Positions 1 to 64,000 of a stretch of DNA of 64,000 bases are shown piece after piece (position 1 is the stretch's first letter; the number at the start of each line of letters is the position of its first letter). The stretch is from Faecalibacterium sp. I3-3-33 (GTDB lineage Bacteria > Bacillota > Clostridia > Oscillospirales > Ruminococcaceae), in assembly GCF_023347295.1 (NCBI RefSeq), contig NZ_CP094469.1, positions 1 through 64,000 on the forward strand, written 5' to 3'. The position numbers were made by a program, and so were the translations under genes. A model generated the notes under the pieces. It did no database searches and was not told where the DNA came from. It saw nothing but the letters and a program-made list of their open reading frames with translations.

Positions 1-1323
1 ATGGATTCTTTCAAGGACGTTTTAGAAGCGGCCCAGATGTACTGCAAGGCGCAGATGGCCGAGCCAACGTACAATCTCTATATCGACGGGTTGGAGCCCA
101 TCAGCTTTGAGGACTCCAGCCATATCACCCTGTCGGTGCGCAACGATTTTATCTGCAAGATCGTCACCGACCGGTACCTCGGCCTGCTCAAGGAGGCCTT
201 CAAGTCCGTGCTGGGTTTTGATGTGGACATCACCCTTGTGGTGCCCAGCACCCCGCCCCACGAGGTGGTGCTGGCCCAGCAGTACGAGGCAAACCCCGCC
301 TCTCCGCAGGGCAACTACGAATTCACCTTTGAAAACTTCATCAAGGGGCCGTCCAACCAGTTTGCGTTTGCTGCTGCGCAGGCTGTGGCGGCAAACCCTT
401 CCGGGGCCTATAACCCCCTGTTCATCTACGGCGGCTCCGGTCTGGGCAAGACCCATCTGCTGACCGCCATTCAGACCGAGATCAAGCGCACCCACCCCGA
501 TTTTGTCATCATGTATGTCACCTGCGAGCAGTTCACCAACGAGCTGATCGCCGCCATCCGCGCCGGCAGCACCGAGGACTTCCGCATGAAGTACCGCGTG
601 GCAGACCTTTTGCTGGTGGACGATATCCAGTTCATCGCGGGCAAGGAGTCCACGCAGGAAGAGTTCTTCCACACCTTCAACTCCCTGCATGATGCCCACA
701 AGCAGATCGTCATCGCTTCCGATCGCCCCGCCAAGGAGATCAAGAGCTTGGAGGAGCGTCTGCGCACCCGCTTTGAGTGGGGTCTGACCGCCGATGTGCA
801 GCCGCCGGATTTTGAGACCCGCGTTGCCATCGTGAAGCGCAAGGCAGAGCTTTTGCATCTGGACCTGCCCGAGGACGTGGCAGAGTTCATTGCCAACCAC
901 CTGAAAAACAACATCCGCCAGCTGGAAGGCGCGGTGAAAAAGCTGAACGCCTATTATATGCTGGAGGGCATCCAGCCGGTGATCAGCGTGGCGCAGAACG
1001 CCATCAAGGATATCCTCAACGAGACCCAGCCGGTGCCGGTGACCATCGAAAAGATCATCGGCGAGGTGTCCCGCACCTTCAACGTGTCCCCTGCCGACAT
1101 CCGGGGCACCAAGCGCAACGCCAATGTGGCTTCCGCCCGGCGCGTGGCCATCTATATCCTGCGGGAGGTCACCGGCATGAGCATGGAGGAGATCGGGCGG
1201 GAATTCTCCGGCCGCGACCACTCCACCATCGTCTACTCCCTCAAGACCATGGAGCGGGACATGAAGAACGACCAGCATCTGAGGGAGACTGTGAGCGATA
1301 TCATCAAGAACGTGAAGGCGTAA
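1..1323 (+). CDS. dnaA: Chromosomal replication initiator DnaA
   Basis: This is the AAA+ initiator that binds DnaA boxes and opens oriC. The 440-residue length is normal for the family. An N-terminal DnaB-interaction domain is followed by the AAA+ core with Walker A GGSGLGKTH near residue 144 and Walker B LLLVDDIQF near 203. The C-terminal helix-turn-helix carries the family signature (RGTKRNANVASARR, then GRDHSTIVYS). The window opens exactly at its ATG, so the upstream promoter and RBS are not visible; this suggests the molecule was numbered from dnaA. A 397-bp oriC-like spacer and dnaN follow on the same strand. Confidence 0.98.
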   Translation: MDSFKDVLEAAQMYCKAQMAEPTYNLYIDGLEPISFEDSSHITLSVRNDFICKIVTDRYLGLLKEAFKSVLGFDVDITLVVPSTPPHEVVLAQQYEANPASPQGNYEFTFENFIKGPSNQFAFAAAQAVAANPSGAYNPLFIYGGSGLGKTHLLTAIQTEIKRTHPDFVIMYVTCEQFTNELIAAIRAGSTEDFRMKYRVADLLLVDDIQFIAGKESTQEEFFHTFNSLHDAHKQIVIASDRPAKEIKSLEERLRTRFEWGLTADVQPPDFETRVAIVKRKAELLHLDLPEDVAEFIANHLKNNIRQLEGAVKKLNAYYMLEGIQPVISVAQNAIKDILNETQPVPVTIEKIIGEVSRTFNVSPADIRGTKRNANVASARRVAIYILREVTGMSMEEIGREFSGRDHSTIVYSLKTMERDMKNDQHLRETVSDIIKNVKA

Positions 1324-1720
1324 ACCGGGGAAAACCGGGCAAAAGTCATACTCATTTCAGGGTGTGACCCCAAAATATGGGGAGAAAACGGAACAAAAAG
1401 GGGAAAATAAGCCTATATCTTGTGGCAAAAAGGCGAAGCTTTCCACACTTTCCACTTAGTTTTCAACATTCAACATCAGTTGTTCACATCGGCTGTGGAA
1501 AGAAACACCGTTCCCCACCTTTCAACATTTCCTTCACGAGCCTTCCACAACCCTGTGGAAAGCCAAAGCCCCGCATCCCGGCAAGACATTTCCGGGTTTT
1601 CAACATCTTCCCCACCCCCTACTACGGTTACTACAACAAGTTCAATATATTACTGCCTTCCGGCAGCAGCCCAAAGGGCAGGGATCAAGCCGGAAGTGTG
1701 AAAAAAGGAGAGATACTGTT
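1324..1720. other. oriC-like dnaA-dnaN spacer
   Basis: This 397-bp gap holds four DnaA-box-like 9-mers: CTTTCCACA at 1439, TGTGGAAAG at 1494 and 1554, and CCTTCCACA at 1541. A C-rich run at 1609-1619 comes next, then TAC-TAC-GGT-TAC-TAC at 1620-1634 and an AT-rich stretch TTCAATATATTA at 1641-1652. The order boxes, GC-rich spacer, trios, AT-rich DNA matches the Bacillus subtilis basal unwinding element, in which DnaA-trios direct DnaA onto one strand. Any open frame through this stretch is judged spurious. Confidence 0.75.
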
Positions 1721-2827
1721 TTGAACATCGTCTGCGATAAAACACTGCTCAGTGCAGCCATCGACGGCGTTTCCAAAGCTGTCACCATGCGCTCGTCCAT
1801 CCCGGTGCTGGAGGGCATTCTGCTGAAGGCCGAGGGCTTTCAGCTCACCCTGACCGGCTACGATCTGGAAATGGGCATCGTGACTACCATCGAAGCCAAC
1901 ATCAAGGAGCCGGGCGAGATCGTGCTGAACGCAAAGCTGCTCAGCAGCATGATCAGCCGGATGCCGGCAGGTCAGATCAGCATCGTGGCTGCCGATAACG
2001 GCAAGACCACCATCCAGAGCGGCGTGGCACAGTTCGAGATCCAGTCCATGCCGGCCACCGATTTCCCGGATCTGCCCAACACCGGCGCGGAGCAGACCCT
2101 GACCATCAAGACCGGCGTGCTGCGGGATATGATCGACCGCACCCTGTACGCCGTCAGTCAGGACGAGAAAAAACCCGCCCACACCGGCGAACTGTTCGAG
2201 ATCGAGCTGGACAAGCTGACCATCGTGGCGCTGGACGGCTACCGTCTTGCCATCGTGGAGCGCCCCATCACTGCCGTGAAGGACATCCGCATCATCGTGC
2301 CCAGCAAAACCATGACCGAGGTCTCCCACCTGCTGGCCAACGATGACGAAGAGGACGTGCACATCAGTGCCAACCGCCGCTATGTGGTGTTCACCACCGC
2401 CGGTTACACCATCATGAGCCGCCTGATCGAGGGCGAATTCCTGAATTACCGCAACGTCATCCCCGCCGGAAGCCGCACCCGTGTGACCATCGACACCAAG
2501 GATTTTATCTCCACCATCGAGCGCGCCTCTCTGATTATTACAGAACGTTTAAAAAATCCTCTCCGCATCTCCTTTACAGAGGGTAAAGTCGTGGTGCGCT
2601 GCCAGACCAACCTCGGCCGCGTGGTGGACGAGTTCAGCGCCGCCTGCGAGGGCGACGAGGTAGAGATCGGCTTCAATAACCGCTATCTGCTGGATGCTTT
2701 GCGCAACGCCCGCACCGAGCAGGTGCGCATGGAGATCAGCGGCCCGTTGAGCCCGGTGAAGGTGCTGCCGGTAGAGGGCAACGACTTTTTGTATCTGGTA
2801 CTGCCGGTACGCTTTAAAAACGACTAA
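1721..2827 (+). CDS. dnaN: DNA polymerase III subunit beta (sliding clamp)
   Basis: This encodes the ring-shaped processivity clamp that tethers DNA polymerase III and other partners to DNA. The 368 residues and the three-repeat clamp fold (N-terminal MNIVCDKTLLSAAIDGVSKAV, C-terminal YLVLPVR) are typical. The start is a TTG at 1721, chosen because AAAAGGAG at 1703-1710 lies 10 bases upstream and the protein begins where family members begin. It lies downstream of oriC and 12 bases upstream of the S4-domain gene, in the conserved dnaA-dnaN-yaaA-recF order. Confidence 0.97.
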   Translation: MNIVCDKTLLSAAIDGVSKAVTMRSSIPVLEGILLKAEGFQLTLTGYDLEMGIVTTIEANIKEPGEIVLNAKLLSSMISRMPAGQISIVAADNGKTTIQSGVAQFEIQSMPATDFPDLPNTGAEQTLTIKTGVLRDMIDRTLYAVSQDEKKPAHTGELFEIELDKLTIVALDGYRLAIVERPITAVKDIRIIVPSKTMTEVSHLLANDDEEDVHISANRRYVVFTTAGYTIMSRLIEGEFLNYRNVIPAGSRTRVTIDTKDFISTIERASLIITERLKNPLRISFTEGKVVVRCQTNLGRVVDEFSAACEGDEVEIGFNNRYLLDALRNARTEQVRMEISGPLSPVKVLPVEGNDFLYLVLPVRFKND

Positions 2828-2839
2828 GGAGCGCGTTTT

Positions 2840-3055
2840 ATGCAGAAGATTCTCATTCATACCGAGTTTATCAAGCTGGATGCCCTGCTCAAATTTGCCG
2901 GCCTGTGCGAGACCGGCGGTGAAGCCAAAGAGCTGGTGCAGGGCGGTGCTGTGAAGGTGAACGGCGAGGTGTGCACCATGCGGGGCAAAAAGTGCCGCGC
3001 CGGGGACATCATCGAGCTGGACGGGCAGAGCGTAGAGATCGGGCAGGGTCAGTAA
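2840..3055 (+). CDS. S4-domain RNA-binding protein (YaaA-type)
   Basis: A 71-residue protein made almost entirely of one S4 RNA-binding domain ([33 protein letters not shown]). Small S4 proteins sit between dnaN and recF in many Firmicutes and are thought to bind RNA or the ribosome; the exact role is not settled. AAGGAG lies just upstream of ATG 2840. The TAA stop abuts the recF ATG (TAAATG), so the two are probably translated together. Confidence 0.93.
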
Positions 3056-4177
3056 ATGCGTCTGCTTTCGCTGGAAGTACAGAACTATCGCAATATTTGT
3101 GCGGCACGGCTGGAGCCCGGCCGGGAGCTTACCGTCATCTGCGGCAACAACGGTCAGGGCAAGACGAACCTTCTGGAAGCCATCTGGCTGCTGACCGGCG
3201 GCAAAAGCTTCCGGGGCGGCAAGGACGCCGAGCTTGTGCGCCGGGGAGAAGCATTCGCGGTGCTGGAAGCCGACACCCAGCGGGACCGGCCGGAAGGCTG
3301 CGAGCCCGCTGAGCCTGCCCACATCCGCATGACCGTGGGCACCCCGGAGGCCGCAAAGCCCGGCCGCTATGCGGCGGTGAACGGCGCAGCGCCCAAGCGG
3401 GCGGCGGCACTGGCGGGCAGCTTTCCGGCGGTGGTGTTCGACCCCGGCCACCTGAGCCTTGTCAAGGGGGCACCGGAGGGGCGGCGCAAGTTTCTGGACG
3501 CTGCGCTGTGCCAGCTGTACCCCGGGTATCTGGCAAGCTACCGCCGCTATGTGCGGGTTTTGCAGCAAAAAAATGCGCTGCTGCGCCACTCCGCAAACGG
3601 GCAGGAGCGCCCCTACGCGGAAAAGCGCACCCTGCTGGAAGTGCTCAACACCGAGCTTGCCGCGCAGGGCGAAGCCTTGCAGCAGCGGCGGCGGGAGTAT
3701 CTGGAACTGCTGGCTCCCCGCGCCTGTGCCAACTACGCGGAGCTTTCCCACGGGGCGGAGCGGATGAGCATCCGCTATGCCGCCCAGTTTGCGCCGGGCG
3801 GGCTTGCCGCACTGCTGCGTCAGCGGCAGGAGGAGGAGCTGCGCGCCGGGCAGAGCCTGTGCGGCATCCACCGCGAGGACTTGGAGCTGCTGCTGGACGA
3901 CCAGCCTGCCCGGGTGTATGCCAGTCAGGGACAGCAGCGCAGCGTGGTGCTGAGCCTGAAAATGGCCGAAGCCGCCGCAGCCGCGCAGATCACCGGGGAG
4001 CACCCGGTACTGCTGCTGGATGATGTGCTGAGCGAGCTGGACGAAGGGCGCAAACAGTACCTGCTTACCTGCATGAAGGAAAAGCAGACCTTTGTGACCA
4101 GCTGCGATGACACGGACTTTTTAAAGACCGACGGCGAGGTGTACCGCATGGACGGCGGGGTGCTGAACCGGGTCTGA
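3056..4177 (+). CDS. recF: DNA replication and repair protein RecF
   Basis: RecF is an SMC-like ATPase that helps load RecA at single-strand gaps with RecO and RecR. The 373 residues fit the family. Walker A GNNGQGKTN is near residue 30, and the C-terminal signature and Walker B region (LLLDDVLSELDEGRKQYLL) near 320. Its ATG directly follows the stop of the S4 gene. The protein is unusually rich in Ala, Arg and Glu, in line with the GC-rich codon style of the neighbourhood. Confidence 0.96.
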   Translation: MRLLSLEVQNYRNICAARLEPGRELTVICGNNGQGKTNLLEAIWLLTGGKSFRGGKDAELVRRGEAFAVLEADTQRDRPEGCEPAEPAHIRMTVGTPEAAKPGRYAAVNGAAPKRAAALAGSFPAVVFDPGHLSLVKGAPEGRRKFLDAALCQLYPGYLASYRRYVRVLQQKNALLRHSANGQERPYAEKRTLLEVLNTELAAQGEALQQRRREYLELLAPRACANYAELSHGAERMSIRYAAQFAPGGLAALLRQRQEEELRAGQSLCGIHREDLELLLDDQPARVYASQGQQRSVVLSLKMAEAAAAAQITGEHPVLLLDDVLSELDEGRKQYLLTCMKEKQTFVTSCDDTDFLKTDGEVYRMDGGVLNRV

Positions 4178-4266
4178 CGGCATGGAGAAATGTTGCAAAG
4201 AATGTTGCATAAAAGCTGCATTTTCGCGGGTTTTATGCAAACAAAAGACACGGGAGAAAATACAGT

Positions 4267-4524
4267 ATGTATATTCATCTGGGGCGGGACTATGTCCTGA
4301 ACGACCGTGACATCATCGGGATCTTTGATCTGGAAACCACCACCACCTCCCCCCGGGGGCGGGAGTTTCTGAACTACGCCCAGAAGAACGGGGCGGTGGT
4401 CAGCCTTTCGGACGAGCTGCCCCAGTGCTATGTGCTGGCAGACGGCGGGCTTGTGGATGCAGTGTATCTTTCGGAGCTGTCCAGCGCCGCCATGCGCCGC
4501 AGAGCGCAAAAGATGGTGGAGTGA
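4267..4524 (+). CDS. DUF370 / RemB-like regulatory protein
   Basis: An 85-residue protein of the DUF370 family (MYIHLGRDYVLNDRDIIGIFDLE). In Bacillus the homologue RemB (YaaB) lies at the same place, between recF and gyrB, and is linked to extracellular matrix gene regulation; the relative RemA is a DNA-binding regulator. In this organism the role is inferred only from family and position. An 89-bp AT-richer gap with repeated GTTGCA/TGCAAA words separates it from recF. Confidence 0.85.
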   Translation: MYIHLGRDYVLNDRDIIGIFDLETTTTSPRGREFLNYAQKNGAVVSLSDELPQCYVLADGGLVDAVYLSELSSAAMRRRAQKMVE

Positions 4525-4638
4525 AATTTGCGGAAAACGGGCGGAAGATCCACAGAAAAAAGAGGGATGGGAAAGCCCCGGAACTGCCCGGAAAGCCGCA
4601 CCGTGCCGGCCGGAACGCCCTCTGCGGGCAGCGCGTGA

Positions 4639-6735
<2,097 letters not shown>

Positions 6736-6750
6736 GACACGGAGGAACAA

Positions 6751-9333
6751 ATGGAAGAAGATTATGTGATGATACCGGGCAGCGGAACCAAAAAGATCAT
6801 CCGCGATGTCAAAAAGGAGATCGAGACGGCCTTCCTGGATTATTCCATGTCGGTCATCGTGTCCCGCGCCCTGCCCGATGTGCGGGACGGCTTGAAACCT
6901 GTCCACCGCCGCATTCTGTACACCATGCACGAGCGCGGCAACGACCCCAGCCACGCATACCGCAAATCCGCCGATACCGTCGGTGCAGTGCTGGGCTCTT
7001 ACCACCCCCACGGCGATGCATCGGTCTACGATGCCATGGTACGTCTGGCACAGGACTTCTCGCTGCGCTATCCGCTGGTGGATGGTCAGGGTAACTTTGG
7101 TTCTGTGGACGGCGACCCCCCGGCTGCCTACCGTTACACTGAGGCCCGCATGAGCCGCATGGCGGTGGAGATGCTGACCGATATCGAAAAAGATACCATC
7201 GACTGGGACCCCAACTTTGACGAGACCAAAAAGGAGCCCAGCGTGCTGCCCTGCCGCTTCCCGAACCTGCTGGTCAACGGCAGTCAGGGTATCGCGGTCG
7301 GTATGGCGACAAACATCCCGCCCCACAACCTGAGCGAGGTCATTGACGGCTGCATCGCCTATATCGACGACCCGGACATCGACCTGCCCGGCCTGATGGA
7401 GCACATCAAGGGCCCGGACTTCCCCACTGCCGGCATCATCATGGGCCGCAGCGGCATCCGCGCCGCCTACGCCACCGGCCGCGGCAAGATCACCCTGCGC
7501 GGTCGTGCCACCATTGAGGAGACCAAGAACGGCCGTACCCAGATCGTCATTACCGAAATTCCCTATATGGTCAACAAGGCGCGCCTCATCGAGCACATGG
7601 CAGACCTTGTCAAGGAAAAGCGCATCGAGGGCATTACCGGCCTGAACGATGAGACCAACCGCAAGGGTATGCGCATCGTGGTGGATATCCGCAAGGACGC
7701 CAATGCACAGGTCATCCTGAACCAGCTGTACCAGTACACCCAGCTGCAGGATACCGTGGGCGTCATTATGCTGGCTATCGACCACAAGGTGCCCAAGGTG
7801 CTCACCCTGAAGCAGATGCTGCAGAAGTATGTGGAGTTTCAGGACGAAGTGGTGCGCCGCCGCACCCAGTACGACCTGAAAAAGGCCAAGGAGCGCGCCC
7901 ACATTCTGGAAGGTCTGAAAAAGGCTACCGACATCGTGGACGAGCTCATCGCCACCATCCGCGCCTGCAAGGGCGGCATGGCAGAAGCCAAAGCTGCCAT
8001 CATGGAGCAGTTCGGCTTTGACGACCCGCAGGCAGACGCCATCGTCAAATTGCAGCTGGGTCGTCTGGCCGGTCTGGAGATCTTGAAGATCGAGGAAGAA
8101 CTGGCCAGCCTGCAGGCCAAGATCGAGGACTGGGAAGCCATTCTGGCCGATGACGCCCGGGTGCTTGCCATCGTCAAGGACGAGCTGCTGGAAATGAAGA
8201 AGCGCTTCGGCGACGAGCGCCGCACCGAGATCCAGTCCGTGACCGGTGAGGTGGATATCGAGGATCTGATCGCCGAGGAGCAGTGCGTCTACACCCTGAC
8301 CGAGGCCGGTTATATCAAGCGTCAGCTCAAGGCCACCTATCAGGCACAGCGCCGTGGCGGACGCGGTATCTCCGGCATGACCCGCAAGGAAGAGGACATC
8401 GTGCAGGAGATGTTCGTAGGTTCCACCCACGACTATGTGCTCTTTGTCACCGACCGTGGCCGCCTGTTCCGCATCAAGGGCTACACCATTGCCGAGGGCA
8501 GCCGCACCAGCAAGGGCATGAATATCGTCAACCTGCTGCAGCTGGCTGAGGGCGAAAAGGTCACCAACATGATCTGCCAGAGCAAGGATGCCGAGCAGTC
8601 GGGCGGCTATGTGACCATGGTCACCAAGCAGGGTCTGATCAAGCGCACCCCGCTGGAACAGTACGCCAACATCCGCAAGAGCGGCCTGATCGGCATTGCC
8701 CTGAACGAGGGCGACGCCTTGGCATGGACCCGCCTGACCTCCGGCCACGATATGCTCATCGTTGCCACCCGCAACGGTCAGGCCATCCGCTTCAACGAGG
8801 AGAACGCCCGCCCGATGGGCCGTAACGGCCATGGCGTGCGCGCCATCCGTCTGGCAGAGGGTGACGAAGTTGTCGGCGTGTGCATCTGCCGCGAGGGCGG
8901 CACGGTGCTGACCGTGACCGAGAACGGCAAGGGACGCCGCTCAGATATCGACACCTACCGCATCACCGCCCGCGGCGGCAAGGGCATCCGCAACTACGAT
9001 GTGAGCCGCGACAAGGTAGCCGCTGTGAAGATCGTGGATGACGTGGACGATGTGCTGCTGAGCAGTCAGGAGGGCATCATCATCCGTCTGCACGCCAACG
9101 AGATCCCGCTGCAGAGCCGCTACGGCTCCGGCGTGCGGGTGATGCGTCTGGGTGAGAACGACAAGGTGATGGTGCTGGCACGCACCGACCACGACGATGA
9201 GGCACAGACCGAGAAGATCGACGCTTCCGAAGCCGATGCCGAGCCCACCGCCGAGCAGCTGGCGGAGATGGAAGCTGCCGACGCAGCTGCCGCCACCGAA
9301 GCCCCGGAGGCAGACCCCGAAGAGAAGGAATAA
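6751..9333 (+). CDS. gyrA: DNA gyrase subunit A
   Basis: The DNA-cleaving subunit of gyrase, 860 residues. The catalytic tyrosine is in the [11 protein letters not shown] motif, and the C-terminal wrapping domain has a GyrA box [11 protein letters not shown]. In the quinolone-resistance region ([10 protein letters not shown]) residue 90 is Ala at the position equal to E. coli Ser83, as in Mycobacterium tuberculosis. An Ala/Glu-rich acidic tail ends the protein. GGAGGA precedes ATG 6751, and a strong hairpin terminator follows. Confidence 0.97.
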
Positions 9334-9377
9334 TAGATCAGCGCACGCGGAAATTCTTTTTCCGCTGAATCGCTGCA

Positions 9378-9418
9378 AAGCCCACGCAGGCCGTATGCTT
9401 GCCCGCGTGGGCTTTTTT
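9378..9418 (+). terminator. Intrinsic terminator after gyrA
   Basis: AAGCCCACGC (9378-9387) pairs with GCGTGGGCTT (9405-9414), followed by a T run. It ends the gyrB-gyrA unit. Confidence 0.9.
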
Positions 9419-9461
9419 GCAGCACCGGCACAGCGGACGAAACGAAAAGTGAGGAAGGCAG

Positions 9462-10424
9462 ATGGCAGAGAAAAAATGCCCGGAGATCAGTGTGATCGTT
9501 CCGGTGTACAAGGTGGAAAAATACCTGAACGAGTGCATAAACTCGATCCTTGCGCAGACGTTTGCACAGTTTGAGCTGATCCTTGTGGACGATGGCTCTC
9601 CGGACGGCTGCCCTGCCCTGTGCGATGCTGCCGCTTTGCGGGACGACCGTGTGCGGGTGATCCATCAGAAGAACGGCGGTGTGGGGGCTGCGCGCAATAC
9701 CGGTCTGGATGCCGCAAAGGGAAAGTGGATCACCTTTGTGGACTCGGACGATACCGTTGCGCCGCGCTATCTGGAAGCGATGTATCGAAAAGCAGTAGCA
9801 GAGCAGGCGGATGCAGCCGTCTGCGATTTTCGGCTGACGGACGAAAGCGGCAAAGACAAGCACCGCGTGGAACGCTTGATAAAAGACGAAACGCTGACCC
9901 GGCACGAAGTGCTCAGCAAGATGATGCTGGCACCGTTTCCGGGAATGTGCTGCAAGCTGTACCGCACGGAACTGATCGGCGCACATCGTTTTGGAAACAG
10001 AACGATCGGCGAGGATGCGACCTTTCAGGTCGAGGTCTTTTCGGAGGCAAATAAAGTGGTCTGCATTGCACAGGCTCTGTATGACTACCGGCAGGTCACG
10101 GAAAGCGCTATGCACAGCAAGCGCACCGTGCGGAATTTGGAAGATCAGGTGGCGGCGAACTATGCCATGTTCACCTGTGCCCGGGAGCAGGGACTGACGG
10201 ACGTGCTGTGCGTATATTACTGGCTCATCGTAAAGTATTTTGTACAGAACTGGCGCGCCATCACCCCGGCAGAGCGCAAAAGCCCGCAGGCACAAAGGGC
10301 ACTGGAATGCCGCCGCACCGCATGGCAGCAGCTGAAGCAGAGCGGCGCAGTGACCCCTGCACACGTCTTTCAGGCAGCGGTGCACCGTGTCGCACCGGCG
10401 CTGTACCTCAAGTTGAAGCACTGA
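9462..10424 (+). CDS. Glycosyltransferase family 2 protein
   Basis: A GT-A fold transferase of 320 residues that would move a sugar from a nucleotide donor to a surface polysaccharide, lipid or protein acceptor. The N-terminus shows ISVIVPVYKVEKYLNECINSILAQT, then LILVDDGSPDGCP, NGGVGAARNTGLDAAKG and the metal-binding FVDSDDT near residue 95. No membrane segment is visible, so it is probably cytosolic or peripheral. It stands alone, so donor and acceptor cannot be inferred. AGTGAGGAAGG lies upstream. Confidence 0.88.
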   Translation: MAEKKCPEISVIVPVYKVEKYLNECINSILAQTFAQFELILVDDGSPDGCPALCDAAALRDDRVRVIHQKNGGVGAARNTGLDAAKGKWITFVDSDDTVAPRYLEAMYRKAVAEQADAAVCDFRLTDESGKDKHRVERLIKDETLTRHEVLSKMMLAPFPGMCCKLYRTELIGAHRFGNRTIGEDATFQVEVFSEANKVVCIAQALYDYRQVTESAMHSKRTVRNLEDQVAANYAMFTCAREQGLTDVLCVYYWLIVKYFVQNWRAITPAERKSPQAQRALECRRTAWQQLKQSGAVTPAHVFQAAVHRVAPALYLKLKH

Positions 10425-10430
10425 GTGGAA

Positions 10431-10662
10431 ACCCCTCCTGTGAAAATGGGTTTCAGGAAAGTCCGCAGACTTTCCTGAAACCCGAAATTATAAATAATTC
10501 TTCCGCTATTGATGTGCAGCAACGACGACGACCGCCGCCAGCGGCGGAAGCAGGGAGGAGTTGTTGGGGCAGCGGCCAGCAAGACGCGAGTGCCGCCCAA
10601 GGCACGAAGCGGATGCTGGGTGCCGCAACCCGGAAGCAGCGGAGCACATTTAAAATCGTTTC
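10431..10662 (+). repeat. Two-hairpin intergenic repeat, copy R1 (expanded second loop)
   Basis: This is a forward copy of the family with a GTGAAAATG lead, a hypervariable stem and an invariant TCCGCAGA apex. The first hairpin is 10448-10483. The second hairpin has arms ATGTGC and GCACAT, but about 120 extra bases of GC-rich, self-complementary DNA sit in its loop. The family's terminal AAATCGT is seen near 10653. Other copies: R2 13872, R3 22243, R4 25914, R5 29012, R6 41860, R7 41992. Confidence 0.75.
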
Positions 10663-10677
10663 ACCGTCAGGTTTGTC

Positions 10678-10706
10678 TGGACTTCCCCTTAAAACTGTGC
10701 TAGAAT
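10678..10706 (+). promoter_or_regulatory. Promoter of the mntP riboswitch transcript
   Basis: A -35 TGGACT at 10678-10683, a 17-base spacer and a -10 TAGAAT at 10701-10706 lie just before the riboswitch. Confidence 0.65.
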
Positions 10707-10715
10707 AAACAAAAT

Positions 10716-10915
10716 CACAATACCCGTGGGGGAGTAGCAGGCGCTTTGCAGAGCGCAGCAAGTCAACATAATGGCCGCTTTCCGGTCTGGCTTGCTTTCA
10801 TTTGCGAGACTCATGTGTTTTGGTGCGTGTTTGCTGCGCCCGTGCACATGGAGTGGATCTCAAAAAATCACCCGGTCCCGGACGTACAACGCGCCCGGGG
10901 CCGGGTTTTGTTTTG
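10716..10915 (+). promoter_or_regulatory. yybP-ykoY manganese riboswitch with terminator platform
   Basis: The aptamer core shows the family hallmark GGGGAGTAGC at 10729-10738 and later GCGAGAC near 10804. A terminator follows: CCCGGTCCCGG (10871-10881) pairs with CCGGGGCCGGG (10895-10905), with TTTTG after it. The gene controlled is mntP, the classic target. The family binds Mn2+; the terminator suggests that metal binding switches transcription on. Aptamer ends are approximate. Confidence 0.85.
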
Positions 10916-10951
10916 GTTTGGAATACGGTCAACAAACAGGAGGCAGACAGA

Positions 10952-11533
10952 ATGGAATGGAGTTTTGTGTTTTTTCTCAACAGCGTTTTGCTGGGCGTGG
11001 GGCTTGCGATGGATGCGTTTTCGGTGTCTATGGCAAACGGTCTGCATGACCCTAAGATGACGAAAAGCACCATGGTGAAGATCGCGGGCACTTTCGGCCT
11101 TTTTCAGGCCGCGATGCCCATGATCGGCTGGGTATGCGTGCACACCATCGTGGAGCTGTTCGCGTCCTTTGAAAGCCTGATCCCGTGGATCGCGCTGGCG
11201 CTGCTGGGCTACATCGGCGGCAAGATGCTGCTGGACGGCATCCATGGCGAAGAAGCCGAGGAGGCGGCAGAACTCAGCGCCGGGGCACTGTTCATGCAGG
11301 GCGTGGCTACCAGCATCGATGCCCTCTCGGTGGGCTTCACCATCTCGGAATACGGCTGGCTGATGGCGCTTACCGCTGCCGTTATCATTGCGGTGGTCAC
11401 CTTTTTTATCTGCATGGTGGGTCTGCGTATCGGTAAAAAGTTCGGCACACAGCTTTCCGGCAAGGCCAGTATTCTGGGCGGTGTCATCCTTATCGGCATC
11501 GGGCTGGAAATTTTTATCACCGGGGTGTTCTGA
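10952..11533 (+). CDS. mntP: Manganese efflux pump MntP
   Basis: A small inner-membrane exporter (193 residues, about six membrane segments) that removes excess Mn2+. Two related metal-site motifs are visible, MDAFSVSMANG near residue 20 and SIDALSVGFT near 117, as expected from the family's internal duplication. The ATG at 10952 was chosen because AGGAGG lies at 10938-10943; upstream codons in frame run through the riboswitch terminator. Expression is presumably raised by Mn2+ through the leader riboswitch. Confidence 0.93.
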   Translation: MEWSFVFFLNSVLLGVGLAMDAFSVSMANGLHDPKMTKSTMVKIAGTFGLFQAAMPMIGWVCVHTIVELFASFESLIPWIALALLGYIGGKMLLDGIHGEEAEEAAELSAGALFMQGVATSIDALSVGFTISEYGWLMALTAAVIIAVVTFFICMVGLRIGKKFGTQLSGKASILGGVILIGIGLEIFITGVF

Positions 11534-11539
11534 ATATCA

Positions 11540-11575
11540 AAAGCCCGGAGCGTCTGCGGACACTCCGGGCTTTTT
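11540..11575 (+). terminator. Intrinsic terminator after mntP
   Basis: AAGCCCGGAG pairs with CTCCGGGCTT, capped by a C(TGCG)G tetraloop of the UNCG type, then TTTTT. Confidence 0.9.
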
Positions 11576-11609
11576 AACTCGTCTTTGTTCCCCGTGGAAC
11601 AATTTTGCA

Positions 11610-12296
11610 TTATTTCACGGTCTCCGGCTCAAAAAAGTCGGCGTATTCCTTGGTCAGCTTGCTGCCAAGGCGGCGGATGCCGCCGTACAGGTGCCGCTCC
11701 ACCAGCGGCTCAAAGGCGGCAAGGTCGCACCGCTCGATGGCGTTCAGCAGGTTGCGGTGGTCGGCGATCACCTCGTCCAGCCCGCCGGTGGTCATGGTGT
11801 CCAGCATACGAAACCGGCTGTAATCGGCGTGAGCGTTCTGTAAGGTGCTCCACAGGTACATCTTGTCCATGGCGGCAAACCATGTTTCGTGCAGGCGGCA
11901 GTCGGCCTCGTACAGCTTGTTGAAGTCCGGGGTCTCGGCGCGGGCAAGGGCTTCGTAGGCGTCCACCCGTGCGCGGATCTGCGCCCGCTGCGCCGGGGTG
12001 GCGATGGGGGCAAAGTCCCGCAGAATGCGCCCCTCCACGGCGGTGCGCTCGTAGATCAGCTCGTCCACGATGCGCCGGTTCAGCCGGGTGACGGTGGTGC
12101 CCTTGTAGGGCACGATGCGCACCAGCCCGTTTTCCTGCAATTTTTGCAGCACCACCCGGATCAGGGAGCGCGGCGCACCGAACCGGGCGCACAGCGGGTT
12201 CTCGCTCAGCGAAGAGCCGGGACGGATGGTCAGGTCGATGATCTCCCGTTCCAGCACGGCGTAAATTTCGGCATCAGTCTTGTATTGCTGTTCCAT
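11610..12296 (-). CDS. GntR-family transcriptional regulator (FCD type)
   Basis: A 228-residue regulator with an N-terminal winged helix (residues 10-75: ENPLCARFGAPRSLIRVVLQKLQENGLVRIVPYKGTTV) and a C-terminal all-helical FCD ligand domain with Asp/His residues that often hold a metal. FCD regulators usually sense small organic acids; the effector here is unknown. ATG 12296 is preferred over a GTG nine bases upstream because AGGTG lies six bases before the ATG. No catabolic operon is adjacent, and a hairpin array lies upstream. Confidence 0.85.
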   Translation of the reverse strand: MEQQYKTDAEIYAVLEREIIDLTIRPGSSLSENPLCARFGAPRSLIRVVLQKLQENGLVRIVPYKGTTVTRLNRRIVDELIYERTAVEGRILRDFAPIATPAQRAQIRARVDAYEALARAETPDFNKLYEADCRLHETWFAAMDKMYLWSTLQNAHADYSRFRMLDTMTTGGLDEVIADHRNLLNAIERCDLAAFEPLVERHLYGGIRRLGSKLTKEYADFFEPETVK

Positions 12297-12321
12297 ATCA
12301 CTCACCTAGTTGAAATGATGT

Positions 12322-12530
12322 ATTTGCTGCGCAAATATGATGTTGTCCTACGGACAAATGATGTTTTGCTGCTTTGCAGCAAAAATGATGTGTGTCCTGC
12401 GGACACAATGCTGGAACGATGCTGCCCGCAGGGCAGCAATTGCCGCCGCAGGCGGCTGCATCATTTCCGGCGAAGCCGGAACATCATTTGTCCCATCGGG
12501 ACAACATCATATCGCCGCAAGGCGATACAT
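12322..12530. repeat. Array of short hairpins separated by ATGATG / CATCAT (array I)
   Basis: About ten small perfect hairpins stand in line, for example ATTTGC-TGC-GCAAAT, TTGTCC-TAC-GGACAA, GCCGCC-GCA-GGCGGC, TTCCGGC-GAA-GCCGGAA and ATCGCC-GCAA-GGCGAT. The linkers read ATGATG in the left half and CATCAT in the right half, so the whole array is itself a loose palindrome. Most loops are three bases. It fills the gap between the GntR gene and the pseudouridine synthase gene. A sister array lies at 36603. Confidence 0.85.
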
Positions 12531-13216
12531 CATTTAAAAAACTCCTTCCACGGTGCGGCGGCGGGCAGGGGCAGAGAAAAGGCCATGGGCTTGCCGGTGT
12601 CCGGGTGCACAAAGCGCAGGCCGCAGCTTTGCAGGGCGATGCTGCCCTTCTGGCGGCTGCCGTATTTGCCGTCGCCGTACAGCGGGTGCTTGCGGGAAGC
12701 AAACTGCACCCGGATCTGATGGGTGCGCCCGGTGTGCAGGGTGATTTCGGCAAGGCTGCTCTCCCCTGCCGTGGCAAGGATGCGGTATTCCAGCACCGCC
12801 TCCCGCACTCCTTTGCGGGGACGGCTGACCGGGAACACCCTGCCCTTGCGGCTGTCCTTGAACAGGTAGTCCCGCAGCACTCCGGCGGCGGGCAGCTGCG
12901 CGTCCGGCGCACCGGCGATGACGGCGCGGTACTGCTTGACGAACTGCGGCGCAGCAGCTTTGCCCTCGGCGCGGCCATCCTGCACGGCATAGGCGTCCTG
13001 ACTTTGGGTCACCTGACGGCTCAGGGCGGCTGCCGCCGCCGGGGTGCGGGCATAGACCATCAACCCGGACACTCCGGTGTCCAGCCGGTGCACCACCCCC
13101 ACAAAGGCATCAGGTGCGTTCCAGTGCGCCCGCAGCGCGGCGGGCACGCCCTCCTCGCTGGAAAGCCCGGCAGGCTTGTCCAGCACCACAAGGGCGGCGT
13201 CCTCGTATAAGATCAC
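12530..13216 (-). CDS. RluA-family pseudouridine synthase
   Basis: This enzyme turns uridine into pseudouridine in structured RNA. 228 residues with the family motif HRLDTGVSG (catalytic Asp46) and a C-terminal GRTHQIRVQF segment. There is no N-terminal S4 domain, as in short RluA-type members, so the rRNA or tRNA target cannot be told. Its start overlaps the end of the Nudix gene by four bases (ATGA), which implies one transcript and coupled translation. Confidence 0.92.
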   Translation of the reverse strand: MILYEDAALVVLDKPAGLSSEEGVPAALRAHWNAPDAFVGVVHRLDTGVSGLMVYARTPAAAAALSRQVTQSQDAYAVQDGRAEGKAAAPQFVKQYRAVIAGAPDAQLPAAGVLRDYLFKDSRKGRVFPVSRPRKGVREAVLEYRILATAGESSLAEITLHTGRTHQIRVQFASRKHPLYGDGKYGSRQKGSIALQSCGLRFVHPDTGKPMAFSLPLPAAAPWKEFFK

Positions 13217-13767
13217 AGCTTGCCCTCGGCCAGCAGAGCCTTCAGTTTCAGGATGCCTGCAATGGTTTTGCCGTCCTTGATCTCGCCGCTCATGACCATC
13301 TGATATGCCTTTTCCAGCGGCACCCGGTCGGGGGTCAGGAACTCGTCCGCATCAAGGTGCATCTTGGTCTCGTGCAGGCCGGTGGCCACCCAAGTATAGA
13401 TGACCTCGGTATCGTAGCCCACGGTGGGGTAGAATTCGCCCAGCGAGATGTAGTTGTCGGCGGTCAGGCCGCACTCCTCTTCCAGTTCCCGCTTGGCGGC
13501 TGCAAAGGGGTCCTCGCCCTTTTCCAGCTTACCGGCGGGCAGCTCCCACAGCTGCTGCTGCATGGCATAGCGGAACTGCCGCACCATGCAGATGGTGCCG
13601 TCCGCAAAATAAGGCAGGATGCAGGCGCCGCCGTGGTGATGCACCACCTCGCGGGTAGCGGTCTTGCCGTTTTCCAGCAGCGCGGTGTCCTTGGTCAGGG
13701 TGATGACCCGCCCCTCGAACAGGGTCTCGCTGGAGAGAGTTTTTTCAAAGTGTACAGTATCGTTCAT
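13213..13767 (-). CDS. Nudix hydrolase, ADP-ribose pyrophosphatase-like
   Basis: 184 residues. The Nudix box (G-X5-E-X7-REUXEE-X-G) is seen as GKLEKGEDPFAAAKRELEEECGL around residues 79-101. The upstream LWELPAG and the overall layout match ADP-ribose pyrophosphatases, which split ADP-ribose into AMP and ribose 5-phosphate. Substrate is inferred from family resemblance. It is the first gene of a two-gene minus-strand unit with the pseudouridine synthase. Confidence 0.9.
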   Translation of the reverse strand: MNDTVHFEKTLSSETLFEGRVITLTKDTALLENGKTATREVVHHHGGACILPYFADGTICMVRQFRYAMQQQLWELPAGKLEKGEDPFAAAKRELEEECGLTADNYISLGEFYPTVGYDTEVIYTWVATGLHETKMHLDADEFLTPDRVPLEKAYQMVMSGEIKDGKTIAGILKLKALLAEGKL

Positions 13768-13871
13768 TTACCTTACGCCCCTTTTCCGGCGCTGCGCCGG
13801 TTTTATGCTCTCAGTTTACGGCAAAGTGCGGTTTGTTGTCAATAAAGATATGATAAATACAAGAGGGCGGG

Positions 13872-13988
13872 AGGATTTGGAATGGCCTCCGCTTGCGCTC
13901 TGGCCATGTTCAGCGGAAAGAATATTTATAATTTCGCAATTCTGGAAAATCTGCGGATTTTCCAGAATTGCCTTTTCACGGGAGGGGT
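13872..13988 (-). repeat. Two-hairpin intergenic repeat, copy R2
   Basis: Reverse copy. The first hairpin at 13936-13971 has arms GCAATTCTGGAAAATC and their complement around TGCG. The second hairpin uses ATGGCC and GGCCAT instead of the ATGCGC/GCGCAT seen in R3, R4, R6 and R7. Confidence 0.8.
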
Positions 13989-14027
13989 CGTAACGGGAAA
14001 CGGCAGCTGCCGCGCTCGCTCCCCCTT

Positions 14028-14250
14028 GGGGGAGCTGTCGCGCAGCGACTGAGGGGTTATAGATGGAGAAGCGAAAAAAGCGTTAAAGCGCTAGCGCCGA
14101 CTGGCGCAGCGCTAGCTTTTTTGTGCTTCGACTTCTTCTTCAGGATTGTCAAGGGCGTGTAGCCCTTGGCCCGTTGCGGGGTGGGTGGAGTCCAGAGGTA
14201 GGGAGGGGGGAGTCGGAACACCCCTCCCTGCCTCTGGCCCAGCGGAGCGT
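14028..14250. repeat. 223-bp repeat, copy 1
   Basis: Nearly identical over its whole length to 23722-23944 (seven differences seen by eye). It starts with the common GGGGGAGCTGTCGCGCAGCG word, then a GC-rich hairpin with a T6 run (AGCGCTAGCGCC/GGCGCAGCGCT), then an ACCCCTCCC-rich part. No coding sign is seen. The rest of 13768-14465 outside R2 and this repeat holds only shorter repeat-like pieces. Confidence 0.8.
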
Positions 14251-14465
14251 CCCTGCACGCTTGCGACAAGTAGGAACTTCCCGGCTAAAGTGCAAAGCTT
14301 GCGCACGCGCCAGAGGCTCCCTCTTGCGAAAAAAATCACAATTTCTGGAAGCGACGGTGGGCAAAAACCGAAAATCTGCATCACTGCTTGCTTTAGCGCA
14401 CTAAAGAAAGTACAAAACCGCTAAAAAATTTCTTAATTTTTGGTGCGTTTGTCGGGCGGTTTGCG

Positions 14466-14494
14466 TTTACTTTATTGCCGGAATCTGCTATTAT
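14466..14494 (+). promoter_or_regulatory. nifJ promoter
   Basis: -35 TTTACT (14466-14471), 17-base spacer, -10 TATTAT (14489-14494), leaving a leader of about 90 bases before nifJ. Confidence 0.65.
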
Positions 14495-14593
14495 AGTATA
14501 CAAGCAATAGTGCCTTTTATGGGGTTCTCCGGTCCCAGCGGGCATATTGCCCCGCGCAAAAGGTACCAAATTCTGAATAATGGAGGAAGAAAA

Positions 14594-17500
14594 ATGCCTA
14601 GAGCAAAGCAAACTATGGATGGCAATACCGCTGCCGCCCATGTAGCGTATGCCTACACGGACGTGGCTGCCATCTACCCCATTACCCCGTCTTCTCCGAT
14701 GGCTGACTCTGTGGACCAGTGGTCTGCAGCCGGCCAGAAGAACATCTTCGGCAATCAGGTCAAGGTCGTTGAGATGGAGTCCGAGGCCGGCGCCGCTGGT
14801 GCTGTCCACGGCTCTCTGGGTGCAGGTGCTGTTACCACCACCTTCACCGCTTCTCAGGGCCTGCTGCTGATGATCCCCAATATGTACAAGATCGCTGCTG
14901 AGCAGCTGCCCTGCGTGTTCGATGTTTCTGCACGTACCGTTGCTACCCAGTCCCTGAACATCTTCGGTGATCACAGCGACGTTATGGCTTGCCGCCAGAC
15001 CGGCTTTGCAATGCTGGTCGAGAGCAGCGTGCAGGAAGTTATGGATCTGTCCCCTGTCGCACATCTGTGCGCCATCGAGGGCAAGGTTCCCTTCCTGAAC
15101 TTCTTCGATGGCTTCCGTACCTCTCACGAGTACCAGAAGATCGAGAAGTGGGACTACGCTGATCTGAAGGAAATGTGCAACATGGAGGCTGTCGAGGAGT
15201 TCCGCAAGAAGGCTCTGAACCCCGAGAACCCCAAGATGCGCGGCTCCCACGAGAACGGCGACGTGTTCTTCCAGCACCGCGAGGCCTGCAACAGCGTTTA
15301 CGACGCTCTGCCGGCTGTTGTTGAGAAGTACATGGCCAAGATCAACGCAAAGCTGGGCACCAACTACGATCTGTTCAACTACTACGGCGCAGCCGATGCT
15401 GACCGTGTGATCGTGGCTATGGGCTCCATCTGCGACGTTGCTGACGAGGTCATCGACTACCTGAACGCCAAGGGCGAGAAGGTCGGTATCATCAAGGTCC
15501 GCCTGTACCGTCCCTGGGTGTCCTCCGCTCTGCTGAAGGTCCTGCCCAAGACCGCCAAGAAGGTGGCTGTGCTGGACCGCACCAAGGAGCCCGGCTCTCT
15601 GGGCGAGCCCCTGTATCTGGATGTTGCCGCTACCCTGCGTGAGGCTGGCCTGAACGATGTCGTTCTGACCGGCGGCCGCTACGGTCTGGGCAGCAAGGAC
15701 ACTCCCCCGTCCTCCATCTTCGCTCTGTTCAAGGAGCTGGAGAAGGATCAGCCGAAGGAGCGTTTCACTCTGGGTATCACCGATGACGTCACCTTCCTGT
15801 CCCTGCCCGAGGTCAAGCCCGCTCCCATCACCGCAGCTGCTGGCACCAAGGAGTGCAAGTTCTGGGGTCTGGGCGGCGACGGCACCGTCGGCGCAAACAA
15901 GAACTCCGTCAAGATCATTGGCGACCATACCGACAAGTATGTTCAGGCATACTTCCAGTATGACTCCAAGAAGACCGGCGGCGTGACCATCAGCCACCTG
16001 CGTTTCGGCGACAAGCCCATCCGCAGCCCCTACTACATCAACCAGGCTGACTTCGTGGCCTGCCACAACCCCGCTTACATCCACATGGGCATGAAGATGG
16101 TCCAGGATGTCAAGCCCGGCGGTGTGTTCATGATCAACTGCCAGTGGTCCGATGAGGAGCTGGGCCAGCACCTGAACGCCGAGGCAAAGAAGTATATCGC
16201 TGACAACAACATCCAGCTGTATACCATCAATGCTATCGATAAGGCTATCGAGATCGGCATGGGCAAGCGCACCAACACCATCCTGCAGTCTGCATTCTTC
16301 AAGCTGGCTGACGTCATGCCTATCGATGACGCCATCAACTTCATGAAGCAGGCCGCTCAGAAGAGCTACGGCAAGAAGGGCCAGGACGTCGTTGAGATGA
16401 ACTGGAAGGCCATTGACGCAGGCGTTGACGCTATCCACAAGGTAGACGTGCCCGCATCCTGGTCCAACCCCGAGGCTGATCCCGCACCCAAGGCTCTGGC
16501 TGGCCGTCCGGAACTGGTCAAGCAGATCCGCGACGTCATGGAGCCCATTGCCCGTATGGACGGCGACAGCCTGCCTGTCTCCTCCTTCGTGGCAAATGCA
16601 AACGGCGAGTGGGAGCAGGGCGCTTCTGCATACGAGAAGCGCGGCACCGCTGTCAACGTCCCCGAGTGGGATGCTGCAAAGTGCGTTGGCTGCAACCAGT
16701 GTGCATTCGTGTGCTCTCATGCAACCATCCGTCCCTTCCTGCTGACCGCTGACGAGCTGGCAGCTGCTCCTGCCCAGACCAAGAGCCGCGATAACAAGCT
16801 GACCCCCGAGTACAAGTTTGTTATGGCTGTTTCTCCGCTGGACTGCATGGGCTGCGGCGAGTGCGTCACCGTCTGCCCCACCAAGGCTATCACCATGGTT
16901 CCTCAGGACAGCCAGGCCGATCAGCAGGCAGTCTTTGACTACTGCGTGGCCAACATCTCCAAGAAGGCTACCAAGATGGCTGATGACACCGTTATGGGCT
17001 CTCAGTTCAACCAGCCCCTGCTGGAGTTCTCTGGTTCCTGCGCAGGCTGTGCCGAGACCTCTTACGCTCGCCTGATCACTCAGCTGTTCGGCGAGAAGAT
17101 GTACATCTCCAACGCTACCGGCTGCTCCTCTATCTGGGGCGGCACCGCTTCCATCTCTCCGTACACCGTCAACAAGGACAGCGGCCATGGTCCTGCATGG
17201 TGCAACTCCCTGTTCGAGGATAACGCAGAGCATGGTCTGGGCCTGTACATCGGCCAGAAGACCGTCCGCGAGAACCTGATCAAGGAGATCGCAGAGGTTG
17301 CTGGTTCCGACAAGGCTTCTGCTGAGCTGAAGGCTGCTTACGAGCAGTTCATCGCAACCAAGAACAACACCAAGGCCAACGACGAGCCCGCAAAGGCCCT
17401 GATCGCTGAGCTGGAGAAGGCTGCTGCTGCTGGCTGCGAGAAGTCTGCAGAGATCCTGAAGAGCAAGCAGTACATCGCCAAGAAGTCCGTCTGGATCTTC

Positions 17501-18139
17501 GGCGGCGACGGCTGGGCATACGACATCGGCTTCGGCGGTCTGGATCACGTTCTGGCTTCCGGCGAGGATGTCAACGTGATGGTCTTCGATACTGAGATGT
17601 ACTCCAACACCGGTGGACAGGCTTCCAAGGCCTCCAACATCGGCGAGGTCTGCCAGTTCGCTGCTGCAGGTAAGGAGATCAGCAAGAAGAGCCTGTCCGA
17701 GATCGCAATGACCTACGGCTACATCTATGTTGCTCAGATCGCTCTGGGCGCTAACATGAACCAGGCTGTCAAGGCGATTGCCGAGGCTGAGGCTTACCCC
17801 GGCCCCTCTCTGATCATCGGCTACGCTCCCTGCGAGCTGCACGGTGTCAAGGGCGGCATGACCAACTGCCAGAACGAGATGAAGAAGGCAGTCGAGGCTG
17901 GCTACTGGAACCTGTTCACCTTCAACCCCGCCAACAAGGCACAGGGCAAGAACCCCTTCACCCTGACCTCCAAGGCTGTGGACAACGAGAAGTATCAGGC
18001 TCTGCTGGCAAACGAGACCCGTTACAGCCGTCTGACCCGCGCCTTCCCCGACCGTGCTAAGGAGCTGTTCGCTCGCAACCAGGAGGTTGCAAACGACCGC
18101 TACGAGCACCTGACCCGTCTGGTCGAGCTGTACAAGTAA
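14594..18139 (+). CDS. nifJ: Pyruvate:ferredoxin (flavodoxin) oxidoreductase
   Basis: A single-chain enzyme of 1181 residues that oxidises pyruvate with CoA to acetyl-CoA and CO2 and passes electrons to ferredoxin, a central step of anaerobic fermentation. All domains of the fused form appear. The ferredoxin-like insert has CVGCNQCAFVC near 697 and CMGCGECVTVC near 751. The C-terminal part is the TPP-binding domain with the GDGWAYDIG motif. ATG 14594 follows GGAGGAAGA; an upstream in-frame ATG has no RBS. Codon choice is strongly biased (GCT, TCC, GTT), a mark of high expression. Confidence 0.97.
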   Translation: MPRAKQTMDGNTAAAHVAYAYTDVAAIYPITPSSPMADSVDQWSAAGQKNIFGNQVKVVEMESEAGAAGAVHGSLGAGAVTTTFTASQGLLLMIPNMYKIAAEQLPCVFDVSARTVATQSLNIFGDHSDVMACRQTGFAMLVESSVQEVMDLSPVAHLCAIEGKVPFLNFFDGFRTSHEYQKIEKWDYADLKEMCNMEAVEEFRKKALNPENPKMRGSHENGDVFFQHREACNSVYDALPAVVEKYMAKINAKLGTNYDLFNYYGAADADRVIVAMGSICDVADEVIDYLNAKGEKVGIIKVRLYRPWVSSALLKVLPKTAKKVAVLDRTKEPGSLGEPLYLDVAATLREAGLNDVVLTGGRYGLGSKDTPPSSIFALFKELEKDQPKERFTLGITDDVTFLSLPEVKPAPITAAAGTKECKFWGLGGDGTVGANKNSVKIIGDHTDKYVQAYFQYDSKKTGGVTISHLRFGDKPIRSPYYINQADFVACHNPAYIHMGMKMVQDVKPGGVFMINCQWSDEELGQHLNAEAKKYIADNNIQLYTINAIDKAIEIGMGKRTNTILQSAFFKLADVMPIDDAINFMKQAAQKSYGKKGQDVVEMNWKAIDAGVDAIHKVDVPASWSNPEADPAPKALAGRPELVKQIRDVMEPIARMDGDSLPVSSFVANANGEWEQGASAYEKRGTAVNVPEWDAAKCVGCNQCAFVCSHATIRPFLLTADELAAAPAQTKSRDNKLTPEYKFVMAVSPLDCMGCGECVTVCPTKAITMVPQDSQADQQAVFDYCVANISKKATKMADDTVMGSQFNQPLLEFSGSCAGCAETSYARLITQLFGEKMYISNATGCSSIWGGTASISPYTVNKDSGHGPAWCNSLFEDNAEHGLGLYIGQKTVRENLIKEIAEVAGSDKASAELKAAYEQFIATKNNTKANDEPAKALIAELEKAAAAGCEKSAEILKSKQYIAKKSVWIFGGDGWAYDIGFGGLDHVLASGEDVNVMVFDTEMYSNTGGQASKASNIGEVCQFAAAGKEISKKSLSEIAMTYGYIYVAQIALGANMNQAVKAIAEAEAYPGPSLIIGYAPCELHGVKGGMTNCQNEMKKAVEAGYWNLFTFNPANKAQGKNPFTLTSKAVDNEKYQALLANETRYSRLTRAFPDRAKELFARNQEVANDRYEHLTRLVELYK

Positions 18140-18353
18140 GCTGTTTCAAAGCAGCGGCAGAGACATCAAATGAACCAGCGGCCCCTGCTCTTTCCCGTGT
18201 GAAGAGCGGCAGCCCCGCATCGGCGGTTACTGCGCAATGCAGCGGTGCGGAACTGTGGAATTTGCCTTTGCCGTGCACAGAACAGGCTGAACGTTTTGCC
18301 CTGTACCTGACAGAACGGTCGAAAAACCTGATTTCATTCCCCGCCTTTTGCGC

Positions 18354-18549
18354 AGGGGCTTGAGATACCAAAGCGCCCGCGAGGGCCCTTGAGAGCACAC
18401 CCCGCGTGTGTCAGGAGCATAAGGTCTGCGTGCAGATACCTTGCTCCGCCTGCGGCATAAGACCTGCTGTGCAGGGATCTTGCCCCAGTGAAAAAACTGC
18501 ATCAGTTTTTAGCGCCCCGTTCACCGCAAGGTGACCGGGGCGTATTTTT
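18354..18549 (+). ncRNA. Candidate structured RNA downstream of nifJ
   Basis: A multi-branched fold is closed by GGGGC (18355) with GCCCC (18482), next to GAGAT/ATCTT. It encloses GCCC-GCGA-GGGC (18375-18386), CACAC/GTGTG (18396/18406) and a long hairpin GGAGC...GCTCC (18414-18447). A terminator with a GCAA tetraloop and T5 follows at 18513-18549. It may be a free RNA or a nifJ 3' UTR. I see no match to 6S, tmRNA, RNase P or SRP RNA. 18140-18353 shows nothing I can name. Confidence 0.4.
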
Positions 18550-18652
18550 GTGCGCGTCAACCAAGAAGCTTATCACAAAATCTTCCAGAATTTTCCGCTT
18601 CCTTTTTACAGTTTCTTCATAGCTTCTTAACGAAATGAATTGTAAAAGCTGT

Positions 18653-18782
18653 TATACTTTTGCCATGGGAAGCGGGGCCGCAACCACTTCCCAAGTAACA
18701 TGATTCCTCCTCACACCAAGGCAATATCCAAGCAAAACACCCTTCTCTGTGCGCCGCAACACGGAGAAGGGTGTTTTGTTTC
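18653..18782 (+). ncRNA. Small RNA, paralogue A (with promoter and terminator)
   Basis: An extended -10 (TGTTATACT, box 18653-18658) gives a start near 18665. The transcript begins with a hairpin of arms GGGAAGCGG and CCACTTCCC around GGCCGCAA. An unpaired C-rich segment containing ATTCCTCCTCAC follows, then an intrinsic terminator (AAAACACCCTTCTC with its complement, 18734-18777, then TTGTTT). The same layout and two near-identical blocks occur on the minus strand at 23364-23499. CCUCC can pair with Shine-Dalgarno sites, so a role as an antisense regulator of translation is inferred. Confidence 0.7.
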
Positions 18783-18824
18783 TGTAAGACGTTGCAAAAA
18801 TCTTTGCAAAACTTCGCTTTAGGG

Positions 18825-18853
18825 TTGACCCTATTTTTTTGCGGCGCTATAAT
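18825..18853 (+). promoter_or_regulatory. mgtE promoter
   Basis: -35 TTGACC (18825-18830), spacer of exactly 17, -10 TATAAT (18848-18853). It starts a leader of about 330 bases ahead of mgtE. Confidence 0.85.
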
Positions 18854-18859
18854 AAAAAA

Positions 18860-19189
18860 GGATATAGCCAGTGCAGCGCCCGGCGCGGGTGCTGCGGCTG
18901 CGGAATTTACGAAAATTGGGAGGTGAACGCAGGACAATGGACCCTGATCATAGTCGAAGTAGATCCACCGATGCGGTAGATCGGACAACAAAAAGTACTG
19001 CGTTCGCCTTTTTGCATCCGGCGGCTTAAAAAGCCCCCGGTATAGGAAAGGCGCGGCTTTGCGTGCGCGGAAATGGCTGCATTTGCGGCATTCCGGCACC
19101 GGGCGGCGCGTTTTTTGTTTCCCGACCTGCTGCATCCTCCGGCGCGGAGAAAGCGCTCCGTGCCGTATAGTACCCAGAGGAGGTAGCCC
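18860..19189 (+). promoter_or_regulatory. Structured leader / attenuator upstream of mgtE
   Basis: AGGTGAACGCAG (18921-18932) pairs with CTGCGTTCGCCT (18998-19009), followed by TTTTT, so the hairpin can work as a terminator. Its 65-base interior folds further (CCGAT/ATCGG, TGGA/TCCA) and repeats GTAGATC. A domain held inside a terminator stem ahead of a Mg2+ transporter gene fits a metal-responsive attenuator. It does not show the M-box consensus. Downstream bases to 19189 include more GC-rich pairing and the GAGGAGG RBS. Confidence 0.5.
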
Positions 19190-20764
19190 ATGGATATGGA
19201 AGAAAAGAAGCTGGAAACCAACACGGAACAGAACCTGCCGGTGCAGGAGCTGCCCGCCGATATCCCCGCCGAGGTGCGTCAGAAGCTGGCGGAGGATCTG
19301 AACGAGGAAGCCACCGAGGATCTGAAGCAGGATATGCGGGAGGCAGAGCGGGAGGAAGCCAATGACGAAGAGGTCAAGGCAAACCCCGAGATGCTGACCA
19401 AGAGCCGTCTGCTGAAGCTGCTGATCAAAAAGCAGTACGTCAAGCTGCGCGAGGTGACTGAGGAAGAGCAGCCCGCCGACTTAGCCGAGCTGCTGGAGGA
19501 ACTGGACGAGAACAACCGTCTGGTGGTGTTCCGTCTGCTGAAAAAGGAAGTTGCCACCGAAGCTTTTGCCTATATGTCCGACGAAGCCCGGGACGATCTG
19601 GTAAACGCCTTCTCGGACGTGGAGTTGGTGAGCGCCATCGAGGAGATGAGCCTTGACGATGCCGCCGACCTGCTGGAAGATATGCCCGCGGGCGTGGTCA
19701 AGCGGGTGCTGGAAAAATCCTCCCGGGAGACCCGCGAGAGCCTGAACAAGCTGCTGAACTACCCGGAAAGCTCTGCCGGCAGCCTGATGACCCCGGAATA
19801 TGTGCGTCTGCGCAGGGATATGACGGTGGAACAGGCCTTTGCCGCCATCCGCAAGCAGGGCGAGAACGCCGAGACCGTCTACACCTGCTATGTGGTAGAG
19901 AGCAACCGGCTGCAGGGCGTTGTCTCTGCCCGCAATCTGCTGCTGGCAGACCCCAAGACCCCCATCACGGAGATCATGGATGATAATCTGGTCACCGTGA
20001 AGGTCACCGACGATCAGGAGTTCGTGGCGCGTGAGATGCAGCGCTACGACTTTACCGCCATGCCCGTTCTGGACAACGAGGGCATGTTCGTGGGTATCAT
20101 CACCATCGACGATGCCATCGACGTTCTGACCGACGAGAGCACCGAGGATATGCAGAAGATGGCCGCCATTCTCCCGGATGACGACGCCACCACCTACTTC
20201 GGCACCAGTGTGTGGACCCACGCCAAGCAGCGCATCCCTTGGCTGCTGATCCTGATGCTGTCCGCTACCTTTACCGGCATGGTCACCACCCACTACGAGG
20301 AAGCCTTTGTCAGCCTGCCGCTGCTGGTCTCCTTCATGCCCATGCTGATGGATACCGCCGGTAACTGCGGCAACCAGATCAGCACCCTGATGGTGCGCGG
20401 TCTGGCACTGGGCGAGGTAGAGCCTGCCGACTTTATGCGGGTGCTGGGCAAGGAGCTGCGGGTGTCTGCCATCGTGGGCGCAGTGCTGGGCATCGTGAAC
20501 GGCCTGCGCATCTACCTGATGTACACCTTCCTCTTCCCCGGCCAGTACGCCAACGTGATAGGCTACGCCATCGTGGTCAGCGTGTCGCTGTTCTTCAGCG
20601 TCATTCTGGCAAAGCTGGTGGGCGGTATGCTGCCGCTTGCCGCCAAAAAGCTGGGTGCCGACCCCGCCATCATGGCTACCCCCTTCATCACCACCATTGT
20701 GGACGCTTGCAGCCTGATCCTCTATTTCCAGATCGCACAGCTGGTGTTCCGCAATATGATGTAA
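19190..20764 (+). CDS. mgtE: Magnesium transporter MgtE
   Basis: A dimeric Mg2+ channel of 524 residues, rather long because of a Glu-rich N-terminal extension of about 70 residues. The order is MgtE N domain (residues 75-195), two CBS domains (about 200-320; TPEYVRLRRDMTVEQAF and ITEIMDDNLVTVKVTDDQEFVAREM), a plug helix and five membrane segments from about 345 with PMLMDTAGNCGNQ. CBS and N domains close the pore when Mg2+ is plentiful. ATG 19190 follows GAGGAGG. A structured leader probably controls transcription. Confidence 0.95.
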   Translation: MDMEEKKLETNTEQNLPVQELPADIPAEVRQKLAEDLNEEATEDLKQDMREAEREEANDEEVKANPEMLTKSRLLKLLIKKQYVKLREVTEEEQPADLAELLEELDENNRLVVFRLLKKEVATEAFAYMSDEARDDLVNAFSDVELVSAIEEMSLDDAADLLEDMPAGVVKRVLEKSSRETRESLNKLLNYPESSAGSLMTPEYVRLRRDMTVEQAFAAIRKQGENAETVYTCYVVESNRLQGVVSARNLLLADPKTPITEIMDDNLVTVKVTDDQEFVAREMQRYDFTAMPVLDNEGMFVGIITIDDAIDVLTDESTEDMQKMAAILPDDDATTYFGTSVWTHAKQRIPWLLILMLSATFTGMVTTHYEEAFVSLPLLVSFMPMLMDTAGNCGNQISTLMVRGLALGEVEPADFMRVLGKELRVSAIVGAVLGIVNGLRIYLMYTFLFPGQYANVIGYAIVVSVSLFFSVILAKLVGGMLPLAAKKLGADPAIMATPFITTIVDACSLILYFQIAQLVFRNMM

Positions 20765-20774
20765 AGAAAAAAGC

Positions 20775-20810
20775 AATGCCGGACGGTCTGCGGACCGCCC
20801 GGCATTTTTT
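20775..20810 (+). terminator. Intrinsic terminator after mgtE
   Basis: ATGCCGG pairs with CCGGCAT around an inner CGGTC-TGCG-GACCG hairpin (UNCG-type loop), followed by TTTTTT. Confidence 0.9.
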
Positions 20811-20825
20811 GCGGGGAGTTCAGGC

Positions 20826-20963
20826 AAGTACCCCCTCAGGCGCTGCGCGCCAGCTCCCCCAAGGGGACGCCTTTGCGCTATGCCGGAAACTTTATCGTCA
20901 CCACCAAAAGCCGTCCCCTTGGGGAAGGTGGCATCGCCGCAGGCGATGACGGAAGGGGTAACT
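20826..20963. repeat. MITE-like palindromic repeat
   Basis: The ends are TACCCCCTCAGGCGCTGCG on the left and ATGACGGAAGGGGTA on the right, imperfect inverted ends with CCCCAAGGGG and CCCCTTGGGG inside. Related words (CCCCTCAGTC, GCGATGACGG) recur near 14010, 23620, 23740, 30711 and 30960. Confidence 0.6.
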
Positions 20964-20992
20964 CCCCCGCCGCGCCTGCGGGATAAAAACAG

Positions 20993-21429
20993 TGTGGAAA
21001 ACCACCGTTTGCGTCCGTTTTCCACACCGGGTTTTTCTCCCCGGCGGTTTGTGGAAAACTGCCCGGGGTAAGATTCCAGATTGGAGAAAAGCAAACCCGT
21101 AAGCCGGAGTAAACTGTAAAAACAAAAGAAAAACCTTCGACTTTCTTTTTTATAAAAGGCAGAATGCCCACATTTTAGCCCACAAATTTCCAGAATGCGG
21201 CGGCATCCATTACGGCTTGTATAGGACTTTCCTCTATTGGATGTGGAAAACTATGTGGAAAAGGTGGAAAACATCGTTGGAAACTGCGCCTCTTTTTCAC
21301 AAAAACGGTGGAAAACCCGGTGGAAAAAGTGAAAAGTTCATTCCAGACCGGATAATCCATACAATTTTCGGTTGTCGTTTTGGGACTTGAAACCCGCATG
21401 AATGCTGTGCTTTTCCCGCCTTTTCCACA
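20993..21429. other. Cluster of DnaA-box-like 9-mers
   Basis: Six perfect TTTTCCACA/TGTGGAAAA sites lie at 20993, 21018, 21050, 21242, 21254 and 21421. Near-matches GGTGGAAAA are at 21263, 21307 and 21319. These match the family better than the boxes in the dnaA-dnaN gap. The stretch is non-coding, between mgtE and the rhomboid-like gene. A role in DnaA titration or in a second origin part is inferred. Confidence 0.5.
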
Positions 21430-21595
21430 CCCCGGCGGTTTCGGGGTGAAAAAACTGCGCGTGCAGTCTGTCTGCCGGGAAAGAAAGCACAGTTTCACCG
21501 CCTTCCGCGTGGATTTTCTTGAATGCGGGGGACTGTCATGGTAAAATAGGGGTAACATGAAACTGGCGGGGCATCCCGCAACGGAGGCGAAACAC

Positions 21596-22240
21596 ATGAA
21601 CAACTGGCTGAATAAGCTGGAGCGCAAGTATGGCCGCTACGGAATCCCGAATCTGACCAATATTCTGGTGGCGGGGCAGATTCTGGTATTGGCCATCGAG
21701 CTGTTTATTGACCGCACCATCCCCTACTGGCTGGGGCTCAGCCGCAGCCTGCTGCTGCAGGGGCAGGTCTGGCGGGTGATCAGCTTTATCTTCATCCCCT
21801 TTTCCGGCGGCAGCATCCTCAGCGTGGTGTTGGGCATCTACTTCACATGGTTCATCGGCACGGCGCTGGAACGGGAGTGGGGCGATTTCCGCTACACGGT
21901 GTATCTGCTGTCCGGTGTGCTGGGCACGGTGCTGGGCTGTCTGCTCACCGGCGTGACCGCCAGCACCTACTGCCTGTCCCTCTCGCTGCTGCTGGCCTTT
22001 GCCATGCTGTACCCGGAGGTGCAGCTGCTGCTCTTCTTCGTCATCCCCATCCGGGTGAAGTATTTCGGCGTTTTTGCAGCGGTGCTGTGGGTATTCAGCT
22101 TTCTGGGCGCTTCCCTGCCCGGCAAGCTGGACTACCTGCTGTCCATGCTCAACGTCTGGCTCTTCTTTGTCCCCATGGCCTACCGCTCTCTCCGCGCATG
22201 GATGCGCCGGGAGCAGTGGAAGAGAAAAAATAGGAGATAA
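21596..22240 (+). CDS. Rhomboid-like membrane protein without visible catalytic residues
   Basis: A 214-residue polytopic protein with about six membrane segments. FIPFSGGSILSVVLGIYFTWFIGTALEREWGDFRY resembles the rhomboid region in which a helix pair precedes a conserved Glu-x-x-Trp-Gly motif. The catalytic GxSG serine and histidine of rhomboid proteases are not seen (GVTASTYC stands in the likely place), so it is probably a pseudoprotease or only distantly related. ATG 21596 follows ACGGAGG; the upstream in-frame ATG lacks an RBS. Confidence 0.7.
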   Translation: MNNWLNKLERKYGRYGIPNLTNILVAGQILVLAIELFIDRTIPYWLGLSRSLLLQGQVWRVISFIFIPFSGGSILSVVLGIYFTWFIGTALEREWGDFRYTVYLLSGVLGTVLGCLLTGVTASTYCLSLSLLLAFAMLYPEVQLLLFFVIPIRVKYFGVFAAVLWVFSFLGASLPGKLDYLLSMLNVWLFFVPMAYRSLRAWMRREQWKRKNRR

Positions 22241-22242
22241 GA

Positions 22243-22360
22243 ACCCTCCCGTGAAAATGGAATACCGGAGCGTCCGCAGACGCTCCGGTATTCCGAAATT
22301 AAAAATAAATCTTCCGCTATTCATGCGCAGAGCGAAGCGGAGCGCATTCTAAATCGTTTT
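22243..22360 (+). repeat. Two-hairpin intergenic repeat, copy R3
   Basis: Forward copy: CCCTCCCGTGAAAATG lead, 15-bp perfect stem GAATACCGGAGCGTC around CGCA, an AAATTAAAAATAAATC linker, and a second hairpin ATGCGC/GCGCAT ending in TAAATCGTTTT. Confidence 0.85.
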
Positions 22361-22391
22361 ACGACCGTCTCACAAAAGGAGTACCCTCATC

Positions 22392-23357
22392 ATGATGCTG
22401 GACCGCATGGAAGGCAACGCAGAACTGAAAACCAGTGTGCAGCAGATGCTGGCCACCCGGCGGCTGACCCACAGCGTGCTGCTGGTGGGCGAAGCCGGAC
22501 TTGGTACCGGCTTTGCCGCCCGCTGCATCGCCGCCGACTACCTCTACCCGGCGGGCGGTGCCGCCGCCGAGGCGCTGCTGCGGGGCGAGTGCTGCCGCGC
22601 CGTGGCAAAGGCCGGTAAGCGCGACAGCGGCACGGTGGAGACCGGCATCGTGCGGGAAGCCATCTCGGTGTCCGGTATGGGCAGCGGCGGAAAGTATCTG
22701 GTGGGTCAGGTCACCGCCATGCGCAGCGAGATTTTCAACACCAGCCTTTCCGCCGAGGGGCGCGCCGTGCTTTTGTACCATGTGGAGCGGATGAACGAGG
22801 AATCCGCCAACGCCCTGCTGAAGGTGATGGAGGAGCCGCCGGAGGGGGTGCTGTTCCTGCTCACGGCGGATTCTCTGGCCAGTGTGCTGCCCACCATCCG
22901 CAGCCGCTGCGTCAGCTTTGCGGTGGCACCGGTGTCCCCCGCCGACTGCACCCGCTACTGCGCGGCGCAGGGGGTGGACAAAAAAACAGCCGCACTGTAC
23001 AGTGAGCTGTTCGATGGTCATATCGGCACGGTGCTGGCTGCCGCCCGGGACGAAGCCCGCGCTGCACAGGTGGAAAAAGCGCTGGAGCTTGCCCGCGCCG
23101 CTGCCGCCCGGGACAGCTACACCGCCGCCGTGCTGCTTGCCGCCTTTGAAAAGGATAAAGCTGCTGCCGCCGCCCTGCTGACCGATTTTCGCGCCGTGGC
23201 AGCGGCGGGACTGCGCAGCAGCCCCCGCGCCCCGGTGCAGGGCACACAGGCGCGGCAGGCGGTGCGTCTGGCAGACGCCGCCTTGCAGCGGCTGGGCGCA
23301 CAGGTGAACCCCAAGGTGGTGCTTTCGGTGTTCGCGGCAAAGCTGCGCACCCTTTAA
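22392..23357 (+). CDS. holB: DNA polymerase III subunit delta prime
   Basis: A clamp-loader subunit of 321 residues, close to family length. The N-terminal AAA+-like domain has LLVGEAGLGTGFAARCIA and NEESANALLKVMEEPPEGVLFLLTADSLASVLPTIRSRC, the hallmark SRC motif being near residue 176. The Cys cluster of the usual zinc module is reduced (ECC only), and the Walker A is degenerate as expected for delta prime. AAAGGAG lies at 22374-22380. A second ATG follows directly and could also be the start. Its strong downstream hairpin is shared with small RNA B on the other strand. Confidence 0.9.
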   Translation: MMLDRMEGNAELKTSVQQMLATRRLTHSVLLVGEAGLGTGFAARCIAADYLYPAGGAAAEALLRGECCRAVAKAGKRDSGTVETGIVREAISVSGMGSGGKYLVGQVTAMRSEIFNTSLSAEGRAVLLYHVERMNEESANALLKVMEEPPEGVLFLLTADSLASVLPTIRSRCVSFAVAPVSPADCTRYCAAQGVDKKTAALYSELFDGHIGTVLAAARDEARAAQVEKALELARAAAARDSYTAAVLLAAFEKDKAAAAALLTDFRAVAAAGLRSSPRAPVQGTQARQAVRLADAALQRLGAQVNPKVVLSVFAAKLRTL

Positions 23358-23363
23358 AAAATA

Positions 23364-23499
23364 ACAGAACAACAAGAACCCCCTCCGGCGCTTGCGGTAC
23401 ACCGGAGGGGGTTCTTGTTTGGGGTATTGCTTTGGTGTGAGGAGGAATCATGTGCGGGGAAGTGGTTGCGGCCCCACTGTCCCTGCAAGATACAGTATA
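23364..23499 (-). ncRNA. Small RNA, paralogue B (with promoter and bidirectional terminator)
   Basis: On the minus strand a -35 ATGACT (23517-23522) and -10 TATACT (23494-23499) are 17 bases apart. The transcript, from about 23488, has a hairpin of arms GGGA(C)AGTGG and CCACTTCCC around GGCCGCAA, the unpaired ATTCCTCCTCAC segment, and an 18-bp terminator stem (23371-23388 with 23402-23419) with T tracts on both strands. A G-to-A change in one arm, relative to paralogue A, turns a mismatch into a pair, which supports the fold. On the plus strand the stem also ends holB. Confidence 0.7.
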
Positions 23500-23615
23500 C
23501 CCGATTTTACGAAAAAAGTCATTACATTTCTGTGAAAAATCAAAAAAGTTCTTGAAACTTTGTACCGCAGTGCGAAAAAAATACAAAATGAAACGTTTAA
23601 GAAGAAAAACGAACC

Positions 23616-23716
23616 CCCTCAGTCTCGCTGCGCTCGCCAGCTCCCCCAAGGGGGCGCCTTTTGAGGTGGAGGTAAAGTTTCCGGCTAAACCGCAAAGTTT
23701 GCGAGCGCAGCCGCTC
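23616..23716. repeat. GC-rich palindromic repeat pieces
   Basis: CCCCCTCAGTCTCGCTGCG and CTCCCCCAAGGGGGC belong to the same family as the elements at 20826 and 30709. The stretch joins directly to the 223-bp repeat copy 2. No coding sign. Confidence 0.5.
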
Positions 23717-23721
23717 CCCCG

Positions 23722-23944
23722 GGGGGAGCTGTCGCGCAGCGACTGAGGGGCTATAAATGGAGAAGCGAAAAAAGCGTTAAAGCGATAGCGCCGACTGGCG
23801 CAGCGCTAGCTTTTTTGTGCTTCGACTTCTTCTTTAGGATTGTTAAGGGCGTGCAGCCCTTGACCCGTTGCGGGGTGGGTGGAGTCCAGAGGTAGGGAGG
23901 GGGGAGTCGGAACACCCCTCCCTGCCTCTGGCCCAGCGGAGCGT
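23722..23944. repeat. 223-bp repeat, copy 2
   Basis: Same length as, and about 97 percent identical by eye to, 14028-14250, including the T6-tailed hairpin. Confidence 0.8.
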
Positions 23945-23994
23945 TCCAGCCCGCTGCTGGCAAGCAGTAACTTCCCCCGCGCAGCGCCGCACGC

Positions 23995-24513
23995 TCACCC
24001 GTTTTTCATCTGCTCCGCGTGCAGCTTTCCGTGCTCCACATAGTGCACGGCGTTGTGCAGGTTGGCTTCCACCTGCGCGGCGCTCACCTGCTTGATGACC
24101 CGGGCGGGCACGCCCACTGCCACCGAGTTGTCTGGGATGACCATGCCTTCCGGCACAAGCGCCCCTGCCCCGATGATGCAGTTTTTGCCCACCACGCAAT
24201 GGTTCAGCAGGGTGGCGTGCATCCCGATGAGACTGCCGTCCCCTACGGTGCAGCCGTGCACCAGGGCGCAGTGCCCTACCGTGACGTTTTCGCCAAGGGT
24301 CACGCAGCCGCCGATGTCGCAGTGCAGCACCGCGTTGTCCTGCACGTTGCTGTTTTTGCCGATGGTCAGCGTGCCGTCATCCCCGCGCAGCACCGCACCG
24401 TACCAGACGGTGGAGCCGGGTTTTAAAACCACATCTCCCTGCACCGTAGCGCTGGGGGCTACAAAAGCTGCGCCCTCATCGCGGGGCGTTTTTCCACAAA
24501 AGGATAAGAACAT
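23995..24513 (-). CDS. Gamma-carbonic-anhydrase-like left-handed beta-helix protein
   Basis: A 172-residue hexapeptide-repeat protein of the YrdA/PaaY type. The stacked repeats run from VAPSATVQGDVVL to IPDNSVAVGVPARVIKQ. Three metal-ligand histidine positions of gamma carbonic anhydrases are seen: His in NAVLHCD, and the VGHCALVHGC pair. It may hydrate CO2 or act on an acyl-CoA; many relatives have no proven activity. It is alone on the minus strand. AGAAAGGTGG lies rather far (about 9 bases) before the ATG. Confidence 0.85.
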   Translation of the reverse strand: MFLSFCGKTPRDEGAAFVAPSATVQGDVVLKPGSTVWYGAVLRGDDGTLTIGKNSNVQDNAVLHCDIGGCVTLGENVTVGHCALVHGCTVGDGSLIGMHATLLNHCVVGKNCIIGAGALVPEGMVIPDNSVAVGVPARVIKQVSAAQVEANLHNAVHYVEHGKLHAEQMKNG

Positions 24514-24620
24514 TGTTAAAAACCACCTTTCTCTTTTGGTTCTTTTATGGTATTCTTATAAGTAAGGAACAAAAATGTGCGCGCCGGTTTTGCCGGAGCG
24601 GGATTCAAGGGGGTACCTTC

Positions 24621-25913
24621 ATGCTTCACAACACGTTCTGCCGCCGGTTGGCGGCACTGGTGCTCACGCTGGCGGTCGCCGTCAGTGCAGTGCTGCCGGT
24701 ATTTGCAGTATACCCCATGCCCATCCAGACTGCAACAGAGACCGAGGCAGTGTATCTGTTCAACGCGGACACCGGCAAGACCATCCTGAGCCAGAACGCC
24801 GACCAGCAGAAATATGTCGCCAGCCTGACCAAGCTGATGACCGCCCTGCTGCTGGTGGAAAGCGGCAAGGACCTGAACGGTGAAGTGACCGTGCCCACCG
24901 ATTTAACGCAGGAGTTCAAGGATATCCAGAACGCCAACGGCACCACCATAGGGCTGCGCATCGGTGAGACCGTGCGCCGCATCGACCTGCTGAACGCGAT
25001 GCTCATCGTCAGCGCCAACGACGCCGCCAGCGTCATTGCGTGGGACGTGGGGGGCAGCGTGGTGGGCTTTGTGCAGCAGATGAACGCCAAGGCAGCAGAG
25101 CTGGGCTGCACCGGCACAAACTTTACCTGCGCCCACGGCCTGTTTGACTACGGCAACGTGTCCACCGCACAGGATCTGGCAAAGATCGCCGCCGCCTGCG
25201 CCCAGAACCAGACCTTTGCACAGGTGGCGGGCACCGCCAGCTATGTGCTGCCGGCCACCAATCTGCGCAAGGCAGAGCACACCATCAGCAGCTCCAACAG
25301 CCTGATGAACAGCGAAAGCACCAACTACCGGGAGTATGTCCAGTGGGTCAAGGGCGGCTTTACCACGCTGGCAGGCCGCTGTACCGTGGCCTTTGCCCAG
25401 CAGGACGGCCACAACTACGGGCTGGTGATCCTTGGCTGCGACACGCTGGATCATCTTTTTACCGAGTGCGACGACCTGTTCGACTGGGCCTTTGCCAGCT
25501 TTGCCGACCGGCCGCTGGTGGATACCAAGACCGTGCTGACCACGGTAGACCTGAACAAGTGCCGCACCGAGCCGGTTGTGGAGCTGTACGCCGCCGCCCC
25601 GGTCAGCGGCTACGGCCACAGTGACGATAAGGTGAGTTATTCCTTCGACCTGCCCGAGCGCGTTTCCGCTACCGTCAAGGAGGGGCAGAAGCTGGGCACC
25701 GCCACCGTCTATCTGGATGGCTACGAGGTGGGACAGGTAGACCTTGTGACCCACCGGGAGTATGTGTCGGACTTCCGCACCGATATCAAGGCCACCCTGC
25801 TGCTGCTCTGCGCCCTGATTTTGATCCTGTGCGCTTTGGGCTTTGTCACCCTGCGCTGCGGCGGCGGGCTGACCCTCAACCAGCGCCGCCGTCAAATGAA
25901 GCGGAGAAGATAA
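24621..25913 (+). CDS. D-alanyl-D-alanine carboxypeptidase (PBP5/DacF type)
   Basis: A 430-residue penicillin-binding enzyme that trims the last D-Ala of peptidoglycan stem peptides outside the membrane. A signal peptide (residues 1-29, ending LPVFA) is followed by the three active-site motifs: S68-L-T-K71, S131-A-N133 and K244-G-G. A PBP5-type C-terminal beta domain precedes a C-terminal hydrophobic segment (ATLLLLCALILILCALGF), which here looks like a true membrane span instead of an amphipathic anchor. ATG 24621 begins the signal peptide; an upstream TTG in frame is less likely. Confidence 0.92.
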   Translation: MLHNTFCRRLAALVLTLAVAVSAVLPVFAVYPMPIQTATETEAVYLFNADTGKTILSQNADQQKYVASLTKLMTALLLVESGKDLNGEVTVPTDLTQEFKDIQNANGTTIGLRIGETVRRIDLLNAMLIVSANDAASVIAWDVGGSVVGFVQQMNAKAAELGCTGTNFTCAHGLFDYGNVSTAQDLAKIAAACAQNQTFAQVAGTASYVLPATNLRKAEHTISSSNSLMNSESTNYREYVQWVKGGFTTLAGRCTVAFAQQDGHNYGLVILGCDTLDHLFTECDDLFDWAFASFADRPLVDTKTVLTTVDLNKCRTEPVVELYAAAPVSGYGHSDDKVSYSFDLPERVSATVKEGQKLGTATVYLDGYEVGQVDLVTHREYVSDFRTDIKATLLLLCALILILCALGFVTLRCGGGLTLNQRRRQMKRRR

Positions 25914-26030
25914 CCCCTCTCGTGAAAAGGCAATTCTGGAAAATCCGCAGATTTTCCAGAATTGCGAATTATAAAATATGCTTTCCGCTGATTATGCGCA
26001 AAGCGAACGCGGCGCGCATTCCAAATCGTC
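25914..26030 (+). repeat. Two-hairpin intergenic repeat, copy R4
   Basis: Forward copy: TCGTGAAAAGG lead, stem GCAATTCTGGAAAATC around CGCA, an AATTATAAAATATG linker, second hairpin ATGCGC/GCGCAT, ending CCAAATCGTC. Its first stem has the same sequence as R2 in opposite orientation. Confidence 0.85.
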
Positions 26031-26036
26031 AAAGAT

Positions 26037-26074
26037 AAAAGGGGCAGATGCACGGTTGTGCATCTGCCCCTTTT
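26037..26074. terminator. Bidirectional intrinsic terminator (dacF-like / birA)
   Basis: AAAAGGGGCAGATGCAC pairs perfectly with its complement around GGTT, with A and T runs on both sides, between convergent genes. Confidence 0.93.
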
Positions 26075-26078
26075 ATAA

Positions 26079-26846
26079 TTATACTGCTCCGTAGATGCCG
26101 TGCACCGACACTTCCCCGGTGAAAACGTGCTGTTCCCCGGCATCGGTGCGCACCACTAAACGCCCCTCGGCGTCCACGTCCACGGCTTCGCCTGCGCCCT
26201 GACTGCCGTCCGGCAGGTCAAAGGTGACCCGGCGGCCCAGATTGATGCAGGCGGCCTTGTATTCCTCCCGGAAGGGCGCAAAGCCGTCCCGGGCAAAGGT
26301 GTACAGGCTGCGGTCAAAGCCAAAATCGGTCAGCCCCTCCGCCAGCCATGCGGGGTCGGTGGCAAGATCCACCGCAGCGCCCTGCAGCGCCAGCGAGGTG
26401 CCGTGGGGCAGGTCGGCGGCGTCAAAATAGCTCTGGGGCTGGGCAAGGTTGATGCCGATGCCGCACAGGATACCGCGCCCCTGCTGCTGATAGCCGTAGC
26501 TCACGCTTTCGCACAGGATGCCCACCAGCTTTTTGCCGTTCAGCAAAAGGTCGTTGGGCCACTTGATCTGGCAGTCCACGCCGTAGCGCAGCTGCAACTG
26601 GCGGCGCACCGCAAGGCTTGCCAGCAGCGGCAGGGTGGCGGGCTGCGCCAGCGGCTCCTTGATGGCGACCGTGTAGTACAGCGCCTTGCCCTCGGCGTTT
26701 ACCCAGCTGCGGCCAAGCCGCCCGCGCCCGGCGGTCTGGTTTTCGGTATACACCGCCGCAACGGGGCCGAACTCCTCGAAATGTTCCTTTACATAGGCGT
26801 TGGTGCTGCCGCATTCCGGCAGATAGCGCACCTCGTTGATGCTCAT
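26079..26846 (-). CDS. birA: Biotin--[acetyl-CoA-carboxylase] ligase
   Basis: Joins biotin to a lysine of biotin carboxyl carrier proteins through biotinyl-AMP. 255 residues, starting at the catalytic domain; the N-terminal DNA-binding winged helix of bifunctional BirA is absent, so it should not repress transcription. Motifs include STNAYVKE, the biotin loop TAGRGRLGRSW, and KWPNDLLLNGKKLVGILCE, followed by the small SH3-like C-terminal domain. It overlaps the phosphoesterase gene by four bases and ends a minus-strand operon. Confidence 0.94.
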   Translation of the reverse strand: MSINEVRYLPECGSTNAYVKEHFEEFGPVAAVYTENQTAGRGRLGRSWVNAEGKALYYTVAIKEPLAQPATLPLLASLAVRRQLQLRYGVDCQIKWPNDLLLNGKKLVGILCESVSYGYQQQGRGILCGIGINLAQPQSYFDAADLPHGTSLALQGAAVDLATDPAWLAEGLTDFGFDRSLYTFARDGFAPFREEYKAACINLGRRVTFDLPDGSQGAGEAVDVDAEGRLVVRTDAGEQHVFTGEVSVHGIYGAV

Positions 26847-27334
26847 TGCTTGGGTACCTCTTTGTGCTCATAGGCGGTCACTGCGCCGTTTTCCAGCGTC
26901 AGCAGACCGTAGGTGTCCGGGCCGGTGTAGCAGCGCCCGCAGGAGCCGGGGTTGAACAAAAACACATTGCCCCGCTGCTCCGCGTGGGGAATATGGGAGT
27001 GGCCGAACAGCGCCACCTCTGCCCCGCGGGCGGCGGCGGCGTCTGCCAGCGTATCCAGATCGTATTTCACGCCATACATGTGACCGTGTGTATAGAAAAC
27101 CACCGTCTGATCAAAGCCCGCAAGGCCGTCCAGCGGCTCCAGCGCACCGTAATCGCAGTTGCCGGCCACGGAATACACCCGCAGATGAGGGAAAAAGGCC
27201 AGCGCCTGTTCCAGATCCCGCAGGCCGTCCCCCAAAAAGATCACAGCATCCACGTTGTTCTGCTCTTTGTTCAAAATGCGCTTAATGGCGTCACGCGCGC
27301 CGTGGCTGTCGCTCAGGACCAGTAGTTTTGTCAC
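26843..27334 (-). CDS. YfcE/MJ0936-like metallophosphoesterase
   Basis: 163 residues with the full set of calcineurin-type metal motifs: DSHGARD near the N-terminus, GDGLRD, GNCD, and GHSHIPH near the C-terminus, with THGHMYG between them. Relatives split phosphodiesters such as cyclic nucleotides or act as phosphatases; the physiological substrate is unknown. It lies between rsmI (22 bases) and birA (four-base overlap), so it belongs to the operon. Confidence 0.92.
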   Translation of the reverse strand: MTKLLVLSDSHGARDAIKRILNKEQNNVDAVIFLGDGLRDLEQALAFFPHLRVYSVAGNCDYGALEPLDGLAGFDQTVVFYTHGHMYGVKYDLDTLADAAAARGAEVALFGHSHIPHAEQRGNVFLFNPGSCGRCYTGPDTYGLLTLENGAVTAYEHKEVPKQ

Positions 27335-27356
27335 GGAACAATATCCTCCTCTAACC

Positions 27357-28205
27357 TCATTCGGCAGTCTGCTGCAACAGCAGCAGCTGCTTGTACACTT
27401 CGCTCTTGGAATAGGCCGTGCCCTGCGCAGCAGCCTTGGCGGCGGCAGAAGCGCTGAAACCCTCGCTGGTCAGCGCAAAAGCGCGCTGCGCCGCCTGTTC
27501 CAGCGTGAGCTCCTCTTCCTCGGCGGCACCGGCGGGCGCACCCGCCATCACCAGCACATACTCGCCCCGGGGCTCGGCGGCGCGGTAGTGCTCCACGGCC
27601 TCGCCCAGGGTGGTTTTCCAGATCTCCTCATGGAGCTTGGTCAGCTCCCGGCAAAGGGTAATGCTGCGGTCTGCGCCAAAGGCGGCGGTCAGATCGTCCA
27701 GCGTGGTGCGCAGCTTGTGGGGCGCTTCGTAAAAGATGACGGTGCGCTTTTCCTGTAAAAGCTCGGCCAGACGCTCCTTTTTCTGCTTGCGGTTCACCGG
27801 CAGAAAGCCCTCGAACACCCAGCGGGAGGTGTCCTGCCCGGAGACTGCCAGCGCTGTGACGCAGGCCGATGCGGCCGGGATGGGCACTACTTTAATGCCC
27901 CGCGCCAGTGCGTCCCGCACGATGACCTCGCCCGGGTCGGACACGCAGGGCATTCCGGCGTCACTGCACAAGGCGCAGCTCTCCCCTGCCTCGATGCGCT
28001 GCAAAATGGCTTCGCCCTTCTGCAAAGCGTGCTCGTAGTAGCTGACCATGGGCTTTTTCAGCCCCAGATAATTCAGCAGCTTCATGGTCACACGGGTGTC
28101 CTCGGCGGCAATAAAGTCGGCTGCGCCAAAGGTGGCAGCCACCCGGGGCGGCATATCCTCCAGATTGCCGATGGGGGTCGCCACAATGTAGAGAGTTCCT
28201 GCCAT
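27357..28205 (-). CDS. rsmI: 16S rRNA (cytidine1402-2'-O)-methyltransferase RsmI
   Basis: A 282-residue SAM-dependent enzyme that methylates the ribose of C1402 in the decoding centre of 16S rRNA. The N-terminus LYIVATPIGNLEDMPPR and AAEDTRVTMKLLNYLG are signatures. SDAGMPCVSDPG and the C-terminal extension complete the tetrapyrrole-methylase fold. It sits 15 bases after the tRNA methyltransferase gene. Confidence 0.95.
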   Translation of the reverse strand: MAGTLYIVATPIGNLEDMPPRVAATFGAADFIAAEDTRVTMKLLNYLGLKKPMVSYYEHALQKGEAILQRIEAGESCALCSDAGMPCVSDPGEVIVRDALARGIKVVPIPAASACVTALAVSGQDTSRWVFEGFLPVNRKQKKERLAELLQEKRTVIFYEAPHKLRTTLDDLTAAFGADRSITLCRELTKLHEEIWKTTLGEAVEHYRAAEPRGEYVLVMAGAPAGAAEEEELTLEQAAQRAFALTSEGFSASAAAKAAAQGTAYSKSEVYKQLLLLQQTAE

Positions 28206-28220
28206 AATTACCTCCTGAAT

Positions 28221-28895
28221 TTATCGTCCGTACAGCGCCGCTCCGGCGCGGATGAGCACGTCCGGCTCCACCCGCAGGCCGGTTTTACGGTTCTTCTGGG
28301 CTTCCACAAGGAACAGCCACGGGGCGTTTTCCGGGGCGTTCTTCACAAAGGCCAGCCGCTTGGGTTCCAGCCGGTGGGCGCGCAGCACAGCCAGCACCTC
28401 AGCCAGCCGCTCGGGGCGGTGACACAGCGCCAGACGCCCGCCGTCCTTCAAAAGCCGGAAGCCGCAGGCACAGACATCCTCCAAAGCGCAGGTGTTTTCG
28501 TGCCGGGCAAGGGCGTGGGCGGCGTTCTGGCTCTGCGGCCCCTCGGTAAAATAAGGGGGATTGCACGCGCACACGTCAAATTGCCCCTCGTCCTGCCGCC
28601 ATGTGCGCAGGTCGGCACAGACGGGGGTGATATGCCCCAGCTGCTGCTCTTCCACCGCTGCCGCCAGCAGGGCGCTGCCCTCGGGCTGCAATTCCAGCGC
28701 GGTGCAGGGGCCGCGGTGCCCCCGGTCGTGCCATTCCAGCGCCACGATGCCGCAGCCGGAGCACAGGTCTGCGGCTTTCTGGCTGTGTTTTGGCTCACAG
28801 AAGCGTGCCAGCAGCAGCGCATCCGAGCCGAACCGGTGCTCCGGGGTGCAATAGACCATAGTTCTATTATACAAAACTTCCGTAGAATGTTCCAT
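28221..28895 (-). CDS. tRNA1(Val) (adenine37-N6)-methyltransferase-like protein
   Basis: A SAM-dependent methyltransferase of the TrmN6/YfiC type, 224 residues. The SAM-binding segment is KAADLCSGCGIVALEWH; the catalytic NPPY motif is in CACNPPYFTEG, which is typical of N6-adenine enzymes. ATG 28895 is preferred because the sequence from MEHSTEVLYNRTMVYC matches the usual family start (GSDALLLARF follows); in-frame codons upstream enter repeat DNA. AAGGGAA lies a rather long 15 bases before it. First gene of the operon with rsmI, phosphoesterase and birA. Confidence 0.85.
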   Translation of the reverse strand: MEHSTEVLYNRTMVYCTPEHRFGSDALLLARFCEPKHSQKAADLCSGCGIVALEWHDRGHRGPCTALELQPEGSALLAAAVEEQQLGHITPVCADLRTWRQDEGQFDVCACNPPYFTEGPQSQNAAHALARHENTCALEDVCACGFRLLKDGGRLALCHRPERLAEVLAVLRAHRLEPKRLAFVKNAPENAPWLFLVEAQKNRKTGLRVEPDVLIRAGAALYGR

Positions 28896-29011
28896 AGAGA
28901 GTGTGCCGTTTCCCTTCCAAAAAATGCAGGGTATTTTCCTGCGGAATTTGTGCATGAAACAAAAAGCGGGGCGGCTGCGCAGCATTTTGTGCAGTGCCTC
29001 TTTTGCGGTGG

Positions 29012-29120
29012 ACGATCAGGAATGGCCGCCGCATGTGCTTTGGCCATGTGCAGCGGAAAAATATTTTTTGATTCAGCAGTTCGGCGCGTCTGCGGACGCG
29101 CCGAACTGCGTTTTTCATGA
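29012..29120 (-). repeat. Two-hairpin intergenic repeat, copy R5
   Basis: Reverse copy: second hairpin ATGGCC/GGCCAT, first stem GCAGTTCGGCGCGTC around TGCG. The GTGAAAA lead is degraded (GTTTTTCATGA). Confidence 0.75.
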
Positions 29121-29140
29121 GTTTACTTTATGATACCACA

Positions 29141-29176
29141 AAAAAGGACTGCTGCACAGATGTGCAGCAGTCCTTT
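29141..29176 (-). terminator. Intrinsic terminator after the ferredoxin gene
   Basis: AAAAAGGACTGCTGCACA pairs with its complement around GA; on the minus strand a T6 run follows. Confidence 0.92.
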
Positions 29177-29204
29177 TTGATGCGTTTTCAGCAAAAACTA
29201 CTGA

Positions 29205-29375
29205 TTATTCAGCAGCGATTGCACCAGTGGGGCAAGCACCCTCGCAAGCACCGCAATCGATGCAGGAATCAGCGTTCACAACTGCAGCGCCGTTCTCGAT
29301 GGTGATAGCGCCAACCGGGCAAGCGCCCTCGCAAGCGCCGCAGCCAACACATGCGTCAGAAACCTTGTGTGCCAT
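29205..29375 (-). CDS. 2x[4Fe-4S] ferredoxin
   Basis: A 56-residue clostridial-type ferredoxin that carries low-potential electrons, probably from pyruvate:ferredoxin oxidoreductase to hydrogenase or Rnf-like acceptors. Two CxxCxxCxxxCP sets: Cys 9, 12, 15, 19 and Cys 38, 41, 44, 48, giving two cubane clusters. ATG 29375 was chosen because AAAGGAG lies upstream and the small size is normal. It has its own terminator. The 271 bases upstream, to ricT, hold no other gene I can see. Confidence 0.95.
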   Translation of the reverse strand: MAHKVSDACVGCGACEGACPVGAITIENGAAVVNADSCIDCGACEGACPTGAIAAE

Positions 29376-29646
29376 AATAAACTCTCCTTTTTTATCCCGT
29401 GCCGATGTAATTATGAAGAAACGTACCTTGGCACGGCCACGCACGCCCCCCGGAATTTGTATCCTTGTCTGCATTCTAACAAAGCAGGCCGGAAAAGGCA
29501 AGACTAACCGTGCTGCCACAACAACAAAATAAAATATTTTGTGGGGTTGCACAAAAGCACGGCCTAACTTATAGCCAAAATTGCCGGAGATTTTTAGCGA
29601 AAATCACGAAGTCTAGTTAGTTTTATGATACTAACCGCCCGGACAC

Positions 29647-30588
29647 TCATTCCTTTTCGTTTGCGCGGCGGCGGGGGCAGGCGGGGCGCTTTTCGTCGTC
29701 GGAGCTTGCCACCACCGGGGCGGGGTTGCGCACGCCGGAGTAATCATCGTCCGGGTCGGGACGGCGGGGCGGGCGCTTGCCGCCGCTCACATACTCGCAC
29801 ACGCCCACCTTGTAGTACCGGGGTGCAAGGCTTTCGGTGCCGCAGCGCACCCGCAGGTAGCCGGATACCGGGTTCACCTCCAGCACGGTGCCCAGACCGT
29901 CCGGGGTGCGCACCGTGCTGCCCACCATGGGCATGATGCTGTTCAGGTATTCGTAGGCGCTTTCCTCGTAGGCAAGGCAGCACATCAGGCGGCCGCAGGC
30001 ACCGCTGATCTTGGTGGGGTTCAGCGAAAGTCCCTGCTCCTTGGCCATCTTGATGGAAACGGGCTGGAAATCCTTTAAGAAGCGGCTGCAGCAGAAGGGC
30101 TGGCCGCAGATGCCCAGACCGCCGATCATCTTGCTTTCGTCGCGCACGCCGATCTGGCGCAGCTCGATGCGGGTGTGGAAGATGCCGGCCAGATCCTTGA
30201 CCAGCTCCCGGAAGTCCACCCGTCCGTCGGCGGTGAAGTAGAACATGATCTTGGAGCGGTCCAGCGTGTACTCGGCCTCCACCAGCTTCATCTCCAGCCC
30301 GTGGCGGGCGATGCACTCCTGACAGGTGCGGTAGGCGCGCTTTTCGTCCTCGCGATTCTGGCGCATCCGGCGGATATCCACGCTGTCGGCCATGCGGGTG
30401 ATGGGCTTCAGCGCCTTGGGCACGGCGGCATCTGCCAGCTCCCGCACGCCCTGCACCACCTCGCCGCACTCCACGCCGCGGGCAGTCTCCACGATCACGA
30501 ACTCCCCGGTGTGGACGACAGCATCACCGGGATCAAAATAATAGCTCTTGCCGTTTTCCTTGAAACGGACCGAAATGACTTTTTTCAT
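29647..30588 (-). CDS. ricT: RicT/YaaT, PSP1-domain protein
   Basis: A 313-residue protein with the PSP1 C-terminal domain. Cysteine clusters CGQPFCC and CGRLMCC are characteristic. In Bacillus YaaT (RicT) works with RicA and RicF, binds Fe-S clusters and affects RNase Y-dependent RNA maturation, sporulation and competence. Here only the family role can be inferred. ATG 30588 follows GAGGAAC; an upstream ATG in frame lacks an RBS. The C-terminal tail is charged and Pro-rich (about 45 residues). In many Firmicutes the gene lies beside holB; here they are 6 kb apart. Confidence 0.93.
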   Translation of the reverse strand: MKKVISVRFKENGKSYYFDPGDAVVHTGEFVIVETARGVECGEVVQGVRELADAAVPKALKPITRMADSVDIRRMRQNREDEKRAYRTCQECIARHGLEMKLVEAEYTLDRSKIMFYFTADGRVDFRELVKDLAGIFHTRIELRQIGVRDESKMIGGLGICGQPFCCSRFLKDFQPVSIKMAKEQGLSLNPTKISGACGRLMCCLAYEESAYEYLNSIMPMVGSTVRTPDGLGTVLEVNPVSGYLRVRCGTESLAPRYYKVGVCEYVSGGKRPPRRPDPDDDYSGVRNPAPVVASSDDEKRPACPRRRANEKE

Positions 30589-30708
30589 AGTGTTCCTCGT
30601 TTTTGTATCGGATAAGCCCCGCAAGGGGCAGCTTTTTCAGTCTGCTGTTAGTATACCATAATCAAAAGCACATTTCTATGCAAAAAGAAAAGTCTTTGGG
30701 AGACGGGC

Positions 30709-30925
30709 GCGCCCTCTCCGTCATCGCTGCGCGATGCCACCTCTCCCAAAGGGAGAGGCAAGACCACTACCGGGAACTTTCTCGTTTTTCCTAACACTTT
30801 AGCAACGGCTTTTAAATCTTGGCTCTCCCTTTGAGGAAAGACTTCCCCCGCTCCGGGGGAAGATGTCACCGTAGGTGACAAAAGGGGGAATCTGGCAAAG
30901 CCGTCAGGCTTTGACTGAGAGGGCG
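30709..30925. repeat. MITE-like element of about 217 bp
   Basis: Terminal inverted repeats CGCCCTCTCCGTC (left) and GACTGAGAGGGCG (right). The interior has CTCCCAAAGGGAG, CCCCCGCTCCGGGGG and TCACCGTAGGTGA hairpins and no open frame. It lies in the 694-bp gap between ricT and the RND gene. Further GATGACGGAAGGGG-type pieces extend to about 31005, and the rest of the gap holds the exporter promoter. Confidence 0.65.
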
Positions 30926-31173
30926 TGCGGAGCTAACGAGTGCTGCCCCTCATCCAGCGCTGCGCAGGCGATGACGGAAGGGGCATCCCCTAAAATTTCC
31001 CCTCCCCTGCAATGATTCCCCCCGCTCAACCGTATGCAGTATGGGAAAAAGTGTCGAAATTTTGTCCGGCGGCAGAGGGGAGGAAGGCAGGCAGACTGCC
31101 GGTTTTGGGGCGGCAAAGTTGTGCGTTTCGCAGATTTTGACACAACTTTCGCAAAAGATTCGCCGCCCCGCTA

Positions 31174-31201
31174 TTGAAAGCACACGCCTTGCGTGTATAA
31201 T
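31174..31201 (+). promoter_or_regulatory. Promoter of the RND exporter gene
   Basis: -35 TTGAAA (31174-31179), 16-base spacer, -10 TATAAT (31196-31201), 81 bases before the start codon. Confidence 0.7.
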
Positions 31202-31282
31202 AGGAATGTTAGGAACCCATTGCCCCACGAAGGTGGAAAAACTGCTGTGCCGGGCGGTGCTGCAGAGAAACGGTAGGATAAG

Positions 31283-34200
31283 ATGGAAAAATTCAGTGTC
31301 AAAAAACCATTTACGGTGCTGGTTGCGGTCATCATGGTGCTGATGCTCGGCTTTGTGTCGATCACCAAGATGAAAACCAACCTGCTGCCGGATGTCAGCA
31401 CACCGTATCTGATGGTGGTCACCGTGTATCCCGGTGCCAGCCCGGAGCGTGTGGAGACCGAGGTCTCGGATGTGCTGCAAAACGCGCTTACAGTGCCCGG
31501 TGTGGAAAATATCACCGCCACCTCGGCTGAAAATTACAGCCTGCTGCTGATGAAGTTCGTGGATGATACGGACATGAACAGCGCAATGGTGCAGGTGTCC
31601 AACAAGCTGGATCAGGCTAAGAGCGACCTGCCGGATACTGCCCTGACCCCTTCTGTGATACAGTACAGCGTGAACATGAACGCCTTTATGACCGTGGCTG
31701 TCAGCCGCGAGGGCAGTTCGGTGTACGAGCTTTCTGATTTTATCAAGAACACCATGACCCCCTACGTCCAGCGCAAGGGCGGCGTGTCCAGCGTATCTTC
31801 CAGCGGCCTTGTGGAGCAGCTGGTGCAGGTGCAGCTGAATCAGGAAAAGGTGGATGCCATCAACGAAAAGCTGATGGAGCTCATCGACACCCAGCTGGAA
31901 GCAGCGCACGCCCAGTTGGAGGATGCCGAGGCCAAGATCAAGGCCGGCCGCGCGGAATACGACAAGCAGTACCGGAACTTTGGCAACACGGTGTCCAACA
32001 CTGTCATGGGCACCCTGAGCTCTGAGGTCGGCGACGCCGTAGAGGTGGTGCGCAAGCAGGCCGAGGCGCTGCTGCAAAGCGTCAACAACCTGATCGCCGT
32101 GGTCAAGGAGCCCGAGGTGCAGCAGGCACTGATCGAGGTGCAGGCCGGTTTGCAGCGGGTGCTGGACAAGTTCAACAGCACCGGTATGCGGGATATCGAC
32201 TCCCTGATCGAGATCGTGTCCGAGCTGCGCGATATCACCGATAAACTCTCCTCTGCCTTGCAGACCCTGCAGAACCGCATCAATACCGAGACCGGCACGC
32301 AGGGCGAGGGCGCAGCAGACCTTGCAGACGAGCTGCAGCTGCAGGACAGCCTGAACGTCATCTACAAGACGCTGGAGGACACCATCAAAGCCATGGACAA
32401 TGTGCCCGGCATGATGGCAGAGTTCTCCAAGGCGCTGGGCAACTTTACCCAGCAGCAGCTGGTTGCCTATATGCAGTTTACGGATGCCCGTGAGATGCTG
32501 AACGAGTACGAAAAGCAGCTCAGCGAGGCAAAGCTCCAGTATGAGGCCGCCAGAGAAAAAGCCCTTGCCAGCGCCGATGTGGCCAAGCAGCTGGATATCA
32601 AGACCCTTGCCACCCTCATCTACGCCCAGAACTTCTCCATGCCCGCCGGTTACGTCAAGGACGAAAGCGGCGAGTCGTGGCTACTGAAGGTGGGCGAGGA
32701 ATACGACAGCGTGGAGGATATCCGCGGTGCCCTGCTGCTCCATGTGGAGGGCTACGGCGACGTGCGTCTTTCTGATGTGGCAGACGTGGAGATCATCGAC
32801 AACGCCGCCGACAGCTATACCCGCCTGAACGGCGAGCAGGCTTCGGTGCTGAAAATTTACAAGGACGACAGTTCCAGCGCAGGTGACGTATCTGCCAACT
32901 GTCTGGACGCTTTCAAGGAGCTGGAAGCCCAGTACAAGGGCCTGCACGTTGTGGTGCTGTCCAATCAGGGCAACTACATCAGCATCCTGATCAAGAGCAT
33001 CCTCACCAGTATGCTGGTGGGTGCCGCACTGGCCATCATCGTGCTGGCCATCTTCCTGAAGGACATCAAGCCCACGCTGGTGGTCGGCGTCAGTATCCCC
33101 CTGTCGGTGCTGTTTGCCGTGGTGCTGATGTACTTCACCGGGCTGGACCTGAACGTTATGACGCTGGCCGGCCTGTCGCTGGGCATCGGCATGCTGGTGG
33201 ATAACTCGGTGGTCGTCATCGAGAACATCTACCGTCTGCGCGGCCGCGGCGTGCCCGCCGCCCGCGCGGCGGTGCAGGGCGCGCGTCAGGTGGGTATGTC
33301 CGTTGTGGCGTCTACCCTTACCTCGGTCTGCGTGTTCCTGCCGGCGGTGTTCTCTGCCAGCCTCATCCGCAGCCTGATGGGCCCCATGTCCCTGTGCATC
33401 GGCTACTGCCTGATGGCTTCTCTCATCGTGGCACTGACCGTGGTGCCCGCCGCCTCGGCTACCGTGCTGAAGAACGCCCAGCCCAAAAAGCTGGCATGGT
33501 TCGATAAGATCCAGAACGCCTACGGCCGCAGTCTGGAAAAGGCGCTGAAAAATCGCTTTGTACCGCTGGCAGCCGCAGTGCTGCTGCTGGTGTTCTGCTG
33601 CTGGCGGGTGGTCTCCATGGGCATCGTGCTGCTGCCCACCAGCACCAGCAACGAGGCCATGATCACCCTTTCTACCACCGACACCCTCTCGAAGGACGAG
33701 TCCTACGATGTGGCTGGTAAGGTGGTGCAGGCTGTGATGGCCGTGGACGGCGTGGAGGAGGTAGGCATTACTCCCGACAACACCGTGTCGGGCATGGATG
33801 TCTCCAACCTTGGCCTGCCCTCCACCATCACCGACCTGCTGAACGCCGCCAACGGCTACGGCAAGTACAAGATCAACGTCAAGCTCAACGAGGAGCTCTC
33901 CTCTTCCGAGATCGACACCGCCTGCAAAGCCATGGAAGAAGCCGTGGCCGGGGTGGCGGACTGCACCGCCACCGTCCAGCAGTACGGCATGACCGATGAC
34001 CTGACCAGCCAGCTGTCCACCGGTCTGACCATCAAGATCTACGGCACCGATGCCGAGACCCTGACCGCCCTGTCCGAGAAGGTCATTGACATCGTGAACA
34101 GCACCGATGGCTTCCAGAACGCCACCAACGGTCTGGGCGCGGGCGATTCCACCATCATTTTGCAGGTGGACCGCGATAAGGTGCGCGCCAACGGCCTGAC

Positions 34201-35227
34201 CGTTGCGCAGGTGTACCAGCAGATCGCGGCAAAGCTGACCACCACCACCACGGCACAGACCCCTGTTACCGTGGACGGCACCACCATGGACGTGCAGATC
34301 AGCAACAATCTGGACCCGCTGACCAAGGAAAACATGATGGACATGACCTTTGAGACCACCGTCATGTCCGCAGACGGCACCACCGCCACCGGAACCTGCA
34401 AGCTGTCGGATATCGCCAGCTGGACCACCGGCACCACGCCGGACTCCATCACCAGCGAGAACCAGAACCAGTTCGTTACCGTCACCGCCGAGACTGCCCC
34501 GGGCTACAACACCACGGTGCAGGCGCGTGCAGTGAAAAAGGCGCTGGACGCCTTTGCCCTCACCGATGAGATGCCGGAAGGCTGCTCCTTCTCCATGGGC
34601 GGCGAGAGCGACAGCGTCAACTATATGACCAATGAGATGATCCAGTGGATGGCACTGGCTCTGCCCTTTGTGTACCTTGTCATGGTGGCACAGTTCCAGA
34701 GCCTGCTGTCCCCCTTCATCGTGCTGTTTACCGTGCCGCTGGCCTTTACCGGCGGTCTGCTGGGCCTGCTGCTCACCGGCCAGCAGCTGACCATGATCTC
34801 CATGATGGGCTTCATCGTGCTGATGGGTACGGTCGTCAACAACGGCATCGTGTTCGTGGACTACGCCAACCAGCTGCGTATGGGCGGCATGGAGCGCCGC
34901 GCCGCGCTGGTGGCCACCGGCAAGACCCGTATGCGCCCCATCCTGATGACCACCCTGACCACCGTGCTGGCCATGCTGCAAATGGTGCTCAGCAACGATA
35001 TGGCAAGCCAGCTGATGAGCGGCATGGCCATCGTCATCATCTGCGGCCTGAGCTACGCCACCCTGATGACCCTGTATATCGTGCCCATCCTGTACGATAT
35101 CCTGTTCAAGAAGCCGCCGCTCAACGTGGACATCGGCAGCGACGAGGACTTGGACGACATCCCGGACGATGCCGCCGAATTCATTGCCGCCCAGTCCTCT
35201 GCGGCACAGCCCCAGCCGGAGGCATAA
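31283..35227 (+). CDS. RND-family efflux transporter (AcrB/HAE1-like)
   Basis: A 1314-residue proton-driven exporter, longer than the usual 1020-1050. TM1 is at residues 8-25; further membrane blocks lie around 570-740 and 1120-1290 with the DxxV-type core (GIGMLVDNSVVVIENIYR). The extra length is a helical, coiled-coil-rich insert of roughly 200-250 residues in the first extracytoplasmic loop (about 185-435, LEAAHAQLEDAEAKIKAGRAEYDKQ and later repeats), as in other Gram-positive HAE1 proteins. No membrane-fusion gene is next to it, so the insert may replace that partner. Substrate unknown. Confidence 0.92.
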   Translation: MEKFSVKKPFTVLVAVIMVLMLGFVSITKMKTNLLPDVSTPYLMVVTVYPGASPERVETEVSDVLQNALTVPGVENITATSAENYSLLLMKFVDDTDMNSAMVQVSNKLDQAKSDLPDTALTPSVIQYSVNMNAFMTVAVSREGSSVYELSDFIKNTMTPYVQRKGGVSSVSSSGLVEQLVQVQLNQEKVDAINEKLMELIDTQLEAAHAQLEDAEAKIKAGRAEYDKQYRNFGNTVSNTVMGTLSSEVGDAVEVVRKQAEALLQSVNNLIAVVKEPEVQQALIEVQAGLQRVLDKFNSTGMRDIDSLIEIVSELRDITDKLSSALQTLQNRINTETGTQGEGAADLADELQLQDSLNVIYKTLEDTIKAMDNVPGMMAEFSKALGNFTQQQLVAYMQFTDAREMLNEYEKQLSEAKLQYEAAREKALASADVAKQLDIKTLATLIYAQNFSMPAGYVKDESGESWLLKVGEEYDSVEDIRGALLLHVEGYGDVRLSDVADVEIIDNAADSYTRLNGEQASVLKIYKDDSSSAGDVSANCLDAFKELEAQYKGLHVVVLSNQGNYISILIKSILTSMLVGAALAIIVLAIFLKDIKPTLVVGVSIPLSVLFAVVLMYFTGLDLNVMTLAGLSLGIGMLVDNSVVVIENIYRLRGRGVPAARAAVQGARQVGMSVVASTLTSVCVFLPAVFSASLIRSLMGPMSLCIGYCLMASLIVALTVVPAASATVLKNAQPKKLAWFDKIQNAYGRSLEKALKNRFVPLAAAVLLLVFCCWRVVSMGIVLLPTSTSNEAMITLSTTDTLSKDESYDVAGKVVQAVMAVDGVEEVGITPDNTVSGMDVSNLGLPSTITDLLNAANGYGKYKINVKLNEELSSSEIDTACKAMEEAVAGVADCTATVQQYGMTDDLTSQLSTGLTIKIYGTDAETLTALSEKVIDIVNSTDGFQNATNGLGAGDSTIILQVDRDKVRANGLTVAQVYQQIAAKLTTTTTAQTPVTVDGTTMDVQISNNLDPLTKENMMDMTFETTVMSADGTTATGTCKLSDIASWTTGTTPDSITSENQNQFVTVTAETAPGYNTTVQARAVKKALDAFALTDEMPEGCSFSMGGESDSVNYMTNEMIQWMALALPFVYLVMVAQFQSLLSPFIVLFTVPLAFTGGLLGLLLTGQQLTMISMMGFIVLMGTVVNNGIVFVDYANQLRMGGMERRAALVATGKTRMRPILMTTLTTVLAMLQMVLSNDMASQLMSGMAIVIICGLSYATLMTLYIVPILYDILFKKPPLNVDIGSDEDLDDIPDDAAEFIAAQSSAAQPQPEA

Positions 35228-35247
35228 GGCATACAGCCCGTATCTCC

Positions 35248-35287
35248 AAAGCGCCCCGCATTTCCACCGGAAGTGCGGGGCGCTTTT
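35248..35287 (+). terminator. Intrinsic terminator after the RND gene
   Basis: AAAGCGCCCCGCA pairs with TGCGGGGCGCTTT, followed by T residues. Confidence 0.92.
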
Positions 35288-35385
35288 TGGTATTGTAGGC
35301 ACTTTCGATGATTCTAACAAAAAATCGCCGCAAAAATTGGATGGTAATTCTAAAATGAATCCAACACAAAATCGTAAAACTGTGA

Positions 35386-35391
35386 TATAAT
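35386..35391 (+). promoter_or_regulatory. galM promoter -10 (extended)
   Basis: TGA-TATAAT, an extended -10 with no good -35, about 75 bases before the galM RBS. Confidence 0.5.
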
Positions 35392-35470
35392 CATAAATAC
35401 AGACAAGATGCAAAGGGGGTAGTCTGCCCCCTTTTGCATTTCCGAAAAAAACTTTAGGAGGCGAGGCCCA

Positions 35471-36544
35471 ATGGCACAGATCCGTTCCAAGCCCTTCGGT
35501 GTGACCAAAGAGGGCGCTAATGTTACCGAGTACATCCTCTCGAACCCCGGCGGTATGTCCGTCAGTGTGCTGGATTACGGCTGCGTGATCAAAAATATCA
35601 TCGTCCCGGCCAAAAACGGCCCGGTGGATGTGGTGCTGGGTCACGACACCATGGCAGATTACGAAAACGACTTCACCTCGTCCGGCAGCACCTGCTGCGG
35701 TGCCTTTGTGGGGCGCTACGCAAACCGCATCGAAAACGCCGTCTTTACCTTGGGCGGCAAGACCTACCAGCTGGAAAAAAACTGCGGTGAGCACCATCTG
35801 CACGGCTGCTTTTCCCGGAAAATCTATGAGGTGAAATACTTCGGCGATACCCTGCTGATGGAGGCCGTAAGCCCCGACGGCGAGGACGGCTTTCCCGGTA
35901 CGCTGAAGATCGCGGTGCGCTATACCCTCACCGATGACAACACCTTCCGCATGGACTACCGTGTGTCCTCGGACGCCGACACCCTTGTAAACCTGACCAA
36001 CCACAGCTACTTCAATCTGGATGGCGGCGGCGATGTGCTGAACCAGAAGCTGCGCATCTACGCCTCCCGCTATCTGGAGGGCAACAATACCACCTGTCCC
36101 ACCGGAAACATCCTGCCCGTGGCGAACACCCCCATGGACTTTACCGCCGGTAAGACCATCGGCAAGGAGATCGACACCGGCTTCTCCCAGACCACCATGG
36201 TAGGCGGCGGCTACGACCACTGCTATGTCATCGACCGCGCACGCGGTTCCAGCCAGAGCATCTGCGCATGGGCTACCAGCGATAAGACCGGCATCAGTAT
36301 GAAGCTGTACACCACCCAGCCGGGCATCCAGCTGTACACCGGCAACTTTTTGCAGGATTGCCCCGCCCCGGGCAAGGGCGGCCAGCCTTTGCGCAAGTAC
36401 GGCGGCTTTGCCTTGGAGACCCAGCACTATCCGTGCAGCCCCTCCCACCCGGAGTTCCCCTCCACGGTGCTGCGGGCGGGCAAGGTGTTCCGCGCCACCA
36501 CCACCCTGCGGTTCTTCACCGGCAAACAGTGCGGAAAGCTTTAA
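35471..36544 (+). CDS. galM: Aldose 1-epimerase (galactose mutarotase)
   Basis: 357 residues. It interconverts alpha and beta anomers of glucose and galactose, feeding the Leloir pathway. Family signatures are the N-terminal YGCVIKNIIVP, GRYANRIENAVFTLGGK, the catalytic His in LVNLTNHSYFNLDG, and the catalytic Glu in GGFALETQHYPCSPSHPEFPS. TTTAGGAGGCG precedes ATG 35471. galE lies 437 bases downstream, after a terminator, so the two may share a function but not a transcript. Confidence 0.95.
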   Translation: MAQIRSKPFGVTKEGANVTEYILSNPGGMSVSVLDYGCVIKNIIVPAKNGPVDVVLGHDTMADYENDFTSSGSTCCGAFVGRYANRIENAVFTLGGKTYQLEKNCGEHHLHGCFSRKIYEVKYFGDTLLMEAVSPDGEDGFPGTLKIAVRYTLTDDNTFRMDYRVSSDADTLVNLTNHSYFNLDGGGDVLNQKLRIYASRYLEGNNTTCPTGNILPVANTPMDFTAGKTIGKEIDTGFSQTTMVGGGYDHCYVIDRARGSSQSICAWATSDKTGISMKLYTTQPGIQLYTGNFLQDCPAPGKGGQPLRKYGGFALETQHYPCSPSHPEFPSTVLRAGKVFRATTTLRFFTGKQCGKL

Positions 36545-36559
36545 AAATGATACATTACG

Positions 36560-36589
36560 CAAAAACGTCTGCTCCGGCAGACGTTTTTT
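36560..36589 (+). terminator. Intrinsic terminator after galM
   Basis: AAAAACGTCTGC pairs with GCAGACGTTTTT around TCCG. Confidence 0.9.
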
Positions 36590-36602
36590 GCGTGGCAGGA
36601 TG

Positions 36603-36765
36603 TTCCCTGCGGGAAATGATGTTGTCCTGCGGACAAATGATGTGTGCCTTACGGCACAATGGCCGCCTGCGGCGGCTGCATCATTTCCGGCGCAGCCGGA
36701 ACATCATTGCACAGCACGTCATTTGCCGCACAGCGGCAAACCTCATTGCGCAGCGCGCTATTTCT
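36603..36765. repeat. Array of short hairpins separated by ATGATG / CATCAT (array II)
   Basis: Units include TTCCC-TGC-GGGAA, TTGTCC-TGC-GGACAA, TGTGCC-TTAC-GGCACA, GCCGCC-TGC-GGCGGC, TTCCGGC-GCA-GCCGGAA and TTGCCGC-ACA-GCGGCAA, with the linkers turning from ATGATG to CATCAT midway, as in array I at 12322. The remaining 36766-36981 shows no gene or clear element. Confidence 0.85.
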
Positions 36766-36981
36766 ATGTTTTGCACAAACGGCGCATTCTCTCCATGTGA
36801 AAGGTGCAAAAAATCTCTGTCAATCAAAAGTGCACGGGAAAAAGCTGCAACAAAAATATATCTGAATAAAGAAAGCGCCCCTTGCAGTCGGCGGCAAAAA
36901 GCGGTATTCTTTAAGCAGACCGGGCAGCGCCCGGCGCAAAGAGATAAAAGTGATAATACTATGTGAGAGAGGTACTCGGCT

Positions 36982-38007
36982 ATGGCAATTTTGGTTTCCG
37001 GCGGTGCCGGCTACATCGGCAGCCACACCTGCATCGAACTGTTGAACGCTGGCTACGATATCGTGGTGGCAGATAACTATTATAACGCTTCTCCTGTGGT
37101 TCTGGATCGGGTCAAGCAGATCACCGGCAAGGATTTCCGCTTCTATAAGGCAGACATGACCCGCCGCGAAGAAGTGGAAAAGATCTTCTCCGAGTGCCCG
37201 GATATCACCGCCGTCATCCAGTTTGCAGCCTACAAGGCTGTGGGCGAGAGCGTGTCCAAGCCCATCGAGTACTACTATAATAACCTCAACTGCACGCTGG
37301 TCATTCTGGACGTGATGCGTCATCATGACTGCCACAACTTCGTGTTCAGCTCCTCCGCTACCGTCTACGGCGACCCCGCCAGTGTGCCCATCACCGAGGA
37401 CTTCCCCGTGGGCGCTACCACCAACCCCTACGGCACCACCAAGGCCTTCACCGAGCGCATCCTGCAGGACGTCTGCAAGGCTGACCCCAGCCTGAATGTG
37501 GCGCTGCTGCGCTATTTCAACCCCATCGGTGCCCACAAGAGCGGCCTGATCGGCGAGGACCCCAACGGCATCCCCAATAACCTGATGCCCTACATCGCCA
37601 AGGTGGCTGTGGGCAAGCTGGAAAAGGTGCACGTCTTTGGCAACGACTACCCCACCCCGGACGGCACCGGTGTGCGTGACTACATCCACGTTGTGGATCT
37701 GGCCCGGGGCCATGTGTGCGCCATCCGCAAGCTGGAGACCGGCTGCGGCCTCTTCATCTGCAATCTGGGCACCGGCAAGGGGTACAGCGTGCTGGATGTC
37801 ATCCACGCCTTCTCCAAGGCCTGCGGCAAAGAGATCCCCTACGTCATCGACCCCCGCCGTCCCGGCGATATCGCCGAGTGCTACGCCGACCCCACCAAGG
37901 CCAAGAACGAGCTGGGCTGGGTGGCTGAGTACGGCATCGAGGAGATGTGCGCCGACAGCTGGAACTGGCAGAAGAACAACCCTGATGGCTACCACACCGT
38001 GAAGTAA
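36982..38007 (+). CDS. galE: UDP-glucose 4-epimerase
   Basis: A 341-residue short-chain dehydrogenase/reductase that interconverts UDP-glucose and UDP-galactose with bound NAD. The Rossmann motif GGAGYIGSHT lies at residues 6-15; the catalytic Ser/Thr and Tyr-x-x-x-Lys are in FSSSATVYG and NPYGTTK. The RYFNPIGAH segment is typical of GalE. GAGAGAGG lies upstream of ATG 36982. It serves galactose use or supply of UDP-galactose for surface sugars. Confidence 0.96.
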   Translation: MAILVSGGAGYIGSHTCIELLNAGYDIVVADNYYNASPVVLDRVKQITGKDFRFYKADMTRREEVEKIFSECPDITAVIQFAAYKAVGESVSKPIEYYYNNLNCTLVILDVMRHHDCHNFVFSSSATVYGDPASVPITEDFPVGATTNPYGTTKAFTERILQDVCKADPSLNVALLRYFNPIGAHKSGLIGEDPNGIPNNLMPYIAKVAVGKLEKVHVFGNDYPTPDGTGVRDYIHVVDLARGHVCAIRKLETGCGLFICNLGTGKGYSVLDVIHAFSKACGKEIPYVIDPRRPGDIAECYADPTKAKNELGWVAEYGIEEMCADSWNWQKNNPDGYHTVK

Positions 38008-38022
38008 TAATGATTTGAACCG

Positions 38023-38067
38023 GAGCACCGCATATTCTCGCCTGAGAGTGTGCGGTGCTTTTTTTGT
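38023..38067 (+). terminator. Intrinsic terminator after galE
   Basis: AGCACCGCA pairs with TGCGGTGCT, with an inner CTC/GAG, followed by T7. Confidence 0.9.
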
Positions 38068-38081
38068 GTCTATATTCTCTA

Positions 38082-38131
38082 TTGACATCCGCTGCCAGTT
38101 AGCCTATACTACATTTGTTAACACGGACTAA
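38082..38131 (+). promoter_or_regulatory. feoAB promoter with downstream dyad
   Basis: Perfect -35 TTGACA (38082-38087), 17-base spacer, -10 TATACT (38105-38110). Just downstream, TGTTA-N8-TAACA (near 38116-38133) forms a dyad resembling the half-sites of DtxR-family iron repressors (GTTAGGCTAAC type). Iron control is inferred from this and from the gene served. Confidence 0.65.
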
Positions 38132-38168
38132 CATATAAGAATGGTACATATAAAAGAAGGCAACGGAT

Positions 38169-40511
38169 ATGACGTTAAAAGAGTTACAGATCGGCAAAAG
38201 CGCCATAGTAGACGCTGTGGGCGGTGCGGGCGCACTGCGGCAGCATTTTCTGGATATGGGTCTGATCCCCGGGGTGGAGGTCACGCTGGTAAAGCTGGCA
38301 CCCATGGGCGACCCCATGGAGCTGCGCATCCACGGTTATGAGTTGACCCTGCGTCTGGACGACGCGGCACAGATCACCGTGACCCCCACCGAAAAGACCC
38401 CGGCGGTGCACGCCCCGGTGGACGGGAAGATGGTGGAGCACCCGGGTCTTGGCGAGGGCGGCAAGTACCACACCAAGGAGGGGGAGCATCCCCTGCCGGA
38501 GGATAAGACCCTGACCTTTGCGCTGGCGGGCAACCAGAACTGCGGCAAGACCACCCTGTTCAACCAGCTCACCGGTTCCAACCAGCACGTCGGAAACTTC
38601 CCGGGTGTGACGGTGGACCGCAAGAGCGGCGCTATCAAGGGGCACCCGGAGACCGAGGTCACCGACCTGCCGGGCATCTACTCCATGTCCCCCTATTCCA
38701 GCGAGGAGATCGTCACCCGGCAGTTTATCATTGGCGAAAAGCCCACCGGCATCATCAATATCGTGGACGCCACCAACATCGAGCGCAACCTTTACCTGAC
38801 CATGCAGCTGATGGAGCTGGATATCCCCATGGTGCTGGCGCTGAATATGATGGACGAAATGCGCGGCAACGGCGGCACGGTGCGCATCAACAAGATGGAA
38901 GCCATGCTGGGCATCCCGGTCATCCCCATCTCTGCCGCCAAGAACGAGGGCGTGGACGAGCTGGTAGACCACGCCGTCCATGTGGCAAAGTATCAGGAGC
39001 GCCCCGGGCGGATGGATTTTTGCAGCGAGGATGACCACGGCGGCGCGGTGCACCGCTGCATCCACGGCATTTTGCACCTCATTGAGGATCACGCCAAGGC
39101 GGCGGGCATCCCGGTGCGGTTTGCCGCCACCAAGCTGGTGGAGGGCGACCCCCGCATTGAGGAAGCGCTGAAGCTGGACCCCAACGAAAAAGAGATGATC
39201 GAACATATCATCGTGCAGATGGAGCAGGAGCGCGGGCTGGACCGCGCCGCCGCCATTGCAGATATGCGGTTCTCCTTTATTCAGGAACTGGTGGCGCAGA
39301 CGGTGGTCAAGCCTCACGAAAGCAAGGAGCAGCTGCGCTCCAACCGCATCGACAAGTTCCTTACCGGCAAGTACACCGCCATCCCGGCGTTTATCGCTAT
39401 CATGGGTCTGGTGTTCTTCCTTACCTTCAACGTCATCGGCCTGTTCTTCCAGAACCTCATGGAAATGGGCATCGACGCCCTGACCGGCATTGTGGACACC
39501 GCCCTGACCAGCTGGAACGTCAACGCGGCGGTGCACTCGTTGGTCATCGACGGCATCTTTACCGGCGTGGGCAGCGTGCTGAGCTTTCTGCCCATCATCG
39601 TGGTGCTGTTCTTCTTCCTCTCCATGCTGGAGGATACCGGCTACATGGCGCGTGTCGCCTTTGTGATGGATAAGCTGCTGCGCCGCATCGGCCTGTCCGG
39701 CCGCAGCATCGTGCCCATGCTCATCGGCTTTGGCTGCACCGTGCCCGGCGTGATGGCAAGCCGCACCCTGCCCTCGGAGCGCGACCGCAAAATGACCATC
39801 CTGCTCACCCCGTTCATGAGCTGCTCGGCAAAGCTGCCCATTTACAGCCTGTTCGCGGCGGCGTTCTTCCCCAAGTACGCGGGGCTTGTGATGGTGCTGC
39901 TGTACTTCACCGGCATTCTGGTGGGCGTGCTGGCGGCGCTGCTGCTCAAGAGCACCGTGTTCAAGGGCGAGGCCGTGCCCTTTGTCATGGAACTGCCCAA
40001 CTATCGCCTGCCCGGCCTGAAAAACGTGGCGCAGCTGCTGTGGGAAAAGGCGCGGGACTTCTTGCAGAAGGCCTTTACGGTCATCTTTGCCGCTACCATC
40101 GTCATCTGGTTCCTGCAGAACTTTGATTTGCAGCTGCGGCTGACCGCTGACCCGCAGGCCAGCATTCTGGCGCGCATCGCGGGCGATATCGCCCCGCTGT
40201 TTGCCCCGCTGGGCTTTGCGGACTGGCGTATCTCCACCGCCCTCATCACCGGCTTTATGGCAAAGGAGAGCGTGGTGTCCTCGCTGCTCATCCTCTTCGG
40301 CTCTACGGCTGCCCTGACCGCAGCCCTCACCCCGGCACAGGCCGCACCGCTGCTGGTGTTCTGCCTGCTGTACACCCCCTGCATCGCGGCGGTGGCCTCG
40401 GTCAAGCGGGAGCTTGGCGGCAAGTGGGCTACCATCATGGTGGTGAACCAGTGCGCCGTGGCATGGCTGTGCGCCCTGCTGGTGCGTCTGGTCGCCGTGG
40501 CGGTGTTCTGA
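38169..40511 (+). CDS. feoB: Ferrous iron transporter, FeoA-FeoB fusion
   Basis: 780 residues. Residues 1-75 are a FeoA-type SH3-like domain (MTLKELQIGKSAIV...HFLDMGLIPGVEVTLV), fused to FeoB. The G domain has an unusual G1, GNQNCGKTT near 120 (commonly GNPNVGKS/T), DLPGIYSM as G3 and LNMMDE as G4. The membrane part (about 395-775) holds the two Gate motifs. It imports Fe2+ with GTP hydrolysis. The Feo fusion is known in some Firmicutes. A strong promoter with a DtxR-like dyad precedes it. Confidence 0.95.
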   Translation: MTLKELQIGKSAIVDAVGGAGALRQHFLDMGLIPGVEVTLVKLAPMGDPMELRIHGYELTLRLDDAAQITVTPTEKTPAVHAPVDGKMVEHPGLGEGGKYHTKEGEHPLPEDKTLTFALAGNQNCGKTTLFNQLTGSNQHVGNFPGVTVDRKSGAIKGHPETEVTDLPGIYSMSPYSSEEIVTRQFIIGEKPTGIINIVDATNIERNLYLTMQLMELDIPMVLALNMMDEMRGNGGTVRINKMEAMLGIPVIPISAAKNEGVDELVDHAVHVAKYQERPGRMDFCSEDDHGGAVHRCIHGILHLIEDHAKAAGIPVRFAATKLVEGDPRIEEALKLDPNEKEMIEHIIVQMEQERGLDRAAAIADMRFSFIQELVAQTVVKPHESKEQLRSNRIDKFLTGKYTAIPAFIAIMGLVFFLTFNVIGLFFQNLMEMGIDALTGIVDTALTSWNVNAAVHSLVIDGIFTGVGSVLSFLPIIVVLFFFLSMLEDTGYMARVAFVMDKLLRRIGLSGRSIVPMLIGFGCTVPGVMASRTLPSERDRKMTILLTPFMSCSAKLPIYSLFAAAFFPKYAGLVMVLLYFTGILVGVLAALLLKSTVFKGEAVPFVMELPNYRLPGLKNVAQLLWEKARDFLQKAFTVIFAATIVIWFLQNFDLQLRLTADPQASILARIAGDIAPLFAPLGFADWRISTALITGFMAKESVVSSLLILFGSTAALTAALTPAQAAPLLVFCLLYTPCIAAVASVKRELGGKWATIMVVNQCAVAWLCALLVRLVAVAVF

Positions 40512-40529
40512 AATACTGGTTCGATTTTT

Positions 40530-40568
40530 GGGTCCTGAAAAGCCGCAGGCTTTTCAGGACCCTTTTTT
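40530..40568 (+). terminator. Intrinsic terminator after feoB
   Basis: GGGTCCTGAAAAGC pairs with its complement around CGCAG, followed by TTTTTT. Confidence 0.92.
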
Positions 40569-40571
40569 CTC

Positions 40572-40608
40572 TTGACATCTTCCCTTATTTGAACTATAAT
40601 ACTTCAAA
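40572..40608 (+). promoter_or_regulatory. marR promoter with overlapping operator-like dyad
   Basis: Consensus -35 TTGACA (40572-40577), 17-base spacer, -10 TATAAT (40595-40600). The inverted repeat TTTGAA-N9-TTCAAA (40588-40608) lies right across the -10, a usual place for MarR self-repression. Confidence 0.75.
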
Positions 40609-40644
40609 AATGAACTATCCATATAAGAACAAAAGGAGCGTCCC

Positions 40645-41079
40645 ATGAACCCTACCATAGAGATCAGCTTCAAGACCGCGCAGGCGTACAGCGCCATGTG
40701 CAAGCCGTTGTGTCAGGAACTAAAGCTGCCTCAAACCGCTTTTGACATCCTGATGTTTCTGGCCAACAACCCGGACTGCACCACCGCCCGGGATATCGTG
40801 GAGATCCGCAAAATCAAGGCAAATCTCGTTTCGGTAAACGTGGACCGTCTGGTGCAGGAGGGGTATCTGGAGCGCCGCGCCGTGGCGGGCGACCGCCGCA
40901 AGACCCAGCTGCTGTGCACCGAAAAGGCGCAGCCGGTCATCGCACGGGGACGCGAGGTGCAGGAGCGCTTTTTTGCCCGCCTGCTGGACAACACGGACGC
41001 TCCCACCCGGGAGGCATTCTTCCGCACCATGGAGGTCATCGGGAAAAATCTGGACGAGATCTTAAAGGAGAATGGATAA
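40645..41079 (+). CDS. MarR-family transcriptional regulator
   Basis: 144 residues with a winged helix (FDILMFLANNPDCTTARDIVEIRKIKANLVSVNVDRLVQEGYLERRAVAGDRRKTQLLCTEKA) flanked by the dimerisation helices typical of MarR. It probably represses its own promoter through the dyad over the -10 box and, since the next gene starts within a few bases, also the exporter. The inducer is unknown. AAAAGGAGC precedes ATG 40645. Confidence 0.9.
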   Translation: MNPTIEISFKTAQAYSAMCKPLCQELKLPQTAFDILMFLANNPDCTTARDIVEIRKIKANLVSVNVDRLVQEGYLERRAVAGDRRKTQLLCTEKAQPVIARGREVQERFFARLLDNTDAPTREAFFRTMEVIGKNLDEILKENG

Positions 41080-41080
41080 A

Positions 41081-41857
41081 ATGCACTTGCTGTTTACGGT
41101 GCTTGTCACCTTTTTTGCCGGCATGGGTGCCGGCCTTGGCACCGGCTTTGCCGGTATGAGCGCGGCGGCGGTCATCAGCCCCATGCTCATCACCTTTCTG
41201 CACATGGATCCCTACATGGCCGTGGGCATTGCCCTTTCCTCGGATGTGCTTGCCAGCGCAGTGTCTGCCTATACCTACCATAAAAACAAGAATCTGGATA
41301 TCAAAAACGGCCTGATCATGATGGCAAGCGTGCTTGCCTTTACGGTGGTGGGCAGCTGGGTGGCCAGCAAGGTGCCCTCCGCCACCATGGGCGGCTTCTC
41401 GGTGTTCATGACCTTTTTGCTGGGCGTCAAGTTCATTCTGCGCCCGGTGATGACCACCAAGGAAGCCATGCAGGGGGTCAGCGCAAAAAAGCGCGCGGTG
41501 CAGTCGGTGGTGTGCGGCGTGCTTATCGGCTTCATCTGCGGCTTTATCGGTGCAGGCGGCGGCATGATGATGCTGCTCATCCTCACCAGCGTGCTGGGGT
41601 ACGAGCTGAAAACTGCCGTGGGCACCAGCGTGTTCATTATGACCTTTACCGCCCTGACTGGTGCAGTGTCCCACTTTATGATCGGCGGCACGCCCGATTG
41701 GCTGGTATGGGTGCTGTGCGTGGCGTTCACCCTGCTGTGGGCACGCATTGCCGCCGTGTTTGCCAACAAGGCAACCCCCAAGACCCTGAACCGCGCCACC
41801 GGCGTAGTGCTAGTGGTGCTGGGCGTGGTCATTATGGGTTTCAACCTCTTGACCTGA
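41081..41857 (+). CDS. TauE/SafE-family sulfite/organosulfonate exporter-like permease
   Basis: A 258-residue membrane protein with about eight spans and the internal duplication of the TauE/SafE family (GLGTGFAGMSAAAVISPML in the first half, CGFIGAGGGMMMLLIL in the second). Members move sulfite, sulfoacetate or related anions. ATG 41081 is preferred over ATG 41072 because AAGGAG (41065-41070) lies 10 bases before it but only one base before the earlier codon. It is translationally close to the MarR gene and likely its target. Confidence 0.87.
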   Translation: MHLLFTVLVTFFAGMGAGLGTGFAGMSAAAVISPMLITFLHMDPYMAVGIALSSDVLASAVSAYTYHKNKNLDIKNGLIMMASVLAFTVVGSWVASKVPSATMGGFSVFMTFLLGVKFILRPVMTTKEAMQGVSAKKRAVQSVVCGVLIGFICGFIGAGGGMMMLLILTSVLGYELKTAVGTSVFIMTFTALTGAVSHFMIGGTPDWLVWVLCVAFTLLWARIAAVFANKATPKTLNRATGVVLVVLGVVIMGFNLLT

Positions 41858-41859
41858 AA

Positions 41860-41972
41860 AACGATTTGAATGCGCTCCGCGCTGCTCTGCGCATCAATAG
41901 AGGAAAAACAATTTTAAATTTGAGAACCGGGAAAATCTGCGGATTTTCCCGGTTCATTTTTCACAGAAAGGA
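41860..41972 (-). repeat. Two-hairpin intergenic repeat, copy R6
   Basis: Reverse copy: ACGATTTGAATGCGC...GCGCAT second hairpin, first stem AACCGGGAAAATC around TGCG, then TTTTTCAC. On the plus strand it can end the tauE transcript. Confidence 0.82.
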
Positions 41973-41991
41973 ATGCAGTTCTCCTTTACGG

Positions 41992-42108
41992 CCTTTCCCG
42001 TGAAAATGCAATGCCGGGCGGTCCGCAGACCGCCCGGCATTGCTCTATTAAAAATAATAATTCCGCTGTGTATGCGCAAAGCAAAGCGGAGCGCATTCCA
42101 AATCGGCG
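41992..42108 (+). repeat. Two-hairpin intergenic repeat, copy R7
   Basis: Forward copy placed tail to tail with R6: GTGAAAATG lead, stem CAATGCCGGGCGGTC around CGCA, second hairpin ATGCGC/GCGCAT. On the minus strand the UGCG-capped stem and TTTT can end the tig transcript. Confidence 0.85.
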
Positions 42109-42112
42109 GCGC

Positions 42113-43417
42113 TTACTTGCTCTCTACCTTTTCCTCGATGGTGGAGTGGTCGATGACCCAATCGGCAGCCTTGCGGATGCCCTCGCTGCGGCGCAGGGCG
42201 GCGATGTCGGTGCCAGCCTTGATCTCTTCCACCGTCTTTTTGGTCTTTTCGGCGCGCTCAGCCAGCTGCTTGTCGATCTCCTCGTCGGTGGGCAGCAGGT
42301 TCTCCTGCTGGGCGACCTGCAGCAGTGCCATGCGGGCGCGGGTGTTCTTCTCTGCGGCGGCACGCACCTTGGCAGTAAAGCTCTCGCGGGTCTCATGGAT
42401 CTGGCTCAGGTAGGTGTTCAGGCTCATGCGCTGCATCTGCAGCTGCTGCTGGATGCTCTGCATCTGCTGCTGGTAGGCGTTCTCCACCAGAATGCTGGGG
42501 ATCTCGCCCTCTGCGGCATCGGCCAGCTGACCAAGGATCATGTCCTTGGCGTGGTTCAGCGCACCGCCGTGGCGGCCGTCGAACAGCTGCTTCTTCACGA
42601 AGGCGCGGTACTCCTCCATGGTCTCCTTGCCCATCTTCTTGGCAAAATCGCTGTTCAGGGCGGGCAGCTGACGCACACACACGTCATGCAGCTTGATCTT
42701 GAACACAGCGGGCTTGCCTGCCAGCTCCTTGCCGTGGTAGTTCTTGGGGAAGGTGACGTTGATCTCAAACTCGTCCCCTGCCTTGTGGCCCAGAATGCCG
42801 TCCTCGAAGCCGGGGATCATGCGGCCGCTGCCCAGCTGCACGGACTGATCCTTTGCGGTGCCGCCCTCAAAGGGCACGCCGTCCAGAAGGCCCTCAAAGT
42901 CCATGTGCACCACATTGCCCTTCACAGCGGGACCCTTGTGGGGCACCAGCTCTGCGGCGTAGTTGCGGCGGCGCTCCAGCACCGCGTCGATCTCCTTGTC
43001 GGTCACCTCCGGGGTGACGCACTGGGAGGTAAAGCCGGTGGTCTTGGTCAGCTTCAGCTCGGGCTGCAGCGCCACGGTGGCGGTAGCCACAAAGCCCTCG
43101 TCCTTCTTCACGCTTACCAGATCGTAGCTGGGATCATCTACCGGCGCAAAGCCGTGTTCTTTCAAAGCAGCCTCGTACAAAGCAGGCACATCCTGATCCA
43201 TCAGATCGTTGATGGCATCGTACCAGAAGGTGTGCTCGCCGCGGTCAGCCTCGATCTGTGCGCGGTCGGCCTCGCCCTTCTGGAAGCCCTTGATGGTATA
43301 AGTGGCGCGGGTGCGCTCATAGACCGCATTGGAGGCGGCCTCCAGTTCCTCAGCCGTAGCGCTGAAGGTCATTTTGCAGACACTCTTTTCAGGAGTTTCC
43401 ACGCTTACCAGTTTCAT
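42113..43417 (-). CDS. tig: Trigger factor
   Basis: A ribosome-bound folding chaperone with peptidyl-prolyl isomerase activity, 434 residues. An N-terminal ribosome-binding domain (IKGFQKGEADR in place of the usual GFRKGKAP) is followed by the FKBP-like domain (GNVVHMDFEGLLDGVPFEGGTAKD, GSGRMIPGFEDGILGHKAGDEFEINVTFP) and the helical C-terminal arms. ATG 43417 was chosen because GGAGGG lies upstream and the protein then begins MKLVSVETPEKS, as family members do. The altered GFxRxxxP ribosome signature is worth noting. Confidence 0.95.
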   Translation of the reverse strand: MKLVSVETPEKSVCKMTFSATAEELEAASNAVYERTRATYTIKGFQKGEADRAQIEADRGEHTFWYDAINDLMDQDVPALYEAALKEHGFAPVDDPSYDLVSVKKDEGFVATATVALQPELKLTKTTGFTSQCVTPEVTDKEIDAVLERRRNYAAELVPHKGPAVKGNVVHMDFEGLLDGVPFEGGTAKDQSVQLGSGRMIPGFEDGILGHKAGDEFEINVTFPKNYHGKELAGKPAVFKIKLHDVCVRQLPALNSDFAKKMGKETMEEYRAFVKKQLFDGRHGGALNHAKDMILGQLADAAEGEIPSILVENAYQQQMQSIQQQLQMQRMSLNTYLSQIHETRESFTAKVRAAAEKNTRARMALLQVAQQENLLPTDEEIDKQLAERAEKTKKTVEEIKAGTDIAALRRSEGIRKAADWVIDHSTIEEKVESK

Positions 43418-43673
43418 AGGATCTACCCTCCGTGTTGTTCCCTTGGCGGCGGGGCGGCGCTGCCAAGGCAGCAGCCGGAACGCCATTTTGGGGACATTTT
43501 CAAACATTAGTAAAGTTATTATAGCACAAGTGCAGCAAAAGCGGTATAATAAACTTGATAAAAATGTGCCGTTTTGGCAATTTTAGTCCATTTAAGCAGG
43601 AAAAAAGCGCGTTTTGCGGCAGCAGCTGCCGCGCAAAAGTGGGAAAACCCTCAGGAAAGGAAGGCTGTCCCCT

Positions 43674-44354
43674 ATGCGATTATTTGATGTTCTGGGCCCG
43701 GTGATGATCGGGCCTTCCTCCAGTCACACCGCCGGTGCGGCAAAGATCGGCTATACCGCACAAAAGCTTCTGGGCGAGGTTCCGGCGCAGGCAGACATCG
43801 GCCTGTACGGCAGTTTTGCCACCACCGGAAAGGGCCACGGCACCGACCGCGCCCTGGTGGCGGGGCTTCTGGGTCTGCGCCCGGACGATCCCCGCCTGCC
43901 GGACAGCTTTGCGCTGGCTGCGCAGCAGGGGATGCAGTTCAGCATCCACCCGGTAGAGCTGCGCTCTGCCCACCCCAACACCGCCGTGCTTACCCTGACC
44001 AGCCGCACCGGGCGGCAGCTTTCGCTCAAGGCGGCATCGGTGGGCGGCGGACGCATCCGCGTGACCGAGATCGACGGCGTACCGGCAGATTTTGGCGGGG
44101 ACAGCAATACCCTCATCATCCACAACGAGGATACCCCCGGCTGCATTGCGGAGGTGACCATGGCGCTGGCGCTGCGGCGCATCAATATCGCGTCCATGCA
44201 GGTGTTCCGCGCCGCCGCGGGCGGCTATGCGGTGATGGTGCTGGAGTGCGACTCCCACATCCCCCACGCGCTGGAGCGGCAGCTGGCGGTGATGCCGGGT
44301 CTGCTGAAGGTGACCTGCCTGAACGTGGACGAGCCGGAAGAAACGGAGGAATGA
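43674..44354 (+). CDS. sdaAB: L-serine ammonia-lyase, beta subunit
   Basis: The smaller chain (226 residues) of the Fe-S L-serine dehydratase, which turns serine into pyruvate and ammonia. It holds the SDH beta domain (MRLFDVLGPVMIGPSSSHTAGAAKIG) and a C-terminal ACT domain (NTLIIHNEDTPGCIAEVTMALA) that may sense serine. ATG 43674 follows AGGAAAGGAAGG; upstream in-frame ATGs lack an RBS. The alpha-subunit gene begins three bases after the stop. Confidence 0.95.
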   Translation: MRLFDVLGPVMIGPSSSHTAGAAKIGYTAQKLLGEVPAQADIGLYGSFATTGKGHGTDRALVAGLLGLRPDDPRLPDSFALAAQQGMQFSIHPVELRSAHPNTAVLTLTSRTGRQLSLKAASVGGGRIRVTEIDGVPADFGGDSNTLIIHNEDTPGCIAEVTMALALRRINIASMQVFRAAAGGYAVMVLECDSHIPHALERQLAVMPGLLKVTCLNVDEPEETEE

Positions 44355-44357
44355 GCC

Positions 44358-45233
44358 ATGGCATTTTTGTCCTGTGAAGAGATGCTGGCTGCTGCCCGCA
44401 GCCAGAAGATCACGCTGGCAGAAGCGGTGCTGCGCAGCGATCTGGAGGAGAGCCGCCTGACCGAGGCGCACAGCCGCGCCGCCATGCGGCACCTGTGGCA
44501 GGTGATGCAGGCCACCAGTCAGGAATACGACCCCGCGCAGCGCAGCCGCAGCGGCCTTTCCGGTGGCGATGCCGCCAAGGTGGAGCAGGCGTGGCAGCAG
44601 GGACGCCTGCTGGGCGATGATTATCTGGCCGCCGTCACGGCAGAAGCCCTAAAGACCGCCGAGTGCAACGCCTGCATGAAGCGCATCGTGGCCGCGCCCA
44701 CGGCGGGCAGCTGCGGGGTGCTGCCGGCGGTGCTGCTGCCGCTGGCGCGCGCCGGACAGGCAGACGAGGATGCCGTCTGCGATGCGCTGTATGTGGCGGC
44801 AGGCTTTGGGCAGGTCATCGCCGCCCGCGCCACGCTGGCGGGCGCAGAGGGCGGCTGTCAGGCGGAGGTAGGCGCTGCCAGCGCCATGGCCGCCGCCGCC
44901 CTGTGTAACCTGAAGGGCGGCACCCCGGAGCAGTGCGCCGCTGCCGCCGCCATGGCACTGGGCAACCTGCTGGGTCTGGTCTGCGACCCCGTGGCGGGTC
45001 TGGTAGAGGTGCCCTGCATCAAGCGCAACGTGGTGGGCGCGGTGAACGCGGTCTCCTGCGCCAACATGGCACTGGCCGGGGTGGACTATGCCATCCCCTG
45101 CGACGAGGTCATCGACGCCATGGGCCGCGTGGGCAGCCTGCTCTCCCCCGACCTGCGCGAGACCGGTCAGGGCGGCCTTGCCGCCACCCCCACCGGTGTG
45201 AAAATTGCCCGTCAGCTGGCGCAGGAGGACTGA
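44358..45233 (+). CDS. sdaAA: L-serine ammonia-lyase, alpha subunit
   Basis: The catalytic chain, 291 residues, normal for the two-subunit enzyme. Cysteines around CNACMKRIVAAPTAGSCGV, GAEGGCQAE and CDPVAGLVEVPCIKRN supply the [4Fe-4S] cluster at the active site. It works with the beta chain just upstream; pyruvate made here could enter the nifJ reaction. 286 bases to the tRNA follow, with no terminator seen and an AT-rich promoter at the end. Confidence 0.95.
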   Translation: MAFLSCEEMLAAARSQKITLAEAVLRSDLEESRLTEAHSRAAMRHLWQVMQATSQEYDPAQRSRSGLSGGDAAKVEQAWQQGRLLGDDYLAAVTAEALKTAECNACMKRIVAAPTAGSCGVLPAVLLPLARAGQADEDAVCDALYVAAGFGQVIAARATLAGAEGGCQAEVGAASAMAAAALCNLKGGTPEQCAAAAAMALGNLLGLVCDPVAGLVEVPCIKRNVVGAVNAVSCANMALAGVDYAIPCDEVIDAMGRVGSLLSPDLRETGQGGLAATPTGVKIARQLAQED

Positions 45234-45465
45234 ACGCCGCGCCATGGGCAAGACCGGCTTGCGCTGCCAGCATCGCGGAGCACCGACCTGCCACGCAGCG
45301 CCCTGCTCCCCTTTCCGCCCGGGTTCGCCCCCGCCCGGCGGGCGAAAAGCGGTTGTAAAAGTCGCTTTTTGCGCCGGGACGGCAGAAGGAATGCAAAAAA
45401 GCCGCAGTAAAATCAAAGAAAAGACGTTCTTTTTCAAAAAATATAAAAATAATTTTAAAAAGCTG

Positions 45466-45494
45466 TTGACAAACCCTGTCCTTCGTGATAAAAT
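45466..45494 (+). promoter_or_regulatory. tRNA-Arg promoter
   Basis: -35 TTGACA (45466-45471), 17-base spacer, -10 TAAAAT (45489-45494), ending 25 bases before the tRNA. Confidence 0.85.
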
Positions 45495-45519
45495 ACATCA
45501 TGTTCCGAACGGAACGTAT

Positions 45520-45596
45520 GCGTTGGTAGCTCAGCTGGATAGAGTGACTGACTACGAATCAGTAGGCCGGGGGTTCGAGTCCCTTCCATCGCACCA
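45520..45596 (+). tRNA. tRNA-Arg (anticodon ACG)
   Basis: A 77-base cloverleaf ending in encoded CCA. The anticodon arm is ACTGA-CTACGAA-TCAGT, giving ACG. D-arm GCTCAGCTGGATAGAGT and T-arm GGTTCGAGTCC are clear. The acceptor arms GCGTTGG and CCATCGC pair except for a T-T mismatch at the fourth pair, and the T-stem has two G-T pairs. A hairpin terminator follows at about 45604-45644 (AATCTGAAC/GTTCGGATT, T6). Confidence 0.93.
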
Positions 45597-45764
45597 CAAC
45601 AACAAAATCTGAACTTTTTTCCAATAGGAGAAGGGTTCGGATTTTTTGTATTCTTCGGAAAACAGAACGAATCCCTTGCTTCCATCGAAAAGCGTCCTAG
45701 ACCTTATCATAAGAAAGCACGACAGATCACTGTAAGAGTGCCGTAAGGCAGAAAGGACACAAAC

Positions 45765-46016
45765 ATGAAGTACGATGAAAGAGCCTGCAAGTTCAACATG
45801 GATACCGGCTGCGTGGAGCTGCTGCTCCGGGATGGGAGAATGATCTCCATTGACTGCACTGGGGTCGAGGATGAATTGGACGTGACCATGGCGCAGAGGA
45901 CGGAACTGGACTACCTCATCTACAACGATCCGCTGGGCTATGCGGATTTGATTCTGAACGGTGACCCGGAGAAATATTTGAAGAATGTGGCTGGAAGCCA
46001 TGGGCTAGAAGATTAA
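45765..46016 (+). CDS. Small DUF6061-like protein
   Basis: 83 residues, MKYDERACKFNMDTGCVELLLRDGRMISIDC..., acidic, without membrane segments or known catalytic motifs. Similar small proteins are common beside mobile elements in gut Clostridia; I recognise the family style only (DUF6061-like). AGAAAGGA precedes ATG 45765. A GC-rich hairpin (CAGGGTGCG/CGCACCCTG near 46036-46063) follows. Confidence 0.65.
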   Translation: MKYDERACKFNMDTGCVELLLRDGRMISIDCTGVEDELDVTMAQRTELDYLIYNDPLGYADLILNGDPEKYLKNVAGSHGLED

Positions 46017-46162
46017 GGGCAAAACAAAAAACAGGGTGCGCCCCTGAATAGGACGCACCCTGCCAAAAGCCACAGACGATAGCGATATGTACAACAGGGA
46101 GTTCCCCAGAGCAGAGTTCCCATAAAACAGTATTTGCAAAAGTTCCCTAAATGGGGAAGATT

Positions 46163-46189
46163 TGGCGTGACTTCGGTCACGCCTTTTCT
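46163..46189 (+). terminator. Terminator with UUCG loop
   Basis: GGCGTGAC-TTCG-GTCACGCC followed by TTTTC; on the plus strand it shields the recombinase gene end from rightward transcripts. Confidence 0.8.
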
Positions 46190-47814
46190 TTTGCTTCCAG
46201 TTCATCCAGAGGGATGTACCCCAGCCCATCGTACTTGATATGGATGTGCTGCACCCGCTTTCCGCTGGACTTATTCGGGGCATCCACATAGATGGCTGAC
46301 ACCAGTTCACGGAGAGCATAAGGGGTGAGTTCTTCAATATGAACGTATTTGTGCGCTTTCTGGACGAACTTCTCAATATTCTCGATCTGCTGTTCCTGTA
46401 CTTCGATTTCCTGCTGGATAGAGAGGGCTTCCTCTTCCAGATGCTTCTGTTCGGCATCGTAGCTCTGGCTCATCATGTCAAAGCGTTCATCGCTCAGCTT
46501 TCCGCTGGCGTTATCCTCGTAGATTTTCATGAACAGCCGTTTGAGGTCTGCAATCCGCTTCTCATTCCGGGCAAGCTGCTTCTTCAGGACGGTCAGCTTT
46601 TCGGTGCTTTCCACCCGAAGCTGCTCCTCCATGACCTTGCGGAAGTAGTCTTCATGACGGAGAATGTAGTCCGTCACCCGCTGAACATGACTCAGTACAC
46701 GTCCTTCCAGAACCTTTACCCGGATGAAGTGTCCCTTGCACTTGCTCCCGTTCTTCTTGTGCAGAGAGCAATCAAAGAAGTCTTGACTGAAGTCCCTGTT
46801 GTTGGACGAACCATATTGCATCTTGGAACCGCAGTCAGCGCAGTAGACCATACCGGAGAAAATGCTGCTCTTGCCTGTCCGAGTCATGCGGTGACGCTGG
46901 TTACGAATCTCCTGAACCTTTTCAAACACATCATCGTCAATAATGCGCTCATGTGTATCCGGGAAGATAGCCTGATTTTCCACAGGATTCAGATGTCTCT
47001 TTTTATCCCAGATAGAGTTAGTATAGGTCTTGAAGTTGACTGTGCAGCCAGTGTACTCCCGGCGTTCCAGAATCAAACTTACTGCTCTTTTATCCCAGCG
47101 GTAAGGGTCTTCCGGGGCAGGTGCGTTTGTACTCCGGCCATGGCTCAGCTTGTAGGCGGTGGGAGTCAGAACTTTGTCCACCCACAGTTGGTTTGCAATT
47201 TGGGTCGGGCCACGTCCCTCCATGCACATGGAGAAGATGCGCTTCACAATCGCAGCCGCTTCCGGGTCAACAAGCCAATGCTTCGGGTTCTCCGGGTCTT
47301 TTACATAGCCGTACGGAACATTGACCGTCAGCGGCACTCCACGCTCTCCCTTGGCCTTCTGGACAGCCCGAATCTTGCGGCTGGTATCGCGGGCGTAAAA
47401 CTCGTTGAACCAGTTCTTAATACCCGCAAAATCGTTGTTTACGCTGTTCGGGTCAATGGTGTCGTAATTGTCGTTAATGGCAATGTAGCGAACGCCATAC
47501 TGGGGAAAGGTAAAGTTTGTGTACAGACCCGTCAAGGCAGAGTTGCGCCCCAGTCGGGACAGGTCTTTCGTGATAACGATTCCTACACGCCCTGCTTCGA
47601 TCTCGACCAGCATACTCTGAAAGCCGGGGCGGTCATAGTTCGTGCCGGAGTAGCCATCATCCACAAAGAACACCGGGTTCGGGAAGTGGTTCTTTTTGGC
47701 GTATTCCAGAAGGATAGCCTTCTGGTTCTCAATGGACAGGCTTTCGCCGAGCCGTGCGTCCTCTTGCGACAGTCGGCAGTAAAGTGCGGTGATTTTATTC
47801 GTTGCTCCAGACAT
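46177..47814 (-). CDS. Large serine recombinase (TndX-like)
   Basis: Integrates and excises the element by serine-mediated strand exchange. 545 residues from ATG 47814. The catalytic Ser is in ITALYCRLSQED near residue 13, with DGYSGTNYDRPGF and the VITKDLSRLGRN resolvase core. The recombinase domain and a zinc ribbon (YCADCGSKM ... CSLHKKNGSKCKGH) follow, then a long coiled coil. ATG 47814 has an AAGGAGG eight bases upstream. A longer in-frame start at 47901 overlaps the preceding gene (ATGA) and could add 29 residues by coupling. Confidence 0.93.
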   Translation of the reverse strand: MSGATNKITALYCRLSQEDARLGESLSIENQKAILLEYAKKNHFPNPVFFVDDGYSGTNYDRPGFQSMLVEIEAGRVGIVITKDLSRLGRNSALTGLYTNFTFPQYGVRYIAINDNYDTIDPNSVNNDFAGIKNWFNEFYARDTSRKIRAVQKAKGERGVPLTVNVPYGYVKDPENPKHWLVDPEAAAIVKRIFSMCMEGRGPTQIANQLWVDKVLTPTAYKLSHGRSTNAPAPEDPYRWDKRAVSLILERREYTGCTVNFKTYTNSIWDKKRHLNPVENQAIFPDTHERIIDDDVFEKVQEIRNQRHRMTRTGKSSIFSGMVYCADCGSKMQYGSSNNRDFSQDFFDCSLHKKNGSKCKGHFIRVKVLEGRVLSHVQRVTDYILRHEDYFRKVMEEQLRVESTEKLTVLKKQLARNEKRIADLKRLFMKIYEDNASGKLSDERFDMMSQSYDAEQKHLEEEALSIQQEIEVQEQQIENIEKFVQKAHKYVHIEELTPYALRELVSAIYVDAPNKSSGKRVQHIHIKYDGLGYIPLDELEAKEKA

Positions 47815-47897
47815 TGTTGTGTCCTCCTTACTCTGTGGAGCAACTGTCGGTACAGGATTGGTTACCGGGTCAAGTATAGCAGAATTGGACGCAGTTG

Positions 47898-48362
47898 TCA
47901 TTCGTCTGCACCCTCATCTTCAAATTTTTGCTGGGCGTTCTTGGCAACAATGCGCTCCAGCTTCTTCAAAAAGGACTCCTTGCCCTCATAGCTGCCGGTC
48001 ACGGTGTAGGTGGTGTGACCGACTTTCTCCGTGGTGGTCAGTTCTGGAATCCAGAAAGCGGACAGGTTCTTGACATGGAGGTTGCCGTTCTCGTCCACAT
48101 AAGAGCTGTGTTTCTTCTGCTCTTCGGTCAAGGGCTTCCGCTTGAAATAGATTTCATTTTCGGAGATGTTCACAGTCTCGCTGGTCTGCTCTTTCGGGGC
48201 ATCATCATACAGCTGTGCGAAAAATGCCAGTGCATCTTCGGGTGGTTCTTCCTCCATGAGCTGCTCGAAAACTCGCTGTTCCTCTGCCGAGAGGTTATTC
48301 CATGCGGCTTCCAACTCCTGCTCGTTGGCTGCGTTGACGAAGGCTTCGATCTCTTTTTTCAT
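47898..48362 (-). CDS. Transposon-associated protein with TnpW-like C-terminus
   Basis: 154 residues. The C-terminal 40 residues (KVGHTTYTVTGSYEGKESFLKKLERIVAKNAQ) resemble the small TnpW proteins found beside serine recombinases. The N-terminal acidic helical part (EEQRVFEQLMEEEPPEDALAFFAQLYDD) is unfamiliar, so this may be a fusion. AAAGGAGG precedes ATG 48362. Its end overlaps the long-form start of the recombinase, suggesting joint expression. Confidence 0.65.
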   Translation of the reverse strand: MKKEIEAFVNAANEQELEAAWNNLSAEEQRVFEQLMEEEPPEDALAFFAQLYDDAPKEQTSETVNISENEIYFKRKPLTEEQKKHSSYVDENGNLHVKNLSAFWIPELTTTEKVGHTTYTVTGSYEGKESFLKKLERIVAKNAQQKFEDEGADE

Positions 48363-48422
48363 GGTGCATCCTCCTTTGGCTGCGAAAAGCGGATTTTCAA
48401 AAAGTATGGGTTTTCGTGAGAG

Positions 48423-48518
48423 CAAGAATCGTCCCGTGGCCACAAATTTTCAATTCTTGAAAATTCTTGCCCTTTTGGGACAGCTTCTTGTTGGGGCGTG
48501 CCTGCCCCAAACCCTGCT
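48423..48518 (-). repeat. Inverted repeat pair, left copy
   Basis: Two conserved blocks (TTGGGGCAGGCACGCCCCAA with flanks, and TTTTCAAGAATTGAAAATTT with GTGGCCACGGGACG) match 52721-52848 in opposite orientation; the middle differs. It lies between the TnpW-like gene and a hypothetical gene. Confidence 0.8.
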
Positions 48519-48526
48519 AGGTGATT

Positions 48527-48811
48527 TCATTCTTGGTGGTTGCTATATTGCTTATATGCCTTTTCAAATCCTGATTTGTTATATATGATAAATTTATAAC
48601 ATTCTCCATCTTTCATGGAAATTGCTGCAACAGGAACGACCATCTGACTCCATGAAAGCTCCCTTATCTCGTTCATGGGCAATACAAGGTTGCGATACAG
48701 TGGACTGACTGTGAGCTTTTGAGTTGAATATGTAATGCTCTGTTCATCAATGTACAAACCACCGCCAATGATTCCATTACGGCATAAGCTACACACAAAA
48801 GTTTTTCCCAT
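48527..48811 (-). CDS. Hypothetical protein
   Basis: 94 residues, MGKTFVCSLCRNGIIGGGLYIDEQSITYSTQKLTVSPLYRNLVLPMNEIRELSW... The N-terminal Cys pair (CSLC) might hold a metal. The rest looks like a small beta-rich PH-like domain (TYSTQKL, IRELSW, FIIYNKSGFEKAYKQY). I do not recognise a family. TAGGAGG lies upstream of ATG 48811. Codon use is AT-rich compared with the chromosome, in line with an element-borne cargo gene. Confidence 0.6.
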   Translation of the reverse strand: MGKTFVCSLCRNGIIGGGLYIDEQSITYSTQKLTVSPLYRNLVLPMNEIRELSWSQMVVPVAAISMKDGECYKFIIYNKSGFEKAYKQYSNHQE

Positions 48812-48909
48812 AATATTACCGCCTCCTATTAGTTGATGGTTGGTTAAGTTGAGTATATCATATTGATTTCCAGAAGAACACCCCTATATAGGAGATTTTA
48901 GCCGTTTTA

Positions 48910-48950
48910 CTGCGTACGTGCGTACGAGAGATTGGTACGCACGTACGCAG
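48910..48950. repeat. Perfect 16-bp inverted repeat, alternating purine/pyrimidine
   Basis: CTGCGTACGTGCGTAC (48910-48925) and GTACGCACGTACGCAG (48935-48950) are exact complements around a nine-base loop, with no T run. It lies in the 494-bp non-coding stretch 48812-49305 beside the oriT-like sites. Confidence 0.85.
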
Positions 48951-48997
48951 CGATTTGCCCGAAGCGCACCCTATATAGCCGTTTCCCCCTCGGAGAG

Positions 48998-49045
48998 CCC
49001 ACTACACTTTGCAGACCACAGGGATGAAAGTGTCATAGTGGGTTA
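48998..49045 (+). other. Second oriT-like inverted repeat
   Basis: CCCACTACACTTT is followed 16 bases later by AAAGTG-TCATAGTGGG and then TTATTAC. The layout resembles the MOBV-type site at 49180 but the nick word is imperfect (TAGTGGGTTA). Confidence 0.35.
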
Positions 49046-49179
49046 TTACACTTCCGCAGAAGTGCCTTCTCCTCGCCGCAGACAGCCGGGTGTGCCTTTT
49101 GTGAGAGCTTTCTGTGCGGCGAATCTACATCGCCCACAGGCGATGTAAGCAGGGATTCCAAAGGGGCGCAGCACCCTTG

Positions 49180-49220
49180 GCACACGACTTTGGTACAAAG
49201 TCTAGTGTGTTACACCTTTC
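49180..49220 (+). other. Candidate MOBV (pMV158-type) origin of transfer
   Basis: GCACACGACTTTG-GTA-CAAAGTC is followed by TAGTGTG/TTACAC. pMV158 oriT has GCACAC, an ACTTTAT/ATAAAGT hairpin and the nick TAGTGTG/TTA. Order, hairpin and ten-base nick core agree; the predicted nick is between 49209 and 49210. The element's own relaxase is of another family. Confidence 0.65.
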
Positions 49221-49305
49221 CAGAGATGTACACGTTCCTGAAATGCAAAAAGCCCCATACCCAACACCTTGACGGTGCGGACATGGGACTTGATGATTCC
49301 TCGGC

Positions 49306-49569
49306 CTAGCCGGGTACTCGTAACCAATCCTGACAGGCAGTTGCCGTGTCATTTCTCGAAAACTGTTTTACGAATACCCAGCAAGTGGGAACTTCCTGTT
49401 TTTCGTTGTTTGCATGATGAGCCTGCTCTGCCTGCCACGCGGCAAACTCCCTCTGGCCTTCCTCGCTGTTCCAGCAGGCAAGGATGGCCGGGTAGAATGC
49501 CCGCGCCAGACGGTCAATGACTTCATCGGGATAAGGGGAAGTATTTGTGGACTTTTTCTTTTTGTTCAA
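49306..49569 (-). CDS. Small conserved mobile-element protein
   Basis: 87 residues from a TTG start at 49569, chosen because AAAGGAG lies seven bases upstream; no ATG is near. NKKKKSTNTSPYPDEVIDRLARAFYPAILACWNSEEGQREFAAWQAEQ is a type of short basic-then-helical protein often seen near relaxase genes in gut Firmicutes; the function is not known to me. It overlaps nothing and lies between oriT and the ParB-like gene. Confidence 0.6.
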   Translation of the reverse strand: MNKKKKSTNTSPYPDEVIDRLARAFYPAILACWNSEEGQREFAAWQAEQAHHANNEKQEVPTCWVFVKQFSRNDTATACQDWLRVPG

Positions 49570-49712
49570 ACGCACGCTCCTTTGATCGTCCCACCGTGGC
49601 AAAGTCGGGCGAGAAAATCAAAGTTCCAATTTTTATCAGGCGCAAGGGCGCGGAAGTTTTCCACCCTGGACTTGCGGCTGGTGGCTTATTGATGGCTTAC
49701 AGGTGTCTGCTG

Positions 49713-50678
49713 TTATGCGGTCTTTTCTTCTTCAAGGGCTTCTGCAAGAGCCTTTTCCAGATAGGTTTCGATTTCAGTCAGGTAGTTAGCAGGTCGCTGC
49801 ATTGCGAAGCGGAGAACCTTCTGCTTTTCCGGGTCAGTGAAATAGCTGGGATTGTTTTTGAGCGTTTTCTTCCATGAGTTTTTCATCATTTCGGTCGCAC
49901 GGCTCAAAGATTTGTAAACCTTCATAAACTCGTCCGGTACATGATAGCACCGAAATTCTTCTGTTTGTGGTGTGGGCATGGGAACGGGTTCCGCTTTTTC
50001 AGGTTCAAATTCTGCGCTGGCAGATTCCAACACTTCCAATGCCTCTGGATGCAGGATTTGAGCAAGGATATCTGAACGATGCTCGACACTTGCCTGCACA
50101 AGCTTGGACATTTCTTCGTTGGTGAACTTCACTTCGCCGGAAAAGACTTTCTGCTTGATGCCGGGAGAGAGATTATCTGCGATGTCGATGCCTCGTGTAT
50201 AGTGGCTGGCACGAAGAACGGAGGCACGGCTGACACCGTTTTCCTCTGCGATCCGGTCGCAGGTTTTCTTCCCGGAGTGGTGGTTATCACCGTGATCACC
50301 ACCACTTTTCTTTGCTAAAGTGTACTGATTGCCCCGAAAGATTTTTGCAGCTTTCTTCTCGGCTTCGTACTGCTTCCCCAGCAGGTAACGCTTTTGTTCG
50401 GGGGAAAGATTGCGCCGCCCCAGCTGATTCTTGCAAATCCAAGCGAGTGCTTCCTCACGATTTGCAAAGTGGAGCGGCATGGTAGAAAAGTAGATTTCGG
50501 GATGCTTCTGAAGAATCGCATAACGGTTGTGACCATCAACAAGGGTGTTACCCCAAACGATCAAAGGAGAGAGCAGCTTGCCCTCTTTCAGGATGTTTTC
50601 TTCAAGCTGCTTGAATTCATCATCGGTCAGAGGAGGAATCTGGGACTGGAACTCCGGGTCAATTTTCAGATTGATCAT
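49713..50678 (-). CDS. ParB/RepB/Spo0J-family protein
   Basis: 321 residues. The N-terminal ParB-like nuclease/CTPase domain has LLSPLIVWGNTLVDGHNRYAIL and NREEALAWICKNQLGRRNLS; a central helix-turn-helix (DRIAEENGVSRASVLRASHYTRGID) follows, then a variable C-terminus. It could help keep an excised form or regulate element genes. ATG 50678 has AAAGGAG seven bases upstream; the GTG two codons earlier is too close. No parA partner is present. It follows the relaxase gene by 12 bases. Confidence 0.88.
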   Translation of the reverse strand: MINLKIDPEFQSQIPPLTDDEFKQLEENILKEGKLLSPLIVWGNTLVDGHNRYAILQKHPEIYFSTMPLHFANREEALAWICKNQLGRRNLSPEQKRYLLGKQYEAEKKAAKIFRGNQYTLAKKSGGDHGDNHHSGKKTCDRIAEENGVSRASVLRASHYTRGIDIADNLSPGIKQKVFSGEVKFTNEEMSKLVQASVEHRSDILAQILHPEALEVLESASAEFEPEKAEPVPMPTPQTEEFRCYHVPDEFMKVYKSLSRATEMMKNSWKKTLKNNPSYFTDPEKQKVLRFAMQRPANYLTEIETYLEKALAEALEEEKTA

Positions 50679-50690
50679 ACGCACACTCCT

Positions 50691-52226
50691 TTATCTCTCC
50701 TGTTGCGCCTGTTCTTCCTCCCGGAAAAAGGACGCAACATTCTGCTTTGCGGTTTTCAGTTTGAGCAGTTCTTCCGTGGCTTCTTTGTACTGCTCGTAGA
50801 ACTTTGCCTTTTCGGATGCCAGCTGCGCATACTCGGCTTCCAGCTTTTTCGGACTGGGCAGCTTCGTGATGTTGTTTGCCTTGAGATAGGCTGCTGCCGT
50901 CCGGTATGCTGTCAGTTCTGCACGGTGCTGTTCTTCAAAGGCTGCGGGTCGTTTTGCGGCTTTTAACTGTTGTGCGATGTTCTTGGTGTTGGTGTAGGCT
51001 GCGACGTGATAGCGCAGCTCTTTGTTGGTTTTCATGCGACCTTCGAGGTCTTTCACCACCGCCAGTGCGTCGTGATACTTGGTTTCCAGTTCAGCGATGC
51101 GCTGGTTCAGGGCGTCCTCGTCGGTCAAGCCCTTTTCTTCTAAGAGGATCAAGGTCTGTGCCATGGCTTTGAGGTTGTGCTTCTTCGCCCAACGCTCGTA
51201 GCCGATGCCCTTGCCCTCGGTCATCCTCGACTGGATGTCGATCAATTTCCAGATGGTATCCTGCTTGAACTGAACCTGGGGTTTGCGTTCGGCATTTGCC
51301 TGCAACGTGGCAAGCACTGCCGCCTTATCGAACTTGTCACCGAGATGTTTCGCCCGGATAAACTTGGTTCTGCCAGCAGGCAGATAGCTGAGCTGCCCAC
51401 GGCTTTCCTTAACGGCAATGCCGTACTGCTGCATGAGCTTGTCAGAGAAATCCTCAAAGCTGGTAGCGCGGTACAATACAGACGAAATCTGTCTCCGCAG
51501 GGTATCTTTTACTGTTTCAAACTTCTTCTGCTTGGGCGACTGTCCGGCTGCGGTGAGGGCTGCGTTTTCACGGTCAAGTTTCTGCTGCCCACGCCGTCTT
51601 GCCCAATACTCGGCTTCACTGACACGCTCCTTCGAGCCGTTGAGTAGGTCGATCTGGTACAGTCCGGCACCCTCGCACAGCTCCATGACTTCGACACGGA
51701 GGTGCCGCATGGTCTGGGCTGTGCTGGAGTGCTTCATACCCTCGCGCCAGTCGCGGGGCTTTTGCATATAGGGCTTGCGTTCCACCTCTCGCGTTCGGAT
51801 GCTTCCGATCACGATGTGGACATGGATGTTTCCCGAATGGTTGTGCCCATCCGGGTGAGTGCAGACGATGGCAGGATGACCGGGGAAGTTTTCAGAACAA
51901 AACTTCAGGCCAAGTGCCTGTGCCTTTTCCATGGTCAAGCCGTTGTCGGCTGCATCTCTGGGGTCAAAGCTGATGATATACTGATGGCTCTTAATATCAC
52001 CATGCTGGGTGTTCTTACCATACTTGCGGTTTGCCAGCAGACAGGCCGTTGCAAACGAGAAATCGCCGCACTCAAGGGTGTCGAGCAGGTACGAATCCCG
52101 CAGCTTCGGCTTGCCCTGTTCATCCAGAAGTTGCTTTCCAGTGAACGCATCGTGCTGATAAACGAGGTACGCTTCGATGGCGGTATAGTCCGAGTTTTTA
52201 GAGGCGATATGCTTGAGCGTTGCCAT
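50691..52226 (-). CDS. Relaxase/mobilization nuclease (MOBP type)
   Basis: Nicks oriT and leads the strand into a recipient. 511 residues; MATLKHIASKNSDYTAIEAYLVYQHD is the start common to Tn1549-like relaxases. The three-histidine metal motif is in HPDGHNHSGNIHVHIVIGS near residue 120. The C-terminal half is a long coiled coil. ATG 52226 lies inside the end of mobC (29-base overlap), so translation is coupled; an in-frame start further upstream is unlikely. Confidence 0.92.
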   Translation of the reverse strand: MATLKHIASKNSDYTAIEAYLVYQHDAFTGKQLLDEQGKPKLRDSYLLDTLECGDFSFATACLLANRKYGKNTQHGDIKSHQYIISFDPRDAADNGLTMEKAQALGLKFCSENFPGHPAIVCTHPDGHNHSGNIHVHIVIGSIRTREVERKPYMQKPRDWREGMKHSSTAQTMRHLRVEVMELCEGAGLYQIDLLNGSKERVSEAEYWARRRGQQKLDRENAALTAAGQSPKQKKFETVKDTLRRQISSVLYRATSFEDFSDKLMQQYGIAVKESRGQLSYLPAGRTKFIRAKHLGDKFDKAAVLATLQANAERKPQVQFKQDTIWKLIDIQSRMTEGKGIGYERWAKKHNLKAMAQTLILLEEKGLTDEDALNQRIAELETKYHDALAVVKDLEGRMKTNKELRYHVAAYTNTKNIAQQLKAAKRPAAFEEQHRAELTAYRTAAAYLKANNITKLPSPKKLEAEYAQLASEKAKFYEQYKEATEELLKLKTAKQNVASFFREEEQAQQER

Positions 52227-52632
52227 ACAGTTCACCCAGAACTTTCTCGGCATGGAGCCGGAATGCAGTCAGGTCTGCAAGTTCGTCAAGGAGTTTCGCC
52301 CGGATCTGCTCGGTGTCTGCACCGCCGGAATTGAAGTGCCTTGCAAGCTGGTTGAGGTTTCCGCCCACCCTGCTGCACTGGGCAAGCAGGGTGGAAACGG
52401 CGGTCAGGGTTTCTTCTCCGCCGCCGGCAACGATGACCGTTTTCTCGATCTTGACGTTGTGGATGGCGCGGCGGATAAAAGTGGAGAGGGAGAGATTCAG
52501 GAGTTTGCAAGTGAGTTCCAGTGACGCTTTTTCCTCCGCTGTCACACGGAACTTGATGACGTGCGTTTTGTTGTTCGGCGTGTCGTGGTGCTGGGAATTG
52601 CTAGGGGTCGATTGAACATTCGTTTTGGTCAT
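52198..52632 (-). CDS. mobC: Plasmid mobilization relaxosome protein MobC
   Basis: 144 residues. An N-terminal ribbon-helix-helix (THVIKFRVTAEEKASLELTCKLLNLSLSTFIRRAI) and the MobC signature VGGNLNQLARHFN are visible. It helps the relaxase bind and open oriT. Its gene precedes and overlaps the relaxase gene. A perfect hairpin (GTTCGCACC-GTCA-GGTGCGAAC, 52695-52716) lies just upstream and may belong to the cognate oriT. Confidence 0.92.
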   Translation of the reverse strand: MTKTNVQSTPSNSQHHDTPNNKTHVIKFRVTAEEKASLELTCKLLNLSLSTFIRRAIHNVKIEKTVIVAGGGEETLTAVSTLLAQCSRVGGNLNQLARHFNSGGADTEQIRAKLLDELADLTAFRLHAEKVLGELYGNAQAYRL

Positions 52633-52694
52633 TGTACCTCCTGTCTGTTCGATAACTCCTCGGTGAAGTTATGTAAGCACGACACGCCGTTGCT

Positions 52695-52716
52695 GTTCGC
52701 ACCGTCAGGTGCGAAC
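52695..52716. other. Hairpin upstream of mobC, possible cognate oriT part
   Basis: Nine perfect pairs around GTCA, next to the right inverted-repeat copy. A relaxosome site is often found here, but no known MOBP nick word was identified. Confidence 0.4.
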
Positions 52717-52720
52717 CATG

Positions 52721-52848
52721 AGCAGGGTTTGGGGCAGGCACGCCCCAACAAGATCACTTCGTAAATGCAGACGCATTGCAGAAGTGAAGTCCCGGATGGA
52801 CAGGAAATTTTCAAGAATTGAAAATTTGTGGCCACGGGACGGTTCTTG
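52721..52848 (+). repeat. Inverted repeat pair, right copy
   Basis: Opposite-orientation partner of 48423-48518. It differs by a longer divergent middle of about 55 bases. Confidence 0.8.
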
Positions 52849-52849
52849 C

Positions 52850-53869
52850 CCTCTACCGCTGCGCTCAAAACCGTTTCTGGGTAATTGTTTCCGAATTGTT
52901 AAGACGCAAAAATAAGTAGAGGTGGTGCTGCTCATGTAATGGGGTCACCGTTTGCTCCGAACGAAGTTCCTGCCCCTGTTTGTGCAGCGGCGTTGACGAA
53001 AAGTCGGTATCACGTCCGGTCGGCTCATGAAATTTTCAAGGTGCGTTTCCCACAAAAAGAGAAAACCGCCCATGCAGCGCAGCGATGATTTTGTCGGGTG
53101 AATCGGCGGCAAAATAAATCGGGTGTGTTGCGGGGCGGTAAATTCTTTTGCGGACTTTCCCTCACTGAAGTGGTGGGTCTCACGGTGATAACCAACCACT
53201 TTCTGTGGCTGTGTTCAAAATGAACACGACCACATCTTGTGGATGACTTGTAACCAATCCACAAAACCAGTGGGATTTACAAGAAAAATACCACGGCATG
53301 TAGAATGCGTCAAGAGAGTTTTGAAAAATTTATTGAAGTGAAGCAAGAAAAGTATGACACATCTTGTAGCTTTAGGAAAAAATACGCTATGTGAATCAGA
53401 ACAAACCCCATTTTCTGTCTGCGGTAGATCTTTCTATTGCTGGCAGCAACAGGATGTTGTATTTTTGACCATTGTCTAACAATCGATGCAAAAAAATGCA
53501 GGGGTAAAACCCCTCAAATGGTTAGGCGGAACAAATCTGTGGGATTAAAATAGCACTCCCACAGGGCGTTGTCAAGCAGAAACAGACAAGTTTACAGGGG
53601 CAAAATTTTTTCGATGCGGGAAATGTTTTGCATCCTCTATGCCGCAGGGGAAGCTCCAATAACGAAATCTCTTTCGGAATCTCCGAAAACGCCTAAACAT
53701 CTTGACAGAGACAACAGCAGGGCGTATTATTTTGGCAGAAGGACCGCTGAGAAGCGGCTTTTTATAGAATGAAAAGTTAGCTTTACCTAACTCAAAACTC
53801 TGCCCTATACGAAGAAATATATCTCTTCTGTTCACAGGCGGAAAATAAATAGAGAAGGAGCGTATCAGG
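52850..53869. other. Non-coding right flank of the mobile element
   Basis: About one kilobase without a convincing gene. A 29-codon frame at 53305-53394 looks gene-like in composition but has no RBS. ATTGT-CTA-ACAAT (near 53473) and AAAGTTAG-N6-CTAACT (near 53776) are dyads. The latter, about 95 bases before the hydrolase cluster, may be an operator. The element's right end is probably here. Confidence 0.4.
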
Positions 53870-54637
53870 ATGAAGATCTACCATTTTGGTGCAGAGGATG
53901 CCCCGGTGCTGTTGCTGCTGCCGGGCACCTGTTGCCATTGGAAAAGCAATTTCGGTGCGGTGATCCCGCTTCTGGCTGACAGCTTCCGGGTGCTGTGCGT
54001 CAGCTACGATGGTTTTGATGAGACTGAACAGACTGAATTTCCCACCATGCTGGAGGAGACCGAAAAGATCGAGACCTACCTCAAGATCCACTGCGGCGGT
54101 CACATCCGGGCGGCCTACGGCTGCTCTCTGGGCGGCTCGTTTGTGGGACTGCTGGCGGCGCGGAAGAATATCCACATGGACTACGGCATTCTGGGCAGCT
54201 CCGATCTGGATCAGGCATCGCCGCTGGCGGCAAGATTGCAGACTGATTTTCTGCTGCCATTGATCTACCCTGTGGTGCGGGACGGAAAGTTCAAGGCAAA
54301 ATTTCTACAAAAGCGTCTGGATAAGCGTGCCAGAGAGTCGGGGGATTATGTCAAAGCCTTTCTGAAAATGTTCGGTGAGGCCCGCCCTTATGTGACCATG
54401 CAGAGCTGTAAAAATCAGTTCTACTCCGATCTTATCACTCCGCTGCCGGATAAGATCCATGTACCCGGTACCGAGATCCATATTTTTTACGCCCTGAAAA
54501 TGGGCGCAAAATATCGTGCCCGGTATCAGCAGCATTTTGCACATCCTGTTCTCCATGAGCAGAACTTGCAGCACGAGGAATTGCTGGCCTGTCACCCGGA
54601 GCAGTGGGCGCATCTGGTAAAAAGTATTGCATTGTGA
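53870..54637 (+). CDS. Alpha/beta hydrolase, paralogue 1
   Basis: 255 residues of the alpha/beta-hydrolase fold. LLLLPGTCCHW forms the oxyanion region, VSYDGFDETE follows the second strand, and the nucleophile elbow is GCSLGGS with the serine near residue 86. No signal peptide is seen, so it is cytosolic. It shares the order LPG/LHG, YDGF/SFDGF and the Ser elbow with the proteins at 55693 and 59747, so the three are diverged paralogues. AGAAGGAGCG precedes ATG 53870. First gene of the cluster. Confidence 0.82.
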   Translation: MKIYHFGAEDAPVLLLLPGTCCHWKSNFGAVIPLLADSFRVLCVSYDGFDETEQTEFPTMLEETEKIETYLKIHCGGHIRAAYGCSLGGSFVGLLAARKNIHMDYGILGSSDLDQASPLAARLQTDFLLPLIYPVVRDGKFKAKFLQKRLDKRARESGDYVKAFLKMFGEARPYVTMQSCKNQFYSDLITPLPDKIHVPGTEIHIFYALKMGAKYRARYQQHFAHPVLHEQNLQHEELLACHPEQWAHLVKSIAL

Positions 54638-54738
54638 ACGGTAAAACGTATCTGGAGCAAGCAGGATTTTGTAAGATCCAGAACCACAAAAATAAAAAGG
54701 GCTGGCTGTGCATCACAGCACAGAAATGAGGTGCGATC

Positions 54739-55602
54739 ATGTCGAAAAAGGCAACGGAATTTCAAAGAAAAGCAATGAGCTGGATGTACCGGGGCAAGGA
54801 GATTTTCAAGCCTTTGAACACCGGCCGGATCGACGAGAATGTTGCCTGCGTGCGCGAATGGGTGGCAAATATCTTCTTCTACCGCAAGGGCGATACCACC
54901 ATTATGATCGATGCCGGATACAACTATGAACGGTTGGCAGAGAAGATGCACTGGCTGGGGATCGACCCGCAGTCCATCCGGCACATCCTCATCACCCATC
55001 AGGACACCGACCATGTGGGTGCGGTGGAAGCAGACAGTCCGGGGCTGTTCCGGAATGCGAATCTGTACATCGGCGAGATCGAGAACCGGTATCTCACCGG
55101 CGAGGAGCGGCGAAAAGTCATCTATCATCTCTATAAATTGCCGCAGGTCACGATCAATAACGAAAAGGTACTGCTGCACGATGGTGAGGTCATCGACATC
55201 GACGGGATCAGGATCGAGTGTTTTCTCGTTCCCGGTCATACATGGGGACATATGGTCTATCTCGTTGACGATAAGTACCTTTTTACCGGCGACACGCTGT
55301 GGTTTGGTGCGGACGGCGGATACAGTTTTATTTCTTCGCTGGCAGAGGATAACAAGCTGGCGGTGAAGTCTTTGGCTTTGCTGGAGAAAAAGCTGAGAAA
55401 ACGTGGGCTGCATCCGCTGTTCGTTACCGGTCACACAGGTTGGACGGACAACATGGAGTTTGCCTTTGCGCACAAAAATGAGCTGTGCTCGCCTTTCAAG
55501 AAAAGAGCCCACGACCCCAATGCGCTTTACGATGCCTATGATGAATCCGATGATACTGAGGAAAACTCAAAAAGCGGGTACTTGAAGGGCGTGGGAAGAT
55601 AA
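54739..55602 (+). CDS. MBL-fold metallo-hydrolase
   Basis: 287 residues with the binuclear zinc motif HQDTDH near residue 93, then GHTWGH, GDTLWFG and VTGHTG, giving all ligands of a metallo-beta-lactamase fold. Related enzymes are lactonases, phosphodiesterases and thioesterases; the substrate is open. No signal peptide, so it is intracellular. It sits about 100 bases after the first hydrolase gene in the same direction. The last 30 residues are acidic. Confidence 0.85.
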   Translation: MSKKATEFQRKAMSWMYRGKEIFKPLNTGRIDENVACVREWVANIFFYRKGDTTIMIDAGYNYERLAEKMHWLGIDPQSIRHILITHQDTDHVGAVEADSPGLFRNANLYIGEIENRYLTGEERRKVIYHLYKLPQVTINNEKVLLHDGEVIDIDGIRIECFLVPGHTWGHMVYLVDDKYLFTGDTLWFGADGGYSFISSLAEDNKLAVKSLALLEKKLRKRGLHPLFVTGHTGWTDNMEFAFAHKNELCSPFKKRAHDPNALYDAYDESDDTEENSKSGYLKGVGR

Positions 55603-55692
55603 GGAAGTGCAGGCGGCGCACCGGCATTCTTTGGCGCGATGACGGAGCGTGATCCGAAAAAATAATGCTGCAAAAACCAAGGGGCGGATGGT

Positions 55693-56490
55693 ATGAGAAC
55701 TTTGGAATATGGAAAAGAACATGAAAAGACGCTGCTGTTTCTGCCGTGCACGGCGGAGCCGGAGTGGGCGTTCGCCGACTCGGTTGGCCTGCTTTCGCAG
55801 GATTACCATGTGATTCAGATCGTCTATGACGGTCACGGCGAAACGGGAGAAGACTTTATCTCTGTGGAGACGACAGTAGACGAGGTAACAGATTGGCTGC
55901 AAGCGCGCGGCATTACCCACTTGAACGCGGCATATGGCTGTTCTCTGGGCGGTGCGTGTCTGACACGCTTTCTCGCCTTGGGAAAAATCCCGGTCGAGCG
56001 CGCCGTTATTGATGCAGGCATTACGCCGTATCGGATGCCGCTGATTTTGCGCCGTCTCGCCTGCCTGCGAGACGATCTTGGTTTCAGGCTCATAGCGAAG
56101 AGCCGCAAGGTCCTTGAGACGGTCTATCCGCCAGAGCGCTGGACGATGCCGGGGCGCGATCCAGTGAAGGAGTATGATGCGCTGGCGGCGTATCTGAAAA
56201 CCTATTCAAAACGCACCGTCCGCAACATTTTCTGGTCGGCGAACAATTATACTCTGCCGACGAAGCCGGCTGAAATGGGCTGCCAAATCACATATTGGTA
56301 CGGCGAAGAGGAAAAGCAGGCGCGACACAGCAATATCTGCTTTATAAAGCAATATTTTCCACGGGCGCAACTGCATGAAATTCCGAAGATGGATCACGCG
56401 GAGCTTGTGATGATGTATCCGCAGGATTTTTATCGGAGAATCATGGAGTTCCTGACACACACATCGGCAGCTCAAAACAAAAGAAGCTGA
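55693..56490 (+). CDS. Alpha/beta hydrolase, paralogue 2
   Basis: 265 residues. LLFLPCTAEPEW, VYDGHGETGE, nucleophile elbow GCSLGGA near residue 85 and the likely catalytic His in KMDHAELV complete a triad. It resembles paralogue 1 most in the elbow and in the acidic turn after the second strand. A 90-base gap separates it from the MBL gene. The substrate is unknown. Confidence 0.82.
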   Translation: MRTLEYGKEHEKTLLFLPCTAEPEWAFADSVGLLSQDYHVIQIVYDGHGETGEDFISVETTVDEVTDWLQARGITHLNAAYGCSLGGACLTRFLALGKIPVERAVIDAGITPYRMPLILRRLACLRDDLGFRLIAKSRKVLETVYPPERWTMPGRDPVKEYDALAAYLKTYSKRTVRNIFWSANNYTLPTKPAEMGCQITYWYGEEEKQARHSNICFIKQYFPRAQLHEIPKMDHAELVMMYPQDFYRRIMEFLTHTSAAQNKRS

Positions 56491-56508
56491 AAGAAAGGAA
56501 AAATCAGA

Positions 56509-56553
56509 ATGCTCTATCCGCAGCTTTTTGGATTCAACGGAGATATAGGCTGA
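56509..56553 (+). CDS. Possible 14-codon leader peptide
   Basis: ATG at 56509 follows AAGAAAGGAAAA and encodes MLYPQLFGFNGDIG. Its stop overlaps the next start (TGATG), so it could couple translation to the membrane protein gene. Chance occurrence is quite possible. Confidence 0.3.
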   Translation: MLYPQLFGFNGDIG

Positions 56554-57047
56554 TGAAAATCATCGTTGCAATTGCTTTTTATTTTCTGTATTGGGGCGTA
56601 TGTTTTCTTGGAACAGGCACGGACAAGAAAAATCTCATGGGGCTGCGTTCTTATCCCGAAGAAGTTCAAAACCGTGTGCGAAGCGACCATCAGCTTGGAA
56701 AGGCTGTTCCGAAGGGGAAATCCACCGCTGCCGTTTGGCTCAGCAATCTTTTGCTTTTCACAGTCGTGTTTTCCGCTTTAGGACTTGCGCTGAGAGGCGT
56801 GCTGAACTTGGACGGTTATCTGTCGGCATTTTGGTACTTTCTTGCGTTCAGCGAGGGGCTTGGGTTGTTCGATCTTTTGGTGATCGATCTTCTCTGGTGG
56901 CGCAACACAAAACGTACCCGCTTCTCTTTCCTGCCGGAGAAGAAATACTATCAAAATCCGAAAAAGCATATCGAATCGTTTTGGCGCGGTATCCCGTTGT
57001 TTGCCGCAGTCGCTGCACTGTCAGCCTTGATCGTCACGGCGTTTTGA
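56553..57047 (+). CDS. Small membrane protein, family member 1
   Basis: 164 residues with four hydrophobic segments (about 1-20, 60-82, 90-113, 143-163). It shares with the proteins at 57166, 61176 and 61860 a pattern of an N-terminal span, a YPEEVQxR-like loop, and LxxxDxLVIDLLW in the third span. No catalytic residues of a known enzyme are seen apart from the two conserved Asp in the membrane. A structural or channel-like role is inferred only. Confidence 0.7.
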   Translation: MKIIVAIAFYFLYWGVCFLGTGTDKKNLMGLRSYPEEVQNRVRSDHQLGKAVPKGKSTAAVWLSNLLLFTVVFSALGLALRGVLNLDGYLSAFWYFLAFSEGLGLFDLLVIDLLWWRNTKRTRFSFLPEKKYYQNPKKHIESFWRGIPLFAAVAALSALIVTAF

Positions 57048-57061
57048 ACCATACATCGTAG

Positions 57062-57166
57062 AGGGATGGCTGTAAGTGTGATTACACCATCTGCGGCGAT
57101 CAGGATCTATACTTAAAGGAACATCCCGAATACCGGGACGAAAACGGATACAGGAGGAACAAGTAA
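57062..57166 (+). pseudogene. Possible gene remnant
   Basis: After a stop at 57059, 34 codons read RDGCKCDYTICGDQDLYLKE and on to ENGYRRNK and a TAA that touches the next gene's ATG. The composition is protein-like and the CKC...C spacing could bind metal, but there is no start codon. It may be the tail of a gene lost by deletion. Confidence 0.3.
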
Positions 57167-57651
57167 TGCTTTTACAGGTGATTTTGGAAGGTCTTGGGTT
57201 GGGGGCTTTGCTATTTCTTGTCTGTGCCGTGGGCATCCGCAAAGGGGCTGTTGGGATGGTGCATCTTTACAGCCCGGCGGTGCAGCGGCGGTGCGTGAAG
57301 CTGGGACTTACAACACGCGAAAAAATAAAGCAAAATGCTTTGATTTTCAAAGCGGTATGCGTTCCCGGCTACATCGCCTATGTGCTGGTCTGTGTCTATG
57401 GGATAAACGGTGCACGCAGCTTTGCGGCGGGCTTCTGGCAGCTGCTGGTCATCTTGTCCGTTATGAATCTCATGGACCGCTTTTTGATCGATGGCTACTG
57501 GGTGGGGCACACGAACGCATGGACGATTCCCGGAACAGAGGACTTAAAGCCTTATATTACCGCCAAGGACAAGGCGAAAAAGTGGCTGTTCGGCACGGTG
57601 GGCATGGCAGTCATAGCGATGGTGCTGGCGGCAATGATGACAGTACAGTGA
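57166..57651 (+). CDS. Small membrane protein, family member 2
   Basis: 161 residues with four spans. It is clearly homologous to the protein at 61860: matching blocks are GAVGMVHLYSPAVQRRCVKLGL versus GAVNGLYFYPKEVQDRAIELGL, and FWQLLVILSVMNLMDRFLIDGYW versus YWQALLFLEVMNIYDGVVIDKLW. The Asp-x4-Asp in a span is shared by all four family members. AGGAGGAACA precedes ATG 57166. Function unknown. Confidence 0.72.
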   Translation: MLLQVILEGLGLGALLFLVCAVGIRKGAVGMVHLYSPAVQRRCVKLGLTTREKIKQNALIFKAVCVPGYIAYVLVCVYGINGARSFAAGFWQLLVILSVMNLMDRFLIDGYWVGHTNAWTIPGTEDLKPYITAKDKAKKWLFGTVGMAVIAMVLAAMMTVQ

Positions 57652-57753
57652 TCGGAAAGACCCTTCTGTCAGCAGCTTTTTCCGCTTCTTCGCAAGGGTC
57701 GGGGACAACGGGATGAAAATGCAGATCGTGAAGATCGGATTTGGGGGCAAGCT

Positions 57754-58488
57754 ATGAAAATGAGCAAAGAAAAACGAGCACTCATCGCAGGTATGATTGG
57801 GTGCCTTTTATATGTGATCGGCGACTTTTTGTTTTCGGCGACCGGGAAAAGCCAAAGCACAGAATCCATTGGGCTGATGGTCAAGGTCGCCTATCTTGAT
57901 ATGGCAACATGGCGCATGGTGGTCAGCATCATCTGCGGTGTTCTCGGAACGGCACTCTATTACATCGGTTTTCACCAGATGTGGAAGCTTTTGAAGCAAC
58001 GCCTCACCCAACCGAAGCAGCAGAAATGGGTCAAGCTGTTTCAAATCGCCTATCTCACCGGCACGGTCTGCTGGGGCTATGTTCATGCTATGTTCATGAA
58101 TGTGGCGCTGATCTTCAAGTTTACCTTTGAGAAATACGGCGATATGCAGGCGGCAGCTGAAATTGCCAACAAGGTGTTTTACTGCAACGCCGCGCCGCTG
58201 CTGGCAGCATATATCCTGTGTGATGTACTTCTTTCCGTCGTGATGCTCGTTATGATCTGGAAAAGGATGCTCCCGCTGAAAAACACAGCACAGCGGATAT
58301 TGGCATCCTTCTGCAACCCCATCGTTTTTACGGGGATTGTGGGAAATCTCTTCACGCTTCTGCCGTGGCCGCTGGATCAGATCGATCACGGCACGGAATC
58401 CGCCGGACACCTGCTGGTTTTGGTATTGGGGCTGGTTTTGCTTCGGGAGAAGGCAAAATGTGGAGAATGTAAGGAGACCGTGCAATGA
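57754..58488 (+). CDS. DUF6796-like multi-spanning membrane protein
   Basis: 244 residues with about seven spans (first at 9-28). It looks like the DUF6796 group by pattern (GCLLYVIGDFLFSATG, WGYVHAMF), a family without known function. No transport or enzyme motif is evident. It overlaps the next gene by four bases (ATGA), so it is cotranslated with the amino-thiazoline hydrolase-family protein. Confidence 0.65.
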   Translation: MKMSKEKRALIAGMIGCLLYVIGDFLFSATGKSQSTESIGLMVKVAYLDMATWRMVVSIICGVLGTALYYIGFHQMWKLLKQRLTQPKQQKWVKLFQIAYLTGTVCWGYVHAMFMNVALIFKFTFEKYGDMQAAAEIANKVFYCNAAPLLAAYILCDVLLSVVMLVMIWKRMLPLKNTAQRILASFCNPIVFTGIVGNLFTLLPWPLDQIDHGTESAGHLLVLVLGLVLLREKAKCGECKETVQ

Positions 58489-59117
58489 AATACATGGGTA
58501 TGCCCATGGGAATGTGGGCGCTGTTTGCCGGCTCTTTTCAAAAGCAGCTGACCGCTGTGCTGGGCTATGATGCAGCCACCGCAAGAGCCATCACGAAAAA
58601 GGCAAAGCCGCAATACCGGCAGATCATCCGCAGGCTGCCGGAGTTTGAAAAAGCGGACCGCTTCAAGATGAACATCGTCAACTGCGCAATGCTCGGCGCG
58701 TTCATCCTCTCCGTGCCGCAACGTCCGGAGGTGGACAGGCTGACGGATTACTACGCAAAGTCCATGATGACAAAGCCCATGCAGTGGTTCTGCCGCAAGA
58801 GCGGAAAAAGCAAGTTCACCCCAAAGGACATTGCCGCTATGAAGGCAACCGCCACTCTGAAAGCCGCCGACCGCAACCCTTACTCGTGGAACATGGAGTT
58901 TTACGAATACCCGGACGGCAGCGGCTACGAGGGACGCTTTACCAAGTGCGGCATCTGTGTGCTGATGAAGGAGCTGGGTCTGTACGATCTGACCCCTGCC
59001 CTGTGCCATCTGGACTACACCATGAGCGAAGCGGGTGGTGTGACAAATTTTGTGCGGCAGTACACCCTTGCCTCCGGCGGGCCCTACTGCGACTGCGGGT
59101 ACAAAAAGAAAGGGTAA
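58485..59117 (+). CDS. L-2-amino-thiazoline-4-carboxylate hydrolase-family protein 1
   Basis: 210 residues. The C-terminal cysteine-rich end (GRFTKCGICVLMKELGL ... LCHLDYTMSEAGG ... YCDCGYKKKG) matches the family named for a Pseudomonas enzyme that opens 2-amino-thiazoline-4-carboxylate to a cysteine derivative. Many Firmicutes members surely have other roles. It follows the DUF6796-like gene with a four-base overlap and is six bases before a second family member. Confidence 0.75.
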   Translation: MKYMGMPMGMWALFAGSFQKQLTAVLGYDAATARAITKKAKPQYRQIIRRLPEFEKADRFKMNIVNCAMLGAFILSVPQRPEVDRLTDYYAKSMMTKPMQWFCRKSGKSKFTPKDIAAMKATATLKAADRNPYSWNMEFYEYPDGSGYEGRFTKCGICVLMKELGLYDLTPALCHLDYTMSEAGGVTNFVRQYTLASGGPYCDCGYKKKG

Positions 59118-59123
59118 CGGACG

Positions 59124-59726
59124 ATGAAGAGGAAGGAAACCTATCTTTCCCGTGACTTTCGGGAGACTGCGGCGCAACGCTTTCCCGCGCAGGCAAAGGA
59201 ACTGAACGCCGCTTTTGATGCACGCCTGAGTGCGCTGCTGGCTGAAAACGCGGGTGCAAGCAAGGAAAAGCAGTACCACCTCAAGCGGCAGATCTTACCG
59301 GGCATTGCGGCCTACGAAACCCTGCAGCGGGTCATGCCGAAAGAAGAAGCACTGCAAACCGTTCACGGCTATGTGGAGCGGCTGGCGAGAACGAGCCACA
59401 AACAGCTTGCCGCCCTGCTGCACATACCGGGGCTTTACCGCCTTGTTCCCAGCGTTTTTGTCAAATCCACCCGGAGCGTTTTCGGCCCGGCGGCGGGCTT
59501 TGCCCCAAAAGAACTGCAGACCGGTAACGGCGTCTGGCGTGTGGATATGATGAAGTGTCCCTATCACGACACCTGCACAGAATACGGCTGCCCGGAGCTG
59601 TGCCGCTGCTTTTGCGACAGTGATGACATCAGCTATACCGGACTGCATCCGAAGCTGATCTGGGAGAGAAGCATGACGCTGGGGCGTGGAAATGACCGCT
59701 GCGATTTTTGCATGAAGGTCAGATAA
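59124..59726 (+). CDS. L-2-amino-thiazoline-4-carboxylate hydrolase-family protein 2
   Basis: 200 residues. The family-type C-terminus has MKCPYHDTCTEYGCPELCRCFCDSDD and CDFCMKV, with many Cys that could bind zinc. It has little direct likeness to its neighbour outside this region, so the pair may form a hetero-complex. No signal peptide. The third hydrolase gene follows 20 bases later behind a GGGGAGG site. Confidence 0.75.
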   Translation: MKRKETYLSRDFRETAAQRFPAQAKELNAAFDARLSALLAENAGASKEKQYHLKRQILPGIAAYETLQRVMPKEEALQTVHGYVERLARTSHKQLAALLHIPGLYRLVPSVFVKSTRSVFGPAAGFAPKELQTGNGVWRVDMMKCPYHDTCTEYGCPELCRCFCDSDDISYTGLHPKLIWERSMTLGRGNDRCDFCMKVR

Positions 59727-59746
59727 TAGCGGGGAGGCAGATTGGT

Positions 59747-60541
59747 ATGGAAATCAAACGATTCGGCAATATAGAGGGAAAGACCATGATGCTGCTGCAC
59801 GGAAATCTTATGTGCTGGCAGCAGTTTGAGGACTTGATCCCGCTGCTGGAAAGGAAATTCTGCGTGTATGCCGTCAGCTTCGACGGCTTTGATGGAACCG
59901 GTGAAACGACCTACACGACTGCCCGGGATCAGGCGGACAAGTTGGCCGCTTATATTGAAAAAGAGCTTGACGGACAGTTGGATCTGCTTTTTGCAGAGTC
60001 GCTGGGCTGCGGACCGGCTGTTTTTCTGAAGGCTTCCCCAACCGTTCAGATCGATCGGATGATCCTCAGCGGGCCGGAGTATCTGGATTTCGGAGTGCTG
60101 AATCGACTGATTTTGAAGGTCATGCCGCAAAAGCAATATCGAACGGCACACGAAAAGTACATGCCTGCATGGGCGCTGCGCTTTATGGGGCAGACGGAGC
60201 AGGGAATGCAGACTATGCTCCGCCGTATCCCGGATCATATCAGCTTGGAATCCGTCCGGGCCACTTGGGAGGCAGGACTTTATCTCTATCGAACGGACTT
60301 TTTGGTACAGCCCGATGCAAAGGTCGCCTGTTGGTACGGAGAAAAAGAAGGGCACATGAAAAAGGCCATCCAGCGGCTGCGGACGGCATATCCGAGCCTG
60401 ATCGTCCGCTGTTTCCCCGGTTTCGGCCATGGCGAGATCATCAATCATCCGGCACTGCTTGTGTCGGAGATGGAGCACTTTCTGGCAGACGGCGAGACAG
60501 TGGCAGATGCGCAGCAGAATCAGGAAAGTGAAATACAATGA
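59747..60541 (+). CDS. Alpha/beta hydrolase, paralogue 3
   Basis: 264 residues from ATG 59747, which GGGGAGG precedes; an upstream in-frame ATG overlaps the previous gene without RBS. LLHGNLMCW, VSFDGFDGTGET, a changed nucleophile elbow AESLGCG and a catalytic-type His in GFGHGEII are visible. The elbow lacks its first Gly, which may alter activity. It overlaps the acetyltransferase gene by four bases. Confidence 0.82.
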   Translation: MEIKRFGNIEGKTMMLLHGNLMCWQQFEDLIPLLERKFCVYAVSFDGFDGTGETTYTTARDQADKLAAYIEKELDGQLDLLFAESLGCGPAVFLKASPTVQIDRMILSGPEYLDFGVLNRLILKVMPQKQYRTAHEKYMPAWALRFMGQTEQGMQTMLRRIPDHISLESVRATWEAGLYLYRTDFLVQPDAKVACWYGEKEGHMKKAIQRLRTAYPSLIVRCFPGFGHGEIINHPALLVSEMEHFLADGETVADAQQNQESEIQ

Positions 60542-61179
60542 AAGTTACAACATTAGACGAGAAATCCATCCGTGATATCGGCCATGCCTTCGGCTATTAT
60601 GACTACGGAGAGGAAACGGGAATGGCCGCTGCCTTTTCCGGGAAAGAAGCCACGGCAAACTATATCTGCGCTTATGTGCGCGGGGTGCTGCGGGGCGGCT
60701 TTCTGCACACCACCAGCGAGCGGGGCGAGGGATATATCGCCTACAAGCTGCCAAAGGAGAAGATGGGACTCAAGACGATGTGGCAGATCGCCTGCGGAAT
60801 GCTGCACAACTCCACCCTGAAACGCCTTCTGCAATTTGGTATTGCCATCAAGCGGGGCGGGGCCTCCCTGCAGGACCGCATGGACAAGGAAAAGAAACCC
60901 TACATCTTCGTTGGACTTGTCTGTGTGCGGGAGCAGTATCAGGGGCAGGGCTATATGCGAAAGGTGCTGGACCTTGCCTTTGCCGAGGGCGACCGGCTGG
61001 GCGTGCCGGTGATCCTGGAAACGGATGCAAAAAGCAAGTGCGACAAATATGTCCATCTGGGCATGGAACTTGCCGGAGTGCGGGACATCGGCGAATTTGG
61101 AAAGCTGTATGACCTGATCAAAAAACCGGACGCGGAAAAGCAGCAGTCTGTCAGTACGGAGGCATCAACATCAAAATGA
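60538..61179 (+). CDS. GNAT-family N-acetyltransferase
   Basis: 213 residues. The acetyl-CoA-binding motif is VCVREQYQGQGYMRKVLDLAFAEGDRLGVPVILETDA near residues 122-160. The N-terminal half is larger than in minimal GNATs. The acceptor is unknown. Four-base overlaps with both neighbours (60538 and 61176) place it firmly in the operon with hydrolase 3 and a membrane protein. Confidence 0.85.
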   Translation: MKVTTLDEKSIRDIGHAFGYYDYGEETGMAAAFSGKEATANYICAYVRGVLRGGFLHTTSERGEGYIAYKLPKEKMGLKTMWQIACGMLHNSTLKRLLQFGIAIKRGGASLQDRMDKEKKPYIFVGLVCVREQYQGQGYMRKVLDLAFAEGDRLGVPVILETDAKSKCDKYVHLGMELAGVRDIGEFGKLYDLIKKPDAEKQQSVSTEASTSK

Positions 61180-61667
61180 AAATCACGGTTCTTGTAACGC
61201 TCATGGTATTTCTGGCATACTTTCTTGTTTTATACGGCGGGGTGGGTTTCATTCAGGACAAGCGTTTTTTCTCATCCGCACCAAAGGAAAATCTGGACGC
61301 AATCCCCGATACAAAGGAACGATTTCCCGGCGCACATAGTATCGGCTGGGTGATTGAGATCATTGCCATCCTGCTTTTTCTCGCTGCGGCGGCACTAAGC
61401 GTATGGGACGGCGTCAGAAACGGCTTCGGCTTCCTGGACTTCTTTGTGCGGTTTCTCGCCGTGCTCTACGCCATGGAGATCTACGATATCATTTTCTTTG
61501 ACTGGGTGCTGCTGTGTCACTCCAATTTCTTTCCGCATTTCTATCCGGAGCTGAAGGGCGTGGTCGGTCCGCATATGTTCGGCTATAACAAGCGAACACA
61601 TATCCGGCACTTTGTGATCTACATTCCCGCCTCCGCTGTGGCAGCGTGGCTTTGCGCACTGCTTTGA
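61176..61667 (+). CDS. Small membrane protein, family member 3
   Basis: 163 residues and four spans (1-20, 52-72, 82-105, 142-161). The third span has MEIYDIIFFDWVLL, the Asp-x4-Asp pattern shared with the members at 56553, 57166 and 61860. It is the most diverged of the four. Its ATG overlaps the acetyltransferase stop. Function unknown. Confidence 0.7.
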   Translation: MKITVLVTLMVFLAYFLVLYGGVGFIQDKRFFSSAPKENLDAIPDTKERFPGAHSIGWVIEIIAILLFLAAAALSVWDGVRNGFGFLDFFVRFLAVLYAMEIYDIIFFDWVLLCHSNFFPHFYPELKGVVGPHMFGYNKRTHIRHFVIYIPASAVAAWLCALL

Positions 61668-61711
61668 GGACGTGTGACAGAAGCAATAGTTTTGGGAGGC
61701 AGAGATTTTCT

Positions 61712-61816
61712 ATGCGTGTAATAAAAAAGTCCTGCATGAAAAAAGAAAAACAACAGAAGCCCATATCCAGCAGCTTCAGCATAAGGGAAAACAAGGAATC
61801 CGCTACACCGCGATGA
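61712..61816 (+). CDS. Possible 34-codon small protein
   Basis: ATG 61712 lies 12 bases after GGGAGG. The peptide MRVIKKSCMKKEKQQKPISS and so on is strongly basic and ends ATPR. It fills the gap between two membrane protein genes. Real translation is uncertain. Confidence 0.35.
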   Translation: MRVIKKSCMKKEKQQKPISSSFSIRENKESATPR

Positions 61817-61859
61817 TGCCAGATGCTCGATTCGCACGCAGACTGAGAGGAGAAAAACA

Positions 61860-62339
61860 ATGATCGTACTGCAACTGCTGCTTTATTGTCTGCTGTTTAC
61901 CGCAATGGTAAAAATCGCTGTGATCGGCGGTGCTGTCAATGGACTGTACTTTTATCCCAAGGAGGTGCAGGATCGCGCCATCGAACTGGGACTGATCGAC
62001 CGCAATACGATGAACCGGAAACGAAAATGCTTTATGATACCGTTCTTTGTCGTGATGCTTGCTGCTCTTGTGCTGATCATCGGTTTGTGGAATGGGGCTT
62101 CCTCCTTTGGTGAGGCCTATTGGCAGGCGCTGCTGTTTCTTGAGGTTATGAATATCTATGACGGCGTTGTAATCGACAAGCTATGGGTCGTGCACAGCCA
62201 GTTTTGGGTGCTGCCAGGGCTTGAAGATGCGCCGTTCGTGCAGACATGGAGGCAGGTGCTGAAAAAGCGAAGCATACTGGCGCTGATCTGGGTTGCGGGA
62301 GCGGCAATTGTCGGCGGTATTGTCCATTTGATTTTCTAA
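61860..62339 (+). CDS. Small membrane protein, family member 4
   Basis: 159 residues with four spans. It is a close homologue of the protein at 57166 (YPKEVQDRAIELGL and VMNIYDGVVIDKLW blocks, and LPGLEDAPFVQTW versus IPGTEDLKPYITA). AGAGGAGAAA precedes ATG 61860. Two close copies within one cluster suggest duplication, with genes inserted or kept between them. Confidence 0.72.
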   Translation: MIVLQLLLYCLLFTAMVKIAVIGGAVNGLYFYPKEVQDRAIELGLIDRNTMNRKRKCFMIPFFVVMLAALVLIIGLWNGASSFGEAYWQALLFLEVMNIYDGVVIDKLWVVHSQFWVLPGLEDAPFVQTWRQVLKKRSILALIWVAGAAIVGGIVHLIF

Positions 62340-62399
62340 GAAGTTGGAAATTGCCCAAATGAAAAGCAGAATCATGAACTGCAATCGGAGGCAAAAAAG

Positions 62400-62657
62400 A
62401 TGAAGACGGAGAAAACGAAAATGCTGATTCGATGGTGCATTCTCGGTGCGATCGGGGCAGTACTGACGATCCTGGCGGCAGGCATTGTGGTGCCCGCTTT
62501 GTCCTATCTGCTCAGCTTTGCCGCCGGAGCCATGCTGTATGTGGTGGTGGAGGAGCTGATCCCGGAAATGTCGCAGGGGCAGCACTCTAACGTCGGCACG
62601 GTGTTTTTTGCGGTAGGCTTCAGCGTGATGATGGTACTGGATGTGGCACTGGAATAG
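62400..62657 (+). CDS. Truncated ZIP-family metal transporter (C-terminal part)
   Basis: 85 residues that match only the last third of ZIP/ZupT transporters: LSFAAGAMLYVVVEELIPEM with the metal-site Glu pair, then HSNVGTVFFAVGFSVMMVLDVALE. Full proteins have about 250-270 residues and eight spans. There is an RBS (CGGAGG) and ATG, so a short protein may be made, but transport is unlikely unless it joins another chain. A decayed gene is the simpler reading. Confidence 0.7.
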   Translation: MKTEKTKMLIRWCILGAIGAVLTILAAGIVVPALSYLLSFAAGAMLYVVVEELIPEMSQGQHSNVGTVFFAVGFSVMMVLDVALE

Positions 62658-62704
62658 CGCATGGTTGAGAAAATTGCGATGCAAGGGGCGAAGAAAGGAA
62701 AAAT

Positions 62705-62800
62705 ATGAAAGACAGAGATCTGCCAGTTGACCACAGCTGCCATTCCAAGCCCTGCAAAAGACGGATTGTGGAGATCGGATTGAATAAACAGTATGATTGA
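62705..62800 (+). CDS. Possible 31-codon leader peptide before the AraC gene
   Basis: ATG 62705 follows AAGAAAGGAAAAAT and reads MKDRDLPVDHSCHSKPCKRR to a TGA that overlaps the AraC start by eight bases. A CHSKPC motif could bind metal. Overlap with the regulator start suggests coupled translation. Confidence 0.4.
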   Translation: MKDRDLPVDHSCHSKPCKRRIVEIGLNKQYD

Positions 62801-63770
62801 TATCATTTTTCATGACAAAACGGGGGTCACTCCCTATAATCCCGGACAAACAGGCGGCTTTGAAAATGCGGCCGGAAGTGGAGAAATTCACTATTACCGG
62901 CTGTTTGATGGCGTGGGGATCATGCTGCTGCGGCTGGAGATGGAGACCTATACGGAAATCCGCACGCAGATCGGTATGATAGAGATCAATTTCTGCATCA
63001 ATGGCCGTTTTGAAACCAGCTTTTCCATGCGTGATAGCGTTCTGCTAAAGCCGGGGGATATGGCCGTCAGCTGCTACGACGGACGGCATGGAACACGTTC
63101 AGAGTCACGGTTCCCGCTGGGCTGTTACGAAGGGCTGTGTCTGGAAGTTGATCCAGCAGCCGCTCAGAACTGGCTTGAGAAGAACGCACCGGGCTTTTCG
63201 GTGGATTTTGCGGTACTGAAGCAGAATCTTCTGGGAAACCGATGGTTCATGTTCGGTACGGCAGGACCCCGCTGTGAGCACGTTTTCCGGGAATTGTACG
63301 AAAATGCGCCCTACATGGATCTCCGGTTCCTGCGGCTCAAGGTGGTGGAGCTGTTGATGCTGCTGAGCCGCATTCCGCAGGAGGAAGGAACGGACTTGTA
63401 CTGTTCTACCGAACAGACCGAACTAGCACACCATCTCCGGGATCACCTTCTGACAAACCGGGAGGGGTATGTCTCCCTTGCGCAGCTGGCAGAAGAACAC
63501 GGGATCTCGGTTTCGCACCTGCAAAAAATGTTCAAACAGGTCTACGGTGTGCCAGTATACCACTATATCAAGGAATACCGTCTGGAACAGGCTGCCGTAG
63601 AGCTTGTCCGGAGCGCAAAGCCCATTACGCAGATCGCACAGAATGCAGGATATGACAACGCCAGCAAGTTTTCGGAGGCTTTCCGGAAACGATATGGAAC
63701 GACCCCGTCGCAGTACCGCACCCACGCAAATGGACTCGCAAAACGGAGCAGGGAAATCAGAATGGAGTAG
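62793..63770 (+). CDS. AraC-family transcriptional regulator
   Basis: 325 residues. The N-terminal part (1-200) is a cupin-like sensor without a recognised ligand. The C-terminal 100 residues hold the two helix-turn-helix motifs (LAQLAEEHGISVSHLQKMFKQVYG and ITQIAQNAGYDNASKFSEAFRKRYGTTPSQYR). It lies between the hydrolase cluster and a lipoprotein gene and may control either. In Clostridia regulators of this build often sit before iron or siderophore ABC transporter genes. Confidence 0.9.
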   Translation: MIDIIFHDKTGVTPYNPGQTGGFENAAGSGEIHYYRLFDGVGIMLLRLEMETYTEIRTQIGMIEINFCINGRFETSFSMRDSVLLKPGDMAVSCYDGRHGTRSESRFPLGCYEGLCLEVDPAAAQNWLEKNAPGFSVDFAVLKQNLLGNRWFMFGTAGPRCEHVFRELYENAPYMDLRFLRLKVVELLMLLSRIPQEEGTDLYCSTEQTELAHHLRDHLLTNREGYVSLAQLAEEHGISVSHLQKMFKQVYGVPVYHYIKEYRLEQAAVELVRSAKPITQIAQNAGYDNASKFSEAFRKRYGTTPSQYRTHANGLAKRSREIRME

Positions 63771-63843
63771 TCCACGGCCGAAAAATATGCTAAAGTACAG
63801 AGCGGTTAGAACAAACTTACTTTAAAACCGGAGGTACTTTCAT

Positions 63844-64000
63844 ATGATGATGAAAAAGAAATTTGTTGCAGTGGCCTTGTCTGCGGTCTGCCTGCTGTCT
63901 GCTGTCGGCTGCGGCCAGCAGAGCGCAAGCACAGCGTCTTCGGCATCCAGCGTTTCCTCCTCGGTGGCTTCTTCGGCTTCCGCAAGTCAGGTAATGGATG
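63844..64000 (+). CDS. Lipoprotein, partial (N-terminus only)
   Basis: The gene runs off the window. Visible are a Lys-rich start (MMMKKKF), a hydrophobic signal peptide and a lipobox (LSAVGC), followed by a Ser/Ala-rich linker. This is typical of ABC-transporter substrate-binding lipoproteins of Firmicutes, but other lipoproteins look the same. CCGGAGG lies nine bases upstream of the first ATG. Confidence 0.8.
   Translation, partial: MMMKKKFVAVALSAVCLLSAVGCGQQSASTASSASSVSSSVASSASASQVMD

Follow-up and report, generated by a model that had tools for sequence, protein, structure and literature searches.

The window studied here, 64,000 nucleotides from the start of contig NZ_CP094469.1 of Faecalibacterium sp. 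I3-3-33, contains two copies of a conserved and structured RNA that are preceded by operator-like repeats, with similar repeats lying before phosphate genes, and that carry a sequence complementary to both a Shine-Dalgarno element and a start codon. The explanation that we favor, and that we consider fairly probable, is that these are members of a family of trans-acting small RNAs that is activated by PhoP and blocks the initiation of translation under phosphate starvation.

Architecture and fold of the two copies

Copy A (18653-18782, + strand) and copy B (23364-23499, - strand) are both present where an earlier note on this DNA had placed them, and reading and aligning the two sequences recovers the features that it listed as shared, namely a -10 box TATACT, a 5' hairpin, the block ACATGATTCCTCCTCACACCAA and a terminator stem. 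The order is the same in both copies, with TATACT followed within a few bases by the hairpin, then by ACATGATTCCTCCTCACACCAA.GCAATA.CC and finally by a long terminator stem. The two loci had been called unlinked, a description that does not hold as they are just 4.7 kb apart, and the terminators, said to be unrelated between copies, are not wholly so since the loop CCGCAA is common to both.

In copy A the -10 box TATACT (18653-18658, +) lies 48 bp 3' of the first upstream repeat; a good -35 element is absent, and no sigma-70 -35/-10 pair was called at this promoter. Taking the 5' end from the position of the -10 box, the RNA would extend from 18662 to 18784 (+) and would include a 5' hairpin (18666-18693, +), seen in both fold and covariation, with loop GGCCGCAA; an unpaired block CATGATTCCTCCTCACACCAA (18699-18719, +) in which the anti-AUG triplet CAT is 4 nt from the anti-SD CCTCCTC; and an intrinsic terminator stem (18730-18781, +) that is evident from the fold, has CCGCAA in its loop and was missed by a simple terminator scan. 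For copy B the -10 box TATACT is at 23494-23499 (-) and the RNA, with its 5' end derived in the same way, would span 23366-23487 (-), with a 5' hairpin from the fold (23453-23487, -), the unpaired block ACATGATTCCTCCTCACACCAA (23432-23453, -), a second C-rich motif AATACCCC that lies 3' of the block and reaches to about 23421 (-), and an intrinsic terminator (23371-23419, -) whose loop again includes CCGCAA. Scores with covariance model R1 are 102.8 bits for copy A and 134 bits for copy B, both of which belong to the R1 training set, and the same model locates a third copy in this genome at 628208-628337 (+).

Copy A is flanked by genes for pyruvate:ferredoxin oxidoreductase and mgtE, and copy B by a DNA polymerase III delta'-type gene and a hexapeptide-repeat protein gene. 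Two further features of the surroundings were recorded. A structured leader occurs 5' of mgtE (18905-19020, +), with a long stem ending CTGCGTTCGCCTTTTT and a fold z of -3.1; it has no Rfam match above threshold and might be a metal-responsive attenuator. In addition, a dispersed repeat of 261 nt is found at 14022-14282 and 23716-23976 of the window (93% identical), the second occurrence being just 5' of the copy B promoter region.

The predicted folds are stable, -51.9 kcal/mol (z -6.5) for copy A and -59.7 kcal/mol (z -7.1) for copy B, with 0 of 200 shuffles equally good in either case. In an alignment of 95 copies 93.1% of the paired cells can pair, as compared with 62.6% after shuffling, and the covariation score is 0.756, versus 0.206 for shuffled alignments and 0.06-0.17 for slid structures; neither value is attained in any of 500 shuffles. 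Across families (38 copies) the covariation score is 0.922 against 0.205 shuffled, and because the alignments were fitted to the structure all of these comparisons are biased towards it. Changes on both sides of the stem occur in 16 of 16 pairs, which is weak evidence alone, as shuffles average 13.6. Both the hairpin and the terminator covary strongly in the sets of 95 and 38 copies, bearing out the earlier observation that hairpin pairing is kept despite changes. Within the genus (52 copies, alignment A2) the hairpin loop GCCGCAA does not vary and the terminator loop CCGCAA scarcely does; several representatives of other genera have a terminator loop that lacks CCGCAA. That CCGCAA recurs in the loops of both the 5' hairpin and the terminator, as seen in the two window copies and in their genus relatives, may be due to a protein site or to loop stability.

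Distribution of the family

When the own 3.0 Mb genome is searched with the core 20-mer ATGATTCCTCCTCACACCAA, allowing up to 3 mismatches, sites are found only at copies A and B, both exact, and the reversed control gives 0 sites. A 140-base BLASTN query produces matches in 30 of the 31 genomes of the genus, own included, and ACATGATTCCTCCT is invariant in the 52 genus copies of A2. Left out before this alignment was made were L001, L002 and L060 (repeat places), L054 (cut off) and the identical copies L004, L005, L008, L024 and L035; window copy B was put in by hand.

Beyond the genus, model R1 detects the RNA in 47 of the 297 genomes of the family sample, corresponding to 17 of 126 genera. 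Each of the 42 carriers outside the genus has a single match and the five genus carriers have one to three, so that the extra copies look like an expansion within the genus. A scan of named genomes with the pattern CCGCAR-N8-28-CATGATTCCTCCTCA returned at least 120 stretches, with Faecalibacterium, Gemmiger, Subdoligranulum, Fournierella, Ruthenibacterium, Anaerofilum and Pygmaiobacter among the matches listed; of the 80 named stretches listed, 13 were inspected. Five of these 13, which come from Solobacterium, Spongiactinospora, Burkholderiales, Nocardia and an actinobacterial MAG, have neither hairpin nor operator and are taken as chance.

At E up to 0.05, model R2 gives matches in 35 of 394 order-level genomes. 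Beyond the family we accept 12 genomes of one other family (f24) on the basis of the hairpin, the C-rich letters and, mostly, the operator and, less surely, one f9 genome; the f9 locus L294 has the hairpin and the C-rich letters but a score of only 3.0 with the operator PWM described below. The usual core outside the family is CAUGUUCUACCCUCCUCA..ACCCCUCAA, in which the anti-SD and the second C-rich motif are retained. In alignment A6, which has 11 order-level copies, CAU stands at a spacing of 7 from the anti-SD in seven copies, of 6 in one and of 4 in L165, and the other two have no CAU; it is also missing, by eye, in L314. This last locus, of f24, is the one credible addition from model R3, which gives matches in 16 of 391 genomes of the class and no credible member outside the order. 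Eight class-level matches in other families (L315-L322; PWM at most 1.9) look like chance, as do L304, L305 and L307-L313 from the order search, while L306 has the GGAGCCGCAACC hairpin and no operator; six further low rows of the order search were left out of the inspection. The large searches were run with stricter filters, and weak members may be missed. Two genomes of the second family have, next to the sRNA gene (L299 and L302), a gene that by eye would encode a LexA-like protein.

A covariance-model search of relatives had been proposed as a check of the original description, and with R1, R2 and R3 the family is indeed kept, hairpin and C-rich block included. What had been suggested was a new sRNA family of this genus; the family does appear to be new, and it is not confined to the genus, being present in 17 of 126 genera and in a second family of the order.

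Operator-like repeats and the phosphate genes

The promoters of the 95 copies are preceded by repeats of the type TTTACA-N5-TTCAYA-N5-TTNAYA with a period of 11 bp, often followed by a fourth repeat, TNCGCA. The best triple begins at a distance of exactly 48 nt 5' of the -10 box in 83 of 95 copies, and at this fixed place 78 of 95 score at least 16 of 18. Of the 17 that fall below 16, three (L020, L081 and L084, all included in the PWM) do so because the script had misplaced their -10 box; the others are copy B, the copies most closely related to it, and the third-copy type as found in two genomes. At copy A the putative operator (18605-18632, +) reads TTTACA-N5-TTCATA-N5-TTAACG and is clean; at copy B (23509-23536, -) it is degraded, TTCACA-N5-GTAATG-N5-TTTCGT, scoring 14 of 18 at the fixed place with TTCACA as its sole clean hexamer.

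A PWM was built from 47 non-redundant copies. In a scan of the window copy A scores 44.7 and copy B, which belongs to the PWM training set, 48.5, with the next site at just 10.2. A wider scan, covering 864 kb of the own genome together with two additional loci and using gene calls from a simple script, places copy B first, followed by copy A, the third copy (41.5; like copy B, part of the training set), a tat operon (27.9) and a site at 23.8, with the remainder lower; this next-best PHO-box-like site of the own-genome sample is at G000:C1:454575 (+; L358:19576) and reads GGATATACTAA. Relatives outside the family, which did not contribute to the training set, score between 18.2 and 52.6 at the expected place in 10 of 14 cases, two of these ten (L297 and L298) having the same promoter, and the remaining four score 17.5 (L165), 12.1 (L295), 3.3 (L166) and 3.0 (L294). 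Nine chance matches do not exceed 7.6 anywhere. PHO boxes are described in PMC4415409 as 11-nt tandem direct repeats upstream of the promoter in many bacteria, and an 11-nt tandem repeat of this kind is found at both window copies, clean at A and degraded at B.

Searching with the strict triple and at most 1 mismatch gives 4 sites in the own genome versus 2 in the reversed control, including copy A and the tat operon, and 38 sites in ten other genomes versus 18, nine of the 38 being sRNA promoters. Among the frames read downstream of the non-sRNA triple sites are Na/Pi cotransporter genes from two genera and the tatA gene of another Faecalibacterium genome; many other sites in the ten genomes precede genes without an evident phosphate role. 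At Na/Pi cotransporter loci a stricter repeat pair is located 5' of 12 of 28 (10 forward, 2 reverse) versus 0 of 111 other windows and a triple of at least 16 at 4 of 28 versus 0 of 139, the controls in this case being taken elsewhere in the same loci, mostly from coding sequence. At pstS the strict pair is present in 4 of 20 windows versus 12 of 660 controls, which derive from the own genome only. After this strict result the pattern was loosened post hoc to TT[ACT]AC-N6-TT[ACT]AC, and with 14 of the 20 pstS loci (partial domain matches L407-L410 and second copies L411 and L412 taken out) it is found in 9 of 14 forward and 2 of 14 in reverse, against 4 and 3 of 661 own-genome controls. The corresponding figure for Na/Pi loci is 11 of 28 forward versus 4 of 661, and six other spacings yielded one reverse match at pstS. 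The sRNA promoters themselves fit the exact TTNAC pair in 42 of 95 copies, the second repeat often being TTCATA. No clear pair was seen at the own-genome pstS or pst operon, nor at pstS of G016 and G055.

The tat operon site (G000:C1:442839-442866, -; L134) lies before two TatA/B-type genes and tatC, and its repeats are 48 bp from a -10 box, as in most sRNA promoters. At a separate locus (L133, G000:C1:192000-208000) PstS and two small lipoprotein-like neighbours start, by eye, with RR-type signal sequences, which suggests that the phosphate-binding protein may be exported via Tat and would fit a PHO box before the tat operon. Since similar repeats with an 11-bp period are also found before the tat operon and before many pstS and Na/Pi genes, those of the sRNA promoters are probably PHO boxes.

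Pairing block, competing readings and known systems

The complement of the block is GUGAGGAGGAAUCAUG, that is GAGGAGG-AAUC-AUG, a Shine-Dalgarno sequence followed after 4 nt by a start codon. In the family alignment all 95 copies have CAU at exactly 4 nt from CCUCC, and the mean unpaired probability of the anti-SD is 0.80. The reading of the loci as an sRNA with an anti-SD core is supported as far as it goes; the anti-AUG part and the PHO-box-like operator had been missed. In the own-genome sample the duplex energy of the block averages -13.4 at 630 start regions versus -12.0 inside genes, and 30 shuffled blocks average -11.4 (sd 0.97, lowest -13.2). Start regions are favored only modestly, and the energies are therefore insufficient to name a target. 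With up to 3 mismatches GTGAGGAGGAATCATG has 13 non-sRNA sites in the own genome versus 7 for the reversed control, and exact-site and mismatch searches of this genome returned no mRNA with long perfect complementarity. Target prediction, another of the checks proposed, points to SD-directed pairing, with no unique mRNA target found in the own genome. The best-looking start sites, given as leads only, are those of a sigma-70 gene (AGGAGCAGGAATCATG, L118) and of the GGAGGAAUCAUG gene, ABC-transporter-like by eye (L357:8163).

We infer that the RNAs are transcribed, that PhoP is their regulator, that repression is their effect and that mRNAs are their targets. In the mechanism we propose, phosphate shortage would lead PhoP, the phosphate response regulator, to turn on RNAs of ~120 nt: PhoP~P would bind the 11-bp-spaced TTNAYA repeats and bring in RNA polymerase at a promoter with a -10 box and only a poor -35 element. 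The product would consist of the 5' hairpin, the unpaired block and the terminator hairpin. In chosen mRNAs the block CAUGAUUCCUCCUCAC would pair with both the start codon and the Shine-Dalgarno sequence so that ribosome binding is blocked, and the second C-rich motif AUACCCC may lengthen or broaden the pairing. A wider proposal, tentative and rather unlikely, is that this is an RNA arm of the phosphate response in the large group of gut bacteria around Faecalibacterium, in which 1-3 PhoP-driven RNAs, equipped with an ideal anti-SD/anti-AUG block, would lower the translation of many mRNAs simultaneously. Were it true, the use of ribosomes, the cell's main phosphorus sink, would be reduced when phosphate runs out, and a translational Pho response would have been maintained across at least two bacterial families. 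To our knowledge, the small RNAs of Faecalibacterium, Gemmiger, Fournierella and Ruthenibacterium, abundant gut commensals, have been little studied; with the family in 17 of 126 sampled genera and an operator that indicates its signal, the proposal is testable in cultured strains.

The same anti-SD sRNA might instead answer to another OmpR-type regulator, WalR-like or CiaR-like and concerned with envelope stress, and so not be a phosphate RNA, which we judge unlikely. WalR boxes resemble the reverse complement of TTTACA-N5-TTTACA and hence the operator, the repeats are in reverse orientation at two Na/Pi loci, and the operator of copy B is degraded; the second repeat of the sRNA promoters, however, is mostly TTCAYA, which the WalR consensus disallows. 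CiaR likewise reads 6-bp direct repeats at N5 spacing, according to PMC3091779, with the sequence NTTAAG-N5-TTTAAG, and this is not the sequence at the sRNA promoters. The excess of the forward 11-bp motif before pstS and Na/Pi genes over the 661 controls also speaks against this reading. Quite unlikely, in our view, is a role exerted mainly through protein or ribosome binding, with the CCGCAA loops holding a protein or the anti-SD mimicking the 16S 3' end and damping translation overall. It would account for GCCGCAA and CCGCAA being among the most conserved letters in the genus, for the missing unique target in the site and energy searches of the own genome, and for an anti-SD able to pair with very many SDs, but the exact anti-AUG spacing and the conserved flanks (CACACCAA in most copies) are more than a bare SD decoy would require, and the terminator-loop CCGCAA is lost in several genera.

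It is very improbable that the RNA is a cis element, either a 5'-UTR attenuator or a mobile repeat, rather than a separate gene, even with copy A placed 5' of mgtE on the same strand, as copy A and copy B come with a -10 box and terminator stem of their own, the flanks vary between copies and genera, copy B opposes the DNA polymerase III delta' gene, and carrier genomes have few copies, 1-3 in those searched with the covariance model. A small peptide is hardly credible at all. The ATG in the core opens a frame (MIPPHTKAI..), the opposite strand reads as a perfect SD-ATG (ATG at 23450, +) and there are some third-position changes 3' of the core. Against this, by eye the core ATG is not preceded by an SD, downstream of it are indels whose lengths are not divisible by 3, L105-L107 have TAA and L108 has ATA for ATG, wobble positions are invariant too, the opposite-strand frame shifts between copies A and B, and the stem is preserved by two-sided changes; given the frame-breaking indels, the stops, the absent SD and the invariant wobble positions, we reject a peptide on either strand.

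The RNA family does not coincide with any Rfam entry. In the window and 14 relatives tRNAs alone exceed the gathering threshold, in agreement with the earlier note, which had recognised no known family, and 14 matches in 18500-23620 at E up to 5 are all under their gathering scores. RsaE and RoxS, to which the RNA had been likened, use C-rich unpaired motifs to pair with ribosome-binding sites. The present RNA shares a C-rich unpaired motif with them and differs in having no Rfam match, an anti-SD plus anti-AUG block and another operator; since that block lies between two stem-loops under a two-component-type operator they are not the best comparison. Conservation, covariation and the presence of promoter-like and terminator elements of its own, together with the missing Rfam match, support a new anti-SD-core sRNA family, the plan of the csRNAs being closer than that of RsaE/RoxS. 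FsrA of B. subtilis, involved in iron sparing, is a C-rich anti-SD sRNA induced by a nutrient signal. LhrC of Listeria, also C-rich and anti-SD, is induced by an envelope signal; PMC4132741 describes it as multicopy and under LisRK. Compared by description and not by sequence, FsrA and LhrC share the C-rich anti-SD with the present family and differ in the operator; again no Rfam match connects them with it. The PhoP of M. tuberculosis is another regulator, which distinguishes our RNAs from Mcr7, with the likeness, by description only, lying in a connection to both PhoP and Tat. Mcr7 is presented as a PhoP-dependent RNA tied to Tat secretion in PMC4038636, and sRNAs repressing phoB are described for Pseudomonas in PMC12506140. 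Among the literature matches listed there was no small RNA of Faecalibacterium or its relatives and no Bacillota Pho-box sRNA; subscription journals were thinly covered, and such RNAs may be in print elsewhere.

The closest plan is that of the streptococcal, CiaRH-dependent csRNAs, which PMC3091779 describes as present in several copies per genome, each with an unpaired stretch that is complementary to SD and AUG and is bracketed by two stem-loops; their promoters contain direct repeats of 6 bp, spaced by N5, that a two-component regulator recognises. The family reported here likewise has several related copies, two stem-loops, an unpaired anti-SD plus anti-AUG stretch and promoters with 6-bp direct repeats at N5 spacing. 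It differs, in a comparison made by description and not by sequence, in belonging to another order, in an operator of TTTACA/TTCAYA in three or more repeats rather than TTTAAG in two, in its apparent link to phosphate, and in its loop GCCGCAA and core CAUGAUUCCUCCUCACACC. We regard the RNA family as new and its plan, that of an anti-SD/anti-AUG sRNA, as already known; if our explanation is true, the csRNA plan, multicopy anti-SD/anti-AUG RNAs governed by a two-component system, recurs under a different regulator and in a different order of bacteria.
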